This document shows, in pieces, positions 1 through 54,011 of a DNA stretch of 54,011 nt. The notes under the pieces were generated by a model. That model made no database searches. It worked only from the letters and a program-made list of their open reading frames with translations, and was not told the DNA's origin. The position numbers were made by a program, and so were the translations under genes. Location: positions 1 through 54,011 of the forward strand of contig JAYKJB010000023.1 of NCBI GenBank assembly GCA_035285325.1, read 5' to 3'. The stretch is from Candidatus Sericytochromatia bacterium (lineage in GTDB: Bacteria > Cyanobacteriota > Sericytochromatia > S15B-MN24 > JAQBPE01). The first letter of the stretch is position 1, and each line of letters begins with the position of its first letter.

Positions 1-2
1 TC

Positions 3-728
3 CGGCTGCTGGCGATCGTCAACCGACTCGACCTGCGCTCCACGGGCAATGCCGGCGAAGGTCGTTTCATCTTCGGCGTGGTCGATAGTCTGGGCCAGCC
101 GCTGGCGTTCACGGTGATCCTTGAATATGGCGTTCCGCTGGCGCGTGTGGGCTCGGTCCAGGCGTGGGCCTCGCGCTGGCACAAGCTCGCCGCCCTGCCC
201 TTGGGCAGTCCGGCCTACAACCAGGCCCTTCAGGACATCACCGACACCTTCAGCGCAGCCGGCGCCAATCCGGCCAAGCCCAATGGCAGCGCGCTCAACC
301 AGCTTCGCACCAATGAGCTGGCGATCGGTTCAAGCTGGGAACTGCGGGAGTTCCAGATCTCCAGACAGAGTGGGCTGCTGGCCCAGGTGACGGTCAAGCA
401 GACGCCCAAGCAAGCCCTGAACAACTCCAAGGAACTGGCCAGCTTCCTGAAAGCCAACGCCGCCGCGGTCCTGGCAGGCAGGCACGTGGTCCCGCCGGCC
501 ATGCTGGCGGCCGGCAACCAGGCGACCTTCGACTGGCAGGCCCCGGGGGTGGATGAGAAGGTGCGCAAGGCCTTTGCCGTCGCGACCTGCAACGGCTGCC
601 ACACCACCGATGCCTTCTTTCTGCACGTCGGGACCCGGCAACGAGGCCAGGCCGCACCCTTGTCGGACTTCGTGACCCGGACGGAGCTGCCGGCGCGGGC
701 CCGTGACCTGGCCAAGCTGCTGCGGTAG
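3..728 (+). CDS. Partial protein with one CxxCH haem-type motif (5' end cut off)
   Basis: The reading frame is open from the window edge to a TAG at 728, so the N-terminus lies outside; 241 codons are visible. The only recognisable motif is CNGCH, about 45 residues from the C-terminus, which is the pattern for covalent haem c attachment and would imply export. The visible part begins with a conserved-looking stretch (RLLAIVNRLDLR). I do not recognise the family and no second haem motif or membrane segment is visible. A GTG at 78 could be called as a start by software, but the same frame continues upstream to the edge, so I treat the gene as truncated. A c-type cytochrome-like role is inference from a single motif. 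Confidence 0.6.
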   Translation, partial: RLLAIVNRLDLRSTGNAGEGRFIFGVVDSLGQPLAFTVILEYGVPLARVGSVQAWASRWHKLAALPLGSPAYNQALQDITDTFSAAGANPAKPNGSALNQLRTNELAIGSSWELREFQISRQSGLLAQVTVKQTPKQALNNSKELASFLKANAAAVLAGRHVVPPAMLAAGNQATFDWQAPGVDEKVRKAFAVATCNGCHTTDAFFLHVGTRQRGQAAPLSDFVTRTELPARARDLAKLLR

Positions 729-836
729 CCCGCGAGCCGTCGTCCTCGCAGGTGGCTCGCCCGTCGAGCCCGGAAGGCCCCGGCGGTCCTGTCCCGGTGC
801 CGGCGATGCAGCTCCCGCGCGTTCCATCAAACGAAG

Positions 837-862
837 AAGCGGCCCCCTCACCGGGGCCGCTT
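837..862 (-). terminator. Hairpin terminator downstream of tRNA-Lys
   Basis: A perfect 10-bp stem (837-846 with 853-862) closes a 6-base loop. Read on the minus strand it lies 20 bases past the tRNA 3' end and is followed by a weak T-rich stretch (CTTCGTTTG). It most likely ends the tRNA-Lys transcript. Confidence 0.55.
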
Positions 863-881
863 GAGGTTTGAGTCGATAAGG

Positions 882-954
882 TGGGCGCGCTGGGAATCGA
901 ACCCAGGACACGCGGATTAAAAGTCCGCTGCTCTACCAACTGAGCTACGCGCCC
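882..954 (-). tRNA. tRNA-Lys (anticodon TTT)
   Basis: The minus strand gives a full class I cloverleaf of 73 nt. The acceptor arms GGGCGCG/CGCGCCC pair perfectly, the D arm is AGCTCAGTTGGTAGAGC, and the anticodon loop CTTTTAA sits on a 5-bp CGGA-type stem. The T loop is TTCGATT and the discriminator is A. The anticodon TTT reads Lys codons. The 3' CCA is not encoded (the bases after the discriminator are CCT), so it must be added by nucleotidyltransferase. A good promoter lies about 40 bases upstream and a hairpin terminator follows, so it is probably a single-gene unit. Confidence 0.97.
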
Positions 955-996
955 GACATCTCAGCAGCAGGCCGGAAAGGCCGCGTGAGGTTCCAG

Positions 997-1026
997 ACTA
1001 TACCGCACGGCGCCACCGGGCGACAA
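997..1026 (-). promoter_or_regulatory. Promoter for tRNA-Lys
   Basis: On the minus strand TTGTCG (1021-1026) and TATAGT (997-1002) are separated by 18 bases. This matches the housekeeping sigma consensus at 4/6 and 5/6 and places the transcript start about 35 bases before the tRNA. The rest of the 960-1337 stretch shows no convincing gene. Confidence 0.55.
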
Positions 1027-1337
1027 GAGACGGGGCTCACCTGCTGCGGGCGAAATGACGGCGGCGGTCCTGCGGCCAGGGGCCGCTGGCCAACGGGTGT
1101 GCAGGCTGCCCAGTTCCGGGGTCTTCGCTTGTGCAAAGGGGCTGAAATCCCCCGATCGCCAAACGAGATATCCACTTGTTTGATTTCTCTGCCCCACTGC
1201 TTCTGCTAGCGTCGTCCCTAACAGGGCAACACGCTTCAATGCGGCAATTCATCCAGCCTTTGGAACGGCAAGCGAAGCCGGCGCCGAGACCGGGGAGCGG
1301 GAAGGCGGCCGCAAGTGGCGAACAGGAGGGGAGACCC

Positions 1338-1628
1338 ATGGTTGGAAACAGACCCGGTCCCGCAAAGGGAGACCCCCGGATGGTCGAGGCGGGTCGTCGC
1401 GGAGGCCAGACGGTAAAGGAAGAACGAGGGCGAGAATTCTTCCAGCAGATCGGTCAGAAGGGTGGTCAGGCCACCAAGGACAAGTACGGACCGGAATTCT
1501 TCTCGCAGATCGGTCGCAAAGGCGGCGAGTCAGTCAAACGCGAACGCGGTGTGGAGTTCTATTCGTCGATCGGGCGGAAGGGCGGCTCCTCCTCGCGCGC
1601 CGGCAAGGGACGCAAGAAAACCCCTTGA
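1338..1628 (+). CDS. KGG-repeat stress-induced protein (Con-10/YciG-like)
   Basis: This is a 96-residue, very basic and glycine-rich protein. It carries three tandem units of about 20 residues, each with an EF(F/Y)-IG-KGG core, preceded by a fourth, looser GGQTVKEERG unit. The KGG motif defines the bacterial stress-induced acidophilic repeat family (YciG in enterobacteria, related to fungal Con-10), whose members accumulate in stationary phase or under stress; their biochemical role is unknown. I start at ATG 1338 because AGGAGGGG lies 7 bases upstream. The frame is open further upstream but that part is unlike the family. Stress-inducible expression is inferred from the family, and I see no clear sigma-specific promoter. 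A hairpin follows at 1736-1762. Confidence 0.85.
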   Translation: MVGNRPGPAKGDPRMVEAGRRGGQTVKEERGREFFQQIGQKGGQATKDKYGPEFFSQIGRKGGESVKRERGVEFYSSIGRKGGSSSRAGKGRKKTP

Positions 1629-1735
1629 CCGCGCCAGGCGCGGGACCGTGCGATTTCGGCAGGCCTCGGCGCTGTGAGGTCTGGCGGACCAGCCAGCACG
1701 TGAGCCGCCTGCCTGCCGGATGCACACCGGCCAAC

Positions 1736-1762
1736 GGGGAGCCTCGCTCAGCGGGGCTCCCC
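1736..1762 (+). terminator. Hairpin, probable terminator of the KGG-protein gene
   Basis: GGGGAGCC (1736-1743) pairs with GGCTCCCC (1755-1762), with a possible inner GCT/AGC pairing. It is followed by GACGTTTG, so the U-tract is weak. It separates the KGG gene from the gatA promoter. Confidence 0.5.
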
Positions 1763-1767
1763 GACGT

Positions 1768-1797
1768 TTGACGGGCTTCCGCGGAGATCGCTACAAT
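1768..1797 (+). promoter_or_regulatory. Promoter for gatA-gatB
   Basis: TTGACG (1768-1773) and TACAAT (1792-1797) are 18 bases apart, matching the housekeeping consensus at 5/6 and 5/6. Transcription would start near 1804, giving a leader of about 90 bases to the preferred gatA start. Confidence 0.7.
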
Positions 1798-1892
1798 CCA
1801 GCGTTCCGACGGGCCTGCGCAAGCGGCGTTCGGGAACTTCCCCCGGGTTGATTGAAACCGATTCGTTGCCGCCGTTCGGGAAAGGCTCCCTC

Positions 1893-3395
1893 GTGACTGA
1901 CCTGCCCAGCTTGGACGCCCTCACCTGTTCCCGCCGCCTCGCCGAAGGCGAATGCACGGCGCAGGATCTGGTGCAGGCCTGCTGGCAACGCATCCAGGCA
2001 ACCGACGGAGCGGTGCGCGCCTTCCTGCATCACACGCCGGAGCAAGCCCTCCAGGCCGCAGAGGGCGTCGATCGCCGTCGTCGCGCGGGTGAAGCGCTCT
2101 CACCGCTGGCCGGTGTGCCGCTGGCCATCAAGGACAACATCGTGACCGCCGGGGTCCGCACCACGGCTGCCAGCCGCTTGCTCGAGCACTGGGTGCCCCC
2201 CTATGACGCCACCGTGTCCGCCAAGCTGGCGAGTCTGGGCCTGCCGAGCCTGGGCAAGCTCAACATGGATGAATTTGCGATGGGGTCGTCTTGCGAAAAT
2301 TCGGCGTTCGGCGCCACGCGCAACCCGTGGGACCTCAGCCGCGTCCCGGGCGGCTCATCCGGCGGCTCGGCGGCTGCCGTGGCCGCCGGACAGGTTCCCT
2401 GGGCCCTCGGCACCGATACCGGCGGTTCGATCCGTCAGCCAGCCTCCTTCTGTGGCCTGGTGGGCATGAAGCCGACCTACGGTCGGGTGTCACGCTACGG
2501 CCTGATCGCGTTTGCCTCCAGCCTCGACCAGATTGGCCCGCTGACGCGCACGGTGCGGGACAACGCCCTGCTGCTGGAGGCGATCGCCGGCCACGACCCG
2601 CGCGACGCCACCTCGCTGAACGTGCCCCCCCCGGACCTGTGCAGTGGACTGGAAACACCCGTCAAAGGGTTGCGCGTCGGCGTGATCGACGACCTGATGG
2701 GCGACGGAATTGCCCCTGAGGTCCGTCAGTCCGTGGAACAGGCACTGGAGGTCCTGGCTTCACTGGGGGCTGAAGTGGGACGGGTCACGCTGCCCCACAC
2801 CCACATTGCCCTGCCGACCTACTACGTGATCGCGACGGCTGAGGCCAGCTCCAACCTGGCGCGCTACGACGGGGTGCGCTATGGCAGCCGGTCCGAGGAC
2901 AGCCAAGACCTGAACGCCCTGTACACGGGCACGCGCGCGCTGTTCGGGGCGGAGGTCAAGCGCCGGATCATGCTGGGAACCTACGCCCTGGCCGCCGGTT
3001 ACTACGAGGCGTACTACAAGAAGGCCTTGCAGCTCCGCACCCTGATCGTGCGCGACTATGCCGAGGCGTTCGCACGCTTCGACGTGCTGATCAGCCCCAC
3101 CACCCCCACCACCGCCTTCAAGCTGGGGGAGAAGGTGGACGACCCGCTGGCGATGTACCTGGCCGACCTCGCCACCATCCCGGTCAATCTGGCCGGCCTG
3201 CCCGCTCTGTCGCTGCCTTGTGGCGCCGACCGAGCGGGCCTGCCGATCGGTTTGCAGATGATCGGACGCTCCCTCGACGAGGCCACGCTCTATCGCCTGG
3301 CCTATGCCTACGAACAAGCCACGGACCACCATCGGCGGCGCCCCCCCGAAGCCCCGCTGCTCGCCGGCCACGGCGTGGAACTGCAAAGGAGATGA
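1893..3395 (+). CDS. gatA: Glutamyl-tRNA(Gln)/aspartyl-tRNA(Asn) amidotransferase subunit A
   Basis: GatA is the glutaminase subunit of the GatCAB amidotransferase, which converts Glu-tRNA(Gln) (and often Asp-tRNA(Asn)) to the cognate aminoacyl-tRNA. The amidase-signature catalytic triad is complete: Lys80 (in IKDN), cis-Ser155 (in the GGSSGGS loop) and Ser179 (in TGGSI). The length of 500 residues is normal for the family. I prefer GTG 1893, which has a weak GGGAAAGG upstream and gives the typical short N-terminus; an upstream TTG at 1848 would add 15 residues. The stop overlaps the start region of gatB, so the two are co-transcribed. No gatC lies next to them. Carriage of the enzyme implies that Gln-tRNA or Asn-tRNA is made by transamidation. 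Confidence 0.97.
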   Translation: MTDLPSLDALTCSRRLAEGECTAQDLVQACWQRIQATDGAVRAFLHHTPEQALQAAEGVDRRRRAGEALSPLAGVPLAIKDNIVTAGVRTTAASRLLEHWVPPYDATVSAKLASLGLPSLGKLNMDEFAMGSSCENSAFGATRNPWDLSRVPGGSSGGSAAAVAAGQVPWALGTDTGGSIRQPASFCGLVGMKPTYGRVSRYGLIAFASSLDQIGPLTRTVRDNALLLEAIAGHDPRDATSLNVPPPDLCSGLETPVKGLRVGVIDDLMGDGIAPEVRQSVEQALEVLASLGAEVGRVTLPHTHIALPTYYVIATAEASSNLARYDGVRYGSRSEDSQDLNALYTGTRALFGAEVKRRIMLGTYALAAGYYEAYYKKALQLRTLIVRDYAEAFARFDVLISPTTPTTAFKLGEKVDDPLAMYLADLATIPVNLAGLPALSLPCGADRAGLPIGLQMIGRSLDEATLYRLAYAYEQATDHHRRRPPEAPLLAGHGVELQRR

Positions 3396-3400
3396 GGCCC

Positions 3401-4876
3401 GTGTCCCCGCGTTATGAGGCCGTGATCGGACTGGAAGTCCACGCCGAGCTGCTGACCGAAACCAAGATCTTCTGTGCCTGCCGTGCCGAATTCGGCGCCT
3501 CGCCGAACCAGCATGTGTGTCCTGTTTGCAGCGGCATGCCGGGCGCGTTGCCGGTGCTGAACGAGAAGGTGCTGACCTACGCGATGATGGCGGGCTGCGC
3601 GCTCAACTGTCGGATCGCCGAACGCAGCAAGTTCGATCGCAAGAACTACTTTTATCCAGACCTGCCCAAGGCCTATCAGATCTCTCAATTCGATGAGCCA
3701 ATCTGCGCGGGCGGCTGGCTGGACGTCCCGCTGGGCGAGGAAACCCGACGAATCGGCATCACCCGAATCCACATGGAGGAAGATGCCGGCAAGCTCGTCC
3801 ATCAGGGAGCCGCGGGGCTGGCGGGTTCCACCCACTCGCTGCTGGACCTGAATCGGGCAGGCGTGCCCCTGCTGGAAATCGTCTCCGAGCCGGAGATGCA
3901 CACCCCGGAGGAGGCCAAGGCCTACATCCAGGAGTTGCGCGCCATTCTCGTTTACCTGGGGATCAACGACGGCCGTCTGGAGCAGGGCTCGTTGCGCTGC
4001 GACGCCAACGTCTCGATCCGCCCCGTGGGGACCAGCGCCCTGGGGACCAAGACCGAAATCAAAAACATGAACTCGTTCACGGCCATCGAACGGGCCATTC
4101 GCTACGAGATTCAGCGTCAGATCGATGCCCTCGACTTCGGGGAGCCGATCGTTCAGGAAACGCGACTCTGGAATGACGAGCGTCAGGAGACGGTCCGCAT
4201 GCGGGTCAAGGAAGGGTCGTCGGACTACCGCTATTTCCCCGACCCGGACCTCGTGCCGATGGTGATTCCCAGCGCGCGCGTCAGCGAATTGGCCGCGCAA
4301 TTGCCGGAACTGCCCGCGGCCAAGCGGACCCGCTATCAGGAAGCGCTGGGGCTATCGCGCTACGACGCGGCCGTGCTGGTGGCGGACCGTGATCTGGCCG
4401 CCTTTTTCGATGCGGCGATCGCCCTGTCGGGAGAGCAGGCCGCGCTGCGCGCCAAATCGCTGGCAAACTGGCTGATTGGCGACATCACGGCCAGCTTGAA
4501 CGCCCAGAAACGGCAACTGAGCGACACGCGTCTGACGCCGCCGCAACTGGTGGAATTGCTGGCGTTGATCGAATCCGATGTGATCTCCGGAAAAATTGCG
4601 AAGTCGCTGCTCGACGAGATGATGGCCAATGGCCTGGCGCCACGCGAGTTGGTGGCCCAGCGTGGCCTGAGCCAGATCAGTGACACGGGAGCGCTGGCCG
4701 AGGCCATTCAAGCGGTGCTGCAGGCAAACCCTGGCCAGGTCCAGGAATACCGCGCAGGCAAGACCAAGGTGCTGGGATTCCTGGTGGGGCAGGTCATGCG
4801 GGCCACCCAGGGACGCGCCAAGCCGGACGCGGTCAACCGCCTGCTGGTGACCGCCCTCGAAGCCACCGACCCCTGA
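3401..4876 (+). CDS. gatB: Glutamyl-tRNA(Gln)/aspartyl-tRNA(Asn) amidotransferase subunit B
   Basis: GatB binds the misacylated tRNA, activates it with ATP and receives ammonia from GatA. The N-terminal cradle domain starts with the family hallmark GLEVHAEL, followed by a zinc-type cysteine cluster (CAC...CPVCSG). It also has the FDRKNYFYPDLPK and HMEEDAGK signatures and SSDYRYFPDPDL near the middle. The last 150 residues are the helical YqeY-like tail that contacts tRNA. The length of 491 is normal. AAGGAG ends immediately before an ATG at 3392, leaving no spacer, but lies 9 bases before GTG 3401, so I chose GTG; the ATG, overlapping the gatA stop, is the alternative. Confidence 0.97.
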   Translation: MSPRYEAVIGLEVHAELLTETKIFCACRAEFGASPNQHVCPVCSGMPGALPVLNEKVLTYAMMAGCALNCRIAERSKFDRKNYFYPDLPKAYQISQFDEPICAGGWLDVPLGEETRRIGITRIHMEEDAGKLVHQGAAGLAGSTHSLLDLNRAGVPLLEIVSEPEMHTPEEAKAYIQELRAILVYLGINDGRLEQGSLRCDANVSIRPVGTSALGTKTEIKNMNSFTAIERAIRYEIQRQIDALDFGEPIVQETRLWNDERQETVRMRVKEGSSDYRYFPDPDLVPMVIPSARVSELAAQLPELPAAKRTRYQEALGLSRYDAAVLVADRDLAAFFDAAIALSGEQAALRAKSLANWLIGDITASLNAQKRQLSDTRLTPPQLVELLALIESDVISGKIAKSLLDEMMANGLAPRELVAQRGLSQISDTGALAEAIQAVLQANPGQVQEYRAGKTKVLGFLVGQVMRATQGRAKPDAVNRLLVTALEATDP

Positions 4877-5012
4877 CGCCAGGCCTTCCTTCCCTCGGAT
4901 CGGCCGCGGGGCCCAGCGGCCGCCATGCCGATGGTTTTCTTCGAAAGAAGTCTGAAACCGCCATCTCCCGATGCTCGCGGGCAGAAAGTCGCGGGCACCA
5001 GGTTAAGCCGGG

Positions 5013-5042
5013 TTTAAATCATGCCGAAAAACATGATACACT
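5013..5042 (+). promoter_or_regulatory. Possible promoter for the glycosyltransferase gene
   Basis: TTTAAA (5013-5018) and TACACT (5037-5042) are 18 bases apart, each matching the consensus at 4/6, in a locally AT-rich patch. If used, it lies past an upstream ATG at 5021 and supports ATG 5114 as the true start. Confidence 0.35.
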
Positions 5043-5113
5043 CAGGGGGTTTTCATCTGTTCGCCTTGGCTCTTCCCGGACCAACCTCCGAATCGCAGAA
5101 AGTACGCAGTCCG

Positions 5114-6478
5114 ATGCCTGCTCCGAGCGCCTCGCCCGCTGTTCGCTCCCTGGTCGCCATCCCCCTGGTCGCCTTCGCCGCGATCGGTGCGCTGGGGTTC
5201 TGGTTTCACAGCTATGCCCCCTTGCAGCTGAGCACCCTGTTACCGGTCGTTTACGGCCTCGTGGTGTTCAGCCTCGGCGCGTGGTTCTATGGACGCCCAG
5301 CCGAGGCGGAAGCCGCCCTGGCGATCGACGACAGCGAACTGCCGCTGGTCAGCGTGCTGATTCCGGCCCACAACGAAGAGGCCGTCATCGCCAACACGCT
5401 GGAGCACGTGCTGCGTCTCGACTACCCGCGCTTCGAAGTGCTGGTGATCGATGATCACAGCCACGATCGCACCTCGGAAGTGGTCAGCCAGTTTCCAGGG
5501 GTGCTGCTGGTACAGCGCAGAAATCTGCCGAATCGCGGCAAGTCCGAGGCGCTCAACGCCGGGCTGGAATTCGCCAGTGGCGCAGTCATCTGCGTTTTTG
5601 ACGCGGACACCGAGATGGCGCCGGACTTTCTGCGCAAGGCAGTGGCACCGCTGATGAACGACCCGACGGTTTGTGGGGTCCAGGCGCAGGTGCGCATCTA
5701 CAATCGCCGCGAAAACCTGCTGGCCCATTGCCAGGACGACGAATTCGCCCTGTTCAATGAAATCCTCCAGACCGGCCGCACGCGCCTCGGCCTCGCCGCG
5801 GCGCTCGGCGGCAATGGTCAGCTGACCCGTCGCTCGGCGGTGGAAGCGGTGGGGGGCTGGAATCCTGGCTCCCTCACCGAGGACCTGGATCTGACCATGC
5901 GCCTGCTGCTGGCGGGCTGTGGCCGGATTTATCACGTCACCGAGGCGGTGGTCTGGCAGGAAGGCGTGACGACGATGTCGGGCTTGATTCGCCAACGGCA
6001 ACGCTGGGCGGAGGGCATGTTGCGCAGCTATGCCGATTATGTCGCCGCAACCGTGAAAAGCCCTCAGCTGACCCTCGGGATGCGGGCGGACGCGGTCTAC
6101 GTGCTGCTCTCCTGCTTTTTCCCGCTGATGACCGTGCTGGGGTTGATGTTCCAGCTGGCCTCCTATGTGCCAGGCGCCATCACCCACGCGCTGCCTTACC
6201 ACTTCGGCGACGCGCTCTCGTTCGTGATCATCGGCTTCTCGGTGGTGTGGTCGCTGACCATCTCCTGGAAACGGGAACGTCGTCTGGATGTGTTGCCTGG
6301 TCTGCGGTACCTGGTCTACCTGCTGCACTGGGTGCCGGCCCTGATGGTGGCCGTGCGCAATGTGTTGACGGACCGCAAGGTCGTATGGGCCAAGACCGAG
6401 CACCGCGGTCACGTGGGCGCGTTTGCCCCGCGCCCCAGCCTGCCCAGCCCGCCCGTTCCGGTCCGCCAGGAAGCCTGA
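5114..6478 (+). CDS. Membrane processive glycosyltransferase, family 2
   Basis: This 454-residue protein has two predicted N-terminal membrane segments (about 13-31 and 40-58), a GT-A domain and two or three C-terminal membrane segments. All motifs of processive GT2 enzymes are present: VIDD (111-114), DAD (163-165), TED (255-257) and QRQRW (294-298). Such enzymes (cellulose, hyaluronan and poly-N-acetylglucosamine synthases) polymerise a nucleotide sugar and thread the chain through the membrane. The substrate cannot be told from the sequence. No partner genes such as a deacetylase or PilZ protein are adjacent. I start at ATG 5114, after the putative promoter; an in-frame ATG at 5021 would add 31 unrelated residues. 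It is convergent with rnd. Confidence 0.88.
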   Translation: MPAPSASPAVRSLVAIPLVAFAAIGALGFWFHSYAPLQLSTLLPVVYGLVVFSLGAWFYGRPAEAEAALAIDDSELPLVSVLIPAHNEEAVIANTLEHVLRLDYPRFEVLVIDDHSHDRTSEVVSQFPGVLLVQRRNLPNRGKSEALNAGLEFASGAVICVFDADTEMAPDFLRKAVAPLMNDPTVCGVQAQVRIYNRRENLLAHCQDDEFALFNEILQTGRTRLGLAAALGGNGQLTRRSAVEAVGGWNPGSLTEDLDLTMRLLLAGCGRIYHVTEAVVWQEGVTTMSGLIRQRQRWAEGMLRSYADYVAATVKSPQLTLGMRADAVYVLLSCFFPLMTVLGLMFQLASYVPGAITHALPYHFGDALSFVIIGFSVVWSLTISWKRERRLDVLPGLRYLVYLLHWVPALMVAVRNVLTDRKVVWAKTEHRGHVGAFAPRPSLPSPPVPVRQEA

Positions 6479-6507
6479 GCTCGGCCGTTGGGGTCAGCCG
6501 CTGCCGT

Positions 6508-7719
6508 CTAGGCTTTCGCCACCGGCTCCAGGCACAGATGCTTGGCTCGGGGATCCCAGCGGGCCGACAACTCACCCGTCAGAATGCCGATCAGGGTCTG
6601 GCCCACCAGTTCCCCGCGCCAGCCATTGAGCATGGGCAGGCTCCCCAGTTGTCCCTTGCGATGGGCCTCCACCAGCCGCTGGAGGTCGGCGACCGTGCCG
6701 ACCAGGGTGGCCGATACGAGCTTTTCCGCCGCAATCACGTGCAGCACGGCATTCAGCAGCGAGGCCAGCGCAGCCTCGGCTTCGTCGAGCTGAGGCCCTG
6801 ACACGTCAGGCGTCGGGCAAGCCTCCGGCGGCACCGCCTTGCCACGCTTGATGACGGCCAGCAGGGCGTCGGTGTGGCGCTCGAGATCGCGAGGATGCAG
6901 GCCGCGAATGGCCCGCAGCTGATGGGGCGCATTCGGCGCGCGCCGGGCCATCTCGACCAGGTATTCATCCCGCATCACCGAACCTCGCGGCCGGTTGCGA
7001 CGAGCCGCTTCCTGCTCCCGCCAGATCGCCAGTTCTCGGAGCACCGCGAGCCCCCGCCGGTCGAGCGAACTCCAGCCCTTGATGCGGTAGAACAGCGTTT
7101 GCTGGTCTGCCCGGGTTTGCAGGTTGCGCTCGACGTGGCAACGAACCCGCTCACATTCCTCGAGCGCCCACGCCTCGCGCCCGAGCCCCTGCAATTCACG
7201 GCGCTCGGCTTCGTAGAGAGGGATCAGGAAACGCACGTCCTCGAGCGCATAATGCAGCTGCTCGGGCGTCAGCGGACGCTGCGACCAGTCCGTCAACGTC
7301 TCTCCCTTGGTGGGCTTCTTACCGAGCATGTTTTCCACCACGGCCTGATAGCCCAGCCGACCGGAATAGCCAAAAAGCCCCGTGACGAGTTGCGTGTCCC
7401 AGATCGGCCCCGGCACCACCCCGGTCAGCAGCTGCAGCATCTCCAGGTCCTGATCGGCCGCATGCAGCACCTTCAGAATGCTCGGATCGGTCAACAGCGC
7501 GACCAAGGGATCGTCGGGCATCCGGCCAATGGCGCGATAGTCGACGGCCGCCACCGTGCCATCGGGGGTGGCCACCTGGACCAGCTCCAAGCTCGGCACA
7601 TAGCTCTGCTCTCGGATGAACTCGGTGTCGACGGCCAGAATCGGGTGGCCGGTGAGTTTCTCGCACAGGGCCGCCAGCGCCTCGGGGGTGTCGATGAAGG
7701 TCTCGACCACAGGGGCCAT
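6508..7719 (-). CDS. rnd: Ribonuclease D
   Basis: RNase D is a 3'-5' exoribonuclease that trims tRNA and other structured RNA precursors. The DEDDy exonuclease core is intact: DTE at 31-33, Asp90 (in DQDLEML) and the Y156xxxD160 pair. It is followed by an HRDC domain at roughly 205-290 and a C-terminal helical region, giving 403 residues, close to the usual length. The start is ATG 7719, with GGAGGG upstream; 12 extra codons are open before it. It diverges from the M3 peptidase gene, with about 100 bases shared for both promoters. Confidence 0.93.
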   Translation of the reverse strand: MAPVVETFIDTPEALAALCEKLTGHPILAVDTEFIREQSYVPSLELVQVATPDGTVAAVDYRAIGRMPDDPLVALLTDPSILKVLHAADQDLEMLQLLTGVVPGPIWDTQLVTGLFGYSGRLGYQAVVENMLGKKPTKGETLTDWSQRPLTPEQLHYALEDVRFLIPLYEAERRELQGLGREAWALEECERVRCHVERNLQTRADQQTLFYRIKGWSSLDRRGLAVLRELAIWREQEAARRNRPRGSVMRDEYLVEMARRAPNAPHQLRAIRGLHPRDLERHTDALLAVIKRGKAVPPEACPTPDVSGPQLDEAEAALASLLNAVLHVIAAEKLVSATLVGTVADLQRLVEAHRKGQLGSLPMLNGWRGELVGQTLIGILTGELSARWDPRAKHLCLEPVAKA

Positions 7720-7824
7720 CGGGAGGTCCCTCCGCAGGGCAACAAGCCGGAACAAGCGGCCTAATGATACCAGCGAGACCTGGGAAATGGTAGGCTAAAA
7801 ACCGCGCCAAGGAGAAGTTGCCCC

Positions 7825-9528
7825 ATGTGCCCAGTTGCCAGCCTGCGAGCCCCCCTTCCATTGAGCCAGGAGGAGGTGCGCGCGCGCTTTCTGGCCTTGG
7901 AAGACCAGCTGCCGTCGAGCCAGGCCCCGGTGGGGGACTGGGAGGCCTGGTACTGGCAATGGAACGAAGCCAAGCTCCAGTTACAGGGCGAGGCGAGTCG
8001 ACGCTATTTCCGGGAATGTCAGGACACTCGCGACGAAGCAGCCAAGGAAGCGTGGCGTGCCCTGCGCGAGGAGATCCTGCCGATCGCCGAAGAGATCAAC
8101 GGCCGCCTGCGCAAGGCGTTTCTCGGGGCTGAATGTCGCGCTGAACTGGAATCGTCGCTGGGGGGCGCGCTGTTCCAGCGTCTGAGTCTGGAAGATGCGG
8201 GCTTCACGCCCGAGAACATCCCGCTCGGCGTGCAGGAACAAGGCCTGGTGGCGCAGTACGATCAGCTGCTGGGCGGGGCGCAACTTCCCCTGGAGACGGG
8301 CAGCGTGACGCTGGTGAAGGCCCAGTCCTTGCTGGCGGCTGAAGAGCCTGAGCAGCGGCAGGCCGCCTGGCGCGGGATCGGACAGTTCTTCGATGAGCAC
8401 GGTGCCAGCATCCACGGCATTCTTGACGGCCTGGTGCAGCTGCGGCATCAACAGGCCCGCAATCTGGGAGAAGACGACTTTCTCGCCCTGGGCTACCGTC
8501 GCATGGGGCGCACCGAATACGGTCCCGCCGAAGTGGCCCGGTTCCGCGAGGCCATCCGGGATCACGTGGTGCCGTTGACCCGGCAATTGAGGGCGGTGCA
8601 GGCCAGAGACTTGGGGCTGAACGGGCCCTGCGTGCCGGGTGCTGACATGATGTACTTTCCAAACGCCACGCTGGGCGACCAGGCTGCCCCCGTGGAGGAA
8701 CAAATTGCGCGTGCCGACGCATTGTTTGGTCGACTCCACCCGCAATTTCTGGCCCACTGGCGCCGCATGACGGAGGAGGGTCTGATCGATCTGGAAAATC
8801 GTCCCGGCAAGAAACCGGGGGCGTTCGCCATGAGTCTGGATGACGAGCGTCGGGCGGTGATCTTCTGCAACAGCACCGGCCGTGATGCGGACATCTCCAC
8901 CCTGACGCACGAAATGGGCCACGCCGTGCAGGCCTGGGAAAGCATGTGGGTGCGTTCTCTGGAACTGCGGACGCCTACCATGGATGCCGCTGAAGTGCAC
9001 AGCTTCGGCATGGAGTATCTGGCCCTGCATGAAATCGAGAGCTTCTTCGCGCCAGCGGACGCGGCCAGGTTCCGTCGGATGCGCCTGATGACCACGCTGG
9101 TGCGCCTCCCCTACATGGCCGCCGTCGACGCCTTCCAACACGCGCTGTACGAGCGCCCTGGCATGACCCCAGCGGAACGTGAGGCCGTCTGGGCTGACCT
9201 GTGGGACACCTTCATGGCCGGCATCGATGTCCAGGACTGCCCGGCGCAGCGCCAGTACCGCTGGATGAGGCAAGCGCACATCTTCGCCTCGCCCTTCTAC
9301 TATATCGACTACGCCCTCGCGGAGGTTGCCGCACTCCAGATCTGGCAACGCGCCCAACACGACCGGGCAGGGGCCACCGACGCGTATCTGACCATCTGCC
9401 GACTCGGTGGGACGACGTCCTTGCTGGGAATGCTGGAGGCTGGCGGACTGCGCTCCCCCTTCGACCCGAGCGTGCTGCCGGAACTGATCGGGGCGATCGC
9501 CCGGGAAGTGGGTCTCAACGACGCCTGA
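7825..9528 (+). CDS. M3 family oligoendopeptidase (zinc metallopeptidase)
   Basis: A 567-residue cytoplasmic metallopeptidase without signal peptide. The zinc site HEMGH is at 362-366 and the third ligand is Glu390 in DAAEVHSF, the normal spacing for thimet-like M3 peptidases, which cut short peptides inside a closed cavity. The mostly helical N-terminal half fits the family. It is a different subgroup from the second M3 enzyme at 20003-21781, with which it shares little outside the active site. AAGGAG lies 11 bases before ATG 7825. Codon 53 is TTA, rare in this GC-rich genome. Confidence 0.88.
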   Translation: MCPVASLRAPLPLSQEEVRARFLALEDQLPSSQAPVGDWEAWYWQWNEAKLQLQGEASRRYFRECQDTRDEAAKEAWRALREEILPIAEEINGRLRKAFLGAECRAELESSLGGALFQRLSLEDAGFTPENIPLGVQEQGLVAQYDQLLGGAQLPLETGSVTLVKAQSLLAAEEPEQRQAAWRGIGQFFDEHGASIHGILDGLVQLRHQQARNLGEDDFLALGYRRMGRTEYGPAEVARFREAIRDHVVPLTRQLRAVQARDLGLNGPCVPGADMMYFPNATLGDQAAPVEEQIARADALFGRLHPQFLAHWRRMTEEGLIDLENRPGKKPGAFAMSLDDERRAVIFCNSTGRDADISTLTHEMGHAVQAWESMWVRSLELRTPTMDAAEVHSFGMEYLALHEIESFFAPADAARFRRMRLMTTLVRLPYMAAVDAFQHALYERPGMTPAEREAVWADLWDTFMAGIDVQDCPAQRQYRWMRQAHIFASPFYYIDYALAEVAALQIWQRAQHDRAGATDAYLTICRLGGTTSLLGMLEAGGLRSPFDPSVLPELIGAIAREVGLNDA

Positions 9529-9672
9529 GGGGCCCCCGGTTCAACACGCGGCCGCCAGGGGGGGTGTCCTCCACGACGCGAGGGGTCGGGCCGGTTCAAC
9601 GTGAGGCGCCTCGCAGCGTGACTCCACGTGCACAGAGTGCCATCCTCGACGGGCGGGCCTGTGGGGCTCCGT

Positions 9673-10593
9673 TCAGGGCTGCGGTGCCCCAGGGAAGGCC
9701 AGCCCTGCTTCCAGCTGACGTCCCGGAGACAGGAAGTGTCCGATTCGCTGGACGTATTCCGGGTGATCGATGAACGGGTTGCGGTTGCCCTGCAAGCGGG
9801 CGATCGCCTCGTTTCGCGCCTTTTCCTTGGGCGAGACAGGATCGATGAAGTGCCAGCGCCAGAGCGTCGCGAATTCGCCGCGGAAGTTGTCGAGCTTCAC
9901 GCCGTCGGTCAGACGCGCGCCGAACCCGTAGCGCACATAGAAATACAGCATGGCGCGGGCGGCGTCGCCCTTGTGGTCATCCCGCGGTTCGAACACGACC
10001 GTGCCATCGGCCAGCGTCCCCACCCGGCTGTTGAGCGCGTCGCCCAGGTAATTCGGCAAGGTCTCGGTCACCTGTTCCGGCACGCCCAGACGGTGGCGGT
10101 TACGCTGAGAGTTCGTGTCGGCGTCGGCAGGAAACAGATGGTGAAGATCGCTGCGAGCAGGCTCAGCCTGTGCCCCCAGGCTTTGCGGCCAGGTGTGCTC
10201 GGCATTCAAGCCCCGGTGAAAGGCCGACACGCGGTCGCGCACTCCCTTGCCCGTGCGACCACAATAGACGTCCACCACGGTGTCGCGCCCACCGATGTCA
10301 TCCAGCGTCGCGAACATGACATCGCGGGCGCGGTCATACCCCAGCACCACGTGGCGAGCGCGAACCAGACTCGACAGCGCGCGCATCAGCGCCATGCCCC
10401 GCAAAGACTCGCACCCCGCATAGGGGTCTGCGACCTGCGCCTGCACGCCGGTGGAGCGCGGCAGCAGCTCCGCGCCAGGCCGCGGGCCCCCACAGGCCGA
10501 CAGCGCGAACAGCAAGGTCGCCGCCAGCGTCATCCCGCGCATCATCGCGCGAGCGGGCAGCCCAGAGGAAAAACGACGAACCACCTGAGGCAC
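9673..10593 (-). CDS. Secreted endonuclease I family nuclease, probable lipoprotein
   Basis: This protein matches the EndA/Vvn nuclease family, which degrades DNA (often RNA as well) outside the cytoplasm. Family hallmarks in order are NAEHTWPQS (with the catalytic His), SDLHHLFPAD, TNSQRN, FEP-DDHKGDAARAMLYF and NRNPFIDHPEYV. The N-terminus has a hydrophobic segment ending in a lipobox (LSAC), so the mature protein is probably lipid-anchored. The start is GTG 10593, with GGGAG 8 bases upstream; ATGs at 10545 and 10542 would give a shorter signal sequence. A strong promoter lies at 10652-10680. Nutrient scavenging from extracellular DNA is a reasonable but unproven role. Confidence 0.9.
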   Translation of the reverse strand: MPQVVRRFSSGLPARAMMRGMTLAATLLFALSACGGPRPGAELLPRSTGVQAQVADPYAGCESLRGMALMRALSSLVRARHVVLGYDRARDVMFATLDDIGGRDTVVDVYCGRTGKGVRDRVSAFHRGLNAEHTWPQSLGAQAEPARSDLHHLFPADADTNSQRNRHRLGVPEQVTETLPNYLGDALNSRVGTLADGTVVFEPRDDHKGDAARAMLYFYVRYGFGARLTDGVKLDNFRGEFATLWRWHFIDPVSPKEKARNEAIARLQGNRNPFIDHPEYVQRIGHFLSPGRQLEAGLAFPGAPQP

Positions 10594-10651
10594 GAGACGA
10601 TCTCCCGAACAGGAGGGGGGCCTGGTGAAATTAACGTTCGGTTATATTTTC

Positions 10652-10680
10652 ATTATATCCACGAGAAGCCCAGCTGTCAT
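10652..10680 (-). promoter_or_regulatory. Strong promoter for the endonuclease I gene
   Basis: On the minus strand ATGACA (10675-10680) and TATAAT (10652-10657) are exactly 17 bases apart, with the -10 perfect and the -35 at 5/6. The start would be near 10645, giving a leader of about 50 bases. The same AT-rich patch could hold a weaker plus-strand promoter for crcB (TTAACG at 10631, TATATC at 10654). Confidence 0.75.
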
Positions 10681-10804
10681 CCCGCGTTGATCGCGGCCGA
10701 GCCCCGGCGTGCCGTCGGAGCAGCGCTGGCGCCGCGTCACGCGCTCCAGGGCGGGCGTGACGGCTCTCACCGCGACGGGTCAGGCCGTCGGCCACGATCC
10801 GCGC

Positions 10805-11230
10805 ATGCCCAACCCTGCGCCCTTGCCCCTCACCTTGCTCTGGCTGGCCCTCGGTGGCAGCCTGGGGACGTGGGCCCGCTTCGGCCTGGGCACCCTGGTC
10901 GCTCAGGCGGCGATCGCCCGTGGCTGGCCACCCATCCTGGGCGTGCCCCTCGGGACCTGGCTGGTCAACCTGGCCGGTTGCCTGACGCTTGGCCTGGTCG
11001 CCGCCCTCGCGGTCGGACGCCCTGCCTGGGTGGGCCCCGAGGCCCGACTGGTGCTGGCCGTGGGGTTCTGCGGGGCGTTCACGACCTTCTCCACCTTTGG
11101 CCTGGAGACCGTGACCCTGCTGGAGCAGGGCCGCTGGGCGGCGGCAAGCTGGTATGTGCTGGGGTCCAATGCCGGCGGCCTGGCGGCCGTGGCGGGCGGC
11201 CTGGCGATCGGACGGGCGCTCTCGAATTGA
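10805..11230 (+). CDS. crcB: Fluoride-specific ion channel CrcB/FluC
   Basis: This 141-residue protein with four membrane segments carries the Fluc signatures: GGSLGTWARFGL near the N-terminus, GTWLVNLAGC in the second segment and GFCGAFTTFSTFGLE in the third, where the Phe and Thr/Ser residues line the fluoride path. Fluc channels are dual-topology dimers that let fluoride leave the cell. I start at ATG 10805; the open frame extends 32 codons further upstream without family similarity. I found no convincing fluoride riboswitch upstream. It is convergent with the nfu gene. Confidence 0.93.
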   Translation: MPNPAPLPLTLLWLALGGSLGTWARFGLGTLVAQAAIARGWPPILGVPLGTWLVNLAGCLTLGLVAALAVGRPAWVGPEARLVLAVGFCGAFTTFSTFGLETVTLLEQGRWAAASWYVLGSNAGGLAAVAGGLAIGRALSN

Positions 11231-11248
11231 GCGCTGAGGCCTGCCCGG

Positions 11249-11782
11249 TCAGGCAGCCACGACCGTCAGCCGCTCGTCCACCTCGGCCTGCAGCAGATTC
11301 TGGATGGCCATCAAGGTGCCGGAAACCGAACTGGGACAGGAGCCGCAAGCCCCCTGGTAGCGAATCGTGAGGGTCAGCTCGTCGAAGCTGACCACGTCGA
11401 GCCCGCCGCCATCACCCGCCAGGGCCGGGCGAATCTGGGCGTCGATGACCTCGTGGATGCGGTCCAGCAAGGCATCGCCCGTGGCGGCGCCGCGGGCCGC
11501 CGCGCTGGGAGCGAGGCCTTCGGCCGTTGTCTCGATCACGCGGGCGATCGCCGGGGCCAGCGAGCCCCAGTCGGCTTCAGGCGACTTGTTGACCGTGACG
11601 AAGCCCGGCATGTAGAACACGGAGTGAACCCGGCCAAGGGCGAACAGGGAGGTGGCCAGGCGATCGCCGTCCGCCGCGCTGGGGGTGTCAAAGCTGCGCG
11701 AACCGCCCTCGATCAGGCGACCATCCACGTTGAACTTCATCGCGTGGGGGTTCGGGGTGGGTTCGAAATTCAAAACTTTCAT
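11249..11782 (-). CDS. Nfu-type iron-sulfur cluster scaffold protein
   Basis: A 177-residue protein with the two domains of Nfu1: an N-terminal Nfu_N domain (about 1-85, starting with NFEPTPNPHAMKF) and a C-terminal NifU-like domain (about 103-177). The latter carries the cluster-binding CxxC at Cys146 and Cys149 (ACGSCPSS). Nfu proteins carry a 4Fe-4S cluster and hand it to target apoproteins. The start is ATG 11782, with GGAGG 8 bases upstream; a TTG two codons earlier is less likely. It is preceded by an extended -10 element and a strong palindrome at 11823-11852, so it may be separately controlled from the GMP reductase-like gene upstream. Confidence 0.92.
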   Translation of the reverse strand: MKVLNFEPTPNPHAMKFNVDGRLIEGGSRSFDTPSAADGDRLATSLFALGRVHSVFYMPGFVTVNKSPEADWGSLAPAIARVIETTAEGLAPSAAARGAATGDALLDRIHEVIDAQIRPALAGDGGGLDVVSFDELTLTIRYQGACGSCPSSVSGTLMAIQNLLQAEVDERLTVVAA

Positions 11783-11806
11783 CGTCAAGACCTCCGTGGT
11801 GCGGGC

Positions 11807-11852
11807 ATTCTAGCATATTCCAGACCAAACCTGTCCAAATACAGGCTTGGTC
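11807..11852 (-). promoter_or_regulatory. Extended -10 promoter with adjacent palindrome upstream of nfu
   Basis: On the minus strand TAGAAT (11807-11812) is preceded by TGC, an extended -10 box, so transcription would begin near 11800, just before the ribosome site. Directly upstream lies a near-perfect inverted repeat: GACCAA-n-CCTGT, 6-base spacer, ACAGG-n-TTGGTC (11823-11852). It overlaps the -35 region and has no U-tract, so an operator is more likely than a terminator. Confidence 0.45.
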
Positions 11853-11912
11853 CGGCGGCTGCGGCCGTCCTCACCGCTGGCAGCGCCATTCAAATTCGCA
11901 GCACCGACGCCT

Positions 11913-13010
11913 TCAGGCGCGCTCGACGTCGAGCGGTGCCCCGGTCGGCGACAGCGCCAGCGCGTGGGGCTGGCTTTCCCGCATGGAAGCCGGTGAGATA
12001 CGGACCATCTCGATCGTCTGGTCGTGCAGGTCCGCGATCGAGCCCGAGTTGCAATAACTCAGGCCCGAACGAATCCCGCCTTCCAGTTGCCGAAGCAGGG
12101 GCGCCACCGGTCCCTTGTAGGGAATCAGGGTCGAGATCCCCTCCGGCGTGCGGTCTGCCCCCACCACCTGCATCGCACCCGAAGAGGCCATCCCGCGATA
12201 CACCTTGAACGCCTTGCCGTGTTCCGTCACCACCTCGCCGGGGGCCTCATCGGTGCCCGCAAACAGGCTGCCAATCATGACGCTGTCGGCCCCCGCCACG
12301 AGGGCCTTGACGATGTCTCCACTGTTGCGAATGCCGCCGTCGGCGATCAGGGTCGGGGCGGTGGCGACGCGCGGGCGGGCCTTGCGGCGCTCGACATCCC
12401 ACCAGCGGTTGATCGCCGCCCGGCATTTGAGAATCGCCGTGAGTTGCGGATAGCCGCAGCCCGTCACGATGCGCGTCGTACAGACGGCGCCCGGCCCGAC
12501 TCCGACCTTGAGTGCGTGTGCCCCCGCCTCCAGCAGGTCCCAGGCCGCCTCGGCGGTGGCGACGTTGCCCGCGATCACCCACAGCCGGGGATGGCGTTCG
12601 CGAATGGTGGCAATCATCTCCATGACCCGATCGTGATGACCGTGTGCCACGTCGATCAGCACCCCATCGAGTTCGGCCACCAGCGGAATCTTGTCGAGGT
12701 CGGAAAGCTTCACGCCCAGGGCCAGAATGCGCGGGGCAGGGGCGTGCGCCACCATGTCGGCGTGACGCTGCGGATCGGGGATGAAGCGGTGGATGATTCC
12801 CAGGCCGCCGCGCGCGCGCAGGGCTTGCGCCATCGCCAACTCGGTGACGGTGTCCATGTTGGCGCTGACGATCGGGAGCTCCAGCGTCAGATCGCCCACC
12901 AGGCGCGTTTTCAGCGACACCTCCGCGCGGGAGAAGACCGAAGACCGTTTGGGGACGATCAGGACATCGTCGAAGGTCAGACCGGTCTGTTCGATGAATT
13001 TGACACCCAT
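11913..13010 (-). CDS. GMP reductase / IMP dehydrogenase family enzyme without CBS domains
   Basis: A 365-residue TIM barrel of the IMPDH/GMPR family. It has the N-terminal [12 protein letters not shown] signature, the phosphate-binding DGGIRNSGD, and the catalytic Cys177 in GPGAVCTTR. There is no CBS pair in the middle. The flap between [10 protein letters not shown] and IPYKGP is short and lacks the Arg-Tyr dyad that IMP dehydrogenases use to activate water, which favours GMP reductase (GMP + NADPH to IMP + ammonia). However, the C-terminus (ESQPHAL) resembles the IMPDH ending. Either way it works in purine nucleotide interconversion. The start is ATG 13010, reached through a leader of about 150 bases containing a 9-bp hairpin. 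Confidence 0.8.
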
Positions 13011-13023
13011 GGTTCACGCGCCT

Positions 13024-13052
13024 CATGCGGGGTTCGTCGGGACCCCCGCATG
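13024..13052 (-). promoter_or_regulatory. Leader hairpin before the GMP reductase-like gene
   Basis: CATGCGGGG (13024-13032) pairs perfectly with CCCCGCATG (13044-13052) around an 11-base loop, ending 13 bases before the start codon. It would form in the leader RNA close to the ribosome site. A role in translation control is possible but unsupported. Confidence 0.35.
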
Positions 13053-13172
13053 GTAATGGCGAGGCCCGCGGCTGGCAATCAAGCCGGGCTGGGCGATTTC
13101 GGAACCCCTCGCCGGGGCAGAACGGATCACCAAAACTTAACGTAAGTCCATCAACCGCTGCGGCCATAAACT

Positions 13173-13195
13173 AGTATACAAGTTTGGTATACAAG
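13173..13195. promoter_or_regulatory. Tandem GTATACAAG repeats between two divergent genes
   Basis: GTATACAAG occurs at 13174-13182 and again at 13187-13195, a 13-bp period. The repeats overlap a minus-strand -10 (TATACT, 13173-13178) facing the GMP reductase-like gene and a plus-strand TATACA (13188-13193) facing the lipoprotein gene. This looks like a regulator site controlling both; the regulator is unknown. Confidence 0.4.
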
Positions 13196-13251
13196 CCAAG
13201 GGTCACCAAGCTTGTGGTGTTGGACGTTGGATTGTGTGAGGAGGTTTTTCC

Positions 13252-14034
13252 ATGTTCAAGTCGATGCGCGTCGTCTCCCTGGCCTGGATCGCTGCCAGCT
13301 TGCTGGCGGGCTGCGGACGGATGGATGGACTGGCCGGTGCGCCGTCTCCGGTTGCGTTGCCAGCTGCAGCTCCCGCTGAGCTGAGCCAGGCAACCTATGC
13401 GCTGCAGAGTTCCCCGGCGACGGTCCTGTTTCATGACGACTTCGATTACGCCACCCAGGCCAGCCTGGACAGCATCTGGGCCAGTTCATCGGACTTCAAG
13501 GGCGTGCTCCCGATGATTCACCCCGCGCCGACCGCCCACCAGCTGGTCAAGCCCGGCCTCGGAGGCAGCCTGCAGGCCGTGGCCGCCGGGCGGGATGGCA
13601 AGGCCTACAGCGCCAACCGCTTCATGCTGGAACTGCGGAAGCCCCTCGCGGTGTCCCGAGGCTTTGAAGGGAGCAAGCGGACCCTGTCCTTCCAGTACGC
13701 CCGGCTGGTGAGTGAAGGGCCCAAGCCGAGCGGCAAGCCGGGGTTTGAAGTCCTTCACCCCACGGCCCCCCTGCAGGTGCAGATCAGCTATCTCAACAGC
13801 AAGCCCAACACCTGGAAAACGCTATGGGATTCGCGTGAGGAGGTTCTCCCGATGAGCTATCCCGGGCCAAAAGAAATGGAGGCACAGGTGGCACTGCCGA
13901 CCAGCAGCTTGCGGCTCCGCTTCGTGACGCTGGCCGGCAAAAAGGGGCAAATGAGCCCCCGCATCGACAACGTGGTCGTGGCCGTGGACCTGCCCGGCCC
14001 GATCACGGGGGGCATTGTCACGAAGGTGAAGTGA
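13252..14034 (+). CDS. Lipoprotein of unknown function
   Basis: A 260-residue exported protein. Residues 1-20 are a lipoprotein signal (basic start, hydrophobic core, lipobox LAGC), so it is anchored by Cys20. After an alanine/proline-rich linker (about 25-50) comes a beta-rich domain (about 55-255) starting with LFHDDFDY and ending in IDNVVVAVDL. This pattern is reminiscent of jelly-roll or LamG-like carbohydrate-binding folds, but I do not recognise a named family. GAGGAGG sits 7-8 bases before ATG 13252, so translation should be strong. It has its own terminator and shares the divergent control region with the gene at 11913-13010. Confidence 0.8.
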   Translation: MFKSMRVVSLAWIAASLLAGCGRMDGLAGAPSPVALPAAAPAELSQATYALQSSPATVLFHDDFDYATQASLDSIWASSSDFKGVLPMIHPAPTAHQLVKPGLGGSLQAVAAGRDGKAYSANRFMLELRKPLAVSRGFEGSKRTLSFQYARLVSEGPKPSGKPGFEVLHPTAPLQVQISYLNSKPNTWKTLWDSREEVLPMSYPGPKEMEAQVALPTSSLRLRFVTLAGKKGQMSPRIDNVVVAVDLPGPITGGIVTKVK

Positions 14035-14092
14035 AGCGCCCGCCCCCATCGAATCCGCAGCGGACTTCGCCCCCACGGGCGCTCAAGCTGAA

Positions 14093-14120
14093 GGCCCCCG
14101 AACGCATGGATTCGGGGGCC
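14093..14120 (+). terminator. Hairpin terminator of the lipoprotein gene
   Basis: GGCCCCCGAA (14093-14102) pairs perfectly with TTCGGGGGCC (14111-14120) around an 8-base loop, 58 bases after the stop. It is followed only by CTTGG, so termination may depend on more than the U-tract. Confidence 0.55.
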
Positions 14121-14217
14121 CTTGGCCTGTGGTTGAGGGGGTGCGTTGGCGCGGCCAGGCCAAGCGACCCCTCCGCGCTAAATTTCCCGAAAAACCCCAG
14201 ATCTGGGCGGGGACAAG

Positions 14218-14250
14218 CTTTATTAAACCTGCTTTAATATTTGAATAAAG
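14218..14250 (+). promoter_or_regulatory. AT-rich nested inverted repeat upstream of the esterase gene
   Basis: CTTTATT (14218-14224) is repeated inverted as AATAAAG (14244-14250), and an inner TTAAA/TTTAA pair sits at 14223-14227 and 14233-14237. The patch stands out in GC-rich DNA and contains TAATAT, a possible -10. It is probably the promoter/operator of the gene at 14320. Confidence 0.4.
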
Positions 14251-14319
14251 CCGCGCCAGCGCGCGCGCGCAGGCCCTGAGTCCGGCCCGCCGGCCGACCG
14301 CGTTTCGAGGATCCGCCCC

Positions 14320-15057
14320 ATGCCCATCAAAAAGGAAGTCCACCATTGGTACAGCCACCGCATCGGTGGCAACATGCCGATTGCCGTCTACGGCCACTAC
14401 GGCTTTCCGCTCCTGATGTTCCCCACGGCTGCCGCCGACTTCGAGGAATACGAGCGCTTTCACCTGATCTCCGTCATGCGGCCATGGATCGAGGCGGGCA
14501 AGGTCAAGGTCTACTCGATCGACAGCGTCAACTCGCACACCTGGATGAACACGCGGATTCATCCGGCCGAGCGGGCCCGCAAGCATGAGTTCTATGATGC
14601 CTACGTCTGCAAGGAAGTCGTTCCCTTCATCTGGAACCATCAGGGCCACCGGGGCGGCATCATCACCACCGGCGCCAGCATGGGTGCCTACCACGCGATG
14701 AACTTCCTGCTCCGTCACCCGGACCTGTTCGACGGCACCATCGCCATGAGCGGTGCTTACGACCTGAGCCCCTGGACCGACGGCTACATGGACGAGGCGG
14801 TCTACTTCAACTCGCCGATGGCCTACATGCCGAACCTGCACGATCCCTGGTACATCGAGCAGCTGCGCGCCAAGAAGCACATCCACATCCTGACGGGCCA
14901 GGGGGCCTACGAAGCGCCCGGTCAGTCCGCCCGCATGGCGCGCGACCTGTGGGCCAAGGGCATCCCCGCCAACCTCGATATGTGGGGTCACGACATGCGC
15001 CACGACTGGCCGACCTGGCGCGCCATGATGCCGCTCTACCTCGAGCACGCGTTCTGA
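14320..15057 (+). CDS. Alpha/beta-hydrolase esterase (putative esterase family)
   Basis: A 245-residue cytoplasmic alpha/beta hydrolase. The nucleophile elbow is GASMGA with Ser120, and His residues near the end (GHDMRHDW) can supply the catalytic His. The spacing fits the esterase-D-like group (PF00756 type). There is no signal peptide. The substrate is not evident. It stands upstream of an HNH nuclease and an ATP-grasp ligase on the same strand, but a strong terminator at 15077-15106 ends its own transcript, so any link with those genes is functional rather than operonic. The ATG is preceded by GAGGATCCGCCCC, a modest ribosome site. Confidence 0.83.
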   Translation: MPIKKEVHHWYSHRIGGNMPIAVYGHYGFPLLMFPTAAADFEEYERFHLISVMRPWIEAGKVKVYSIDSVNSHTWMNTRIHPAERARKHEFYDAYVCKEVVPFIWNHQGHRGGIITTGASMGAYHAMNFLLRHPDLFDGTIAMSGAYDLSPWTDGYMDEAVYFNSPMAYMPNLHDPWYIEQLRAKKHIHILTGQGAYEAPGQSARMARDLWAKGIPANLDMWGHDMRHDWPTWRAMMPLYLEHAF

Positions 15058-15076
15058 ACCGCGCCGCCTGCGGCCT

Positions 15077-15106
15077 GGCCCCCTGCTTCCTGCAGGGGGC
15101 CTTTTT
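15077..15106 (+). terminator. Strong intrinsic terminator after the esterase gene
   Basis: A perfect 10-bp GC-rich stem (15077-15086 with 15092-15101) with a 5-base loop is followed at once by TTTTT (15102-15106). This is the clearest Rho-independent terminator in the window. Confidence 0.9.
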
Positions 15107-15109
15107 GAC

Positions 15110-15138
15110 TTGAGCCCTTCCCGCCGGTGACTTATCCT
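15110..15138 (+). promoter_or_regulatory. Promoter for the HNH gene, leaderless type
   Basis: TTGAGC (15110-15115) and TATCCT (15133-15138) are 17 bases apart. The ATG at 15145 follows the -10 box by exactly six bases, so the expected transcript start coincides with the start codon and no ribosome site is present. Confidence 0.5.
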
Positions 15139-15144
15139 GACGGC

Positions 15145-15585
15145 ATGACGATCGAGTGGGATGATGAGCCGGACATGCAAATGTGCCGGGTCTGCCGCGA
15201 GGAAAAGTTCCTGACGGACTTTCAGGCCGACGGCAAGGGAGGGCGCCGCCCCGAGTGTCGCACCTGCTGCAACCTCCAACGCGTGACCTGGGCGCACTCG
15301 ACGCCCGAGCGCCATGCGCGGGCCCTGAAGCTTCGCAAAGACTACGTCGAACGTCGCAAGGCGGCCGAGGGCGCTCACACCGAGGCCGAGTGGCAAAGCC
15401 GTGTCGCGCAATACGGGGGCCGCTGCGCCTACTGCGGGCGGGCGGACCGGGCACTCGTGCGCGAGCACGTCGTGCCCCTGATTGCCGGCGGGACCGACGA
15501 CATCGCGAATATCGTCCCCGCCTGCCAGCCTTGCAACGCGCGAAAATACAGCCGGACAGACATGGTGCCGATGGCCCCCCCCTGA
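15145..15585 (+). CDS. HNH endonuclease domain protein
   Basis: A small protein of 146 residues. The N-terminal part has a CRVC...CRTCC cysteine cluster, probably a zinc finger. The C-terminal part is an HNH nuclease core: CAYCG, then EHVVPL (catalytic-site His), GGTDDIANIVPAC with the Asn, and CNARK. Two CxxC pairs hold the structural zinc. Stand-alone HNH proteins of this kind have varied DNA-cutting roles, and nothing here shows a restriction partner or intron. I start at ATG 15145, because the -10 box is six bases upstream; a GTG at 15127 lies inside the promoter. It ends 159 bases before the ATP-grasp gene. Confidence 0.8.
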   Translation: MTIEWDDEPDMQMCRVCREEKFLTDFQADGKGGRRPECRTCCNLQRVTWAHSTPERHARALKLRKDYVERRKAAEGAHTEAEWQSRVAQYGGRCAYCGRADRALVREHVVPLIAGGTDDIANIVPACQPCNARKYSRTDMVPMAPP

Positions 15586-15744
15586 GCAGCACAAGCCTGA
15601 TCGCCCCTGTCCTCGGGCCGATCGGGGCTCTTTCCCATGCGACGCCCTTGCCCGTACAATGTGACGGTCCTCACAGGCGGGCTCGCCTGCCGCTGCGATC
15701 CGCCGCGCGTGCGTTTGACCCCCCACTCAGAACAGGAGCGCCCC

Positions 15745-16932
15745 TTGTCCGAACAGAAGCCCCTGAACATCCTCTGCATCGCCGGATCGCTGCTGGGCCG
15801 GCCGTTCATGTACGAAGCCAAGAAGCTCGGCCACAACATCTACGTCCTGACGGGCGAGAAGGTCCTGAAGGAGCCCTGGCCGCGTGAGATCATCAGCGAC
15901 ATCTTCGCGGTGCCCAATTTGTTCGATGAGAAGGTCGTTCGCAACGCCATCAGCTACATCGCGCGCGACATCAAATTTGATCGGATTGTGCCGATGGGCG
16001 ACTGGGAGATGGAAGTGGCCGCCTTCCTGCGCGAGCATTTCCGCTCGCCGGGCATGGGCGAAACCACCATGCGCTACTTCCGTGACAAGCTCGCCATGCG
16101 GATGAAGGCCAAGGAAGACGGCGTGCCGGTGCCTGAATTCACCTCGCTGTTCAACTGGCGGGAAATTCACGAGTACCTCGACCGCGTGCCGGCGCCCTGG
16201 ATCATCAAGCCGCGCCAGGAAGCCGCCTCGATGGGCATCACCAAGATCAACACGCGCGAGGAGCTCTGGCCCGTCCTCGACAAGCTCGGCGACAAGATGT
16301 CGCTGACCTTGCTGGAGAAATACACCCCCGGTGACGTCTACCATGTCGATTCGGTCGTTCAGGAACATGAGGTCGTCTACGCCTCCTGCTCGCGCTACGG
16401 TACGCCGATGCTCGACCTCAACAAGACCGGCGGGATGTTCACGACGCGTCAGCTCAAGCGCGGCTCCGAAGATGAAACCGCGCTGCAAGCCATCAACCGC
16501 GACGTGATCAAGACGCTCAACCTGAAGCGCGGTGTGACCCACATCGAGTACATCAAGAGCCGCGAGGACGGCAAGTTCTACTTCCTGGAAGCCGGCGCGC
16601 GCGTGGGGGCGGCTCGTATTCCAGACGTGATCTTCCACGGTCAGGACATCTGCCTGTGGTGGGAATGGGCCCGCATCGAAATCGCCCAGGGGCCGGCCAA
16701 GCTCGACACGCCGAGCGACGGCTACGCCGGGGCGATCATCACGCTGGCCAACCGGGAAAATCCGGACCTGAGCGCCTACACCGACCCGGAAATCTGCTAC
16801 CGCCAGGCCCGCAAGTGGCACGCGGGGCTGATCGTGAAGTCGCCCAGCCAGGAACGGGTGGAGGAACTGCTCACGCAGTACGCCCAACGCTTCGCGCGTG
16901 ACTTCACGGTGCACGTGCCGCTCAACGCCTGA
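15745..16932 (+). CDS. ATP-grasp domain ligase, unknown substrate
   Basis: A 395-residue protein with a Rossmann-like N-terminal domain (LNILCIAGSLLG) and an ATP-grasp fold. The features are a lysine in the IIKPRQEAAS loop, the acidic strand HIEYI, and FLEAGARVGAARIPD for metal and phosphate binding. ATP-grasp enzymes join a carboxylate to an amine or thiol through an acyl phosphate. The order resembles carboxylate-amine ligases of the biotin carboxylase/PurK type, but the substrate cannot be read from sequence. The start is TTG 15745, with AGGAG 7 bases upstream; the frame is open for 36 codons before that. Base composition is like the neighbours. Confidence 0.82.
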   Translation: MSEQKPLNILCIAGSLLGRPFMYEAKKLGHNIYVLTGEKVLKEPWPREIISDIFAVPNLFDEKVVRNAISYIARDIKFDRIVPMGDWEMEVAAFLREHFRSPGMGETTMRYFRDKLAMRMKAKEDGVPVPEFTSLFNWREIHEYLDRVPAPWIIKPRQEAASMGITKINTREELWPVLDKLGDKMSLTLLEKYTPGDVYHVDSVVQEHEVVYASCSRYGTPMLDLNKTGGMFTTRQLKRGSEDETALQAINRDVIKTLNLKRGVTHIEYIKSREDGKFYFLEAGARVGAARIPDVIFHGQDICLWWEWARIEIAQGPAKLDTPSDGYAGAIITLANRENPDLSAYTDPEICYRQARKWHAGLIVKSPSQERVEELLTQYAQRFARDFTVHVPLNA

Positions 16933-17021
16933 GCCCAAGCACCAGCCGAGCCGCCGTCCTGAACCAAGGGCGGCGGCTTCGCCTTGTCAGGGAACGGTTG
17001 TCCCCACTTTCATCGCAACCG

Positions 17022-18869
17022 TCAGAACGAAGCCGCCGGGGGATTGGCCACGCCACTGTCGCGAACCGTCACGGCCGAGAGGTGGGTGTCATTCCAGTTC
17101 CTGCCCGCCGGGCTCGCCGCTCGGAAGATATTGTAGACCGGCCCGGCGGCGGGCCACGTCGGCTCACCGGCCGCATTGGTCCCCAGGGAGATGCCGGAGG
17201 GATCCGTGACGGCCGCCAGCCCGGTCGCGAACAGCATGGCCTGCAATTTGGTCTCCTTCAGCTCGGGTTGATTGAAGTAAAAGATGGCCCGGCTATGGTC
17301 CGCATTCCAGCGCACCGCTTGGGGGCCATTGTTCGAACCGCCCAGCCCGAAGCGGAAGCGCACGGTATCTCCCGGCGCCAGGTCGGCAGGGACGCCATCC
17401 GTCGCCCCCAAGGCCTGATCGAGCCAGCTGAAGGGCGTGCCTGCCGCTGATGTGACGGGCAACAGGTAAAGCGCCTTCTCCAACGATGAGAAGCTCTGGG
17501 GCATCGGTTCGCTCAGGATCACCTGGCAGGCCAAGGTCGTGCCGGCGGGCATCTTGGGGTCCGTCACGCTGGCGACCGACACAATCTCCGGGCGGTTGGA
17601 GATGAAGTATGCCGACGACGCATCCTGGGGAGCCGAGGCCGCGGTGCCAAAATTCATCGTCCCCTCGCTGCGCCCGGGAGGGGGCTGCGTGTTGGTCGCG
17701 CGGGAGCGTGCCGTCCAACCGGCCTTGAGCGTGGCGATCTGCACCTGGATGCCCGCCGGCACGTTGGGAAACAGGTACAAACCCTGCTGAGTGGTGGTCG
17801 AAGCGTCGAAAGCCACCGACGCATCCAGGGAGCGAATGCCCACCTGTGCCCCATCGACGGGCTGCCCGGCTTCATCGAACACCGTGCCGCGCAACAGCAC
17901 TTGCTGCGCCGTGGGCACCGGGGCGGCAGAGGCGGTTGTCCTCGGCGCGAGCGTCGGAGTGGCCGTCGGGGTGGCCCCCGCAGGCGCCCCCGTTTCACTG
18001 GCGACGGGGGCGGAGATTGGCGCCGGCGTTTTGTCCGCTCCAGGAGGCGCGCTCACCTGCGTGGCGGAAGCCGGACCGTCCTGCAAGGCGGTCACGGTGG
18101 CCTGCAGGTCCGACAGGGCCCGACGAAGTTCCGACAGCTGGTCTCTCAGTTCCGCAACCTCCTCGCTCAACTGCTTCATCAAGCCACGAACCGCCGCCGG
18201 GTCACTGAAGTCGGGAAGCGACTCCGGGTTCAAGCGCGCGGCGGTGGCCTCCGTCGCGCGCTGAAACTGAACGGGATTGAGATCTCCCAGTTCGCCACGG
18301 GGCAAGCCTTCCACCAGGTGCCCGGTCACCAGCGTGCTCGCGGGATCGATCTGGGTGGTGGCGCCAACCTCCCCAACCCGAACGAGGCTGCGAAAGGCCG
18401 CCGTCTTGCCGGTGGCGGTGGGAACTTCGGCCGCCACGAGAAAGGTCAAGCCAGAGGGAACACGGGGCAAACGGAAACGGCCGTCCGCGTCGGTCTTGAC
18501 CGCCGGGACGTCGGGAATCGGCTGTCCCGAGGCGTCGGAGAGAAATACCCGCGCGCCCTCCACCGCCACCGTCTCGACCGCCAGCAAGCGAAACGGGGCG
18601 CGCAGGGCAGCCCGAAACAAGGTCCCACGGTCGCTGATGATGCCGGCACTGCGGTCACTGATCAGGCGAACGCCCGCGGCGACGGCCATTTGCCGCGGGA
18701 CCAGCAACTTACCCTCCACCGGTACCGCCGTCCCACTGAGAGCCCCCTTGCCGGCCTTGGCAGAACGGCTGGCCGACTTGGAGACCGGGTCCACCACCGG
18801 GGAAGGGGGGGCCTGGCACGCCACCAGGGAACCCAGCAGCAGCGCGAGTGAGCAGCTTCCAAGACGCAT
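17022..18869 (-). CDS. Large lipoprotein with two carboxypeptidase-regulatory-like domains
   Basis: A 615-residue exported protein. It has a lipobox LVAC near residue 18. A first regulatory-like beta domain (about 100-150, VEGARVFLSDASG...GRFRLPRVPSG) is followed by a heptad-patterned coiled coil around 235-270 and a long Ala/Pro/Thr-rich linker. A second regulatory-like domain (about 325-390, GTVFDEAGQPVDGAQVG) precedes a C-terminal beta-rich region. Such domains are transthyretin-like sandwiches common in surface lipoproteins. The specific function is unknown. I start at ATG 18869, which has AAGGG 9 bases upstream; an ATG three codons earlier abuts that site too closely. Confidence 0.8.
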   Translation of the reverse strand: MRLGSCSLALLLGSLVACQAPPSPVVDPVSKSASRSAKAGKGALSGTAVPVEGKLLVPRQMAVAAGVRLISDRSAGIISDRGTLFRAALRAPFRLLAVETVAVEGARVFLSDASGQPIPDVPAVKTDADGRFRLPRVPSGLTFLVAAEVPTATGKTAAFRSLVRVGEVGATTQIDPASTLVTGHLVEGLPRGELGDLNPVQFQRATEATAARLNPESLPDFSDPAAVRGLMKQLSEEVAELRDQLSELRRALSDLQATVTALQDGPASATQVSAPPGADKTPAPISAPVASETGAPAGATPTATPTLAPRTTASAAPVPTAQQVLLRGTVFDEAGQPVDGAQVGIRSLDASVAFDASTTTQQGLYLFPNVPAGIQVQIATLKAGWTARSRATNTQPPPGRSEGTMNFGTAASAPQDASSAYFISNRPEIVSVASVTDPKMPAGTTLACQVILSEPMPQSFSSLEKALYLLPVTSAAGTPFSWLDQALGATDGVPADLAPGDTVRFRFGLGGSNNGPQAVRWNADHSRAIFYFNQPELKETKLQAMLFATGLAAVTDPSGISLGTNAAGEPTWPAAGPVYNIFRAASPAGRNWNDTHLSAVTVRDSGVANPPAASF

Positions 18870-18928
18870 CCCATTCATCCCTTGTGTCCCCAGGGGCCGC
18901 TCTCCACATACCGCGTCGCGTCGCCGAT

Positions 18929-19459
18929 TTAACGCCCCGTTGAATCGGGCGACGGGTCGAGGTCAAACGGGGGGAGGGACCCCTGGCTGCCCCTCAGGGG
19001 AGTCAAAGGGGGCAACCCCAGACCAAGCTCACCGTGGGCGAGGGCCCCCAGCGCGGCCTGAAGCGAATTGGCCGCATCAGCGGGGCGAGGCAGGCGGGAG
19101 GGCCCGAGCAGGTGAATGCTGAGACCGTGCTCGGCGATCGCCGCGCGCGCCCAATCCTCGCAAGACTCCGACACGGTCAGCACCAGCAGCCAGCCCGATG
19201 CACCAGGCGACGCCAGATGCTGGGCGCTCAGCTCGGCCCAGCGGGACAAGAGGCTGGCTTCCGGCGCCACCAGCACCTCCAGCAGAAACAGCTGGACCCC
19301 GGCGCGCCCCTGACGTCGCAAGACCAGGTCTGGGCGATGCCCGCCCGGGGTGAGGGGCAATTCGTGCGTCGACACGCGCTCCCAATCAGACCAATCCGAA
19401 CGGGCCGGCCGAAGCGTATCGCCCAGTCGTCTGAAAAGCCCCAGCACCGTCTGCCACAT
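18929..19459 (-). CDS. Conserved-looking hypothetical protein, nuclease-like pattern uncertain
   Basis: A 176-residue soluble protein that I do not recognise. The N-terminal half contains RPDLVLRR followed about 10 residues later by LFLLEVLVAPE. This resembles the PD-(D/E)xK nuclease layout, but the expected lysine is missing, so an active nuclease is doubtful. The C-terminal third is rich in Leu, Ala and Pro and looks disordered at the end. The start is ATG 19459, with GGGA 6 bases before it; the frame runs open further to 19618, but that part overlaps the XRE gene region. It diverges from the XRE regulator at 19576, an arrangement often seen for a regulator and its target. Confidence 0.55.
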   Translation of the reverse strand: MWQTVLGLFRRLGDTLRPARSDWSDWERVSTHELPLTPGGHRPDLVLRRQGRAGVQLFLLEVLVAPEASLLSRWAELSAQHLASPGASGWLLVLTVSESCEDWARAAIAEHGLSIHLLGPSRLPRPADAANSLQAALGALAHGELGLGLPPLTPLRGSQGSLPPFDLDPSPDSTGR

Positions 19460-19575
19460 TCTGCATCCCTTTGCCCACAAACCACCGCCCGGGCAACCCC
19501 AGAAGCGGGAGACAGGCCATGTTACCAAAACAACCCAGGCAAGCACGTAAAATTTGACTGGGAGGTCCGTGGTCA

Positions 19576-19974
19576 ATGGAGACGTTCGGCAGCTACATCC
19601 GCCGTGCCAGACTGGCACGTGGCTGGTCGCTAGACGAAGCCGCCCGCAGGATCGGCATCTCCAAGTCCAGGCTGCGCGAGCTGGAGTCGGGCGTCAGTCT
19701 GAAAAGCGGCAAGCCCACCCATCCGACAGCCGGCAATGTGGCAGCCGTTGCGCGCGGAATGGGGATCGACCAGGATCACCTGGCGGGCATGGCCGGCCTG
19801 GGCTTTCGGATCGTCCCGGCAGATATGGCTGAATCCGCCTTGCTGGCGCGGTTCCGGGCGCTAGCGCCGGACGTTCGCCCGGTGGCCCTGCGCGTCCTGG
19901 AGGCGCTGATCGAGGCGCCTCCCATCCAGGCGCAGGCCGCCGAGGCGCCGCAGCCGCCCTACGGCCAACGCTGA
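19576..19974 (+). CDS. XRE-family helix-turn-helix regulator
   Basis: A 132-residue DNA-binding protein. Residues 5-62 form a Cro/C1-type domain: the helices start at GSYIRRARLARGWSLDEAA, and the recognition helix lies in GISKSRLRELESG. The C-terminal half is helical with an Ala/Pro-rich end and could mediate dimerisation. GGGAGGT lies about 9 bases before ATG 19576. The divergent neighbour at 18929-19459 is the obvious candidate target, and self-regulation is common in the family, but no operator can be shown. There is no toxin-like gene next to it, so an antitoxin role is unlikely. Confidence 0.85.
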   Translation: METFGSYIRRARLARGWSLDEAARRIGISKSRLRELESGVSLKSGKPTHPTAGNVAAVARGMGIDQDHLAGMAGLGFRIVPADMAESALLARFRALAPDVRPVALRVLEALIEAPPIQAQAAEAPQPPYGQR

Positions 19975-20002
19975 ACCTGGCGGACAGCGCTTCGCGCAGC
20001 CC

Positions 20003-21781
20003 TCACAGCGAGGCTTCGAATTCGTCGATCAGGGCCTCGACCGCTTTGAGCCCGCTCTGCCAGAAGCTCATATCGTGCACGTCCACCTGGATCCGCCGCA
20101 ACAGATCCGCGATGCCGGGGGCCAAGCCAGCTTCGAGCAAGCCCACGAAGTCGTCGGCAAACTTCGGTCCCTCCTCCCGCCAGCGCTGCCGCAGGGCGTA
20201 GACCAGGGTCAGGCCGAAGGTGTAGTTGATGCAATAGAACGGCATGCCGACGGCGTGCTGATGGGACATCCAGCCCAGTGACACCCAGTCCGGCAGATGC
20301 ACGTCAGGCCCGAACAGGGCCCGGCGTTCGGCCATCCAGGCGGAGCCGATCGCCTCGGCGGTCAGCGGGGCCTGACGGCGACGCGCGTGGATTTTCTGCT
20401 CCCAGCGCGTCAGCGCCGCCTGCAAGAACAGCGTCCCGACGGTGGTGTCCAGCCAGGCCCCCAGCAAGGTGCGCCGGGTGGCGGCGTTGGGGGCCTCGGC
20501 CACCAAGCGTTCGAAGGTGAGCAATTCGCCCAGCGTGGAGGGCGTCTCGTTGAAAAGGTTGACGCGCAGGTTCATGTAGCGGTCGTGGTCGGCCGTGATG
20601 CGGTAATGCACCCCGTGGCCGAGTTCGTGCGCCAGCGTCAGGACGTCCCGAATGCGATTGGTGTAGCTCATCAACACATACGGATGCCGCCCGGGGCTCG
20701 ACCACGAACAAAAGGCGCCCGACCACTTCCCGGGCGTGGGGGCCGCGTCCACGTAACCCTGGAAAAACTGGTCAATCAGACGACCGACGCGCGGATGGAA
20801 GGCCGTGTAGGTGTCGTGGACGACGCGGCGGGCCTCGTCGAAGCTAAAGTGCATGGGCTCGTCCGCCACCGGCGCGTTGATGTCCCAATGCGAGAAGTCC
20901 TCGATGCCCAGGGCACGTGCCTTCAAACGCATGTAGCGATGCACGAGGTCGTAGCGCGACTCCACGGCCGACAGCAAGGATTCCACGGCGGGCGCGTCCA
21001 GGTCTTCATCCCGCAGCATGTCCGCATAGGGCAGTTCGAAGCCACGCAGGTCCGCATTGACCCGGCTGTCTTCGAGCACCGCGTTGAACACCGCGGTGAT
21101 CACGTGCTTGCTGTCACTCAGGGCCGTCATCGACGCCTGGGCAGCGCTGCGACGAAGCGCGCGATCCGCGCTCGTGCCCATGCGATGCGCCTCCGCCGCC
21201 GTGACCCGCTTGATCTCTCCCTCGGTTTCGACCGGGATGCTCAACGACGACACCATCGTGTTGTACAGCTGCCGCCAGGCCTGGACGCCCGAGCGATCCT
21301 TGCGGGCGATCACCCGTTCAATTTCGTGAGACAGGGCGTGCGGGGCGTGGCGCCGCAGGCGCCGCAGGTGGTCCCGCCAGGGCGCCAGTTCCGGAGCGCC
21401 ACACAGGGCCTCGAAGGCCGATTCGGGCAGATGTTGCAGCTCGTGGCTGAAGAAGGTCGTGTCACCGCGAATGGAGGCGGCTTCTCCCTGCAGCTTGGAA
21501 TCCAGGGACTGGGCCGGCACCGAGCGCGTGTCCAGGCAGTAAGAGAGGAAGCCGTAATCGGACAGGTCGCTCAGGCCGCTGCCGATCGCGTCGTACGTCT
21601 CGAATGCCGCGCGCAACTCGGCAGGGGCGAGGGCATGCAGCCGCCCCAGGTACTGCGCGCGGAAGGCCTTGACCTGCTCGCGCACCGTGGCCAGATCCGC
21701 GTCGATGCGTGGATCATCCGGCCCGGTGTAGTAAGGGGTCAGATCCCAACTTGAGAGGTCATCTCGCGGCGCGACGGACAT
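20003..21781 (-). CDS. pepF: Oligoendopeptidase F (M3 family)
   Basis: A 592-residue zinc peptidase with the PepF domain order: a helical N-terminal domain and an M3 catalytic domain. HELGH is at 385-389, with the third ligand Glu in NETPSTLGE about 25 residues on. PepF degrades short peptides in the cytoplasm. The start is ATG 21781, with AAGGAG 6 bases upstream; 67 further upstream codons are open but run through the terminator of the aldolase gene. It is the second M3 peptidase within 12 kb and is clearly not a recent duplicate of the one at 7825. Confidence 0.9.
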   Translation of the reverse strand: MSVAPRDDLSSWDLTPYYTGPDDPRIDADLATVREQVKAFRAQYLGRLHALAPAELRAAFETYDAIGSGLSDLSDYGFLSYCLDTRSVPAQSLDSKLQGEAASIRGDTTFFSHELQHLPESAFEALCGAPELAPWRDHLRRLRRHAPHALSHEIERVIARKDRSGVQAWRQLYNTMVSSLSIPVETEGEIKRVTAAEAHRMGTSADRALRRSAAQASMTALSDSKHVITAVFNAVLEDSRVNADLRGFELPYADMLRDEDLDAPAVESLLSAVESRYDLVHRYMRLKARALGIEDFSHWDINAPVADEPMHFSFDEARRVVHDTYTAFHPRVGRLIDQFFQGYVDAAPTPGKWSGAFCSWSSPGRHPYVLMSYTNRIRDVLTLAHELGHGVHYRITADHDRYMNLRVNLFNETPSTLGELLTFERLVAEAPNAATRRTLLGAWLDTTVGTLFLQAALTRWEQKIHARRRQAPLTAEAIGSAWMAERRALFGPDVHLPDWVSLGWMSHQHAVGMPFYCINYTFGLTLVYALRQRWREEGPKFADDFVGLLEAGLAPGIADLLRRIQVDVHDMSFWQSGLKAVEALIDEFEASL

Positions 21782-21862
21782 GCGGAACTCCTTGGCCCCA
21801 GGCGGCAGCCTGAGCACCTGCCACCTTGAACCCCGCCACAAGGGATGTCTAACCAGGGAAGA

Positions 21863-21905
21863 GGGCCTGGTGCGGCCGGCCACAGCGACCAGCCGCACCA
21901 GGCCC
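21863..21905 (-). terminator. Long hairpin terminator after the aldolase gene
   Basis: A perfect 14-bp stem (21863-21876 with 21892-21905) encloses a 15-base loop, 12 bases past the fbaB stop on the minus strand. It is followed by CTCTTCC. Its stability makes a transcription barrier before pepF likely. Confidence 0.7.
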
Positions 21906-21917
21906 CCTGGTCTCACG

Positions 21918-23000
21918 TCAGGCGATCGTGACTTCGCTGCTGCAATACACGTCCTGGACGGCGTGCAGCAGTTTGACCCCATCCTCGAAAGGCTTCTGGA
22001 AGGCCCGACGCCCCAGGATCAGGCCCATGCCGCCGGCCCGCTTGTTGATGATGGCCGTCCGCACCGCTTCCGCCAGGTCGGTCTCCCCCGAGGAGGCGCC
22101 GCCGCTGTTGATGAGGCCGGCCCGCCCCATGTAGCAATTGGCGACCTGGTAGCGCGTCATGTCGATCGGATGGGCCGTCGAGAGCTCGGTGTAGACGCGC
22201 TTGTCGGTCTTGCCGAAGTTGATGGCCTCGTATCCTGCCGCGTGATTGTCCGGCATCTTCTGCTTGATGATGTCGGCCTTGAGCGTCGAACCGAGGTGGC
22301 AGGCCTGCGAACTGAGGTCCATGGCCGTGTGGTAGTCGATCCCGTCTTTCTTGAAGGCATTGTTTCGCGTGTAGCACCACAGAATGGTCGCCATCCCGAG
22401 TTCGTGGGCGCGCGCAAAGGCCTCGGCGACTTCGACGATCTGACGGCGCGACTCGGCGGAACCGAAATAGATGGTCGCGCCAACCGCTGCGGCGCCCATC
22501 TCGTAGGCGTCCTCCACCGTCCCGAACATGACCTGGTCGTAGGTGTTGGGGTAGGACAGGAACTCGTTGTGGTTGATCTTCACCACGAAGGGAATCTTGT
22601 GCGCATACTTGCGAGACAGCGAGGAGAGCACGCCGAAGGTCGACGCCACGGCGTTGCAGCCACCTTCATAGGCCAGCCGGATGATGTTTTCGGGATCGAA
22701 ATAGATCGGGTTCTTGGCGAAGGAGGCCCCGGCGGAGTGTTCGATGCCCTGGTCGACCGGAAAGATCGACAGATAGCCGGTCCCGGCCAAGCGCCCGGTG
22801 CCGAACAAGCGCTGCAGGTTGTTGATGACCGGTTGCGGGCGGTCGGAATGCAGGAAGACGCGGTCGACAAAGTCAGGCCCGGGCAATTGCAGCATGGCGC
22901 TCGGAATCTTGGTGGCCTCGTACGTCAGCAGGTCGTGCGCCTCGTTACCGAGGAGCTCTTCGATCCAGTCGATCGTGCGCTTGTCCGTGTTGATGCTCAT
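21918..23000 (-). CDS. fbaB: Class I fructose-bisphosphate aldolase (DhnA/FbaB type)
   Basis: A 360-residue protein very similar along its whole length to enterobacterial FbaB. Shared stretches include [43 protein letters not shown] and [14 protein letters not shown]. The Schiff-base lysine is in ADIIKQKM, which defines the metal-independent class I mechanism for cleaving or forming fructose 1,6-bisphosphate in glycolysis and gluconeogenesis. AGGAGG lies 5-6 bases before ATG 23000. It has its own terminator. Confidence 0.96.
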
Positions 23001-23119
23001 GCTGCCTCCTGGTCCATCGAACGGCGTCAGACGGGCCTTTTCAGGCAGCCGTCGCTTTCCGTTCTACCACAGGTGGCTTCACTCGTCTATTTGCCCTGAA
23101 ACGGAGGTGCGTCCACGCC

Positions 23120-23302
23120 TCAACTGCCTCCGGAATCCAGCAGCCAGGGCATGGGATTTTCGCGAAAGAAGGCCTCCGCCAGCGAGGCTCGGGTGAGTTC
23201 GCGCGCTCCCGTCTTGTGTTGTGCGGCCACGCGCAGCACCTGAAGGTAACGGTTTTCCGGGGCAACGGCCCCGTCACGGGGGTCGATCCGCGTATTGATC
23301 AC
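23120..23302 (-). CDS. Small protein of 60 residues, unknown
   Basis: I read a short gene from GTG 23302 to TGA at 23120. GGAGGG lies 7 bases before the GTG, an excellent ribosome site, and a TAGAAT box lies a further 25 or so bases up. The product has a balanced composition with charged and amphipathic stretches (YLQVLRVAAQHK and ASLAEAFFREN) and ends in PMPWLLDSGGS; it has no signal peptide or cysteine. It sits between the aldolase and the TPR/zinc-ribbon gene, all on the minus strand. I do not recognise it. A longer open frame runs upstream to 23581 but overlaps the TPR gene and has poor composition. Confidence 0.5.
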   Translation of the reverse strand: MINTRIDPRDGAVAPENRYLQVLRVAAQHKTGARELTRASLAEAFFRENPMPWLLDSGGS

Positions 23303-23384
23303 GCCAGGGCCCTCCGAGCTTGAGTGGGATGGGCCCATTCTAGGCCAGCCACGAGCCCGGCACAGCCGACGATCTGGCCAAAAA

Positions 23385-24554
23385 TCAGAGGGCCGCGAGG
23401 GCCGGCGCGTGGCAGTGCTGGCAGGCCACGCCGCCAGGCCGCACCTGCACGACGCCCTCCTGGCTACAGTGGCGACAGGCCACCCCCACGAACAAACGCC
23501 CCGCGGTGCCCTGCTGTTGCAGCAAGCGCAGTCCGGCAAAGCCCGCGTCATTGGCCGGGGCCCCCAGCGTCGGACGCCCACACTGGGCGCACGGGCCGGG
23601 CGCGGAAACCAGGGTCGACACCCGACAACTGGTGCACAAGGCGGTGTGCTGGGGAGGGCGGCCGCCCTTCAGCCAAGCCACCGCCACCTTGCCCACCTCC
23701 ACCCATTCGGGCTGGGCCTGGATGCGATGCAACGCCTGCGCCACCTGAAAGGCCCAGCCCACATACCCCAGGGCCCAGGCGGCGTGCAGCAGGAAGCGAC
23801 CGTAGGCGAGTTCACGTGGCGCCAGCATATAGGCGAGCAGAAAGTGGTGGGCCGCATCTTCCGTCGCCCGTGCCATCATAAGGGCCTGGCCCAACAGGGC
23901 GTAGGTTTGCGGCTCCGCCGCGTGGAATTTCAGGGACTCCGAGAGCGTCGCCAGGGCCTGTCCGACCTGCCCCTGCGCTTGTAGCTCACGGGCACTGGCG
24001 CGCAAGGCCTCCGCCCGCGCCAGGTCCAGCGGCGCTGGCAGGTGCGGAACCGACCGGAGTGGCCCCTGCGCCACCAGGGTCAACACCAGGGAACGAGGCG
24101 GCGTTGGCGCGGCAGGAGGAGGCGCGGGCGGCACGGCACCCGTTGACGCGGCCGTGGAATCGGGAGTCGAGGGCGGTGGCGGCATGTGGACCAGGTCGGG
24201 CGCAGCCGCGGGCGGCGGCATGTGGACCACGTCCGGCGCAGCAGCGGGCGGCGGCATATGGACCACGTCCGACGTAGCAGCCGGCGGCGGCATGTGGACC
24301 ACGTCCGGCGCAGCAGCGGGCGGCGGCATGTGGACCACGTCCGGCGCAGCAGCGGGCGGCGGCATGTGGACCACGTCCGGCGCAGCAGCGGGCGGCGAGG
24401 GGGGGAGCTGTCCCTCCCCAGGCAAGGGCGCAGACCCGCTGCGTGGCGACACGTGAACAGCCCCTTCGCTCAGGCCCTGGGGGTGCCACAGCCCTTCCCA
24501 AAAGGGCGGAGGGTCGCCGGGTTTCAAGGTCACGGTGAAGTCGGGTGCAGCCAT
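23385..24554 (-). CDS. TPR protein with Pro-rich repeats and zinc ribbons
   Basis: A 389-residue protein in three parts. Residues about 50-130 hold six copies of the 12-residue unit PPPAAAPDVVHM with small variants. Residues about 180-290 form tetratricopeptide-like helix pairs (ARELQAQGQVGQALATLSES and following). The last 90 residues contain four CxxC pairs (CTSC, CAQC, CRHC, CQHC), enough for two zinc ribbons. There is no signal peptide or membrane segment. TPRs and ribbons both suggest a protein- or nucleic-acid-binding scaffold; the function is unknown. ATG 24554 is preceded by GAGGTTCC. The repeat tract is a coding minisatellite and could vary in length between strains. Confidence 0.75.
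   Translation of the reverse strand: MAAPDFTVTLKPGDPPPFWEGLWHPQGLSEGAVHVSPRSGSAPLPGEGQLPPSPPAAAPDVVHMPPPAAAPDVVHMPPPAAAPDVVHMPPPAATSDVVHMPPPAAAPDVVHMPPPAAAPDLVHMPPPPSTPDSTAASTGAVPPAPPPAAPTPPRSLVLTLVAQGPLRSVPHLPAPLDLARAEALRASARELQAQGQVGQALATLSESLKFHAAEPQTYALLGQALMMARATEDAAHHFLLAYMLAPRELAYGRFLLHAAWALGYVGWAFQVAQALHRIQAQPEWVEVGKVAVAWLKGGRPPQHTALCTSCRVSTLVSAPGPCAQCGRPTLGAPANDAGFAGLRLLQQQGTAGRLFVGVACRHCSQEGVVQVRPGGVACQHCHAPALAAL
24176..24393. repeat. 36-bp minisatellite, about six units, inside the TPR gene
   Basis: A 36-bp unit whose landmark is CATGTGGACCACGTC (plus strand) starts at about 24182, 24218, 24254, 24290, 24326 and 24362. The units differ at a few bases, mostly in the first and third copies. 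The period is a multiple of three, so gain or loss of units keeps the frame. Confidence 0.92.
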
Positions 24555-24733
24555 GGAACCTCGCGAGACAAACGTCGCCCTGCCTTCTTACCCGTCCGGC
24601 GCGGGCTCCAAGCACGGCGGTTGCTCCCGCGCGAAGGTTGCGCACGCCCGCGCCGAGGCCGCGGCGCCTGGTTGGCCCCCTGCCGCGGGGAACGAACGGG
24701 CCAGCGCCACCCCGGGCAAAATTGGCTCCACGC

Positions 24734-24762
24734 TTGACTTTCAAGGAATAGAGCCGTATCTT
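24734..24762 (+). promoter_or_regulatory. Promoter for the prfC operon
   Basis: TTGACT (24734-24739) and TATCTT (24757-24762) are exactly 17 bases apart. The start would be near 24769, giving a leader of about 26 bases to ATG 24795. Confidence 0.65.
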
Positions 24763-24794
24763 GAAGGGCCCTCAACCTTTTGCGAGTCGCCACC

Positions 24795-26420
24795 ATGTCC
24801 CTGTCTCCCGCGCTGCAGACTGAAATCCAGAAGCGGCGAACCTTTGCCATCATTTCTCACCCGGACGCGGGCAAGACCACGCTGACCGAGAAACTGCTGC
24901 TGTACGGCGGCGCGATCCACACGGCCGGGGCGGTCAAAGCCTCCAAGGCGGCGCGCCACGCGACCTCCGACTGGATGGAGCTGGAGAAACAGCGCGGCAT
25001 TTCCGTGACCACCTCGGTCATGCAGTTTCCTTACAAGCAGCACGAACTGAACCTGCTCGACACGCCCGGCCACCAGGACTTCTCGGAAGACACCTACCGC
25101 ACCCTGGCCGCCGTCGATGCGGCGGTGATGCTGATCGATTGCGTCAAGGGCGTCGAGGCTCAGACCAAGAAGCTGTTCACGGTCTGCCGCATGCGGGGCA
25201 TTCCCATCTTCACCTTCATCAACAAGCTCGATCGCAACGGGCAGGACCCGCTGGACCTGATGGAGGAGATCGAACGGGTGCTGGGCATTCGCACCACCCC
25301 GATGAACTGGCCGATCGGCATGGGGTCCGACTTCAAAGGCATCTACGAGCGTCGCAGCGAGGAAGTCGTGCTGTTCCAGGACACCCGCCACGGCACGAAG
25401 GAAGGCACCGTCCAGCGCATCGCCCTGTCGGACCCGGCCCTGGTCACGGCGATCGGCGAAGCCTATCACGCCAAGCTGCAAGAAGACATCGAAATGCTCG
25501 ACATCGCGGGCGACCCCTTCGATGCCGACCGCGTGGCGCGGGGCGAACTCTCCCCCATGTATTTCGGGTCGGCGATGACGAACTTCGGCGTGGAACCTTT
25601 CCTTGATTCGTTCGTCGGGTTGGCGCCGACGCCAGGGCCCAAACCGACGGCGGACGGCGATCGCCGCCCCGAGGACGAGCGTTTCAGCGGCTTCATCTTC
25701 AAGATCCAGGCCAACATGAACCCGGCCCACCGCGACTGCGTGGCCTTCATGCGAATCGTCTCGGGCAAATTCGTCAGGGGCATGAGCGTGCGCCACGTGC
25801 GACTGGGGCGGGAGGTCCGGCTGGCCAAATCGTTGCAGTTCATGGCGCAGGACCGCGCCCTGGTCGAAGAAGCCTGGCCCGGCGACGTGGTGGGCCTGTT
25901 CGACCCTGGCTTTCTGCGCATCGGCGACACCCTCTGCGAGGGCCCGCCGATCGAGTTCCAGGGCATTCCGCGCTTCACGCCGGAAATCTTCGCCACCCTG
26001 CAACTGAAAGACCCGAGCAAGCGCAAGCAATTCAAGAAGGGCCTCGACCAGCTGATCGAGGAAGGGGCGGTGCAGATGTTTTTCCGGCCCTCGGTTGGTG
26101 AGCAAGAACCGATCCTGGGCGCGGTCGGACGGCTGCAGTTCGATGTCTTCGCGCATCGTCTCAAGGCCGAGTACGGCGTCGATGTGATCTTCCGAGAGCT
26201 GCCCTTCGAGACGGCCCGCTGGGTGATCGGCGAGCCGATTGACGTGAACAAGCTGGAACACTTCGGCGACAACATGTTCCTGAACGACCGCGACGGGCGG
26301 GCGATGCTGCTGTTCCGCAACCCACTGGCGCTGCGCTGGGAGGCGGAACGCCACCCGCACCTGCAGTTCCTGGAAAACCTCGACGGGACGATCGCCGGCC
26401 CGCGCATGCCCACGACCTGA
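24795..26420 (+). CDS. prfC: Peptide chain release factor 3
   Basis: RF3 is a translational GTPase that recycles RF1/RF2 after termination. The G domain is intact: P-loop HPDAGKTT, switch region QRGISVTTSVMQF, DTPGHQDF and NKLD. Domain II and the RF3-specific C-terminal domain follow, giving 541 residues, slightly longer than the enterobacterial protein. I chose ATG 24795 over TTG 24780 because of codon type and the short leader from the promoter at 24734; no strong ribosome site is visible. The LpxB-related gene starts 17 bases after its stop, so the two are probably co-transcribed. Confidence 0.96.
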   Translation: MSLSPALQTEIQKRRTFAIISHPDAGKTTLTEKLLLYGGAIHTAGAVKASKAARHATSDWMELEKQRGISVTTSVMQFPYKQHELNLLDTPGHQDFSEDTYRTLAAVDAAVMLIDCVKGVEAQTKKLFTVCRMRGIPIFTFINKLDRNGQDPLDLMEEIERVLGIRTTPMNWPIGMGSDFKGIYERRSEEVVLFQDTRHGTKEGTVQRIALSDPALVTAIGEAYHAKLQEDIEMLDIAGDPFDADRVARGELSPMYFGSAMTNFGVEPFLDSFVGLAPTPGPKPTADGDRRPEDERFSGFIFKIQANMNPAHRDCVAFMRIVSGKFVRGMSVRHVRLGREVRLAKSLQFMAQDRALVEEAWPGDVVGLFDPGFLRIGDTLCEGPPIEFQGIPRFTPEIFATLQLKDPSKRKQFKKGLDQLIEEGAVQMFFRPSVGEQEPILGAVGRLQFDVFAHRLKAEYGVDVIFRELPFETARWVIGEPIDVNKLEHFGDNMFLNDRDGRAMLLFRNPLALRWEAERHPHLQFLENLDGTIAGPRMPTT

Positions 26421-26437
26421 GCGCGCGGGCCCCTCGC

Positions 26438-27697
26438 GTGAGCTGGCCAGACCGGACAGCGGCCGCCCGCTCCACGGGCGCGCTGCTGCTGCTGAGCAAC
26501 GGCCACGGGGAGGACGTCGTCGCGGCGCAGCTGGGGCTGGCCCTGCGCGCCCGGGGCTTCCAGGTGGCCGCGTTGCCGCTGGTGGGCCACGGCGCCGCCC
26601 TCCGCGCCGCGCGGATCCCCGTGGTGGGCCCGCGGCAGCCGATGCCGAGCGGTGGCTTCGTGCTGGGGCGCCCCCGGGCCTTGTGGCAAGACCTTCGCGC
26701 CGGGCTGCTTCAGCTGACCCGGGCGCAGTGGCGCTATGTTCGGGAGGTCGCCCCGACCTGCGACGGCCTCCTGGCGGTGGGGGACATCGTCCCCCTCGCC
26801 TTTGCCTGGGCCAGCGGCCGCCCCTATGCGCTGGTGGGTTGTGCCAAGTCCGACCGTTACCGGGGAGGACGCCCCGGCAGCTACAGTCCGCTGGAACGCT
26901 GGCTGCTGCGTCGGCCCGGCTGCCGGGGCGTGTGGCCACGGGACGCCATCACCAGCGATAACCTGCAACGGGCCGGCGTGCAGGCTCACTGGCTGGGCAA
27001 CCCGATGATGGATGCCCTGACGCGGGCCGACGCCGGCGCGTCCCTGCCAGGCCACCTCGATGGGGCGACGGTCCTGCTGTTGCCCGGCAGTCGCGCCGAA
27101 GCCCCGCGCAACCTGACCCAGCTGGCGGCGATCGCCCGCGTGCACGCCCAGAGCGAGGCCAACCGGCCAGCCACCGCCCGCGTGGGCCGCTGGCTGGTGG
27201 CCGCGGCTCACGCGCCGGAAACCCTGCTGGCGAGTGAAGTCGATTGGCAATGGCAGCCAGACGCCCAGCAAGAAGCCTGCGGCGCCTGGGTGCATGCGGA
27301 CGGCTTGCAGCTGCACACCGTGGTGGAGCAATTTCCCGCAGCCGCTCACGCCGCCACGATCGGCCTGGCCATGGCCGGCACCGCCACCGAACAGCTGGTC
27401 GGACTGGGCAAGCCGGTCATCAGCCTGCCCGGCGCGGGGCCGCAATTCACGGCGGCCTTTGCCGACGCCCAGGCCCGCTTGCTGGCAGGGGCCCTCGAGC
27501 GGGCCCATTCGGTGCCGGATGCCGCCCAGCGCCTGGCCCGGCTGCTGCAGGACCCGGCCCGTCGCCAGGCGATGGGCGAGGCCGGTCGGGCCGCGATGGG
27601 GCCACCCGGGGCTTCCGCCCGTATCGCGGCGGCGATCGCCGAGGCCTGGGGCGGCCGGCCCCCAGATATCGACCATCCCGGGCCATGCGGGCTATGA
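26438..27697 (+). CDS. Lipid-A-disaccharide synthase-related protein (LpxB-like)
   Basis: A 419-residue protein resembling the LpxB-related family found in cyanobacteria and Deinococcus (I recall it as TIGR03492). Hallmarks are LLLLSNGHGEDVVAAQLG at the N-terminus, LLPGSRAEAPRNL in the middle, and MAGTATEQLVGLGKPVISLPGAGPQ in the C-terminal nucleotide-sugar half. The fold is a GT-B glycosyltransferase like LpxB, but no lpxA, lpxC or lpxD is adjacent and the real acceptor is not known. It starts at GTG 26438 just after prfC. The tail beyond residue 395 looks disordered. Confidence 0.8.
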   Translation: MSWPDRTAAARSTGALLLLSNGHGEDVVAAQLGLALRARGFQVAALPLVGHGAALRAARIPVVGPRQPMPSGGFVLGRPRALWQDLRAGLLQLTRAQWRYVREVAPTCDGLLAVGDIVPLAFAWASGRPYALVGCAKSDRYRGGRPGSYSPLERWLLRRPGCRGVWPRDAITSDNLQRAGVQAHWLGNPMMDALTRADAGASLPGHLDGATVLLLPGSRAEAPRNLTQLAAIARVHAQSEANRPATARVGRWLVAAAHAPETLLASEVDWQWQPDAQQEACGAWVHADGLQLHTVVEQFPAAAHAATIGLAMAGTATEQLVGLGKPVISLPGAGPQFTAAFADAQARLLAGALERAHSVPDAAQRLARLLQDPARRQAMGEAGRAAMGPPGASARIAAAIAEAWGGRPPDIDHPGPCGL

Positions 27698-27779
27698 TGA
27701 GGTGTGCGCGCCGATGGCAGGCCCTTTTTCGCCGGGCGCCCGTCGATGCCGCCCCCCGCCGCAGGAGACCCCACGCCGG

Positions 27780-29119
27780 ATGCCGACCGAATCGCCCCAG
27801 GCCTTGCCCGCTGCCACGCTCGCCCCGAACGCCCCGATCGGCGTGGGCCTGCTGGGATGTGGCACGGTGGGCACCGGAGTGGCCCGCCTGTTGCTCGACG
27901 AGGCCCACGCCTACGCCCACCGGGTCGGACGCCCGATTGAACTGGTGCGCATCGGCGTGAGGCACCCGGCGCGCGACCGCGGCCTGCCGGCCGAGCTGTT
28001 CACCGACGACCTGGCCGCCGTGGTGGCCGACCCGCGCGTGCACATCGTCGTGGAGGCCCTCGGCGGCGTGGAGCCGGCCTTGCCGCTGCTGATGGAGGCG
28101 ATCGCCCGGGGCAAGCACGTCGTGACGGCCAACAAGGAGGTCATCGCGCGCCATGGCCACACCATCTTCCCGGCCGCCCGCGCCCGCGGCGTGGCCGTGC
28201 ACATCGAGGCGACGGTGGCCGGGGGCATTCCGATCGTCGCCGCGATGAAGAGCAACCTGGCCGCCAACCGCATCCAGCAAGTGGCGGGCATCATCAACGG
28301 CACCACCAACTACATCCTGACGGCCATGACCCAACAAGGGCATAGCCTGGAAGCCGCCCTGGCCGAGGCCCAGCGGTTGGGCTATGCCGAGGCGGACCCG
28401 ACTGCCGACGTGGAAGCCTACGACGCGGCCTACAAGATCGCGATTCTGGCCTCGATCTTCTTCGACCACCGGGTGGCCATCGAAGAGGTCCATCGCGAGG
28501 GCATCCTGAACCTGACGGCGGCTGACATCGCCTATGCGCGGGAACTGGGCTACGTGGTCAAGTTGCTGGGCGTGGCGCGCCGCGACCCGGGCCCGAACGG
28601 CGAGGTATTGCAGGTGCGCGTCCATCCGGCCCTGATCCCGGCCCAGCACCCGCTGGCCCCGATCGACGGGGTGATGAACGCCGTGGCGGTGCGAGGCGCC
28701 GCCGTCGGCGAGGTCATGTTCTCCGGGCCGGGCGCAGGCATGTTCCCGACCGCCAGCGCGATCCTGGGCGACGTGCTGGCGATCGCCGCCCACCCCGAGC
28801 GTCCCGACCGCCTGATGACCTGTCTGCACGACGGGCTCGGCCACGTCAGCCCGGTCGCTGACCTGTACACCCAGTTCTACGTGCGCCTGCTGGCCCAGGA
28901 CCAACCCGGCGTGATCGGCACGATCGGCACGGCCTGCGGGCGACACGGCATCTCGATCCGCTCGATGGTCCAGAAAGGCGAACGGGATGGCTGTGCTGAG
29001 ATCGTGCTGGTGACCCATCGCGTGCAAGAGGCCGCGATGCGCCGGGCGCTCGAGGAGATGGCAGCCCACCCGAGCGTGCATCGCATCGGCTCGGTGATCC
29101 GCGTGGAGGACCTGGCCGC

Positions 29120-29123
<4 letters not shown>
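27780..29123 (+). CDS. hom: Homoserine dehydrogenase
   Basis: This enzyme reduces aspartate semialdehyde to homoserine, the branch point to threonine and methionine. The dinucleotide-binding motif GLLGCGTVGTG is near residue 22. The catalytic-domain signatures include VTANKEVIA, GGIPI, NGTTNYIL and YAEADPTADVEAYDAAYK. The final 80 residues form an ACT domain (FYVRLLAQDQPGVIGTI), usual for allosteric threonine inhibition. The length of 447 is normal. ATG 27780 has AGGAG only at a wide spacing; ATG 27714, 9 bases after GAGGTG, is a real alternative adding 22 low-complexity residues. The stop overlaps the thrC start. Confidence 0.95.
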
Positions 29124-30238
<1,115 letters not shown>

Positions 30239-30252
30239 CGAGCGCCGCGCCG

Positions 30253-30861
30253 TCAGAAGCGCGAAAGATGCGCCAGCGCGGTCCGGATCGTCTCCTCGAC
30301 CGTGCCACCGCCAGCCGCCGCGGCGATCGCCTCGGCCGCCTCGTGCTCGTCGTAGCCCAGGGCCAGCAGGGCCAGCACGGCCTCATCCATCGGGCCTGCG
30401 ACGCCGCCAAGGGGGCGCCGCGCAACGCCCGCAAGGCCGACGGCCTCGACCGGTCGCCAGGCCGCCAGCTTCTCGCGCAACTCCAGGATGATCCGCTCGG
30501 CGGTTTTCTTGCCGACGCCAGGGGCTTTCGCCAGCAAGCGGGGCTCCTGACTCACAACCGCCGCCACCACCTCCGAGACCGTCAGCGCCGACAGCACGCC
30601 CAGAGCCGTCTTGGCGCCGACGCCCGAGACGCCGTGCAGCAGCAGGAACAGCTCACGTTCCTCCGCGCTGGGAAAGCCCACCAGCACCAGCGCGTCCTCC
30701 CGCACCAGCAGGTGCGTGAAGACCCGCACGCGCTGTCCGGGGGAGGGCATCGCGGCCGCGTGCCGGGCCGAGATCAGGACGTGGTAGCCGACGCCCGCCA
30801 CCTCGATGACGGCCGAGTCCTTGCCCACGTGCAGCAGGTCGCCGTGCAGGGAGGCGATCAC
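30253..30861 (-). CDS. ruvA: Holliday junction branch migration protein RuvA
   Basis: RuvA binds four-way DNA junctions and loads the RuvB motor. The 202-residue protein has the usual layout: an N-terminal OB fold (about 1-62), tandem helix-hairpin-helix motifs (GVSGVGAKTALGVLSAL and APGVGKKTAERIILEL), a flexible linker and the C-terminal RuvB-binding helical domain (about 155-202). Its ATG overlaps the ruvC stop by 4 bases (ATGA), so ruvC-ruvA is a coupled unit. ruvB is not in the window. Confidence 0.96.
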   Translation of the reverse strand: MIASLHGDLLHVGKDSAVIEVAGVGYHVLISARHAAAMPSPGQRVRVFTHLLVREDALVLVGFPSAEERELFLLLHGVSGVGAKTALGVLSALTVSEVVAAVVSQEPRLLAKAPGVGKKTAERIILELREKLAAWRPVEAVGLAGVARRPLGGVAGPMDEAVLALLALGYDEHEAAEAIAAAAGGGTVEETIRTALAHLSRF

Positions 30862-31382
30862 GCCGAAACCCTCGCGACCGGGGCAGGGGTGAGCACCAGT
30901 TCGCCGCGGCCTTCGAGGACGCGCGCGTGGGTCAGGGCGATCGCCAGGGCGTCCGCCGCGTCATCGGGCCGGGGGATGGTGGCCAGTCCGAGCAGGTCCC
31001 GCACGGCTTCCTGCACATCCGGCTTGAGGGCCTTGCCCGAACCCGTCACGGTCATTTTCACCTGCGCCGGGCTGTAACCCACCACGGGCAAACCGGCGTG
31101 GGCCGCCGCCAGCAGGATCACGCCGCGGGCCTGAGCCACCGGCATGGCGGTGTTGACGTTCTTCAGGAAAAACAACTCCTCGACCGCCAGCACATCCGGC
31201 CGGCGGGCCGACAGCAGGGAGACCATGTCGGCATAGGTGATGGCCAGTCGTTCGGGCGCAGACAGGTGCCGGTCGGTCTGGATGGTGCCGAACTGCGGCG
31301 AGCTGGGGGGCTGGCCTTGGCTGAGTTGCAGGAAGCCGAAGCCGACGGTGGCCGTACCCGGATCGATGCCCAGAATCAACAT
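30858..31382 (-). CDS. ruvC: Holliday junction resolvase RuvC
   Basis: RuvC is the nuclease that resolves Holliday junctions with RuvAB. The RNase H-like fold shows the acidic catalytic residues: Asp7 in GIDPG, Glu in VEELFFLKNVNTA, and the C-terminal RPDDAADALAIA pair. The length of 174 is normal. I start at ATG 31382, which is exactly 6 bases after a consensus -10 box, so the transcript is probably leaderless; the longer open frame to 31502 would run through the promoter. Confidence 0.95.
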   Translation of the reverse strand: MLILGIDPGTATVGFGFLQLSQGQPPSSPQFGTIQTDRHLSAPERLAITYADMVSLLSARRPDVLAVEELFFLKNVNTAMPVAQARGVILLAAAHAGLPVVGYSPAQVKMTVTGSGKALKPDVQEAVRDLLGLATIPRPDDAADALAIALTHARVLEGRGELVLTPAPVARVSA

Positions 31383-31388
31383 AACACC

Positions 31389-31417
31389 ACTATAGAAGCC
31401 CCCCGATCGGGCGTCAA
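31389..31417 (-). promoter_or_regulatory. Promoter for ruvC-ruvA, leaderless type
   Basis: On the minus strand TTGACG (31412-31417) and TATAGT (31389-31394) are exactly 17 bases apart, both 5/6 matches. The ATG begins 6 bases after the -10 box, so transcription and translation should start together. Confidence 0.75.
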
Positions 31418-31447
31418 TCGACGTGGTGAAGCTTCCAGGACTTGCCG

Positions 31448-32152
31448 CTACGAGGCGCGAGGCCGCGGAACTGCCAGTTCCCGCGAGACCGGCTGCACCC
31501 AACGGGTCCCCTTGGGGGGTACGTAGGCCGGCAGCGTCAGCCGCGCCGCGGGCCGGGTGTCCACCCGGATGCCATAGAACTGCAGATACTCGACCACGCC
31601 GCCGCGCAGGCCCAAGATGGTCTTCATCTCATCGGCCGGGCCGATCACCTGCAGCACGTAGGGGGCCCGCACCGCCACCTGATTGATCATGATGTGCTGG
31701 CCCGCCGTGACCACCTCGGACAGCTCGGTGATGCGGTGGCCGTTGACCGCGAGGGCTTCGCCGCCACCGGTTCGCAGCTCATTGATGATCTTCAGGAGGT
31801 CTTCGGCATGCACCACCGCCGAGGTCCCGTCCGCGTCCCGCGCCACGCCGGCCTGCTCGGCCACGGTCACCACCAGGCCAGGCCCCACCACGGCCGGGTA
31901 ATCACCGCTGGGTGGCCGCGCCGGCAAGAAATCGGGGGTGGGATGGCTCCGCTCGGTCTGCGACTGCAGTTCGCGCACCTGTTCCGCCAACTGACCGTTG
32001 GCCTTTTCGGTGGTCTTCAGCAGCACCACCAGGTCTTCGATCCGCCGCGACGGCATGACCCTGCGGGCGTCCTCCTGAGAGCGCCACTGCACGGCGAGCA
32101 AGATGCCCGTGATGATGGAGATCGAGGTGACCGGCACGATCCAGTGCTTCAC
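31448..32152 (-). CDS. DUF881 family membrane-anchored protein
   Basis: A 234-residue protein with one N-terminal membrane segment (about 5-22), a heptad-like coiled coil (about 38-68) and a globular DUF881 domain. The domain stretches seen are GPGLVVTV, VVHAEDLLKIINELR, GGEALAVNGHRI, YVLQVIGPADEM and GGVVEYLQFYGI. In Gram-positive bacteria DUF881 proteins sit near division and envelope genes (YlxW/YlxX); their role is unknown. It lies 12 bases downstream of the lipoprotein gene 32165-33076, so FecR, lipoprotein and DUF881 look like one operon. The Pro/Arg-rich tail after residue 205 seems disordered. Confidence 0.85.
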   Translation of the reverse strand: MKHWIVPVTSISIITGILLAVQWRSQEDARRVMPSRRIEDLVVLLKTTEKANGQLAEQVRELQSQTERSHPTPDFLPARPPSGDYPAVVGPGLVVTVAEQAGVARDADGTSAVVHAEDLLKIINELRTGGGEALAVNGHRITELSEVVTAGQHIMINQVAVRAPYVLQVIGPADEMKTILGLRGGVVEYLQFYGIRVDTRPAARLTLPAYVPPKGTRWVQPVSRELAVPRPRAS

Positions 32153-32164
32153 GATCGGAGCGCC

Positions 32165-33076
32165 TCAGTTCCTGCGCACAGCAATGCGACCGACAAAGCG
32201 GCGGATCGCCTCTTTCAGCGTTTGAACGCTGCTGGCCTCGCGCATTTCCGGTGCCGACTCCGCCAGCCGGGAAAAGCTGTCCCGCTCTCCGTCATCGATG
32301 CCCGCGATCAGGGCACCCAGCTTGGGCCCCACGGCTGCGGCCAGGTCCGGCCCGTCGGCAGGTAACTTGTCGTCAGCGTCGAGGCCGGCCACCGCTTGCA
32401 GGAACGAGGTCAAGGCGGTGGAACCCGGCGTGAGGGAGATCCGCTGCTCACCCTGCCCAGCTCGTAACATGGCCGGTGCCGTCAACGGCGTGGTCAGCTT
32501 CTGGTCGGCCGCATCGACCAGCATGGTCGAGACGATCACCGGGAGGCCCTCCGGCACGAAGCGCACCTCCACGGAGAAACTGCCATCGTAAAAGGTGATG
32601 CCCTCCGCCAGCTGGCGACCTGAACGGGCATCCCGCACCAGCACAGGCGTCCCCGTCACGTAGCCGCCGCTTACGTTGGCGCTGCCACGCAGGTCTTCGG
32701 CCACCAGGGCCCGCCCCAGCAAGCGCACCACGTGGCCCACGCTGACAGGCGCGGGGGCCACGGCCACGGCCGGCAACGGGCCTGGCGGCAACAGGCCTCC
32801 ACCGGGCGCTCCCCCCAGCAAGGGCACCAGCGGCGGCAATTCCAGCTGCGCCGGCGCCAGCGAAAACGACGTGCGCGCCATCAGGGCCACCGCACTGGGG
32901 GGGCGACCCCCAGGGCGCGTGACGGTGGGCATCGGGGCGGCCTGACAGGCCAGCAAGCAGGGGACCATCAGGCCCAGCCCCACCAGCAGGCGCGTCCGAG
33001 CCGGCCGGGCGCGTGGCAGCCACGTGCGTTCGCTTGCCAGGCAGTGTCCCTGGCCATCCAGGCCCCGCGCGCGCAT
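32165..33076 (-). CDS. Lipoprotein of unknown function in the FecR cluster
   Basis: A 303-residue exported protein. The signal is unusually long, with a basic N-region of about 30 residues, then a hydrophobic core ending in the lipobox LLAC. A proline-rich linker (about 70-110) is followed by a beta-sandwich-like region (VLVRDARSGRQLAEGITFYDGSFSVEV) that resembles regulatory-like domains, and a helical C-terminal region. The ATG shares one base with the stop of the FecR gene (TGATG), which indicates translational coupling. A downstream in-frame start could shorten the signal. No named family is recognised. Confidence 0.75.
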   Translation of the reverse strand: MRARGLDGQGHCLASERTWLPRARPARTRLLVGLGLMVPCLLACQAAPMPTVTRPGGRPPSAVALMARTSFSLAPAQLELPPLVPLLGGAPGGGLLPPGPLPAVAVAPAPVSVGHVVRLLGRALVAEDLRGSANVSGGYVTGTPVLVRDARSGRQLAEGITFYDGSFSVEVRFVPEGLPVIVSTMLVDAADQKLTTPLTAPAMLRAGQGEQRISLTPGSTALTSFLQAVAGLDADDKLPADGPDLAAAVGPKLGALIAGIDDGERDSFSRLAESAPEMREASSVQTLKEAIRRFVGRIAVRRN

Positions 33077-34017
33077 CAGGGGGTCAGTGCCAGCGCTTCC
33101 CGGCCCGCAGGGGAGGCTGCCGCAGCCGCCGCTGGCGCGCTGTTTTGCAGCGAGAAGGCGGCATCCAGCGGGCTGACCAGGTTCACCCCGAGCAGGCCGG
33201 CCCCGGCATACATGGCCAGCTGGCGCTGGCCGGTGAAGATGCCATAGGCCCCCGTTCCGAGCAATGCGAATTCCGCGCCAAGATACAGCAAGCCGCGCGG
33301 CACCTCCCCCGCGTAGATCTGACCGACGCCCGGTAGCAGGGTGGAAAGGCCCGCCGCCACCCAGGGATTCGGCGCGCTGCCCCCTCGCGCGGCGCTGGCC
33401 GAGGAGGCGGCCGCCCCGTCCGGCCCGAAGCCGCTGGACAGGTCTTGTACGGCCGAGCGGGTGATCACGTTATAGCGAGGTTCTCCACCACCAGAGGTGA
33501 AGATGGCACTGCGTCCGGCCTCGAGCAGGGTGGGGTTCTTGCCGGCATCCGAGACCCGGAACGCGCCCGACAGCACGGCCAGGCGCCAGCCCCCTCCCCC
33601 CCGTTCGATCACGGCTTCCGCGTCGGAGCCCGATACGCGCAGGCTCCCGGCCATGAAGGTCAAGGTGCCTTCCGGCGGGGCCACCACACGCATGCGGCCC
33701 GCGCGAAGGTTCAGCCCCAAGCCTTCCAGGTCGACCAGGCGCGCAATCGTGTTTTCACTCAGGGCGGCCCGCGAACCGCTCGGCAGCACCACCTCCACGT
33801 AGGATTCAACCCCCGTCTTGAGGGTGTCTCCCGTGTGCAGAATCAGGCCGTTGCGCACATCCGTCCAGCCCGCCGCCGGGGCAATCGCGCCGCGCACGGA
33901 GCCGCCCGTCTGAACCACGGTGGCCATGTCGCCGTCTTCCTGCGCCATCGCGATCGCCGGATGGGTCAGCAGCACGCACGCAGCGACACAGGGGACAACC
34001 AGGGATTTCAGCGACAT
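33076..34017 (-). CDS. FecR-domain secreted protein with C-terminal membrane region
   Basis: A 313-residue protein with a signal peptide (cleavage near AMAQ, about residue 25). Its FecR-type beta domain (about 32-150) includes GWTDVRNGLILHTGDTLKTG, SYVEVVLPSGS and RAGRMRVVAPP. A low-complexity Ala/Ser linker leads to a hydrophobic C-terminal part (about 215-285) beginning STLLPGVGQIYAGEVPRG. This resembles the paired hydrophobic segments of small TM2-like or DUF5683-like domains. FecR domains without a nearby sigma factor or TonB receptor, as here, are common in surface proteins and do not imply iron signalling. GAGGAG lies about 10 bases before ATG 34017 and is partly inside a leader hairpin. 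Confidence 0.82.
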   Translation of the reverse strand: MSLKSLVVPCVAACVLLTHPAIAMAQEDGDMATVVQTGGSVRGAIAPAAGWTDVRNGLILHTGDTLKTGVESYVEVVLPSGSRAALSENTIARLVDLEGLGLNLRAGRMRVVAPPEGTLTFMAGSLRVSGSDAEAVIERGGGGWRLAVLSGAFRVSDAGKNPTLLEAGRSAIFTSGGGEPRYNVITRSAVQDLSSGFGPDGAAASSASAARGGSAPNPWVAAGLSTLLPGVGQIYAGEVPRGLLYLGAEFALLGTGAYGIFTGQRQLAMYAGAGLLGVNLVSPLDAAFSLQNSAPAAAAAASPAGREALALTP

Positions 34018-34028
34018 GCAGAGGGGCT

Positions 34029-34063
34029 CCTCGTCCTAACATCGCGGGGACGAGGGAATTATA
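34029..34063 (-). promoter_or_regulatory. Promoter -10 and leader hairpin of the FecR operon
   Basis: A perfect TATAAT on the minus strand (34058-34063) starts the FecR transcript. In the leader, GGACGAGG (complement of 34029-34036) can pair with CCTCGTCC (complement of 34048-34055). This 8-bp stem contains part of the GAGGAG ribosome site, so it could restrain translation. Confidence 0.5.
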
Positions 34064-34158
34064 CACGTCCCGAGGCGTGGCGAAATGAAGGCCCGGTTAA
34101 CGCCGAAAACAGAACTCGGAGGCGGCGTGCAGGCGTCACCAAAGTGGGGTTGGACGCG

Positions 34159-35373
34159 TCAGTGAACGCCTGCAGTCGATCGCCGCTTGGCCACTTCCTG
34201 CTTGATCTGCGCCTTGGCCCGCTCCAGCTGGGTATCTTTAAGTTTCTTAACTTCAACCGGGTCCGGATTGCCCTGCTTGTCGAGTTTGATTTTGGGCAAT
34301 TCCACCACGATGTCGGGCATGACGCCCTTCTTGTTGATGTCATGGCCGGCGGAGGTCAGATACTTCTGGGTGGTGATGGCCACACCGGAGCCGTCCGAGA
34401 GCGGATGCACGGTCTGCACCAGGCCTTTTCCGAAGGTCTTGGTGCCCACCAGCGTCGCCCGCTTGTTGTCCTGCAGCGCGCCCGCCAAAATTTCCGAGGC
34501 ACTGGCACTGCCGCCGTCCACCAGCACCACGACGGGCAGGGCCTTGTCGACCACGGGGCGACCACTGGCCTTCAGGTATTGCTTCTCCCCTTCACGGTTC
34601 ACCAGTTGCACGATGGGACCATCCTTGATGAACATCGAGCCGATGTCGACCGCGTTTGGCAGCAGACCACCCGGGTTCCCCCGCAGGTCGAGGATGATGC
34701 CGTCCTTCTTGCGGAAGCGGTCGAGCGCGCTCTTGACCTCACTGCCCGCCTCGTTGCTCATGAAGGTGCTGAGGCGGATGTAGCCGATGTTGCCATCCAT
34801 TTCCTCGACCTTCACGGCCTTGGTCACAATGTTGTCGCGGACGAGGGAGACCTTGAGCGGGTTGGCCACCCCGTGACGCTTCAGCGTCAGCACCACCTTG
34901 GTGCCACGGGCGCCTCGAATCAAGGAGACGGCCTCGGCTTCGGCCATGTGATGGGTCGGCTTGCCGTCGATTTCGAAGATGTGATCTCCCGCCTTCAGGC
35001 CCGCCCGATAGGCCGGCGTGTCCTCCATCGGCGCGATGACGGTCAGTTTGCCGTCCTTGATACCAATCTGGATGCCGATGCCTCCGAAGCTGCCCTGGCG
35101 CTCATCCTGCATGCTCTGGAAGGCCTTGGGGTCCATGAAGCGGGTGTAGGGGTCATCAAGGGCACCGAGCATGCCCCGAATGGCACCGTAGACCAGGTCG
35201 GTGTCCTTGATATTCTGCTCGACATACTCACTTTTGAGCAGGTCGTAGACTTGCAGGAAGGTGGCAAAGTTGGCCGACTCCGCCTTGACCTTCAGCGGGG
35301 TGGTGCACACGCCGAGGCCGAAGGACCCGACCATCAGGGCCCCCACCAGGGCATAATTGGCCACCTTGTTCAT
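34159..35373 (-). CDS. ctpA: Carboxyl-terminal processing protease (S41)
   Basis: A 404-residue periplasmic serine protease. Residues 6-24 are a signal or anchor segment. The order is an N-terminal helical region, a PDZ domain (about 93-170, GIGIQIGIKDGKLTVIAP...AGLKAGDHI) and the S41 catalytic domain. The Ser/Lys dyad is present: SASASE at 289-294 and Lys316 in TFGKG. These proteases trim or degrade proteins from exposed C-termini. The start is ATG 35373, with GAGGA 7 bases upstream. A TATAGA box at 35407-35412 suggests its own promoter, although the M23 peptidase gene lies upstream on the same strand. Confidence 0.93.
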   Translation of the reverse strand: MNKVANYALVGALMVGSFGLGVCTTPLKVKAESANFATFLQVYDLLKSEYVEQNIKDTDLVYGAIRGMLGALDDPYTRFMDPKAFQSMQDERQGSFGGIGIQIGIKDGKLTVIAPMEDTPAYRAGLKAGDHIFEIDGKPTHHMAEAEAVSLIRGARGTKVVLTLKRHGVANPLKVSLVRDNIVTKAVKVEEMDGNIGYIRLSTFMSNEAGSEVKSALDRFRKKDGIILDLRGNPGGLLPNAVDIGSMFIKDGPIVQLVNREGEKQYLKASGRPVVDKALPVVVLVDGGSASASEILAGALQDNKRATLVGTKTFGKGLVQTVHPLSDGSGVAITTQKYLTSAGHDINKKGVMPDIVVELPKIKLDKQGNPDPVEVKKLKDTQLERAKAQIKQEVAKRRSTAGVH

Positions 35374-35524
35374 CGCAATTTCCTCGATTCCGAACGTTGC
35401 TCTCGTTCTATACCGCCCAACCTGCACCACCTAACGGAGGCCCGCGGACGCTTCAGCATACCGTGGGGGACAGGGGCTGGCTACAGCCGAACGGGACAAA
35501 CCCCCCTGGCGCGGGGCCGCGCTG

Positions 35525-36716
35525 TCAACGAAGAAACGCCATGGGGTTGATGGCGGCCCCGTTTCGCCGCACCTCAAAATGCAGGTGGGGTCCGGTGCTC
35601 ATCCCGGTGGAACCGACATAGGCAATCACCTGCCCCTTGCGCACCCGCTGGCCCACCCCGACCGAGTAGCTGGAGGCATGACCGAACAGGGTGGTGATGT
35701 CTCCGCCGTGGTCCATGATCACCACCTTGCCGTAGCCGCCGTACCAGCCGGCATAAATCACTTCCCCGTTGTCGACGGCATAGATGGGCGCCCCGGAAGG
35801 AGCCCCGAAGTCGATCCCGTGGTGGCTGATGTAGCGACCCAGAATCGGGTGCATGCGGGGCCCAAAGCCCGAGGTGACCACGCCCGCGACCGGCCACATG
35901 AAACGGCCCGTGCCCATGAACGGCCGCACCCACTTCGCGTTGTTGCGGCGCGCCGCCAGCTCCATGGCCCGGCGACGCGCGATGATGCGTTGAATCATCG
36001 ACGCGATCGAGGCGTTGTCCTGCTCGAGCTGAGCCACGACCTGCTCGGCGGCCTGGCGCTCGGACTTGATCCGGTCCACCAAGGAGCGCTGATCCCCCGC
36101 CAGGTCGGACAGCTGAATCTTCTGAGAGCCGATCACCTCGGTCACCCGGGCGATGTTCTGGCGCTGCTGGGCGAACTGACGCTGCTGCTGGTGAATCAAC
36201 TGGCGATTGCGCTCCATATTCTCCAGAATTGCCGCGTCGTGCGCACTGATGCGTTTGAAATAGTGGTAGCGCGTGAGAAAGGTGGTCATATCCGGCGAGG
36301 TCAGCAGCGCCTGCCAGCCATCCATCGCGCGGGTCTTGTAGATGGCCCGCAGGCGCGCCCCCGCGGCCAGTTGCTGACGGGAAAAGGCCGAACGGGCGCG
36401 GCTCAGCTGGTCAGCCGTGAGCGACAGCTTGTATTCCGCCCGACGCAGGCGAAACTGACTGTCCTGCAGTTCAGTGCTGGTCTGCTCCAGCTTCTGCTGC
36501 AGCGTCGACAGCTCCCGCACGGCGTGGAATTCCTTCTTGCGCAGCATCTGGACGCGCGCCCGGTGAGCCGCCAGCTTCTCGTTGAGACGACGTTGGCGCG
36601 ACTGCAGGGCGCGTTCATCCTCCGTCAGCGAACCACGCGCCACGGCCGGAGGCGTGACGGCTGGGAGCAAGCCCGCGCAGAGCAAGAGGGCCATGACCCA
36701 GGGTCTGAGAAGGGGG

Positions 36717-36724
<8 letters not shown>
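35525..36724 (-). CDS. M23 peptidase with coiled coil (EnvC-like murein hydrolase)
   Basis: A 399-residue exported protein. It has a signal peptide (about 1-28), long coiled coils (about 35-105 and 165-240) and a C-terminal LytM/M23 domain (about 280-399). The zinc ligands are all present (HHGIDFGAP and PHLHFEV), so unlike enterobacterial EnvC, which only activates amidases, this one may cut peptidoglycan cross-bridges itself. The start is ATG 36724, which overlaps the last 8 bases of uvrC, so the gene is transcribed with uvrC; a longer upstream frame lies inside uvrC. A role in cell separation is inferred from the family. Confidence 0.9.
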
Positions 36725-38537
<1,813 letters not shown>

Positions 38538-38678
38538 GCGTTCTGGACCTGGCGGCCTCCCTGGGATGGAGCGGGGGCCGGGAAGCACTTTATTCTACAC
38601 GACGCTCGCGTGCCCAGGCGGCGGCCCCAGCGCCGGGGTTCTGGCGCGGCCAGGCGCCCGTGGCCCGAACGGCCGCCG

Positions 38679-38786
38679 TCAGAACACGTCGAACAGGTTT
38701 CCCATGCCCCCGCGGCACGAGGCCGTCAGGGCCGCAGCCAGCAGGGCCATCATCCAGAGCCCGAAGCGCCGTAAGCGATGCATCAT
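38679..38786 (-). CDS. Tiny lipoprotein, 35 residues
   Basis: A complete short gene from ATG 38786 to TGA 38679. AGGAGG lies exactly 7 bases before the ATG, the best ribosome site in the region. The product has a textbook lipoprotein signal: basic start (HRLRR), hydrophobic core (LWMMALLAAAL) and lipobox TASC. The mature part would be only about a dozen residues (C-RGG-MGNLFDVF). In size and layout it resembles entericidin-like micro-lipoproteins, but the sequence is not recognisably the same. It is monocistronic, with uvrC downstream on the same strand and yaaR divergent. Codon 5 is TTA. Confidence 0.65.
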   Translation of the reverse strand: MMHRLRRFGLWMMALLAAALTASCRGGMGNLFDVF

Positions 38787-38948
38787 ACCTGAACCTCCTG
38801 TCGGGGCGAGGGCCCACACGGAAAAACCGGAAAACATGACCCGCTGCACAGACCGGGCAGACCGGTCTCCAGCATGATGGGAGACGCCGGCCCCTTCAGT
38901 GGCGGGCGCCACCTGTCGAACATAACGGAAAGTCCTCGGGAGAACTTG

Positions 38949-39395
38949 ATGCTCAAAGGCATTGACCTGACCGCCCATCCCGCCGTCATCGGCACGCGCG
39001 CTTCGCAGGCGGAAGCGCCGGCGGCCCCGGCTGGCCCCCACGCCACCTTCGCCGCCCAGTTTCAGAGCGCCCAGACGCGCACCTCCGAGGCGACTCGCCA
39101 GGCACTGCTGGCCGAGATCGACAGCCAGGCCCAGCGGCTGGTCAAGCACCCCGTGGCAGGCGAGGTGGCCCGTTACCGCACCCTGGTGGGGCAGTTCCTC
39201 AAGGAGGCGGTGGGAGAATTTTCCGGTTTGAGTCAGCACATGGACCGCCGGAATCGGGTCTTCACCCTGGTTCAGGAGGTCGACAAGCAACTGTCGGAGC
39301 TCACCGACATGCTCCTGAAGGGTCAGGCCAAACCGCTGGACGTGCTGGCCAAGCTGGACGAAATCCGCGGCATGCTGGTGGACCTGCTGGCCTGA
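38949..39395 (+). CDS. YaaR family protein (DUF327)
   Basis: A 148-residue, mostly helical cytoplasmic protein. The C-terminal two thirds match DUF327/YaaR: RYRTLVGQFLKEAV, then RNRVFTLVQEVDKQLSELTDMLL and LDVLAKLDEIRGMLVDLL. The N-terminal 50 residues are Ala/Gln-rich. YaaR is a conserved protein of Firmicutes and other bacteria, often near DNA polymerase delta-prime or flagellar genes; neither is adjacent here and no function is established. The start is ATG 38949, with GGGAG 7 bases before it. It is convergent with selD, with 12 bases between the stops. Confidence 0.85.
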   Translation: MLKGIDLTAHPAVIGTRASQAEAPAAPAGPHATFAAQFQSAQTRTSEATRQALLAEIDSQAQRLVKHPVAGEVARYRTLVGQFLKEAVGEFSGLSQHMDRRNRVFTLVQEVDKQLSELTDMLLKGQAKPLDVLAKLDEIRGMLVDLLA

Positions 39396-39407
39396 CGCGC
39401 ACGACGC

Positions 39408-40457
39408 TCAGGGCAGCAGCCGCAGACGGTCTCCCGCCACCAGGCGGCCGATCTCCCACACGTCCACGCCCAGCGCCCGCATGGCACGATGCGTGCCTTC
39501 GGCATCGTCACTGGCCACGGCCAGCAGCAGGCCCCCGCTCGTCTGCGCATCCGCCAAGATCAGCGCCTCGAGCGGCGTGACACCCGGGGCCAGATCGAGG
39601 TGAGGGGTCACGTGGGCCAGGTTGCGCTCGGAGCCTCCCGGCACTTCATCGGCCTGCGCCAGCGCCCGCACGCCCGCGAACAGGGGCACAGCCTCGACAC
39701 TCAGCTCAGCCCCGACGCCAGAGGCGCGACAGATTTCCCACAGGTGCCCGAGCAGGCCGAAGCCCGTCACGTCCGTGCAGGCGTGGACCCCGCGCTTGGC
39801 GACGATGCTGCCGGCCGCCCGATTCAGGCGCATCATGGCGGCGATCGCCGGCTGGGCCTCCTCCGCAGAGATCGCCCCGTGCTTGAGCGCGGTGGTGATG
39901 ATGCCCGTGCCGATCGGCTTGGTCAGCAGCAGGCGATCGCCCGGTTTGCCGCCCGCATTGGTCAAGAACCGCCGCGGATGCACCGAGCCCGTCACCGCCA
40001 TGCCGTACTTGGGCACCGGGTCCTCCACGGTGTGGCCCCCCAGCAGGGCCACCCCGGCTTCCGTCAGTGTATCGAGCCCCCCCTGCAGGATGGCCGAGAC
40101 GACCTCCGGCGGCATGGTGCGAGACGGCAAGGCCAGAATGTTCAGCGCGGTGAGCGGTTGGGCGCCCATGGCGTAGAGGTCGCTCAGGGCGTTGGCCGCG
40201 GCGATCGCCCCGAAGGCGTAGGCGTCGTCCACCATCGGCGTGAAGAAATCGACCGTCTGCACCAGCGCCATGTCAGGCGACAACTGAAAGACGCCTGCGT
40301 CGTCACAGGTCTCGAAGCCCACGAGCACCCGCGGGTCTCGTGGTGTTTGAAGGCGACCCAGCACCTGGGTCAACTGGCCGGGGCCGAGCTTGGACGCTCA
40401 GCCGGCCGTCTGGGAAAGCGCCGTCAAGCGAAACACTTCCTCGCGTGTATGGTCCAT
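39408..40457 (-). CDS. selD: Selenide, water dikinase, selenocysteine-containing (UGA read-through)
   Basis: SelD makes selenophosphate from selenide and ATP, the selenium donor for Sec-tRNA and selenouridine. The long frame seems to begin at TTG 40373, but that lacks the catalytic N-terminus. Reading upstream in the same frame passes one TGA (40398-40400) and continues to ATG 40457, which has AAGGG 5 bases upstream. The added residues (MDHTREEVFRLTALSQTAG, then U, then ASKLGPGQL) match the conserved SelD start, placing the TGA at the catalytic Cys/Sec position (residue 20) and the essential lysine at 23. ATP-site motifs TVDFFTPMVDD and ALSDLYAMG follow. The full length is 349 residues. It is the second gene after a thioesterase, 9 bases apart. 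Confidence 0.93.
40355..40371 (-). promoter_or_regulatory. Candidate bacterial SECIS hairpin in selD mRNA
   Basis: On the minus strand GACCCA and TGGGTC form a 6-bp stem around the loop GGTGC. The loop begins with GGU, as in known bacterial SECIS elements, and lies 32 bases after the UGA at 40398-40400, inside the distance normally tolerated for SelB recruitment. Confidence 0.55.
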
Positions 40458-40466
40458 GACGCCCTT

Positions 40467-40871
40467 TCAGACCTTGGGTTTTTTCAGCATGAGCTTGTTC
40501 ATGAAGCTCTCGGCCTCGATCACGAAGCGCTCGTGAGTGCCCTCGCCAATCTTCTCACGTTCGTCATAGACCACCACCTTGAATTCGAGTCGGCGGCCCT
40601 CCACGCCGACCACCACGGCCTCGGCAGAGACGTTGTGCCCGACCGGACTGGCGGCCAGGTGCTTGAGGGAGAGGCCCATGCCCACCGTGGTGGTGCCGAG
40701 CGGCAGGTAACTCTGCAGGGCATGCACCGCCGCCTGCTCGGCCAGGACCGCCATCGCGGGCGTGGCAAAAATCGGCAAGGAGCCACTGCCCATCGTCACG
40801 GCGGTATTGTCGCCGCCCACCACGGTGGCAGCACTCCCGCGAATTCCCAAGAGATGATCCATCTCGACCAT
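40467..40871 (-). CDS. Thioesterase of the fluoroacetyl-CoA thioesterase-like family
   Basis: A 134-residue hot-dog-fold protein. The family motifs are GSLPIFATPAMAVLAEQAA (with the Thr and Glu used in catalysis), TTVGMGLSLKHLAASPVG (with the His) and EKIGEGTHERFVI. Members hydrolyse acyl-CoA thioesters; most are not specific for fluoroacetyl-CoA, so the substrate is open. The start is ATG 40871, with AAGGAG 8 bases upstream. It is the first gene of a two-gene unit with selD. A link to selenium is not known. Confidence 0.87.
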   Translation of the reverse strand: MVEMDHLLGIRGSAATVVGGDNTAVTMGSGSLPIFATPAMAVLAEQAAVHALQSYLPLGTTTVGMGLSLKHLAASPVGHNVSAEAVVVGVEGRRLEFKVVVYDEREKIGEGTHERFVIEAESFMNKLMLKKPKV

Positions 40872-41042
40872 CGCTGTCTCCTTCCTGGCGCGTCCCGTGA
40901 ACCAGCCTGACGTGGCGAGCGCCGCCAGTCCTGGAAGACCGTCCCAGGCGCGGCGCGCACGACCAGACGCCGTCAACGCAACGTTATTTTATCATGTCCC
41001 CCGTCAGCGGCAGGAAGCTTGGCCGTCCCGGAGCCCCCGGCG

Positions 41043-41633
41043 TCAAGGCCGGAATCGTCCTTCGACGCCGGAAAGTCGAGGCGGATGCCCGGTCAGCACG
41101 ATCGACACCACACATCCCAGGGCGAGCACCACCAGACTCAGACTGACGCCCGTAAAGAAGGCCTGAAACCAGGCCCGGGCGACCCCAGGGGAGCCCGATG
41201 CGGGCTGGGCGACGCGCTGGACGGCTCGGGCGGCTCGGTAGGCCAGCTTGTCAGGATCGTAGGTCCAGGCGGGCGAACGAGCTCGCCCGGGCGCGAGCGG
41301 TTTGACCGCTGGAGTGGGCGTCGCAAGCGCCCCGGGTTCTACGCGCCGGGGCAGCAGCACGGTGCCGAGCGTGGCCGTGTCGAGCCCCCGCCGGGCCAGC
41401 GGGCCCACTTGCTTGAGCGCGAGCCGGAGGCGCGCGGTGGTGCTGCTGGCCACGCGCGACTTGGCCGCGGTGGCCACGCGCATCGCTTGAAGATTGTCGA
41501 CCGCTGCCCGGCTGCGGGCGCAGCGAGGACAACGTTCTTCCGCCACCACGCAGGCCTTGCAGAGCGGCAGCTTGCAGCCTTTGCACTGGTGGGGCCCCGC
41601 TTCTTTGGGATGGTAGTAACACTTGAAATACAT
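41043..41633 (-). CDS. B-box-like zinc-finger protein with one membrane segment
   Basis: A 196-residue protein. The first 40 residues form a Cys/His cluster (CYYHP, CKGCKLPLCKAC, CPRC) like the B-box-type zinc fingers seen at the N-terminus of bacterial rhomboid and membrane proteins. A basic helical middle and a Pro/Ala-rich linker follow, and a single hydrophobic segment (about 158-182) lies near the C-terminus. The zinc finger should face the cytoplasm. No catalytic domain is present and the function is unknown. It is 85 bases downstream of the P-type ATPase gene on the same strand and may share its transcript. The ribosome site is weak. Confidence 0.75.
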   Translation of the reverse strand: MYFKCYYHPKEAGPHQCKGCKLPLCKACVVAEERCPRCARSRAAVDNLQAMRVATAAKSRVASSTTARLRLALKQVGPLARRGLDTATLGTVLLPRRVEPGALATPTPAVKPLAPGRARSPAWTYDPDKLAYRAARAVQRVAQPASGSPGVARAWFQAFFTGVSLSLVVLALGCVVSIVLTGHPPRLSGVEGRFRP

Positions 41634-41718
41634 GACTTCACGCGCCTCTCACGGCATGTATCCCGCCGCCGCCCCTTGAACTGAACTAAGAATCGGTTGT
41701 GTTTTGGCGAAATGATGG

Positions 41719-44385
41719 TTAAATACACCCCAGGCGTCGCTTCTCCCATTCCACCACGGCGAAGACTGCCAGGCCCGTCAGCCAGCACACCAGCCAGTCC
41801 TGCGCGCCAAGCGGCCGCGTCGCGAAGGCTTGCTGGAACAGCGGCAGGTACAGGAACGCCAGCTGGCAGAGCAGCACCCCCAGCACCCCGCAACGCACCA
41901 CCGGTGTCGCCAGCAGATCAGCGGGACGCAGGGGTTGCCGGGGGCTCAGACGAACGCTCAGCAGGAAGCCGATCTCCATCCAGACCAGGGCATGGACCAC
42001 CGCCGTGCGCGCCCAGCTGAGGTCGTGTCCGCGGGAGATTTCCCACAGGTAGACGGCAAACACCCCCACAGAGAACAGCCCGCACAGCAGCAGCGTCTGG
42101 CGTCCGAGCCGCGGCGTCAGCAGGGGAGCGCCCGGCAAGCGGGGCGGCCGTGACATCGTCTCGCCGGCAGGAGGCTCGAAGGCCAGCGTGAGGCCCAGCG
42201 CCACGGCCGTGATCAGGTTGATCCAGAGGATCTGCAGCGGCGTGACCGGCAGCGGCAAGCCGACCAGCAGCGCACCGATGATGGCAAAAGCCTCTCCGCC
42301 GTTGGCCGGCAAGGTCCAGGCGATCACCTTGGTGATGTTGTCGTACACCGTTCGGCCTTCCTGCACGGCCGCCACGATCGTGGCAAAGTTGTCATCCGCC
42401 AGCACCACGTGGGCCGCCTGCTTGGCCACCTCCGTGCCGCGCGCCCCCATGGCCACGCCCACGTCGGCCCGTTTGAGCGCGGGCGCATCATTGACCCCGT
42501 CCCCCGTCATGGCGACGATGGCCCCCGTCGACTGCAAGGCCTGCACCAGGCGCAGCTTGTGCTCCGGCGTGGTGCGAGCGAAGACCTCGCTGGTGCGGGC
42601 CAGTTCCGCCAGGTCCGTCTCCTCACGGGCGTCGAGCTGCTGCCCCTCGACCACGCGAGGATGCTCCGAGAGGCCGAGCTGGCGGGCGATCGCCTCGGCC
42701 GTCACGGCATGGTCTCCCGTGATCATCTTGACCTGGATGCCGGCCCTGCGGCAGCCTGCGATGGCCAGACGGGCCCCGGTGCGCGGCGGATCGATCAGCC
42801 CGACCAGGCCCAGCAGGGTCAGACCGGAGGGCCGTTCCAGGGCCCCCAGGGAAGCCTCGTCCCGCTCCCCGCTGGCCACCGCCAGCACACGCAGCCCCTG
42901 CGAGGCCAGGCGATGGGTGCGACGGGTCCAGGCCACCAGGTCGAACAGGCGCTGGCCCGCGCCGTGTGCCTCGTGTGCCACCAGGCTGAACACCCGTTCC
43001 GGTGCCCCCTTCACCAGGATCCATTCCTGGCCCTCCGGCCTGCGATGAAGGGTGGTCATGTCCCGCCGCTGGCCATCAAAGGGAATTTCGGCCAGGCGGG
43101 GCCAGGCCTGACGCAGCGCCGCCACGTCCAGCCCGACCTTGGCCGCCAGCACCAGCAAGGCGGCCTCGAGCGGATCGCCCTGCGCACACCAGCTGCCGTG
43201 CCGCTGCTGCAACTCGGCATCGTTGCACAGGGCCGCCGCCAGGGCCAGCCGGTGCAAGCTGATTCGGGCGTCATGACTCGCTTGCTCGAAACGCACGCTT
43301 CCCACCGGTTCGTAGCCCGCCCCCCCGATCTCGACGTGGCCCGTCGAGAGCTCGGCCGCCTGGACCATCATCTCGTTGCACGTCAGCGTGCCGGTCTTGT
43401 CCGCGCAGATCACCGAAACGGCCCCCAGGGCCTCGACCGCCGGCAGGTGTCGGATGATCGCCCGGCGCTGGGCCATGCGCTGGACGCCCACCGCCATCGT
43501 GATCGTCACGACCGCCGGCAGGCCTTCCGGAATCGCCGCCACCGCGAGTCCCACCACCACCATGAAGGCCTCGTCCCAGGCGTAACCCCGGCCCCACACC
43601 GCCAACCCGAACAAGCCCAGGGACGCCATCAGGATCGCCGTCGTCACCTGGGTGGCAAAGCCCTCCATCTGGCGCGTGAGCGGCGTCTGCAAACTCACCA
43701 CGCTGCCCAGCAACCGTCCGATCCGCCCCAGCTCGGTGCGCTCCCCCGTGGCCACCACCAGGCCGGTCCCGCTGCCCGCGGCCACCATGGTCCCGGAGTA
43801 GGCGAGACAGCGACGCTCCGCCAGCGGGGCCTGCAGCGCCACCGCCTCCACGTGCTTGGCCACCGTCAGCGATTCGCCCGTCAGCAACGACTCATCGATG
43901 CGCAGCTGATGACAGGCCAGCAGGCGCAAATCCGCAGGCACGCGATCCCCCGCGGCCAGCAGCACCCGGTCGCCCGGAACCAGTTCCTCGGCCGGCACCA
44001 GGCAGCGCTGCCCCTGTCTGATCACGGCCGCCTGCGGGTCGATCAGGCGTCGAATCGCCTCGAGGGCCTGTTCTGCCCGCCCCTCCTGGATCAGACCGAC
44101 CAGCGCATTCAGCAGCAGCACCGCCCCGATCACGAGGGCATCCACCGCGTGCCCCAGGCAGGCCGACACGGCCGCGGCCGCCAGCAAGACGTGGATCAAG
44201 GGATTGTTGAATTGCGCCAGGGCGCGTCGCCAGAGACGGCGACGCGGCGGGGCGGGCAGGCGGTTGGCCCCGTGTTCCTGTCTGCGCGCCTGCACCTCGT
44301 GGGGGCTCAGGCCGCGGCCATCTCCCCCCCAGAGGCGTTCCACCTCCGCGGCTGGCAGCGCGTGCCAGGCTGGCTCCGTCGACAT
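41719..44385 (-). CDS. P-type cation-transporting ATPase (P2 type, Ca2+-like)
   Basis: An 888-residue membrane pump. The N-terminal cation-ATPase domain, the actuator motif TGES (169-172), PEGLP (286-290) in the fourth membrane segment, the phosphorylated Asp329 in DKTGTLT, and the hinge TGDGVNDAPALK are all intact. Four further membrane segments form the C-terminal cation-ATPase domain. PEGLP and the overall order place it with SERCA/PMR1-like and Na/K-like pumps rather than heavy-metal pumps, which have CPx. The exported ion (Ca2+, Mn2+ or Na+) is not certain. The start is ATG 44385, with GGAGGAGG 7 bases upstream. The frame stays open far upstream over mutL, which is a shadow. Confidence 0.94.
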   Translation of the reverse strand: MSTEPAWHALPAAEVERLWGGDGRGLSPHEVQARRQEHGANRLPAPPRRRLWRRALAQFNNPLIHVLLAAAAVSACLGHAVDALVIGAVLLLNALVGLIQEGRAEQALEAIRRLIDPQAAVIRQGQRCLVPAEELVPGDRVLLAAGDRVPADLRLLACHQLRIDESLLTGESLTVAKHVEAVALQAPLAERRCLAYSGTMVAAGSGTGLVVATGERTELGRIGRLLGSVVSLQTPLTRQMEGFATQVTTAILMASLGLFGLAVWGRGYAWDEAFMVVVGLAVAAIPEGLPAVVTITMAVGVQRMAQRRAIIRHLPAVEALGAVSVICADKTGTLTCNEMMVQAAELSTGHVEIGGAGYEPVGSVRFEQASHDARISLHRLALAAALCNDAELQQRHGSWCAQGDPLEAALLVLAAKVGLDVAALRQAWPRLAEIPFDGQRRDMTTLHRRPEGQEWILVKGAPERVFSLVAHEAHGAGQRLFDLVAWTRRTHRLASQGLRVLAVASGERDEASLGALERPSGLTLLGLVGLIDPPRTGARLAIAGCRRAGIQVKMITGDHAVTAEAIARQLGLSEHPRVVEGQQLDAREETDLAELARTSEVFARTTPEHKLRLVQALQSTGAIVAMTGDGVNDAPALKRADVGVAMGARGTEVAKQAAHVVLADDNFATIVAAVQEGRTVYDNITKVIAWTLPANGGEAFAIIGALLVGLPLPVTPLQILWINLITAVALGLTLAFEPPAGETMSRPPRLPGAPLLTPRLGRQTLLLCGLFSVGVFAVYLWEISRGHDLSWARTAVVHALVWMEIGFLLSVRLSPRQPLRPADLLATPVVRCGVLGVLLCQLAFLYLPLFQQAFATRPLGAQDWLVCWLTGLAVFAVVEWEKRRLGCI

Positions 44386-44517
44386 TCCCAGGCCTCCTCC
44401 GACGCGTTCACCCCCGCTGCCATCAGGGTTTGCAGGCCGATGGCTCGAACCGTTGGGGCTGGGCGGATAGCCCCAGCGGCCGCTCGCCCACCACGCCAGG
44501 CCGGTAAAGGCACGTGG

Positions 44518-44523
44518 TACGCT
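44518..44523 (+). promoter_or_regulatory. -10 box of mutL, leaderless type
   Basis: TACGCT ends exactly 6 bases before ATG 44530, the same layout as at ruvC and the HNH gene. No matching -35 box is evident, so confidence is limited. Confidence 0.35.
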
Positions 44524-44529
44524 GAGGGC

Positions 44530-46350
44530 ATGGGAAAAATCCAGGCCCTTCCCCTGCACGTAGCGAATCAGATCGCCGCCGGTGAAGTCATCGAACGACC
44601 GAGTTCGGTGGTCAAGGAACTGGTGGAAAATGCCCTCGACGCCGGCGCACGCCGCATCCAGATCGAGGTGCAAGAAGGCGGGCGTCGTCTGCGCATCGTG
44701 GATGACGGCGAGGGCATGGACGAGGCCGACGCGGCCGCAGCCTTCGAGCGCTTCGCCACCAGCAAGCTCACTCAGGCCGACCAGCTGTTCGCCCTGCGCA
44801 CGATGGGCTTTCGGGGCGAGGCGCTGGCCTCGATCGCCTCGATTGCCCGGGTGGAGTGCCTGACGCGCCTGCGTGGCAGCGAACGGGGCACGCGCGTGCA
44901 GATCGAAGGCGGCAGCACGCCTGCGATCAAACCGGCCGGCTGCCAGGAAGGCACGGCGATCACGGTCAGCGACCTGTTCTACAACACGCCGGCACGCCTC
45001 AAATTCCTGCGGGCGGCCGCCACCGAGCAAGGCCACATCCACGATGTGGTGCTCGGACTGGCCCTGTGCCACCCAGCGGTGGGCTTTCGCCTGACCATCA
45101 ACGGCAAGGAAGCCCTCTCGACCCTCGGCGCGGGCTCGCTGCAGGCCGCCTTCGCCGCCCTGTACGGGGACGAGACCACCGCCTCGCTGCTGCCGGTCGA
45201 GCACACCGGGCCCGGCGGCCGGGTCTGGGGGCTGGTCGCGCGGCCGGACCACGTGCGCGGCGATCGCGCGCGCCAGTTCTTCTTCATCAACCAGCGCTGG
45301 GTGCGTCACCCCCTGCTGGCCAAGGCGGTCGAGGAAGCTTATGCCGGGCAGATTCCCGCCGGCCGGCATCCCGTCTTCGCGCTGTTCTTGGAGGTTGACC
45401 CGGCGGCCGTCGACGTCAATGTCCACCCGGCCAAGAAGGAAATCCGCCTGGGCCAGTCCCAGCGCGTCTTCCTGACCCTGGTCGATGCCATTCGCATGGC
45501 CTTCGCCCAGCACTGGCGCGAGGAAGACTTTCAGCCGGAGGAAGCACCGCCAGCCCAGCCGCCAGCTGGCGCGTGGTCTTCCTGGGAAGCCTCGGCCCAG
45601 CCGCCCTTCGCTTCAAGCGACCACGCGACTGCCCCTCCGCCCGGACGCCCTCGCTTGTCCGAGGCCGCCTCCAGCGCGGCGCTGGCGCTTTACGCGCGCG
45701 AGACGCCCCTGGCCCCCTCCCCCTGGCAGCCGCCCCTGCTGCCGGACGAGGCGACGCCTGAGGCCCAGCCGGGCTTGCCCCACGAGCTGGCCGGCCTGCG
45801 CGTGCTGTTCCAGTTGCAACGCACTTACATTGTCTGCGAGCACCCGGACGGGCTGTTTCTGCTCGACCAGCACAATTCTCATGAACGCTGGCTCTACGAG
45901 CAGCTGGCACCCGCGCGGGTGGTGTCTCAGGGATTGCTGCTACCCCGCACGCTGTCGCTGTCAGCCAGCGAGGCCGGGGCCGCTGAAGAGTTCGCTCCAC
46001 GCCTGGCGGAACTGGGCTTCGAGTTCGAGGCTTTCGGCGGCGATCGCTGGATTTTGCGGGCCATCCCGGCCCTGCTGGCGGAGGAGGAAGCCGAGTCGAC
46101 GCTGCGGGAACTGCTCTCGCGGGCCGAACGGGTCGGTGTGGTGACGCGGCAAGCCGACGACGACCCCCTGCGCCGCACGATCGCCTGTCACGCCGCTGTC
46201 CGCGCCGGCGACCCGCTCAGCCAGGAGCAGATGGAGACGATCGTCGCCCACCTGCGCGAGACCCGGCACCCGCTCACGTGTCCGCACGGCCGCCCAACCG
46301 GCATCCTGATCACCATGCGCGAGCTGGCCCGTCGCTGCCTGCGGGCCTGA
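44530..46350 (+). CDS. mutL: DNA mismatch repair protein MutL
   Basis: MutL couples mismatch recognition by MutS to strand removal. The N-terminal GHKL ATPase is complete: ELVENALDAGA, VDDGEGMD, and ATSKL through TMGFRGEALASI. After a Pro/Ala-rich linker (about 345-410) the C-terminal domain has DQHNSHERWLYE, which fits the metal-binding endonuclease motif DQHAx2Ex4E apart from Ala to Asn, and CPHGRPT. It therefore probably nicks DNA itself, as in bacteria lacking MutH. At 606 residues the length is normal. No ribosome site precedes ATG 44530 and a -10-like box lies 6 bases upstream. mutS is not in the window. Confidence 0.96.
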   Translation: MGKIQALPLHVANQIAAGEVIERPSSVVKELVENALDAGARRIQIEVQEGGRRLRIVDDGEGMDEADAAAAFERFATSKLTQADQLFALRTMGFRGEALASIASIARVECLTRLRGSERGTRVQIEGGSTPAIKPAGCQEGTAITVSDLFYNTPARLKFLRAAATEQGHIHDVVLGLALCHPAVGFRLTINGKEALSTLGAGSLQAAFAALYGDETTASLLPVEHTGPGGRVWGLVARPDHVRGDRARQFFFINQRWVRHPLLAKAVEEAYAGQIPAGRHPVFALFLEVDPAAVDVNVHPAKKEIRLGQSQRVFLTLVDAIRMAFAQHWREEDFQPEEAPPAQPPAGAWSSWEASAQPPFASSDHATAPPPGRPRLSEAASSAALALYARETPLAPSPWQPPLLPDEATPEAQPGLPHELAGLRVLFQLQRTYIVCEHPDGLFLLDQHNSHERWLYEQLAPARVVSQGLLLPRTLSLSASEAGAAEEFAPRLAELGFEFEAFGGDRWILRAIPALLAEEEAESTLRELLSRAERVGVVTRQADDDPLRRTIACHAAVRAGDPLSQEQMETIVAHLRETRHPLTCPHGRPTGILITMRELARRCLRA

Positions 46351-46373
46351 GCGAAACCAGCCCGCCAGCGTGC

Positions 46374-47825
46374 TCAGTAACGCCAGCCCCCGCGCAGATA
46401 AAAGGTGGTGCTGGCCTGGGTCAGGGTGCGCGCGGGCGATTGGCCGACCGTCCCGTCCAAAGCGTACGCCCCACCGGCAGCGAGCGCCCAGGCCTGCCAG
46501 TCCAGCCGCAGTTCGCTGCCGCCGCGCAGCCCCACCAGGGGGAAGAAGGAAGGCACCCCGGGCGTCAGCAGCTGGCCACTCGGCAGGATGCGGTAATCAC
46601 CCCAGGCGGTCCAGGCCAAAGGGCCCCAGACGCGCCAGCCCAGCCCCGCCCGCAGTTCGCCCCCAAAGGCCAGCCAGTTGCTGGACATGTAATCGGTGGT
46701 ATCGACCACGATCGGCGCATCGCCGCGCCCGCCCGTCACCCGGGCCTGGCGCGTCAGGGCATTGGTCGCTCGCGTGACGAGCGCTGTCTGCAGCAAACCC
46801 TCGATACCCGGCCACAACACCCAGCGGCCACGCAGGCCGGCCACCAGCTCGCTCTCGTCACGCTGGTGGCGCACCGAGAACTCCCGGCCGACGCGCGCGT
46901 CATCGATCACGGTGCCCCAGGTGCGCGCCCCGAGGCTCAGCCCGACCGTGTCGCCGAGCAGGTGTTCCCACAGCAGGCTGCCCCCCAGGGCCACCGGCAC
47001 GCGGGTTTGGGAACGCCCGATCGGATAGGTCTCCTGATAGCCCACCAGCACGTCCGGCCCCACCAGCAGGCGCGAAGCGAAGACCGGCAAGGGGGTGGGC
47101 GAGGGACGGGGCACGCGCACGCGTGAGGCCCGCCGGCGAACGGGGGGGTCGGCCTGCGGGTAGCCGTACATGTCGGGCGGGGGCGATCGCAGCTGGCGCG
47201 AGACCGGCAGCGGGGTGGGCTCCGGCGGAGGGGGCGGGCCGTCCAGGGGGGGCGGTGTCCGCAGCGCGCGGGGGTTGTCGGGCTCGCGCTCGTGCCCGGG
47301 GGCCAGCGGCACGAGCGGCCAGGTCAAGGCTTGGCGGCGAAACCGCTCCGGCACGGCCGCGGCGACCGGTGGAGGCGTCGTGCGGCCCAGCGGAACGCGT
47401 GGGGCATAGGCGGGGTGGTCGGCATGGCGAACCATCCAGCGTGGATCCAGGATGATGCGCCAGCCCTGTGGCAGCACATCGACCTTCAGGCGCCCCCCCG
47501 TCGCCTCGCGCAAGGTGAGCGTGGCCCGCGTGGCCAATCCGGTGGTCTCGATCGCCAGGCCGCTGGCCAGTCCCTCGGCATAGGATTCCACGCGAGAGCC
47601 CACCTCAGGCGTACCCCGCCACTCGAGCACCAGGCGGGGCGGCCCGGCGAGCTCGCGCATGTGCGGTTCCACCCCTGCCGGCAAACGGAGCCAGAGAATG
47701 CCCTGGCGCGCATCGAAGCGCACGCTGAGCGCCTCCGGTGAGGTCTGCGCCACGGCCGGGGGCAAGGCTGCCTGGATGCCGGCCAGACCAAGCAAGCTCG
47801 TGACGGCGAGGGCGTCAATGCGCAT
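46374..47825 (-). CDS. Secreted AMIN-like / outer-membrane barrel protein (paralogue 1)
   Basis: A 483-residue exported protein. It has a signal peptide (about 1-27, ending AVAQ) and an AMIN-like beta domain (about 30-125, with RFDARQGILWLRL, PRLVLEWRG and WRIILDPRW). A proline-rich linker (about 140-240) leads to a C-terminal region of alternating amphipathic strands (LRAGLGWRVWGPLAWTAWG) ending in aromatic GGWRY. The terminal aromatic residue and strand pattern suggest an outer-membrane beta barrel. It shares this plan with the gene at 48993-50492. The start is ATG 47825, with GAGG upstream, overlapping the end of nth by 11 bases. The function is unknown. Confidence 0.72.
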   Translation of the reverse strand: MRIDALAVTSLLGLAGIQAALPPAVAQTSPEALSVRFDARQGILWLRLPAGVEPHMRELAGPPRLVLEWRGTPEVGSRVESYAEGLASGLAIETTGLATRATLTLREATGGRLKVDVLPQGWRIILDPRWMVRHADHPAYAPRVPLGRTTPPPVAAAVPERFRRQALTWPLVPLAPGHEREPDNPRALRTPPPLDGPPPPPEPTPLPVSRQLRSPPPDMYGYPQADPPVRRRASRVRVPRPSPTPLPVFASRLLVGPDVLVGYQETYPIGRSQTRVPVALGGSLLWEHLLGDTVGLSLGARTWGTVIDDARVGREFSVRHQRDESELVAGLRGRWVLWPGIEGLLQTALVTRATNALTRQARVTGGRGDAPIVVDTTDYMSSNWLAFGGELRAGLGWRVWGPLAWTAWGDYRILPSGQLLTPGVPSFFPLVGLRGGSELRLDWQAWALAAGGAYALDGTVGQSPARTLTQASTTFYLRGGWRY

Positions 47826-48528
47826 CGGACACGCCTCGGTCTGAGGGGGCCTCTGCCCCGACGCCTCGCGCCGGGCGCCAGCGCCCCGTGCCGGTGTGGA
47901 ACCGACACCACGCCTGCAAGGGGCAGTCCTCACACAGCGGTCGAACGGCCTTGCAGACCTCCCGTCCGTGCCAGATCAGCCAGTGATGAGCCTCGGCCCA
48001 GTCGGCACGCGGCACCGTCTTCATCAGGTCCGCCTCGGTCGCGTCCACGCTGTCGGCATCCGCCAGCCCCAGGCGGTTGGCCACGCGAAAGACATGGGTG
48101 TCCACCGGAATCGCCGGGATGCCGAAGGCATTGCTCAGCACCACATTGGCGGTCTTGCGCCCCACGCCGGGCAAGGCCATCAGGGCCTCCCGGTCGCGCG
48201 GCACTTCTCCGTCGTGCCGCGCCAGCAGCAGGCGACAGGTCTCGACGACGTGACGGGCTTTGGTGGGCGCCAGGCCAATCCTGGCAATCCAGGGCTGCAG
48301 CGTCTCCGGCGTGAGCGCCGCCAGGGCGGTCGGCGTGGGAAAGGCCTCGAACAGCGGCCCCGTGACAAGGTTGACCACCTTGTCGGTCGTCTGCGCGGAC
48401 AGCAAAACCGCAATCAGCAGCTCGAAGGGATTGCGATGGTTCAGGGCCGTGCCTCGACCGCCCTGGCGCCGCCTCAGTTCCGCCAGCACGGCCTCCCGCG
48501 CCGCGGGCGTCAACCAACGCCGCGACAC
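47815..48528 (-). CDS. nth: Endonuclease III
   Basis: A base-excision repair glycosylase/AP lyase for oxidised pyrimidines. It has the helix-hairpin-helix LPGVGRKTANVVL with the catalytic Lys, VDTHVFRVANRLGL with the catalytic Asp, and the 4Fe-4S ligands spaced C-x6-C-x2-C-x5-C (CKAVRPLCEDCPLQAWC). At 237 residues it is a little longer than usual because of a Gly/Arg-rich C-terminal tail that overlaps the next gene. It lies 3 bases after the lipoprotein gene 48532-48993, so it is transcribed within an envelope-gene operon. Start codon GTG/ATG choice does not affect the domains. Confidence 0.95.
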   Translation of the reverse strand: MSRRWLTPAAREAVLAELRRRQGGRGTALNHRNPFELLIAVLLSAQTTDKVVNLVTGPLFEAFPTPTALAALTPETLQPWIARIGLAPTKARHVVETCRLLLARHDGEVPRDREALMALPGVGRKTANVVLSNAFGIPAIPVDTHVFRVANRLGLADADSVDATEADLMKTVPRADWAEAHHWLIWHGREVCKAVRPLCEDCPLQAWCRFHTGTGRWRPARGVGAEAPSDRGVSDAH

Positions 48529-48531
48529 GGG

Positions 48532-48993
48532 TCAGGAAGCACCGGAAGCGGTCTCATCCTCGGCCGGACCATCCGTCACGAAGGCCACCGTCCCGGCCGA
48601 CTTTTCCTCTTCATCATCGATGAACACGTCCACCAGATAGATGTTGGCCGGCAGGTCCTTGGGGTCGAGTTCCACGCAAAAGACCCCCGTCTCATCACTG
48701 TCGCAAAGTGGGAAAGGACCGCTGGCGTCCGGGTTCTCATCCGGAATGGGGTCCTTGAACTGCAAATCTTCCGTGTCGGGCTTGTTGCGCACCACAAAGG
48801 TGGCCTTCTTGGCGTCCTCGGGGGCCGGGAAGGTCAAGACGATCTTCCCGTTCTCCTCCTTGGTCGGGTAGGGAAATTTGAATGTGTTGGTGCCTGTCGG
48901 CCCGATCGCGGAACAGCCGCTCAGGGCACAGAGCAGCGCCCAGGGCAGCACCGCACGTTGCAAATGGCCTTGCGGCCTCCACAGGTTCAGCAT
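48532..48993 (-). CDS. Small acidic lipoprotein, unknown function
   Basis: A 153-residue exported protein with a lipobox LSGC near residue 27, then an acidic domain with short beta strands (KIVLTFPAP, ATFVVRNKP, IYLVDVFID) and an Asp/Glu-rich end. Two internal cysteines (PLC and VFC) could form a disulfide. No family is recognised. Its ATG shares a base with the stop of the AMIN/barrel gene upstream (TGATG), so the two are translationally coupled and may form a surface complex. Confidence 0.75.
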   Translation of the reverse strand: MLNLWRPQGHLQRAVLPWALLCALSGCSAIGPTGTNTFKFPYPTKEENGKIVLTFPAPEDAKKATFVVRNKPDTEDLQFKDPIPDENPDASGPFPLCDSDETGVFCVELDPKDLPANIYLVDVFIDDEEEKSAGTVAFVTDGPAEDETASGAS

Positions 48994-50492
48994 CAGTAAG
49001 CAAACCCCAGATTGAGAGCGGGCCCGTGCCAGGAATAGCTGTAGCTTCCGTTGTCACCGGAATATCCGGAAAACTTGTACCCCAGAGCGGCCGCGATGGG
49101 CCCGAAATAAAAGCGCGTATCGAGGCCCACGCGGTAGTTCATGAGCGGATAGATAGGCGCGGTGGGGCCAGATCCGCCCGCAAGGAAGTTGAATTCACCC
49201 CCTGCCACCAGCGAGAACCAGTCCACTACCCGGTAGCCCGCCCCGAGGCCGAGGCCGCCGCCGAAGCCGGTGTGCGAGGCTGAGAGAAACTCGCCCTCCA
49301 GCGGGTTCGTCACGTCGTCGTTGCCAACTTTCAATTGCGTGGCGACGCCCACGTTACGCACCATCGCCTGAGGTTGCGCAAACACCTCGAAACCGGGCAT
49401 CAGGTCGAACCGCCCGCGAACGCCCAGTGCCACCTCCTGCTCGTCCCGCGTGTAGGTGCGTGACACGGCCGTCAGACTCTGGTCCTTGATGCTGTATCCC
49501 TGCATCCGCGCCGCCACGGAGAGACCCACATTCGGATGGAACAACGGGTCCGCCGCGAACTCCAGCGCCGGCACCCCATTCGCGAAGGAACTGGAGCGCC
49601 CCTTGGTGTAGGTCTCATCGACGGCCAGCAGCAGGCCGCCCCCCAGCCAGACGTGATTTCCCAGCATGGGATGAGGCGTGGGCGAGGGGCCCAGGCCCGC
49701 GTAAAGATCCTCCTCGGGCCCCACGGGCGCGACGGGAGCAGGCGGCGGAGACATCCGGGGTGCCTGGGGCATGGCAGCTGGCGGTGCCGGGATCGGCGAC
49801 GGCGCGGTCCAGACCTGGGCGGGCGGCGCCATCGGCGGTGCCTGCGGGGGAGCGGGGGCCATCTGCGGCGGCGTGACCGGCCAGCCCATCGGTGGCATCA
49901 CGGGCGCCGGCGTCACGGGCGGACCGGCCGGATAGGCGGCGTAGGGCAGGGCATAGCCGGGGTAGGGCGGCAGCGGACGCGGCGTGGGCACGGCCAGCGG
50001 CGCCTGGTACATGGCAGGCGGAGCCTGATATTCGACTGGCGGGGGCACGTACGCCGGCGAGGGCGCATAGCTGAGGGGCGGCGCGGCCGGCGCCAGCCCT
50101 CGTCCGCGAGGCATCACCACCAGGGTGAGATCCGGGCCGCGGTTCTCAGCCCGCATGTCAGCGGGTCCCCGCAGTTCGAAGATCAGGCGCGAGATGCCTG
50201 AATGCAAGCGGCTGGCGCGGATCTGGGTCACCAGCCCCTGGCCGATGTACAGGCTGCTTTCCGGGGCTGCCAGCCAAAAACCCTGGACGTCCACCACCAG
50301 GCGATAGGGCTGACTGGCCCAGGCTACCCGATAAGGGCTGCCGGCTCGCCCCGGCAGGGTCAAGGTGGTGAAGGCCTGGTCAGGCGCCACCAGCACGGGA
50401 CCGACCCCCGGCAACATGTTGGAGGCCTCGGCCACCGGGGCGGCGATCGCCATCACCGAGAGTGCGACCAGAAGGTTTCGCAGGGTCTTCAA
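48993..50492 (-). CDS. Secreted AMIN-domain / outer-membrane barrel protein (paralogue 2)
   Basis: A 499-residue exported protein. It has a signal peptide (about 1-23, ending AEAS) and an AMIN domain (about 35-130, with YRLVVDVQGFWL, ASRLHSGISRLIFELRG and LTLVVMPRG). A very Pro/Ala/Met-rich linker (about 135-245) precedes a beta-strand-rich C-terminus (ALGVRGRFDLMPGFEVFAQP, GGGLGLGAGYRVVDWFSLVAGG) ending ALNLGFAY. AMIN domains bind peptidoglycan or target proteins to the envelope and are widespread in cyanobacterial secretins and amidases. The start is TTG 50492, with AAGGAAG 8 bases upstream. It heads the run 50492 to 46374 on the minus strand. Confidence 0.78.
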   Translation of the reverse strand: MKTLRNLLVALSVMAIAAPVAEASNMLPGVGPVLVAPDQAFTTLTLPGRAGSPYRVAWASQPYRLVVDVQGFWLAAPESSLYIGQGLVTQIRASRLHSGISRLIFELRGPADMRAENRGPDLTLVVMPRGRGLAPAAPPLSYAPSPAYVPPPVEYQAPPAMYQAPLAVPTPRPLPPYPGYALPYAAYPAGPPVTPAPVMPPMGWPVTPPQMAPAPPQAPPMAPPAQVWTAPSPIPAPPAAMPQAPRMSPPPAPVAPVGPEEDLYAGLGPSPTPHPMLGNHVWLGGGLLLAVDETYTKGRSSSFANGVPALEFAADPLFHPNVGLSVAARMQGYSIKDQSLTAVSRTYTRDEQEVALGVRGRFDLMPGFEVFAQPQAMVRNVGVATQLKVGNDDVTNPLEGEFLSASHTGFGGGLGLGAGYRVVDWFSLVAGGEFNFLAGGSGPTAPIYPLMNYRVGLDTRFYFGPIAAALGYKFSGYSGDNGSYSYSWHGPALNLGFAY

Positions 50493-50649
50493 GGTGCCAT
50501 CTTCCTTGACGCAGGGTCGACAACGTCAGCGTAGCGGCAGCAGCGCCGCCCAGGCAGTGACAATAGCACGCGACGCCCGGCCCGGGGCTGGGGTATCATC
50601 GTCGCGGGCGGGCCCATTGTAACGCCCCCACGTGCGAAAGGTGAACTGT

Positions 50650-51495
50650 TTGCGAAACCAATTGTGCCAACGCGCCGCGCAAGTGCTGACTACCGCCATG
50701 TTGCTGTCAGGCCTGGCCGCCTGTCAGGGGGCTCCCACCCAGAAGCGCCTTCCCTTGCGGGAGTCGGGCCAGGCTGATAGCAGCCTGTCGCCCCAGCGGG
50801 GCCAGCCGGACGCGGTCTTGCGCGAGCTGGCCCGCCTCGGCATCGCCTCGGCCGATGCGCTCTCCGGCGCCTGGCGAGAAGCCGCGCCGCTGATCGCCGC
50901 GATCCGCGACAGCCGCAAGAAGCGGACGCCAGCCTCTTACCGCCTGTTGCAGGTGGCCGGCTGGAGCTTCTTTGCCGGTGGCTGGCGCCATCAGGACGAG
51001 AACTGGCGCACCCTGCGCGTGGTGCTCGATGACGGGCAGAATCGGGCGATCGGCTTCGATGTGGTGGATGAGGTGAACTTCAGCAGTGGCCTCCAGACCA
51101 CCTTCCCGGCGGACATGAATCGCTTGCGCCTCGAAATCGATCAGACCCTGCCCACCGGCGGCCAACTGGCCACCACCCTGGTCGGCCCGCTGGGAACGAC
51201 CGGGCAGGCCATCGTCACCTCCGGGCTCGGAGGCATCAGCCAGGTCGGAGCCCTGGATGGCATCGCCTTCGAGGCACTGAACGCCAAATGGCGCGGGGAC
51301 CAGTTCCTCGACCTGAGTGAGTTTGTCTTGAAGGGCATGGCCAACGGTGTCACGCTTCACTTTGCGGGCGAGTACAACCAGCACGGCCTGCTCAAGGGCA
51401 GCCTGCGGCGGGCCGCAGGGGCGGCCGGTGAGGTCTACCCTGCCGGTCTGGGCGCCTGGACCTACCAGAACGAAAGCGGAAGCTACGCCCTGTAG
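50650..51495 (+). CDS. Lipoprotein of unknown function
   Basis: A 281-residue exported protein with a lipobox LAAC about 25 residues in. The N-terminal part is helical (LRELARLGIASADAL). The C-terminal two thirds look beta-rich (TLRVVLDDG, AIGFDVVDEVNF, GVTLHFAGEYNQHG) and end in WTYQNESGSYAL. No family is recognised. I prefer TTG 50650 because AAAGGTGA lies 5 bases upstream; GTG 50632 would add 6 residues before the signal and lacks such a site. A TATCAT box at 50593-50598 may be its promoter. Confidence 0.75.
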   Translation: MRNQLCQRAAQVLTTAMLLSGLAACQGAPTQKRLPLRESGQADSSLSPQRGQPDAVLRELARLGIASADALSGAWREAAPLIAAIRDSRKKRTPASYRLLQVAGWSFFAGGWRHQDENWRTLRVVLDDGQNRAIGFDVVDEVNFSSGLQTTFPADMNRLRLEIDQTLPTGGQLATTLVGPLGTTGQAIVTSGLGGISQVGALDGIAFEALNAKWRGDQFLDLSEFVLKGMANGVTLHFAGEYNQHGLLKGSLRRAAGAAGEVYPAGLGAWTYQNESGSYAL

Positions 51496-51505
51496 CTCCC
51501 GCTGA

Positions 51506-51579
51506 TGCCGCCAATGGGATTCGAACCCATACTGGCGCGATTTTAAGTCGCGTGACTCTGCCGGTTGGTCTATGGCGGC
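51506..51579 (-). tRNA. Class I tRNA with anticodon TAA (nominally tRNA-Leu)
   Basis: The minus strand forms a 74-nt cloverleaf. The acceptor stem GCCGCCA/TGGCGGC and the T stem ATGGG/CCCAT with loop TTCGAAT pair perfectly, as does the anticodon stem CGCGA/TCGCG with loop CTTAAAA. The D arm pairs at three positions. The anticodon TAA would read UUA/UUG. The variable loop is only five bases (CCAGT), whereas bacterial tRNA-Leu carries a long variable arm that LeuRS expects. CCA is not encoded. A TACAAT box lies 8 bases upstream at 51588-51593. UUA codons are used in the window (for example codon 53 of the gene at 7825). Confidence 0.85.
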
Positions 51580-51587
51580 GTCGGCTC

Positions 51588-51593
51588 ATTGTA
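51588..51593 (-). promoter_or_regulatory. -10 box upstream of the UAA tRNA
   Basis: TACAAT on the minus strand, 8 bases before the mature 5' end, matches the consensus at 5/6. No good -35 box is seen at 16-18 bases. Confidence 0.4.
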
Positions 51594-51690
51594 CCACCGG
51601 ACGACGTCTGAGCGGCCAGCAAACCGGACGCCGGCGCGCTTGGTGGGGTCTATCATCGTCGTTTCCGAGGGGAATGCCCCTGAATGAAGA

Positions 51691-51712
51691 GGCCGACGCG
51701 CAGGCGTCGGCC
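51691..51712 (-). terminator. Hairpin terminator of the O-antigen-ligase gene
   Basis: GGCCGACGC (51691-51699) pairs perfectly with GCGTCGGCC (51704-51712) around a 4-base loop, about 30 bases past the stop on the minus strand. It is followed by TCTTCATT. Confidence 0.7.
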
Positions 51713-51742
51713 CCCAGAGAACTCATATGCAAGCAGCCCACG

Positions 51743-53638
51743 TCAGGGTTGCGCGGGTTGGCCCGCCTGCGACTTGACCCAGGCATCGAACTCGGCCTGA
51801 CGCGGATTCGTCCCGCCGATGGCCGCCAGGTAACGCGCCGCCAGCGCATGGTTACGCATCTCCGGCGGGTACGACAAGAGCACCTCATGGAGCACCTTTT
51901 TGGCCTCCTCCGTGCGTCCCAGTTCCGAGAGCGACTTTCCGTAGATCAGCATCGAGTCGCTGCCCAGGCCCTCGTTGGCGTGGGCCTCGTATACCTTGAC
52001 GGCGCCGGCGTAGTCGCCTTTCTTGGCCAGCACGCCCATCTGCCCGAAGACGTGCTGCGGCTTGAAGGGGTCGTGACGAACGGCCGCGCCGAACAAAACC
52101 TCAATGCCCGCCGCCCGCTGGCCCTCCTTCTGAACGTGCTCCGCCAGGTAATGGTATTCGCTGGCGGCACTCACCGGGCCCATGCCGCGCTGAAACGACA
52201 GGAAGCCCAGCCCCGCCACCAGGCCGAACACGGCCAGCCCAACCGGGAGCCTGGCCCCCAGTGGCAGCGGGGAAGGGGCAGGCCCCGTCGCAGAGGGGGT
52301 CAGGCAGACCAACCCCACCGCCACGACCACCACCGCAGCCAGGGCCGTCTGGGCCACGTGGAAGGGAAAGCCGAACGCACTCGAGACCGTCAGCGCCACC
52401 ATGCCACAGACCAGGCCGATCTTTTGAGGCAAGGTCCAAGAGGCGTCCCCCCGCAGGCGATGCGCCCACAGCGCCATGCCCAACACCATCAGGCCGCCAC
52501 CGATAAAGCCCAGCTCGACGAACAGCTGGAGCGGGTCCGAGTGCATCTGGTGAAAGCGCGCACCCGCCAGATTGATGCTGAGACCTTCCGGGTGCTGCTT
52601 CAGCATATGCACCACCGAGTCGACCTTCCAGCCTCCGAGCCCGTGTCCCTGCAAGGGGCGTTCCCAGAGCATCTTCACGCCCACGTCCCAGTTGCCGAGA
52701 CGGGAAAGAATGTTGCCGTCATTGCCGGCCACCAGGCGGTGCACCTTGTCGAAGAAGGCGCCGCCCAACTTCGCTGCCGTAAACAAGGTGCCCACGGCCA
52801 CGACGGCCAGCAGGGCCCACAGCTTCGGGCCCGCTTCCCGCACGCGGGTGAAGCCTTCCCGGAATCCGCCGAAGTACACCAGCGAGACCACCGCCCCGAC
52901 GCTCAGGCCAAGCGCTGCGGCGCGGGTGCCGCAGGCCACCATCACGACGAAGCCGACCAGCGCCACCAGCACGCCCACGCCCTGCCAGAAGCGCTGGCGG
53001 GCGGAGATGGCAAAGCCGAGCACGACCGGCACGCACAGCGCGAGCAACTCGGCCAGGTAATTCTGGTTGCCGAGCGAGCCCATCGGCGTGGCCACGCCAC
53101 TGGGCGCCCCGAGGGCCAGCACGGCCCCTTCCAGCACGCCACCAACCGGCACCTTGCCGCGAAACACTTCCACAAAGGGGTATTTGGCCTGCTGCATGAG
53201 GCCGAGCACACTTTCAATCGAGACCAGGGCCGCAATCACGCCGACCGTGTAGCCCACCCGTTCGCGCGGCGCGTGCTTGATCCAGTCCCAGACGGCCTGA
53301 GCCGCAAACACGTAGGCGAGCACCGTCAGCGCAAAGCGAGCGTGCAAGGCTGGGTGAGGGGCCCAGAGGGTGCTGAGGGCCACCCAGACGACAAAGGCAG
53401 CCGCCACTCGCCAGGGCCACAGGCCCCAGGCGGCCGCCCCGGGGGTTCCCCCTCGCAGGGTCTCCGCTCCCAGGCCAACGGCCGCCACGACCCAGGCCAT
53501 CGCCACGGCAAACGTTTCCGCCCCGATCTTGAACGGGTCGTCCAGGAAGCGAGGCATCCAGAAAATGGTACCCAGCACCCACAGGGGCAAGGTGAGATAG
53601 GTCAGCCGGTCCAACCAGCGCGCCAGGGTATCCGCCAT
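51743..53638 (-). CDS. O-antigen ligase family membrane protein with C-terminal TPR
   Basis: A 631-residue protein with about ten or eleven membrane segments and the WaaL/Wzy_C-type periplasmic loop: GSLGNQNYLAELLAL, RAAALGLSVGAVVSL, and HPEGLSINLAGARFHQMHSDPLQLFVELGFIGG with the typical HxDxL-like stretch. Members transfer or polymerise O-antigen or related glycans on undecaprenyl carriers; some glycosylate pilins. The last 130 residues form tetratricopeptide-like helices (FGQMGVLAKKGDYAGAVKVYEAHA, IYGKSLSELGRTEEAKKVL), an arrangement seen in several such ligases. GGAGG lies 12 bases before ATG 53638. It follows the truncated TPR gene by 25 bases, so they are co-transcribed. Confidence 0.88.
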   Translation of the reverse strand: MADTLARWLDRLTYLTLPLWVLGTIFWMPRFLDDPFKIGAETFAVAMAWVVAAVGLGAETLRGGTPGAAAWGLWPWRVAAAFVVWVALSTLWAPHPALHARFALTVLAYVFAAQAVWDWIKHAPRERVGYTVGVIAALVSIESVLGLMQQAKYPFVEVFRGKVPVGGVLEGAVLALGAPSGVATPMGSLGNQNYLAELLALCVPVVLGFAISARQRFWQGVGVLVALVGFVVMVACGTRAAALGLSVGAVVSLVYFGGFREGFTRVREAGPKLWALLAVVAVGTLFTAAKLGGAFFDKVHRLVAGNDGNILSRLGNWDVGVKMLWERPLQGHGLGGWKVDSVVHMLKQHPEGLSINLAGARFHQMHSDPLQLFVELGFIGGGLMVLGMALWAHRLRGDASWTLPQKIGLVCGMVALTVSSAFGFPFHVAQTALAAVVVVAVGLVCLTPSATGPAPSPLPLGARLPVGLAVFGLVAGLGFLSFQRGMGPVSAASEYHYLAEHVQKEGQRAAGIEVLFGAAVRHDPFKPQHVFGQMGVLAKKGDYAGAVKVYEAHANEGLGSDSMLIYGKSLSELGRTEEAKKVLHEVLLSYPPEMRNHALAARYLAAIGGTNPRQAEFDAWVKSQAGQPAQP

Positions 53639-53663
53639 GGTCGTTCAATTCCTCCGGGAAGGG

Positions 53664-54011
53664 TTATTTCTTGGCCCACTTGGGGGGCGGCATTTGAAGT
53701 TGCTGGCGCAGCTGCTCGACGGTGCGCGCCACGGAACCACGTTTCTGATAGGCCCCCGGCATGTCGAGGTACTTCTCGAACAGCGTCACGGCCTCGGCAA
53801 ACTGCTGCATTTTCAATGCCATCAAGGCGCGATTGTAAACGATCCGGGAGTCACCGGGAAAACGCTCGCCCAGCTGCGTGTACAAGGTCTTGGCCTCTTC
53901 GAAGCGCCCCGACGTCTGGTACAGCGCAGCCAGCGACAGGCTGATTTCCTGGTCCCCTGGCGCGGCCTCGAGACCTTTCTTGAGATAGGCCTCGGCATCG
54001 GGCATGCGACC
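53664..54011 (-). CDS. TPR-repeat protein (5' end cut off by the window)
   Basis: The reading frame is open from the window edge to TAA at 53664; an ATG at 54005 is in frame, but the frame also runs to the edge (GR-M), so the gene is probably longer. About 115 codons are visible. They hold two to three tetratricopeptide units (DAEAYLKKGLEAAPGD, ALYQTSGRFEEAKTLYTQL, ALMALKMQQFAEAVTLFEKYL) and a basic Gln/Pro-rich tail. It stands immediately before the O-antigen-ligase gene, which itself ends in TPR helices. Confidence 0.75.
   Translation of the reverse strand, partial: GRMPDAEAYLKKGLEAAPGDQEISLSLAALYQTSGRFEEAKTLYTQLGERFPGDSRIVYNRALMALKMQQFAEAVTLFEKYLDMPGAYQKRGSVARTVEQLRQQLQMPPPKWAKK

Follow-up and report, generated by a model that had tools for sequence, protein, structure and literature searches.

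The catalytic role of the N-terminal cysteine or selenocysteine (Sec) and lysine residues of selenophosphate synthetase (SelD) is well established, and the Sec trait is generally believed to be maintained by formate dehydrogenase or SelD. The Sec type of SelD is itself an old, common and classical selenoprotein. In a set of 223 prokaryote genomes, Sec forms account for approximately 19% of the SelD genes, and their UGA codon is always found at one position (PMC4561486). A survey from 2006 did not find the Sec-decoding trait in any Cyanobacteria and suggested that selenoprotein-containing members had perhaps just not been sequenced (PMC1794560). In the portion of a later survey that we draw on, an orphan SelD alone is mentioned, in some Prochlorococcus records (PMC5029168). 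For the Sericytochromatia, Tanganyikabacteria and Melainabacteria, no report of Sec was found in a search of open-access literature. Here, we analysed a selD gene in a 54,011-nt stretch of DNA from a Candidatus Sericytochromatia bacterium, the whole of which is referred to as the window. Judged from its sequence, the gene almost certainly codes for a Sec-containing selenophosphate synthetase, in which the UGA at 40400-40398 would be decoded as Sec with the help of SelB and a downstream hairpin.

The selD reading frame and its UGA codon

The selD gene (selenophosphate synthetase; selenide, water dikinase) is located on the minus strand at positions 39408-40457 and comprises 349 codons with one UGA read through, as judged by the TIGR00476 family as well as by relatives and solved structures. 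From the ATG at 40457, the minus strand reads MDHTREEVFRLTALSQTAG*ASKLGPG..., that is MDHTREEVFRLTALSQTAG-TGA-ASKLGPGQLTQVLGRLQ..., and continues after the TGA as an open SelD frame until the real stop at 39410-39408. The TGA at 40400-40398 is the sole in-frame stop, and there is no frameshift in the 349 codons. With the N-terminus included, the protein scores 386.9 bits against TIGR00476 (curated cut-off 125 bits), compared to 370.6 bits for the part after the TGA, and the profile match starts at position 1 instead of 13, so that the full-length protein covers positions 1-310 of 311. The start region (40455-40467, minus strand) contains the ATG at 40457, preceded by AAAGGG at 40467-40462. The start codon lies 9 nt past the stop of the upstream gene and its position is kept in relatives, and the N-terminus is kept in relatives from the class as well as in solved SelD structures. 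This agrees with the earlier note on this DNA, in which a conserved SelD start with an ATG at 40457 had been placed upstream of the TGA.

The upstream neighbour of selD (40467-40871, minus strand) codes for an FlK-type (fluoroacetyl-CoA thioesterase-like) hot-dog thioesterase (PF22636, 115.3 bits) and is probably co-transcribed with selD. A neighbour of this type, 79% identical, is also found directly upstream of selD in G001, a genome of the same family as the window's genome (G000). None was found in the examined selD flanks of the other class genomes.

The in-frame TGA (40398-40400, minus strand) corresponds to residue 20 and is part of a UxxK motif, U20-A-S-K23. When the protein is aligned with the solved chains of SelD (3u0o and 2yye), the UGA position matches the Cys of the N-terminal catalytic loop, and Lys23 matches its Lys; the UGA hence replaces exactly the catalytic cysteine, as had been claimed before. 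The same codon is TGA in SelD genes of the class and also in loci named as Chloroflexota, Deltaproteobacteria/Thermodesulfobacteriota and Actinomycetes. Cys homologues exist as well: the codon is TGA in seven class SelD genes, TGC in the G001 gene (L043) and specifies Cys in many others, including most of the Actinomycetes loci found.

Could the UGA simply be a stop codon? The mechanical ORF begins at a TTG (40371-40373, minus strand) and ends at 39408, giving a truncated SelD of 321 aa without the catalytic Sec/Cys or Lys, just as the earlier note had described it. If the UGA were a true stop, this truncated protein would be made from TTG 40373. We consider this very improbable, as conserved SelD sequence and a conserved start are present upstream of the TGA in class genomes and the TGA occurs only at the catalytic codon. 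Moreover, SelA, SelB and tRNA-Sec are retained, although they need the product of an enzyme that would then lack its catalytic residue.

A conserved hairpin downstream of the UGA

The reading as a Sec codon is further supported by a candidate bacterial SECIS (bSECIS) hairpin, TGACCCAG-GTG-CTGGGTCG (40354-40372, minus strand), which has a stem of 8 bp and a loop that begins 33 nt after the UGA. In its RNA form, UGACCCAG-GUG-CUGGGUCG, it has a predicted energy of -10.9 kcal/mol and a GUG loop, which widens to GGUGC when the top pair does not form. A bacterial SECIS prediction had been proposed as a check, and the hairpin lies within the published bSECIS limits in loop, stem length, distance and energy, these being a loop of 3-9 nt with a G in the first two positions, a stem of 4-16 bp, a distance of 16-37 nt from the UGA and an MFE of -7.5 or lower (PMC13188914). 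The earlier note had placed a stem-loop with a GGU loop at 40355-40371, 32 bases downstream of the UGA; the hairpin and its location in the SECIS range proved real, with the stated distance and loop correct to within a single base. In this GC-rich DNA, the same limits are also reached at 154 of the 1350 TGA triplets of the window, and 62 of the 1350 (4.6% of the background) are followed by a hairpin as stable as that of selD. A lone hairpin of this kind in a single sequence is thus weak evidence for a SECIS element. Given the protein sequence and GC content, the probability of the selD hairpin is 0.011 at the fixed place and 0.041 anywhere, and taken singly it is only modestly unusual.

The hairpin evidence gains its strength from conservation, from compensatory changes and from the lack of the hairpin in the Cys relative. 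A stem of 6-9 bp is found at the same place, approximately 33 nt past the UGA, in all seven class UGA genes, and at two of its pairs (GC/UA and UA/AU/GC) both sides have changed in a compensatory manner. The proportion of paired cells falls from 90.5% to at most 54% when the partner columns are slid. Summed over six UGA genes, the stems reach 47 bp compared to a mean of 19.1 (sd 3.9, maximum 37) in a synonymous-codon null of 20,000 draws, a joint figure that treats related sequences as independent and is overstated due to their shared ancestry. We used this position-specific stem test instead of a test of whole-segment folding energy, which gave a weak and inconsistent signal against synonymous codons. 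In the Cys homologue of G001, the stem is reduced to 2 bp and the hairpin model finds no match.

Sec machinery and further UGA genes in the same genome

The window's genome is a draft of 3.83 Mb in 138 contigs, with a completeness of 98.6% and an estimated contamination of 2.96%. It contains one copy of SelA (551.9 bits) on contig C5, with SelB (370.7 bits, including the SelB winged-helix domain) immediately after it, and a tRNA-Sec with the anticodon TCA (UCA) on contig C86 (71.6 bits). The search of the genome for selA, selB and selC that had been suggested earlier therefore found all three alongside selD, which speaks against the refutation by their absence that the earlier note had allowed for. 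In the tRNA-Sec (L012 1501-1596), the eighth pair of the acceptor stem is an A-A mismatch, and the CCA end is not encoded. For formate dehydrogenase, the expected main selenoprotein, the search of this genome gave no match over the cut-off and no internal TGA, and a Sec type was not found. Similarly, the selenouridine synthase YbbB/SelU had no match in this genome and none over the cut-off among the 18 class genomes, and the SeU trait was not detected. As far as tested, selenophosphate in this bacterium therefore seems to serve Sec alone.

A search for other UGA-containing homologues, likewise suggested in the earlier note, identified at least three genes besides selD in the window's genome, a list that represents a minimum as it comes from homology. 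The first codes for an AhpC/TSA-type, PrxQ-like peroxiredoxin (L138 844-1209; C121:8443-8808, minus strand) with a TGA at the peroxidatic Cys, giving TPGU for TPGC. Its hairpin reaches -2.7 kcal/mol in a simple ungapped stem test and is outside the bSECIS energy limit; judged solely by the TPGU position, the gene is a candidate selenoprotein gene. The second codes for a TlpA/ResA-like thioredoxin-fold protein with a UxxC motif, WASWUGGC (L139 806-1147; C66:19805-20146, minus strand), and has a strong hairpin 17 nt past the UGA that falls within the bSECIS limits. The third codes for a SelW-like (SelW/SelT/SelH-like) protein with a CGVU motif (L151 679-885; C62:58178-58384, minus strand), and its hairpin also falls within these limits. 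UGA forms of the SelW-like protein are also present in G004, G005, G007 and G008, and peroxiredoxin-like UGA genes are found in relatives from the class, too. In four peroxiredoxin-like genes of G007, G004, G010 and G001 (L143, L148, L149 and L150, respectively), the UGA is at the first redox position of a UGHC or U[LM]FC motif. All in-frame TGAs found by homology are at redox Cys positions, with one per gene in the three further genes of the window's genome. Routine annotation is likely to call selD truncated, along with a minimum of three further genes of this genome.

A different view would be that selD is a decaying pseudogene, or that its UGA is read as an amino acid other than Sec, owing to an altered genetic code or to readthrough of a non-Sec type. 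In-frame stops are indeed typical of pseudogenes, and animal SPS1 is a known case of non-Sec UGA readthrough (PMC4561486), but the single TGA and zero frameshifts across 349 codons, the presence of a dedicated tRNA-Sec(UCA), SelA and SelB, and the location of the other homology-found in-frame TGAs, all at redox Cys positions, make either version exceedingly improbable.

We thus favour Sec decoding and propose the following model. SelA would convert Ser-tRNA-Sec to Sec-tRNA-Sec using selenophosphate. The hairpin 33 nt downstream of the UGA is predicted to recruit SelB, as in other bacterial selenoprotein mRNAs, and Sec-tRNA-Sec bound to SelB would decode the UGA at 40400-40398 as Sec. The resulting Sec20/Lys23 pair would participate in the synthesis of selenophosphate from selenide and ATP. 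As SelA uses selenophosphate to make Sec-tRNA-Sec, SelD would depend on its own product, a known property of Sec-type SelD enzymes. That Sec is actually inserted and that the enzyme is active, we infer from established biology.

Distribution in the class and comparison with known systems

A stand-alone SelD is encoded in 8 of the 18 class genomes (G000, G001, G004, G005, G007, G008, G009 and G010). The catalytic codon is TGA in seven of these genes, once per gene, and TGC in the eighth, that of G001. SelB was found over the cut-off in seven of the 18 genomes (G000, G001, G004, G005, G007, G008 and G010), each of which has a SelD, and SelA in the same seven. A tRNA-Sec scores over the gathering score in those seven genomes and, weakly, in G009. 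The latter has a SelD with UGA, and SelA and SelB were not found over the cut-off, most simply because the genome is only 64% complete. Among the 18 genomes examined, those without SelD had no SelB or tRNA-Sec above the family cut-offs. SelA was found in seven of 386 sampled genomes of the phylum, all in the host class, and in none of the sampled genomes outside it, which supports the earlier remark on the rarity of selenoproteins in the lineage. A sequencing or assembly error, with TGC or TGT as the true codon, had been named as what could overturn the UGA; in favour of this, the assembly is of draft quality and TGC does occur at this codon in one genome of the same family, but the codon is TGA in seven separately assembled class genomes, that is, in six besides the window's, and in the Chloroflexota, Thermodesulfobacteriota and Actinomycetes loci, and the hairpin is kept in the UGA genes and missing from the TGC gene, so that independent genomes refute this reading, whose probability is negligible.

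The SelD of G001 (L043; C288:55329-56345) has a TGC codon and a broken hairpin, and its genome keeps SelA, SelB, tRNA-Sec and other UGA genes. It is a natural Sec-to-Cys variant and, in the SelD tree, forms a pair with the G000 gene, amid class genes that carry the UGA. Once Sec has been replaced by Cys, selection on the hairpin should be relaxed, and its loss from the Cys gene agrees with this prediction. G001 can be regarded as a natural experiment on the Sec-to-Cys change. The SelD tree also sets the class apart from the fused Cys SelD domains of the phylum, with thin sampling. One might tentatively speculate that the class inherited Sec decoding long ago, with a SelD of the Sec type and with thiol-redox selenoproteins in place of formate dehydrogenase, and that the trait was lost elsewhere in the phylum, including the photosynthetic cyanobacteria, in which no more than a fused SelD-like protein with Cys would have remained; we regard this as possible, though rather unlikely. 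If true, both states would coexist within the class, with G001 as a fresh case of Sec-to-Cys change.

Our results suggest that the novelty of this locus lies in its host, in which a complete Sec trait is present without a detected Sec-type formate dehydrogenase or selenouridine synthase, in a phylum reported to lack Sec decoding. If this phylum equals the Cyanobacteria, as the earlier note and the make-up of the relatives suggest, the host class fills the gap left by the 2006 survey. Its known selenoproteins are SelD and thiol-redox proteins, without a Sec-type formate dehydrogenase having been found. Compared to the class SelD proteins, the SelD domains from other genomes of the phylum (L050-L053) are recognisably related, but are only 35-41% identical, are part of open frames of 748-790 aa, have Cys in place of Sec and belong to a distant branch of the tree. 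The structures 2yye and 2zod represent a SelD of the Aquifex type. In 2yye, SGCAAKVGPGDL aligns with AGUASKLGPGQL of the protein described here, with matching Cys/Sec and Lys residues, whereas the sequence is diverged and, at the catalytic position, the solved chain carries Cys. A close likeness is seen to the Sec-containing bacterial SelD proteins of TIGR00476, with which the protein shares the family score, the UxxK active site, the position of the UGA and a bacterial SECIS located in this part of the coding sequence. The upstream neighbour is an FlK-type thioesterase gene instead of selA or selB, and as a system only the host lineage differs.
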